Assembly: GCA_024278775.1 (NCBI GenBank)
Contig: JAJRSP010000008.1
Coordinates: forward strand, 1-9,414
DNA: 9,414 nt
Direction of reading: 5' to 3'
Source of the DNA: Planctomycetota bacterium
GTDB lineage: Bacteria > Planctomycetota > Phycisphaerae > UBA1845
This document shows, one piece after another, positions 1 to 9,414 of the stretch. The notes beneath the pieces are model-generated. The model was not told the origin of the DNA and made no database searches. It saw nothing but the letters and a program-made list of their open reading frames with translations. Numbering within the stretch: position 1 is the first letter of the stretch; every line of letters starts with the position of its first letter. The position numbers and the translations under genes are program-made.

Positions 1-137
1 CCCTCTGACACGCCGGTTTTTTCATGGGGGAAAGGGGGTTTTGTGCGCACGCCCACCCCTCCTGGGGCACAAGTCCGTCCCCGCGGCATCGAATCGTCGG
101 TCAGAGATTGTCACAACCAAGCAATGAATAATGCGGG
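1..137. other. Short non-coding stretch downstream of mutS
   Basis: This is the region past the mutS stop codon up to the window edge. I see no start codon with a ribosome binding site. There is no strong hairpin with a T-run on the minus strand that would serve as the mutS terminator; the best candidate is a 4-bp CCCC/GGGG stem near 56-67, which is too weak to call. Another gene may lie just outside the window. Confidence 0.4.
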
Positions 138-2993
138 CTAATCGAGTTGGCGTTTCCACTCGGCGATTCGTTGCAGCGCGTCGAGCGGGGTGAGCCGGTT
201 CACGTCGGTCTCACGCAGGGCGTCAAGCAGCTTCCGATCTTTCTCGCCCATACCGCCGTGATTCCGAGCGCTGTCATTCGGCCCGGTGCCTGCCGGCGCG
301 TCTTTGGTCTTTTCCGGTTCGCGGCCCGGTTCACCAAAGAGCGATAGCTGTCCGCAGCGCTTGGTTTTCTTGCGAGATAGCTGCGGCGTCTTGGATTCGC
401 GTTCGAAGCCGCGTTGCAGTTCCTCCATGACCTCCCGCGCGCGGTCCGTCACGCCTCGGGGGATCCCCGCGAGCCTGGCGACGTGGATGCCGTAGCTCTG
501 ATTCGCTCCGCCCTCGACGATCTTATGAAGAAACACAATCGACTCACTACCCGGATCGGCGTTCGTGTACTCCCGCACCGCGACGTTGTAGTTTCTCACG
601 CCGCGTATGATCTGCGACAGCTCCGTCATCTCGTGATAATGCGTCGCGATGAGCGAGCGGCACCGGGTCTCGGCGGCCAGATGCTCGGTGATCGCCCACG
701 CCAGCGATAGCCCGTCGAACGTGCTGGTGCCCCGGCCCAGCTCATCCAGCACGACGAGCGATTGTGCCGTGGCGTTGTGCAAGATGTTGGCGGCCTCGGT
801 CATCTCGACCATAAACGTGGACTGCCCGCGCATGATCTCATCCGCCGAGCCGACGCGAGCAAACACCCGATCGACCGGTGCCAACGTCATGGCACTCGCC
901 GGCACGAACGACCCGGTCTGCGCCAAGAGCGTCAGCAACGCCACCTGCCGGATGTAGGTGCTCTTGCCGGCCATGTTCGGCCCGGTGATCACAAAGGTAT
1001 GCCCGTCCGACCGGCTCATCACGCAGTCGTTGGGCACAAAGCCGTCGCCCAACGTCTGATCCAGCACCGGGTGGCGTCCGTCACGAATATCGAGCACGCC
1101 GTCGGTGGTGAACTCGGGCCGGACATACCGCCGCTCGACGGCCACCTCCGCCAGACCGGCCACACAATCGAGCCGACCGATGGCACCGGCCACACGAAGC
1201 AAGGCCGCCATCTCACCCGCGACCGTCGTACAGAGTCCGGCAAAGAGCTTGCCCTCCAACTCGACCGCTCGCTCATGCGCGGTGAGCACCTCATGCTCAT
1301 ATTTCTTGAGCTCGTCGGTGATGTACCGCTCGGCGTTTTTGATCGTCTGCTTCCGCACGTATTCCGGCGGCACCTCGCCGCGGCTGGCGTGGCTGATCTC
1401 GATGTAGTAGCCGAACACCTTATTGAACCCCACTTTGAGATTAGCGATGCCGGTCCGCTCGGCCTCTTTCCGCTGATATTCCGCGAGCCACGTACGCCCG
1501 TCATGCCCGATCGAGCGAAGCCGATCGAGTTCCGCATCGAACCCGTCCGCGATGAAGCCGCCGTCTCGCTGCGTGGGCGGTGGATCATCCCGAAGCGTGC
1601 GCCGGAGCAGCGTGGCCAGCTCGCTCAATCCGAGCAGATCATCCGCAACGGTGGAAAGAAACTTCAACCGCGTCTCGGTTAAGACCTGTGCGACGTCGGG
1701 CAGCGCGCTGAGCGTCTGACCGAGCGCGGCCAGGTCTCGCGGATGCGTCCGAGCCAGCGCCACGCGTGAGGCAATCCGCTCCACATCGGCCATCTGTGAC
1801 AGCGCTCGACGCACACGCGACCGCGTGGGTTCATCTCCCTGGAGCAGCCCCACGGCATCTTGTCGCGCGATGATCGCCTCCACATCGGTCAGCGGCGCGC
1901 GCAGCCAATGGCGAAGTTTTCGCTTACCGATCGGGTGGACGGTGCGGTCGATGGCGTGGTGCAGTGTGCCCTCGCGTGAGGCCGACCGCAGCGTGCGTTC
2001 GATCTCCAAGGAGCGATAGGTGCTGTGATCGAGCTGTACGTAGTCGCCGGTCACGCGCCGCCGCAGGGACGTGATATGCCCCAGCGCCGTCTTCTGCGTC
2101 TCCCCCAGGTATTGAATGATGCCGCCGGCCGCACACACCGACGCGTCCACCGCCTCCAAACCGAACCCGGCCAGCGTCGCCGAGCCGAAGTGGGCCAGTA
2201 GGGATTTTTCTGCCTGATACGCAGCAAGTTCGTGGGCCGGCCTGCGCGTGATGACCGTGCCGCACAGTTGCTCCACTTGCCGGGCGAGCCGCTCCGTCGC
2301 CTCATCGCGCTCGTCGTCGATCAGCAACTCATCCGGGGCATGACACACCAGCGCGTCGACCAGGGTGTCATTGGTCACGTCGATCAACTCGAACCGCCCG
2401 CTGGCAAGTTCGATCATCGCCAGCCCGGCCTCCCCCCCGCGCAGGCATACCGCGGCCAGCGTGTTGTCATCCCCCTCACTTAGCAGCGCCTCATCGGTCA
2501 GCGTGCCGGCCGTGACGATGCGCACGATGTCACGTTTGACGACGCCCTTCGCCTCTTTGGGGTTTTCCAGTTGCTCGGAAATCGCCACGCGATACCCCGC
2601 GACGACCAGCTTCTTAAGATAGCCCTCGAGCGCGTGATACGGAATGCCGGCCAGCGGAATCTCATTGACGGAGCCTTTGTTTCGAGAGGTCAACGCGATC
2701 CCGAGCACCTTCGCACAGAGCACCGCGTCTTCGTAAAAAGTCTCATAAAAATCGCCCATGCGAAAAAGCAACACGGCATCACCGATACGCTTCTTCTGAT
2801 CTACGTATTGCCGCATCGCCGGCGTGAGGCTATCCGACTTGGCAGCCGCGGCCCGCTTCGGCGTGGCGGCTTTGCGCTGAGATGGTGCTGGTATCGTGGC
2901 CAATAGTGGTTTCCTGCCGGTGAAAAAGCACTCCCCGAGTCGTGGTCGCCACGTCTGCGCGACCCACCGGGATAGCCCATCCGACGCGCCCAT
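138..2993 (-). CDS. mutS: DNA mismatch repair protein MutS
   Basis: MutS binds base mismatches and small loops as a clamp and uses ATP to recruit downstream repair factors. Residue numbers count from the ATG at 2993. The N-terminal mismatch-binding domain has GDFYETF with the intercalating Phe82 and Glu84 (the F-x-E motif). The clamp/lever region holds GFNKVFGYYIEIS near residue 520, followed by NAERYITDELKKYE. The ATPase has Walker A GPNMAGKST (671-679), Walker B LVVLDELGRGTST (Asp750, Glu751) and ATHYHEM near 778. QLSLF (882-886) matches the sliding-clamp-binding consensus, and the C-terminus resembles the MutS oligomerisation helices. At 951 aa it is longer than the usual 850-880 aa. A TTG at 2903, preceded by AGGA 8 nt upstream, would give 921 aa starting ATIPAPSQRK and may be the true start; the ATG at 2993 has only a weak ribosome binding site. 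It is divergent from mnmA. The family call is secure and the start is not. Confidence 0.97.
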   Translation of the reverse strand: MGASDGLSRWVAQTWRPRLGECFFTGRKPLLATIPAPSQRKAATPKRAAAAKSDSLTPAMRQYVDQKKRIGDAVLLFRMGDFYETFYEDAVLCAKVLGIALTSRNKGSVNEIPLAGIPYHALEGYLKKLVVAGYRVAISEQLENPKEAKGVVKRDIVRIVTAGTLTDEALLSEGDDNTLAAVCLRGGEAGLAMIELASGRFELIDVTNDTLVDALVCHAPDELLIDDERDEATERLARQVEQLCGTVITRRPAHELAAYQAEKSLLAHFGSATLAGFGLEAVDASVCAAGGIIQYLGETQKTALGHITSLRRRVTGDYVQLDHSTYRSLEIERTLRSASREGTLHHAIDRTVHPIGKRKLRHWLRAPLTDVEAIIARQDAVGLLQGDEPTRSRVRRALSQMADVERIASRVALARTHPRDLAALGQTLSALPDVAQVLTETRLKFLSTVADDLLGLSELATLLRRTLRDDPPPTQRDGGFIADGFDAELDRLRSIGHDGRTWLAEYQRKEAERTGIANLKVGFNKVFGYYIEISHASRGEVPPEYVRKQTIKNAERYITDELKKYEHEVLTAHERAVELEGKLFAGLCTTVAGEMAALLRVAGAIGRLDCVAGLAEVAVERRYVRPEFTTDGVLDIRDGRHPVLDQTLGDGFVPNDCVMSRSDGHTFVITGPNMAGKSTYIRQVALLTLLAQTGSFVPASAMTLAPVDRVFARVGSADEIMRGQSTFMVEMTEAANILHNATAQSLVVLDELGRGTSTFDGLSLAWAITEHLAAETRCRSLIATHYHEMTELSQIIRGVRNYNVAVREYTNADPGSESIVFLHKIVEGGANQSYGIHVARLAGIPRGVTDRAREVMEELQRGFERESKTPQLSRKKTKRCGQLSLFGEPGREPEKTKDAPAGTGPNDSARNHGGMGEKDRKLLDALRETDVNRLTPLDALQRIAEWKRQLD

Positions 2994-3078
2994 ATTACCC
3001 GCCGACTCCGCTCGTCGCCAACGCCGTCGGCCTCCACGCCGGTGACGAACGCAGCCCCATCGGATAGGATATCACACG
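2994..3078. promoter_or_regulatory. mutS/mnmA divergent intergenic region
   Basis: These 85 bp separate two divergent start codons and must carry the mnmA promoter, and the mutS promoter if the upstream mutS start is used. AGGAT at 3066-3070, 9 nt before the mnmA ATG, is a plausible ribosome binding site. I could not identify convincing -35/-10 pairs on either strand, so the promoter role is inferred from geometry alone. Confidence 0.4.
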
Positions 3079-4539
3079 ATGACTGAGCAACGTGAAAAAG
3101 TCGTGGTGGCCATGAGCGGCGGCGTGGATTCCAGCGTGGCCGTGTGCCTTCTCCAGGAGCAAGGGTACGACGTGCTGGGGCTGTTCATGCGCGTCGGCGT
3201 GACGGCACCCGAAGTTCAAATGGACACCGCCGCCGCTGCACGAGTTGGTGCCGTCTCCAAAACGGCCCGTGCCGTTTCCACAGAGTCTAATGCTGTTTCC
3301 CAAAAGGATGACGCCTTTTCTTCCCCCCTTACCAAGGGGGGATCGAGGGGGGTTCCTCGGGCGAACAAGAACCTCCCCCAGCCCCTCCTTGGTAAGGAGG
3401 GGAGTAAGAAGTCCAACGACCTTCGTGGCAATAACGCTAGCGGCACCACCGCGGCCACCCAGCCCGCCCGACGGCTCAAACAAGGCTGTTGCAGCGCTTC
3501 CGACGCGGACGATGCCCGGTTTGTGGCCGGTATGCTCGGCGTGCCGTTTTACGTGCTCAATTTCCAGGATGACTTCGCGGAGATCATGGACTACTTCGCC
3601 GGGGAGTACGTCCGAGGCCGCACGCCCAACCCGTGCGTCGTCTGCAACGACCGGCTCAAGTTCGGCAAGCTGCTCGACTACGCCGACGCCGTAGGCGCGA
3701 AGTACGTCGCCACCGGGCACTACGCTCGCATCGGTGAGCGCAACGGACGCAAGACCCTGCGACGCGGGAGGGACGCCGACAAGGATCAGTCCTACGTACT
3801 CTTCGGGCTGCGACGCGAGGTACTCGACCGGGTTCTCTTTCCCGTCGGAGATTTGACCAAGCCACAGGTCCGAGCGGTGGCCGGCCGATTGAACCTGCCG
3901 AACGATCAAAAGCCCGACTCGGTTGAGATCTGCTTCGTGCCCGACAACGATTACGCCCGCGTCGTGCGCGAACGCCGGCCGGACGCCTTCGCCGAGGGCG
4001 ATGTGGTCAACCAGGACGGCACGGTCATCGGCCGACACCGCGGCATCGGGCATTACACCGTTGGGCAGCGGCGCGGGCTGGGCATCTCCGCACCCAATCC
4101 CATCTACGTCACCAAGCTCGACGTTCTCCACAACACCGTCGTCACGGGTGAGGCCGATGCTTTGCTTGCCTCCTCACTCATGGCCGATCGCGTCAGCTAT
4201 CTCGTACCCGAACCCACCGGGCCATTTCGAGCTTCGGTGAAGATTCGCTATCTGCACCAGGCCGCGATGGCCACCGTGACGCCACTTTCACAAACCGCAC
4301 CACAAGTAGAGCGGTCTGATCGTACGAATCGCTTGACTCCCCTCGCTCCCCCCTTGGCAAGGGAGGATGAAAGCGTGGATCCGCTACACGAAAACGGTCA
4401 ACGCTCAGGCGATGCCTGCACTCGTGGGGTTCGTGTAGATTTTGACGAGCCCCAGCGCGCCATCACTCCGGGCCAAGCCGTGGTCTTCTACGATGGCGAT
4501 GTGGTGCTCGGCGGTGCGTGGATCGACTCGGCCGGATAG
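3079..4539 (+). CDS. mnmA: tRNA-specific 2-thiouridylase MnmA with two in-frame insertions
   Basis: MnmA activates tRNA wobble U34 with ATP and installs sulfur to make s2U34 in Lys, Glu and Gln tRNAs. The PP-loop SGGVDSS is at residues 13-19. The catalytic nucleophile is Cys189 in NPCVVCND and the persulfide partner is Cys285 in DSVEICFVPD. ATGHYAR, DKDQSYVLF and GQRRGLGI are also present, and the C-terminal beta-barrel ends in ITPGQAVVFYDGD. The protein is 486 aa against about 360-375 aa for the family. The excess lies in two places: between GLFMRVG (ends at residue 40) and GCCSA (from 136), and between ATVTPL (ends at 403) and VRVDFDEPQ (from 451). Both inserts are low-complexity and contain translated palindromic repeat DNA. 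All catalytic motifs are intact and in one frame, so I judge it functional rather than a pseudogene. ATG is supported by AGGAT 9 nt upstream. The gene converges on the receiver gene. Confidence 0.97.
   Translation: MTEQREKVVVAMSGGVDSSVAVCLLQEQGYDVLGLFMRVGVTAPEVQMDTAAAARVGAVSKTARAVSTESNAVSQKDDAFSSPLTKGGSRGVPRANKNLPQPLLGKEGSKKSNDLRGNNASGTTAATQPARRLKQGCCSASDADDARFVAGMLGVPFYVLNFQDDFAEIMDYFAGEYVRGRTPNPCVVCNDRLKFGKLLDYADAVGAKYVATGHYARIGERNGRKTLRRGRDADKDQSYVLFGLRREVLDRVLFPVGDLTKPQVRAVAGRLNLPNDQKPDSVEICFVPDNDYARVVRERRPDAFAEGDVVNQDGTVIGRHRGIGHYTVGQRRGLGISAPNPIYVTKLDVLHNTVVTGEADALLASSLMADRVSYLVPEPTGPFRASVKIRYLHQAAMATVTPLSQTAPQVERSDRTNRLTPLAPPLAREDESVDPLHENGQRSGDACTRGVRVDFDEPQRAITPGQAVVFYDGDVVLGGAWIDSAG
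3247..3330 (+). repeat. 4 x 21-nt tandem repeat inside mnmA (heptapeptide repeat)
   Basis: There are four consecutive 21-nt units in frame with mnmA. They encode GAVSKTA, RAVSTES, NAVSQKD and DAFSSPL, with consensus x-A-V/F-S followed by three variable residues. At DNA level the shared core is roughly GCCGTTTCC. The fourth unit runs directly into the palindromic element, whose left arm begins within it. The units have diverged by substitution only, which keeps the frame. The segment lies in the first extra loop of MnmA and is not part of the conserved fold. Confidence 0.75.
3322..3403. repeat. REPIN-like inverted pair of palindromic units inside mnmA
   Basis: The left arm (3322-3354) and right arm (3370-3403) are inverted copies around a short spacer, 3355-3369. 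The reverse complement of the left arm and the right arm both read AACC, a C-rich run, then CCTTGGTAAGG and a G-run. Each arm is itself a hairpin, with stem CCCCTT/AAGGGG and loop GGT. Two palindromic units facing each other are the architecture of REP doublets (REPINs), which are moved by RAYT transposases encoded elsewhere. The element is translated within mnmA (SPLTKGG on the left, LPQPLLGKEG on the right). The inverted structure is directly visible; membership of a mobile family is inferred. Confidence 0.85.
4335..4370. repeat. Single arm of the same palindromic unit in the 3' part of mnmA
   Basis: This segment aligns without gaps to the reverse complement of the left arm at 3322-3354. 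Both contain CCTCG, one variable base, TCCCCCCTTGG, one variable base, AAGGG, one variable base and GG. It has no inverted partner nearby, so it looks like a solo unit. It is translated as LTPLAPPLARED in the second extra loop of MnmA, within the C-terminal barrel domain. Confidence 0.8.
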
Positions 4540-4558
4540 CGCCGGGAGGGGAAACGGA

Positions 4559-4596
4559 TACCCCCTTCTTCGCCCCAAGGCGAGGGGTGGCGGGTA
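4559..4596. terminator. Imperfect hairpin between convergent mnmA and receiver gene
   Basis: The outer arms TACCC and GGGTA bracket an inner perfect CGCC-CCAA-GGCG stem, with an imperfect C-rich/G-rich helix between. It lies 20 nt past the mnmA stop and 43 nt past the receiver-gene stop, where a shared bidirectional terminator would be expected. There is no T-run on either side. It may instead be a decayed copy of the C/G-rich palindrome found inside mnmA. The structure is visible and the role is uncertain. Confidence 0.4.
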
Positions 4597-4638
4597 GAAC
4601 GTCACGGCCACGAAGCGGCTTCCTCCAAAGCCAAACCC

Positions 4639-5049
4639 CTACGGCCGAGACTTGGATGCCAGCAGCGTACGCACCTGATCGATGAGCGCCTGGCGGTCGA
4701 TCGGCTTGGTGAGGTAGTCGTCGCTGCCGCACTCGGCCGCTCGCTCGATGTCGCTCGTCTCATTCAACGCGGTGACCATGATGATGATGGTGTCGCGCGT
4801 CTTGGGGTCGGACTTGATCCGCTTACACACCTCGAACCCCGACATCTTCGGCATCATGATATCCAGAAGAATTAGATCGGGATGCGCGTCGGCCACCTGC
4901 TGCAACGCCTCCAGCCCGTTGGTGGCCCGCAGCACGTTCACCTCGGGCAGATCGTCCATGTAGGCTTCGAGCAGCTCAAGGTTCTGGGCGTTGTCATCCA
5001 CGATCAACACCGTGGGGAGTTCGTTGGCTTGGCTTGGCGTATCAGTCAT
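4639..5049 (-). CDS. Single-domain response regulator (CheY-like receiver)
   Basis: This 136-aa protein is a bare REC domain that would accept phosphate from a histidine kinase. The acidic pair is Asp18/Asp19 (LIVDDNAQN), the phospho-acceptor Asp63 is in LILLDIMMPKMSG, the switch Thr93 is in MVTA, and Lys115 is in DDYLTKPID. There is no DNA-binding or enzymatic output domain; only a short tail, LLASKSRP, follows. The reading frame stays open upstream to 5409, but that extension crosses repeat DNA and has no receiver homology. I chose the ATG at 5049 because the domain begins about 12 residues later and GAGG lies 9 nt upstream. No kinase is adjacent, so the signal and output are unknown. It may act in a phosphorelay or on a partner protein. 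It converges on mnmA. Confidence 0.93.
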   Translation of the reverse strand: MTDTPSQANELPTVLIVDDNAQNLELLEAYMDDLPEVNVLRATNGLEALQQVADAHPDLILLDIMMPKMSGFEVCKRIKSDPKTRDTIIIMVTALNETSDIERAAECGSDDYLTKPIDRQALIDQVRTLLASKSRP

Positions 5050-5116
5050 GGAATCAGCCCTCTTGGTATGAACACACTGTTCAACTGTCCGCCATCCGGC
5101 ACGTCGGATCGGGTGG

Positions 5117-5136
5117 CCCATCGCTTTAGCGGTGGG
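5117..5136. repeat. Palindromic repeat unit (CCCATCGCT hairpin)
   Basis: CCCATCGCT (5117-5125) pairs with AGCGGTGGG (5128-5136) across a TT loop, with one G-U pair. The surrounding GGTGG and GGGGGACAC flanks look like those of 'ACCGCTAAAGCGGTGG'-type dispersed repeats I recall from planctomycete genomes. It lies 68 nt upstream of the receiver-gene start codon. Only one copy is visible in the window. Confidence 0.5.
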
Positions 5137-5190
5137 GGACACGAATCGGTGGACCTTTCGGAATCTCCCACCATGCAAACACGCACCCCG

Positions 5191-5262
5191 GTAGGTCGGG
5201 CTCTGCCCGACACTAGGCCCGACATCGACCCGCACGATACGTTTCGTCGGGCGGTGCCCGAC
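5191..5262. repeat. GTCGGGC/GCCCGAC palindromes, copies 1 and 2
   Basis: Copy 1 (5195-5211) is GTCGGGC-TCT-GCCCGAC preceded by GTAG. Copy 2 (5246-5262) is GTCGGGC-GGT-GCCCGAC. Both have perfect 7-bp arms and a 3-nt loop. Copy 1 is followed by TAGGCCCGAC, a half-unit motif seen again near copy 5 as TAAGGCCCGACC. Confidence 0.8.
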
Positions 5263-5300
5263 ACGCTCTTGTACCCGATAACCGCCCTCCGTTCCACCCG

Positions 5301-5320
5301 GTAGGCCAGGCTCGGCCCGA
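5301..5320. repeat. Degenerate GTAGGTCGGGC-type unit, copy 3
   Basis: GTAGG followed by CCAGGCTCGGCCCGA matches copy 1 with several substitutions. The palindrome is weakened and only part of each arm still pairs. I read it as a decayed member of the same family because the GTAGG flank is preserved. Confidence 0.5.
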
Positions 5321-5355
5321 TACAGGTGCAAGACAGTTTCGGCGGGGTGTTCGGC

Positions 5356-5524
5356 GGGTGCCCCATTCTTCGGGTACTCCCGAAGGGTGGGGGATCTGTC
5401 TGCGTGCATACTCGCACAGGCAGGCGGACTGCACGCGTGGAAGTCCTTCCCCCACCCTTCGTGTCACCGAATGTCTGTACTCCTGCTTGAACGTTATCGG
5501 GGTGACACGAAGAATGGGGCACCC
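5356..5524. repeat. Large compound inverted repeat (REPIN-like, 169 bp)
   Basis: The outer arms are a perfect 17-bp inverted match: GGGTGCCCCATTCTTCG (5356-5372) with 5508-5524. The inner arms are a perfect 14-bp inverted match: CGAAGGGTGGGGGA (5381-5394) with 5448-5461. Each half also folds on itself. The left half has TTCGGG-TACT-CCCGAA (5369-5384). The right half has GTGTCACC (5461-5468) with GGTGACAC (5501-5508), extended by the arms. The element is therefore two inverted copies of one palindromic unit, with a longer loop in the right copy. The centre (5395-5447) carries a smaller CGTGCA/TGCACG inverted pair. Confidence 0.85.
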
Positions 5525-5526
5525 CC

Positions 5527-5547
5527 GCCGGGCGGTGCCCGACCTAC
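5527..5547 (-). repeat. GTCGGGC palindrome, copy 4 (inverted orientation)
   Basis: GCCGGGC-GGT-GCCCGAC is followed by CTAC, so on the minus strand it reads GTAG-GTCGGGC and matches copy 1 in the opposite direction. It begins two bases after the large inverted repeat, so the two repeat families abut. Confidence 0.75.
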
Positions 5548-5633
5548 CTGCTGGCCCGTTCCACTCAACATGGCCACGCAGGCGTGGACCATGCCACACG
5601 AGAAGCCTGACATACGCGCCACGCGCGGCGCGT

Positions 5634-5674
5634 AAAAAACGGGCCGGGATCGAGGAAACCTCAAACCCGGCCCG
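5634..5674 (-). terminator. Strong intrinsic terminator for the PEP-CTERM gene
   Basis: On the minus strand CGGGCCGGG (from 5674) pairs perfectly with CCCGGCCCG (to 5640). The loop contains a second small stem, GAGG-TTT-CCTC. A run of six T follows at 5639-5634. This is a textbook rho-independent terminator. It lies 173 nt past the stop codon of the PEP-CTERM gene, the only upstream minus-strand gene, so that transcript would carry a 3' untranslated region containing palindrome copy 5. Confidence 0.88.
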
Positions 5675-5815
5675 AGTTCATCTATTCGCAAGGTGGCTGC
5701 CGCCGAAAACTCCACAGCGGACTAACCGGATCGAGTCGCCCCGATCAAATCAGGCGCTACGCCCGATGCGGCCGAAAGGATGGCCAATCCGTCAGGCCCA
5801 CGTAAGGCCCGACCT

Positions 5816-5832
5816 GCCGGGCGATGCCCGAC
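5816..5832. repeat. GTCGGGC palindrome, copy 5
   Basis: GCCGGGC-GAT-GCCCGAC has 6 of 7 paired arm positions plus a G-U in one orientation. It sits 15 nt past the PEP-CTERM stop codon, inside that gene's predicted 3' untranslated region. TAAGGCCCGACC lies just beside it at 5803-5814. Confidence 0.75.
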
Positions 5833-5847
5833 ACCAACAGCCCCGAA

Positions 5848-6471
5848 TTAGGCTTTGCGGCGGCGACGAAGCATCGCGATACCACCAACACCGAGCAGGG
5901 CCAACGTCGCCGGCTCAGGAATGCCCACCTGAAGATCTACCGTGCCACCACCGATAGGCCAGACTGTGGTACGACTGGTGAAGCCATAGTCCACGCGAGC
6001 ACCGGAGTTGTCATCCGGAGCGGACAAGTTGGAGGCATCGAGCGTATAGCTGCCGTCCGCGGACGGGAGTGTTACGACCGCTGTGCCGAGGCTCAGCGTG
6101 CCACCGTTCGGAACATTCAGAATGAAGCCGGGAACCGGAGCCAAAGCCGTAAACGTCGCGTTGGCAACAGCATTGCCTGAGGCAAAGTCCGTCCCGAATG
6201 GGGCGTAGAAGGCACCGCTAACCAAGCTCGAAAGGTCGATGTCGAAGTCGGCGATGCTCAAGGCCGAATCTGAAGAACCAAAGTCAACCTGGGCTAGACG
6301 AAGATCAATGTCCTGTCCTTCCATGTTGTGAAGGAGAATGTCAACGTTGACCGTGTCACCCTGAGCATACGGACCCGGCGTGGCCGGAACCAACTCCAGC
6401 GACGTCGAACCAGCGTTTGCGACCGATGCAATACAAAGCACCAAGCCCAATACCAAACCTTGCTTAAACAT
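5848..6471 (-). CDS. Secreted PEP-CTERM sorting-domain protein
   Basis: This 207-aa protein is exported and then anchored or processed at the cell surface by an exosortase-type system. Residues 1-20 form a signal peptide (MFKQGLVLGLVLCIASVANA, with A-N-A before Gly21). The C-terminus has the complete sorting signal: IPEPATLALL (184-193), a short hydrophobic segment GVGGIAML, and the basic tail RRRRKA. The central part, from SLELVP through GDTVNVDILLHN to GSYTLDASNL, is rich in Gly, Ser, Asp and Val and looks all-beta. It somewhat resembles cohesin-like or related beta-sandwich domains, but this is not proven. AGGAGG, 8 nt before ATG, fixes the start. It is followed by a strong terminator. The exosortase is not in the window. 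Extracellular function, perhaps in matrix or envelope, is unknown. Confidence 0.92.
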   Translation of the reverse strand: MFKQGLVLGLVLCIASVANAGSTSLELVPATPGPYAQGDTVNVDILLHNMEGQDIDLRLAQVDFGSSDSALSIADFDIDLSSLVSGAFYAPFGTDFASGNAVANATFTALAPVPGFILNVPNGGTLSLGTAVVTLPSADGSYTLDASNLSAPDDNSGARVDYGFTSRTTVWPIGGGTVDLQVGIPEPATLALLGVGGIAMLRRRRKA

Positions 6472-7313
6472 TACCTCTACCTCCTCGCGATGAAAATCGT
6501 CACCCTCGTCTCGTGGAACAAACCACCCCGTGAACGAGAGTAGCAGCCCCTTATTATTCCCATACCAAACGCCTACGCTCGTTGCGGGAAGACTCCCCCC
6601 TCGCTTGGCCCTGTAAACCCCAAAGAATACGCCTTATCAGCGTACCAGAGCGCTCCACGAGCGTGTTGCCCATTTAAGCGACTTCGTGCCCGCGAGTCAA
6701 GCTACCAACTTCACAATTTGCAACTTTTTTGCCTAACCCGCCCTGAACGCCCTCAGCACGCTCTCAGCGGACAAATAATCGGACCGAAACGGCAGATTTT
6801 GCCGTTTTTCCCAACGTTCACCCCCATTTTGAAACTCACAGGCGTGGGTATTTGATTTCTCATGGCCGGGATCGAGCGAAATCGGACGTTTTTGACGTTC
6901 TGTAGCTCGTTTTGGGGAGTTTTTCGGGTTTCTCGTCTGTGCGTCATCCCACACATACCCTGCCCCGTCCATACGCTTGGGATATGAATCCGGTGCTTCG
7001 GATGGGGTTTTTTTCAAAAAAAATGGGTGTTTCGTGGGTTGTGCGCAACATTTCGTGACAGAAAAACACTCTTCTTGGACGATAACGGTCCGTAAGAATG
7101 CAGAACGTCTGGTCCGAAAAATGCCTGCCGTTTTGCCAATGAGCTGCGATTTGGCGCGGTGGCGTTAGCCGGTTGGCGATTGGGCTGTCGGCTGTTTGGT
7201 TGACAACATTATTCCAGAGGGCGCTGCGGTGCCCGGGTGTGTAGGTCTTGGCGAGCGCGTCTGCCGGGACCAGTGCTGCCCTTCCGTGACGCGATCGACA
7301 TGGAGGAAAACGT
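6472..7313. promoter_or_regulatory. 842-bp divergent non-coding region
   Basis: This region separates the divergent PEP-CTERM and porin genes and should hold both promoters and leaders. It contains AGGAGG at 6480-6485 (minus, PEP-CTERM ribosome binding site) and GGAGG at 7302-7306 (plus, porin). There is also a hairpin plus T-run at 6787-6809, a T7-C-A8 inverted homopolymer at 7008-7023, and short stems such as CGAGC/GCTCG (6873-6909). Its middle (about 6700-7080) is visibly richer in A and T than the surroundings. I found no reading frame with a ribosome binding site and a plausible protein, and no tRNA or known riboswitch. I cannot place -35/-10 elements with confidence. Confidence 0.5.
6787..6809 (+). 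terminator. Hairpin with T-run in the divergent region
   Basis: AAACGGCA (6787-6794) pairs perfectly with TGCCGTTT (6800-6807) across GATTT, with two further T. The shape is that of a small intrinsic terminator on the plus strand. No plus-strand gene lies upstream, so it would end an unannotated small RNA, stop antisense readthrough, or be a chance palindrome. Confidence 0.4.
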
Positions 7314-8744
7314 ATGAGGACACGATGGAAAGGTTCCTTGCAGACGGCGTTGATTATCGGCGTCTTGGGAGGATCGGCCGCCCAAGCTGAGCCGGCGGAT
7401 AAGTCCCACCCCCCCAAGGCCGGACAGAAGTATCTCAACCTCCGTTATGACGAGGACTTCAGCTACCTGGATGGTGAGCCGGGTACGTACCGGGAGGATT
7501 TCTGGGATCCCATCAAAAACATTCACCTTACCGATGATTGGCGTTTGTCGATCGGCGGTCAGGTTCGTTATCGGTGGGAGTACGAGACCAACAAGACCTT
7601 CGGTGCGGTTGACCCGACGTCCGACAGCTTTTCGCTCCACCGATGGTTCCTGCATGGGGACTTCAGGTACCAGAACTCGTTCCGGGTGTTTGTGGAAGGG
7701 ATATCCGCGTTCGACGAGGAACGCGATCTGCCGCGGCGGGGCATCGATGAGAACAAGTGGGATCTGCACCAGTTGTTCTTCGATGTGAAACCGCTTGGCG
7801 ACGATCTACCGTTGACGCTTCGTGTCGGTCGGCAGGAATTGGAATACGGTAATGAGCGTCTGGTTTCGCCGTTTGACTGGGGCAACATCCGGCGTCGTTT
7901 CGACGGCGTCAAGCTGTTTGCCAAAGGCCACACGTGGGACGTCGCGATGTGGTGGGTCAGGCCCGTGCCCGTGCAGCGAAAGCAGCGCGATCGGTATAAC
8001 GAAGACTTCGAGTTCTACGGTCTCTACGCCACCTACAAAGGGATCAAGAACCACGGACTCGATCTGTATTTCCTGGCGATCGACGACGACGGTAACCCCA
8101 TGAGCCCGAACGGCAAGATCGGCGATCGGGACATTTACACTCTCGGCACCAGATTTTGGGGTAGAACCGGCGACTGGGACTATGAGACGGAAATTGCCGG
8201 TCAGTGGGGTAATTGGGCCGGAGACACGGTACAGGCGTGGGCCTTCACCGCGGAGGGCGGATACACGTTCAAGGACGTGGCTTGCAAGCCGCGTCTCGGG
8301 GTCGGGTTTGATCTCGCCACTGGTGATGATGATCCGTTCGATTCCAGCGTGGGGACGTTCGATCAGATGTTCCCCCTTAGCCACAAGTACTTTGGCTTCT
8401 TGGACCTCGTGGGGCGTAAGAACATCAACGCCCTCAACTTCAATTTGACCGCGTGGCCGGTGCCCAAAAAGGTTCGGACGGCGGCGGCCTTCCATACGTT
8501 CTGGCTGAACGAAAAGGACGACGCTCTTTATAGCGCCAGCGGAGCTCCGGGGCGACGCGACGTGACTGCTCACAGTGGTCGCGAGGTAGGGCGCGAGCTC
8601 GACCTGACAGTGCTGTGGAAACTGGACCACCACTCTGCCATGCTGTTTGGTTACTCCCACTTCTGGGAGCAGGATTTCATCGTCAACACAGGTACCAGCG
8701 AAGACGCGGACCTGTTTTATATTCAATACAAGTATAAGTTCTAG
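7314..8744 (+). CDS. Outer membrane beta-barrel, alginate_exp (AlgE-like) family
   Basis: This 476-aa porin-like protein is predicted to sit in the outer membrane. Residues 1-25 are a signal peptide ending A-Q-A before Glu26. The body shows alternating aromatic/polar strands typical of a barrel, such as WRLSIGGQVRYRWEYE, FRYQNSFRVFVEG and LTLRVGRQELEYGNERLV. The stretch RQELEYGNERLVSPFDW followed by NIRRRFDGVKL (about 173-201) is the signature I associate with the alginate-export family. The last residues, YIQYKYKF, end in Phe, as expected for Bam-dependent insertion. ATG is fixed by GGAGG 7 nt upstream. AlgE itself exports alginate in Pseudomonas, but no alginate biosynthesis genes are here. 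Planctomycete members are numerous and untested, so the substrate is unknown. A small putative lipoprotein follows 91 nt downstream. Confidence 0.88.
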   Translation: MRTRWKGSLQTALIIGVLGGSAAQAEPADKSHPPKAGQKYLNLRYDEDFSYLDGEPGTYREDFWDPIKNIHLTDDWRLSIGGQVRYRWEYETNKTFGAVDPTSDSFSLHRWFLHGDFRYQNSFRVFVEGISAFDEERDLPRRGIDENKWDLHQLFFDVKPLGDDLPLTLRVGRQELEYGNERLVSPFDWGNIRRRFDGVKLFAKGHTWDVAMWWVRPVPVQRKQRDRYNEDFEFYGLYATYKGIKNHGLDLYFLAIDDDGNPMSPNGKIGDRDIYTLGTRFWGRTGDWDYETEIAGQWGNWAGDTVQAWAFTAEGGYTFKDVACKPRLGVGFDLATGDDDPFDSSVGTFDQMFPLSHKYFGFLDLVGRKNINALNFNLTAWPVPKKVRTAAAFHTFWLNEKDDALYSASGAPGRRDVTAHSGREVGRELDLTVLWKLDHHSAMLFGYSHFWEQDFIVNTGTSEDADLFYIQYKYKF

Positions 8745-8835
8745 CGCCGCGATGTCGGCTTCGGAAATGGCGACGCCTCATGAGAGAGCGTCACAACGGT
8801 CTTTACTGGCCAATGATTTAGGAGAACTGCAGAAT

Positions 8836-9027
8836 ATGAAAACCTCAAAGTCAAAATGGGTACTAATTGCGGCGCTGGCTGTCCCCGGCATGATGATGAA
8901 TTCGTGCTTCTACGGAGGACTACTCAGGGAAGTACGGGATTCGGCCGCAGGGGCGGTTGGCGACTTCACTCATGACACGACCTTGAACCTTCTGACGGGA
9001 AGCCTCAACCTGGGGGGGACCCAGTAG
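8836..9027 (+). CDS. Small putative lipoprotein (63 aa), no known family
   Basis: I do not recognise a family. The protein starts MKTSKSKWVLIAALAVPGMM: a basic N-terminus, a hydrophobic stretch and then MNSC, with Cys24 in a lipobox-like position (Met, not Leu, at -3). If lipidated, the mature peptide is only 40 residues (CFYGGLLREVRDSAAG and onward), with no further Cys. The frame is open upstream to 8647, but that part overlaps the porin. The ATG at 8836 is chosen because it gives the signal sequence and has AGGAG 11 nt upstream. It lies 91 nt after the porin stop on the same strand with no obvious terminator between, so co-transcription is likely. Small secreted proteins of this type are common in planctomycetes. 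It could assist the barrel, but that is guesswork. Confidence 0.7.
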   Translation: MKTSKSKWVLIAALAVPGMMMNSCFYGGLLREVRDSAAGAVGDFTHDTTLNLLTGSLNLGGTQ

Positions 9028-9058
9028 GGCTTCGGAAAACTTTTTCATTCGACCAAAG

Positions 9059-9091
9059 GAGAACCGGCAACCGGCAACGGTGCCGGTTCTC
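9059..9091 (+). terminator. Hairpin after the small lipoprotein gene
   Basis: GAGAACCGGCA (9059-9069) pairs perfectly over 11 bp with TGCCGGTTCTC (9081-9091) around an 11-nt loop. It starts 31 nt past the stop codon. The tail TTCGTCTCTC is only moderately T-rich, so it is a probable rather than certain intrinsic terminator, or a 3'-end stabilising structure. Confidence 0.6.
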
Positions 9092-9206
9092 TTCGTCTCT
9101 CACGTGGGCGTGCCCGAGTTGCGGTGTCGGCGCTGCTCACGTGCGAACCGGAGCATCAACAGGCTTGTCATCTCAACAGTGGTCATGATTATGATTGATC
9201 CGGTCG

Positions 9207-9233
9207 AAGCGAGGAAGCGATTCTCGCTTTTTT
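9207..9233 (+). terminator. Intrinsic terminator with two alternative stems
   Basis: CTCGCTT (9223-9229) is followed by four more T. It can pair with AAGCGAG at 9207-9213 (7 bp, 9-nt loop), or its last six bases can pair with AAGCGA at 9215-9220 (6 bp, 3-nt loop). Either fold gives a stem followed by an uninterrupted T-run on the plus strand, as expected for a rho-independent terminator of the upstream genes. Confidence 0.72.
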
Positions 9234-9338
9234 CGTGTCCCATTTCTTCACACCATCCAGCTCTACGCTACTGAGTCGTCCCTGAAAGACGGTTATCGCG
9301 TGCAGATCGCCGTATTTTTCGTCATTTTCGTGGCTTGG

Positions 9339-9383
9339 AAATTGCAGGGTTTTGTATCGATTGATGGTGAAACCTTGCAATTT
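9339..9383. promoter_or_regulatory. 14-bp inverted repeat in the leader of the last gene
   Basis: AAATTGCAGGGTTT (9339-9352) pairs with AAACCTTGCAATTT (9370-9383) across a 17-nt spacer, with one G-U position. It ends 12 nt before the GGAGG of the gene at 9406. It could be an operator for a dimeric regulator, an attenuator or leader hairpin (TTTT closes the right arm), or part of a structured 5' untranslated region. Confidence 0.55.
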
Positions 9384-9405
9384 TCGTACAGGCACGGAGG
9401 CCCTG

Positions 9406-9414
9406 ATGAAGCCG
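9406..9414 (+). CDS. Start of a plus-strand gene, truncated by window edge
   Basis: Only Met-Lys-Pro is visible. ATG at 9406 has GGAGG at 9396-9400, 5 nt upstream, a good ribosome binding site. The upstream terminator and the inverted repeat in the leader support a new transcription unit. Nothing can be said about the product. Confidence 0.55.

What the first reader, a model, noticed from the sequence alone, without database searches (positions are those of the whole stretch)
3199..3483. Translated REPIN-like palindromic element in an essential-type tRNA modification gene
Residues 41-135 of MnmA replace a loop that is roughly 25-30 residues in the relatives I recall. The extra DNA contains an inverted pair of C/G-rich palindromic units (3322-3354 and 3370-3403), which are read through in frame while every catalytic motif is kept. 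Rickettsia palindromic elements are the established precedent for repeats living inside coding genes. A similar process in a planctomycete, in a core enzyme, would be notable. The insert lies after the second strand of the PP-loop domain, before the GCCSA helix, where a surface loop is expected.
Basis: partly seen in the sequence, partly recalled or inferred. Interest (0 to 1): 0.8.

Follow-up and report, generated by a model that had tools for sequence, protein, structure and literature searches.

The report
Mobile palindrome translated inside MnmA
A small hairpin-shaped jumping element has landed in the gene of a core tRNA-modifying enzyme of an uncultured planctomycete and is apparently read straight through as 50 extra amino acids, in a loop where relatives carry other translated repeats.

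Summary
The mnmA frame is intact and both palindromes are read in frame. They are the middle of a larger element: a 148-bp quasi-palindrome (3290-3437) with TA on both sides. With one TA it adds 150 bp, exactly 50 codons; removing it leaves an open frame and a CTAG site.

It is not a canonical REPIN: no GTAG tag was seen, and no RAYT-type transposase was linked to it in the nearest held genome. Its ends match a complete 1.17-kb IS630-family insertion sequence in a related genome. Best reading: an IS630-type MITE behaving like a Rickettsia palindromic element.

The nearest held genome (G329) has about 30 copies, two of them inside other genes in frame (modA, an M56 peptidase), and a decayed relic at the same mnmA site. 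A closer homologue (P0002) lacks it. The mnmA core is under purifying selection (dN/dS 0.07).

Translation is inferred; the window's genome is not held and no structure model was obtained.

The parts
3079..4539 (+). mnmA, tRNA 2-thiouridine(34) synthase, 486 aa, open frame
3193..3480 (+). Loop 1 (residues 39-134), stands where E. coli MnmA has 8 residues; length-variable landing site
3290..3437 (+). Full-length 148-bp palindromic MITE; with one TA (3438-3439) adds 150 bp = 50 codons
3288..3289 (.). Left TA flank (CTA); joined flanks give CTAG
3438..3439 (.). Right TA flank (TAG)
3290..3307 (+). Left terminal inverted repeat; counted from CTA (3287), 18 and 20 of 24 nt match the two ends of the G247 IS630 element
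3420..3437 (-). Right terminal inverted repeat; from 3440 inwards 16 of 24 nt match the IS left end, the best place on the minus strand of the window
3323..3341 (+). Hairpin 1, CCCCCCTT-ACC-AAGGGGGG, codes PLTKGG
3382..3402 (+). Hairpin 2, CCCCTCCTT-GGT-AAGGAGGGG, codes PLLGKEG
3248..3286 (+). Two further end-like stretches (3248-3265, 3269-3286), perhaps relics of earlier insertion or end duplication
4336..4397 (-). Half-copy of the same element in the second loop (one hairpin and a degenerate end), another reading phase
4291..4428 (+). Loop 2 (residues 405-450), stands where E. coli MnmA has 3 residues

Best explanation
A non-autonomous IS630-type MITE transposed into a CTAG site in the codons of a loop of mnmA. 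The element is 148 bp and, as IS630 elements do, probably duplicated the dinucleotide TA, so the gene gained exactly 150 bp, 50 codons; the element is stop-free in the frame used, so the enzyme stayed whole and the element is translated as part of it. The loop, between the second strand of the ATP-binding (PP-loop) domain and the helix after GCCSA, tolerates extra residues, so selection kept the carrier. Copies decay: a half-copy sits in a second loop, and the nearest held relative has a shortened relic at the same place. Shown by computation: the element, its copies in a relative, TA flanks, an IS630 element with the same ends, the open frame, purifying selection on the core. Inferred: mobilisation by that transposase, TA duplication, translation into protein, harmlessness to the enzyme.
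For: Element family: 15 copies covering at least 80% of the consensus (14 in G329 loci plus the window); the 151-column consensus folds as one long hairpin at -87 kcal/mol. Copies: 33 BLAST matches in G329, the query itself included, 30 with E below 0.01 (40 of 43 candidates scored).

TA target: of the 18 distinct ends in G329 loci within 2 mismatches of the end pattern, 11 are preceded by TA (1 in 16 by chance); within 3 mismatches 15 of 27, within 4 (where unrelated matches enter) 18 of 46. In the window the ends are 148 bp apart, element plus TA is 150 bp, and the joined flanks read AGTCTAGCGG with no stop.

Mover: G247:C158 has two perfect inverted ends 1.17 kb apart, flanked CTA...TAG, enclosing two overlapping frames that match IS630 transposase NF033545 at positions 1-127 and 136-298 (75.0 and 94.4 bits, each under the 100-bit cut-off) and DDE_3, with an A8-G run such as programmed frameshifting uses.

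Gene kept: window against G329 mnmA, dN/dS 0.072 over 338 core codons, 0.48 over 50 loop-1 codons, 0.63 over 46 loop-2 codons.

Same behaviour elsewhere: an in-frame copy inside modA of G329 (residues 174-240 stand where PDB 3r26 has about 21) and one inside an M56 peptidase gene.

Relic at the same mnmA site in G329; no palindrome in P0002.
Against: No protein or transcript data. The window's genome is not held. The autonomous IS was found in another genome of the class; in G329 DDE_3 gave 0 matches and no long-range pair of ends was listed. TA could be the outermost pair of the ends rather than a duplicated target; only a real empty site would tell. The modA copy has CA outside each end (CA on the left and TG on the right of the top strand), not TA. 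The window's right end matches the IS at only 16 of 24 nt. P0002 is closer to the window than G329 yet lacks the element, so a loss in P0002 or two insertions must be assumed. Spans between paired ends in G329 vary: 148, 148, 149 and 154 bp, but also 88, 88 and 181 (computed from positions), so the frame-keeping size is not universal.
Confidence: 0.85

Rival explanations
1. The element is a true REPIN: a pair of GTAG-tagged REPs moved by a RAYT transposase.
For: Inverted pair of hairpins. Y1-transposase matches occur in all 8 genomes searched, 3 in G329. One of 30 fetched Y1 loci (L156 in G010) has a hairpin pair nearby.
Against: No GTAG or CGTC tag seen by eye in the consensus. Ends and TA flanks are those of IS630. 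29 of 30 fetched Y1 loci lack the core in the stretch held. The L156 pair has the opposite arrangement, tails outside.
Confidence: 0.06
2. The insert is not in the final protein: it is bypassed by the ribosome, removed from the RNA, or cut out.
For: Strong hairpin (-68 kcal/mol, z -2.5 against 200 shuffles), the kind of structure that can promote bypassing.
Against: The frame is open and a multiple of three here, and open through the copies in modA and the M56 gene; bypassing would not need that. Related hairpins are read in other phases in L105 and in loop 2. No intein family and no RNA family matched.
Confidence: 0.05
3. The gene is dead and the element merely sits in a pseudogene that still happens to be open.
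For: Two inserts in one gene; the own genome could not be checked for a second mnmA.
Against: Core dN/dS 0.072 against G329 and no stop; the columns invariant in the 120-sequence alignment, the window included, are kept.
Confidence: 0.02
4. Loop 1 is an ordinary low-complexity linker that drifts in length, and the likeness to repeats elsewhere is composition.
For: Many of the 120 loops hold A, S, T, E and P-rich stretches with no recognised repeat. 2 of 7 loops tested (L105, L084) had no further own-genome copy among the listed rows.
Against: Loop DNA of 7 mnmA genes gave 305 matches in the 7 genomes, an equal length of conserved mnmA DNA 8, of which 7 are mnmA itself. 5 of 7 loops have further copies of a stretch in their own genome. 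It cannot explain the MITE in the window.
Confidence: 0.05

Closest known systems
Rickettsia palindromic elements (RPE)
   Same: About 150 bp, palindromic, dispersed, inserted in frame in unrelated genes and potentially translated (passages of PMC10969869; section 15 and passages of PMC3733652).
   Different: Another phylum; here a likely mover family and TA flanks are visible. Sequence kinship to RPE families was not tested.
IS630-family MITEs
   Same: Inverted ends shared with an IS630 element, TA flanks, no transposase of its own.
   Different: Internally a pair of C/G-rich hairpins, and copies are kept inside open frames of conserved genes.
REPINs and GTAG/CGTC REPs
   Same: Inverted hairpin pair. 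Intragenic REPs are on record, many in Opitutus terrae of the same superphylum, and also in tRNA pseudouridine synthase genes of several species; REPs as such are reported from planctomycetes (PMC3733652, abstract and section 15).
   Different: No tag seen, no linked RAYT found, IS630-type ends.

Membership tests
IS630-type MITE | Inverted ends shared with an autonomous IS630 element | tested here: met
   G247:C158 ends and IS630 frames; window left end 18 and 20 of 24 nt against the two IS ends, right end 16 of 24
IS630-type MITE | TA target duplication | tested here: inconclusive
   TA outside 11 of 18 best ends and on both sides in the window, but no real empty site was compared
IS630-type MITE | No transposase of its own, several copies per genome | tested here: met
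   148 bp; 30 matches with E below 0.01 in G329, the query included
IS630-type MITE | Moved in trans by the IS630 transposase | not testable with these tools
   needs an experiment
REPIN / GTAG-CGTC REP | GTAG or CGTC terminal tag | tested here: not met
   By eye: the consensus has neither next to the hairpins
REPIN / GTAG-CGTC REP | Association with a RAYT gene | tested here: not met
   3 Y1 loci in G329, none with the core in the stretch fetched
REPIN / GTAG-CGTC REP | Two hairpins in inverted orientation | tested here: met
Rickettsia palindromic element | About 150-bp palindromic element | tested here: met
Rickettsia palindromic element | In-frame insertion in unrelated genes | tested here: met
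   mnmA, modA, M56 peptidase
Rickettsia palindromic element | Sequence kinship to the described RPE families | not tested
   no RPE sequence was compared
MnmA | Curated family score and conserved columns | tested here: met
   NF001138 393.7 bits against 284; alignment A3

The most novel reading that the evidence does not exclude
Two loops of MnmA are recurrent landing pads for genomic repeats across a class of planctomycetes. About seven unrelated DNA repeat families (the window's hairpin-pair family and those coding PRGLKPAA/AAGFSPRG, DREGAD/ATVRER/GRGSD, CVGM, RHEG, FRIPHS and PAGKPVP, some of them read on either strand or in several frames) have entered the same loop again and again in frame, so that repeat DNA is routinely turned into protein in a core enzyme. 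Because the same IS630-type ends adjoin other repeats in other genomes, one vehicle may deliver several of them.
Probability: 0.6. Interest if true: 0.72.

Novelty: new variant of a known kind. Interest (0 to 1): 0.62.

Why it matters
[quoted passage not shown] Here is a clear case in another phylum with a likely mover family, a frame-keeping size, a palindrome-free relative and a decaying relic. The two loops make it testable how bacteria tolerate repeat DNA as protein: one enzyme, one assay, many natural inserts.

Tried and rejected
REPIN identity: rejected for lack of a visible tag and of a linked RAYT. IS630 transposase in G329: DDE_3 gave 0 matches; it turned up in G247 through its ends. 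Known RNA family: none in the window at the gathering threshold. Copies in plasmid and phage records: none. A de novo 15-mer count in 800 kb of G409 gave nothing usable; BLAST of the seven loops found 13 places there, 9 inside long frames, 7 of those 9 within about 50 residues of a frame end, so internal in-frame insertion is not rampant in that sample and mnmA may be unusual; the sample is small. Loop lengths in other phyla by a regular expression are rough: 7 of 73 frames failed and L105 and L107 are plainly cut short; I rest. The motif count includes three chance hits in native 9-residue loops (P0045, P0062, P0115). Nine peptide motifs first looked like nine families; six-frame reading showed that several are one DNA repeat read on another strand or in another frame, so I claim about seven families with the hairpin pair.

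Full report
What is there. The window's mnmA (3079-4539) is a complete 486-aa frame scoring 393.7 bits to the MnmA equivalog. Against E. coli MnmA (2der) its residues 39-134 stand where that protein has 8 residues, and 405-450 where it has 3.

The element. The window's own genome is not held. Searching 397 genomes of one class (that of G001, a record titled Phycisphaerae bacterium) with P0002 gave 362 with a match at E up to 0.001; the closest, G329 (3.5 Mb), is 81% identical to P0002 over residues 46-405. Its loops equal those of P0003, which is 70% identical to the window's protein. The hairpin core occurs at 17 sites in G329 with 0 reversed-control matches, and at 46, 22, 12, 7, 1, 1 and 0 sites in G326, G010, G364, G083, G241, G409 and G198 (controls 1, 9, 0, 1, 1, 1 and 1). 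Aligning the G329 sites showed likeness beyond the hairpins, except at two sites (C46 and C283) that carry no element; of the other 15, six keep the hairpin pair and nine only one hairpin. A search with one long copy gave 33 matches in G329, the query included, 30 with E below 0.01. A profile recovered 15 copies covering at least 80% of the consensus, among them window 3276-3443; the consensus is a single quasi-palindrome of 151 columns.

Ends, target and mover. Of the 18 ends in G329 loci within 2 mismatches, 11 are preceded by TA. In the window the ends lie 148 bp apart with CTA on both outer sides; removing element plus one TA takes out 150 bp and leaves AGTCTAGCGG and an open frame of 436 aa. 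In G329 the spans between paired ends are 148 (modA), 148, 149 and 154 bp, and also 88, 88 and 181 (from positions). The end pattern was then sought in 397 genomes of the class: 49 have a match with up to one mismatch, many of them single matches that may be chance. In G247 two perfect ends face each other 1.17 kb apart. The DNA between them (L263) has CTA...TAG edges and two overlapping frames, HTH and DDE_3, that together span IS630 transposase NF033545, each half alone below the family's cut-off. An A8-G run lies in the overlap. The 24-nt left IS end finds its best place on the plus strand of the window at 3287 (18 of 24), then at 3245 (17), 3266 and 8452 (16 each), and its best on the minus strand at 3440 (16). 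I conclude that the element is an IS630-type MITE. That IS630 elements duplicate TA and prefer CTAG is recalled, not from a call.

Copies in other genes of G329. I scanned 20 frames that contain copies with Pfam; not every frame over every copy was scanned. Internal and in frame: modA, where residues 174-240 interrupt the fold at about 21 residues of 3r26, and an M56 peptidase, where the copy sits, by eye, between N-terminal hydrophobic helices and the peptidase domain. At the C-terminal end of a recognised gene: a ParA-like ATPase, an LPG-synthase-type membrane protein, a FabA-like protein. At the N-terminal end, where the true start is uncertain: GGDEF, LpxI, terminase, DUF4139 (below cut-off), flavin reductase and a sulfatase, the last probably upstream of its lipoprotein signal. 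The other nine scanned frames matched nothing. So only a minority of the roughly 30 copies are shown to lie inside genes.

History in mnmA. The G329 gene has a shortened copy at the same place, a left-hairpin start joined to a right end, while P0002, closer to the window, has no palindrome in either loop. One insertion in a common ancestor followed by decay in G329 and loss in P0002 is the simplest reading; two insertions are not excluded. The gene is under selection: dN/dS 0.072 in the core, 0.48 and 0.63 in the loops.

The landing-pad pattern. Loop 1 (residues 39-135) exceeds 40 aa in 60 of 120 homologues, and the loop-2 segment (400-451) exceeds 14 aa in 24 of 120. Hairpin-type peptides occur in loop 1 of 7 of 120 and loop 2 of 9 of 120 (3 of these are chance hits in native 9-residue loops), against 1 of 120 in the rest of the proteins (42,813 residues). 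Other recurrent peptides in loop 1: PRGLKPA-type in 11 of 120, RHEG-type 6, FRIPHS-type 5, GRGSD 4, AAGFSP 4, VGM 3, RERP 3, DREGAD 2, PAGKPVP 2; the rest of the proteins has 0 or 1 each. Six-frame reading shows that PRGLKPAA and AAGFSPRG are two strands of one repeat (L090), and that DREGAD, ATVRE and a near-GRGSD peptide come from one stretch (L093) in different frames, so these nine motifs are about six families, seven with the hairpin pair. To test whether they are genomic repeats, loop-1 DNA of 7 of the 30 mnmA loci fetched, chosen for their long loops, was compared with their 7 genomes: 305 matches, each genome's own mnmA included. In the listed rows 5 of 7 loops (L087, L090, L093, L106, L107) have further copies of a stretch in their own genome, while L105 and L084 have none (only 40 candidates per genome were scored and the list was cut, so counts are lower bounds). 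The same length of conserved DNA from the same genes gave 8 matches, 7 of them mnmA itself. RHEG, FRIPHS and PAGKPVP were not tested against an own genome; that they are genomic repeats is inferred from their recurrence. In L105 (G083) the loop holds a hairpin pair 83% identical over 81 nt to the window's but in another reading phase, and the window's loop-2 half-copy uses the third, so these are separate insertions.

How it most likely works. A MITE jumps to a CTAG in a loop, adds 50 codons, is stop-free in the frame used, and is tolerated. In 10 copies examined, 23 of 60 frames were stop-free, so only a fraction of insertions can survive; selection removes the rest and survivors drift as loop sequence.

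What is known. Intragenic REPs in several species, many in replication and repair genes and some in tRNA pseudouridine synthases, are in PMC3733652 (abstract, passages, sections 5 and 15 seen). RPEs of about 150 bp in Rickettsia genes are summarised in PMC10969869 (passages). The original RPE papers were not read (one look-up failed). My seven paper searches listed no report, by title or start of abstract, of translated IS630 MITEs in planctomycetes or of MnmA loops as insertion sites; the library holds open-licence papers only.

Limits. No own genome, no structure model, no expression data. The link to the IS630 element rests on shared ends across genomes. Whether mnmA is special among genes was tested only in an 800-kb sample of one genome.

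Noticed in passing
window 5187-5548: Cluster of another palindromic repeat, e.g. arms 5190-5209 (GGTAGGTCGGGCTCTGCCCG) and 5529-5548, 90% complementary; it begins with GGTAGG and looks more like a GTAG-type REP than the mnmA element does.
   Followed up: no
L267, L268, L274, L276 (G391, G397, G373, G403): The same IS630-type end adjoins other repeats there, some resembling those translated in other MnmA loops (by eye). One vehicle may carry several repeat families.
   Followed up: partly
L263 1-1175 (G247:C158): Complete 1.17-kb IS630-family element with two overlapping transposase frames and an A8-G run suggesting programmed frameshifting; three further single ends of it in G247 lie near contig edges.
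   Followed up: partly
L143 2448-3548 (G329:C325): modA, molybdate-binding protein, with a 148-bp copy of the element read in frame in the middle of the fold.
   Followed up: yes
window 138-2993, minus strand: The MutS frame has about 55 residues before the MutS models start, so the true start is probably inside the listed frame.
   Followed up: no
window 7314-8744: 476-aa frame with no NCBIfam match; it reads like an outer-membrane barrel protein (impression, not tested).
   Followed up: no
L156 2779-2846 (G010:C189): A hairpin pair in the opposite arrangement (tails outside) about 1 kb from a Y1-transposase match; might be a RAYT-linked relative of the hairpin core.
   Followed up: partly
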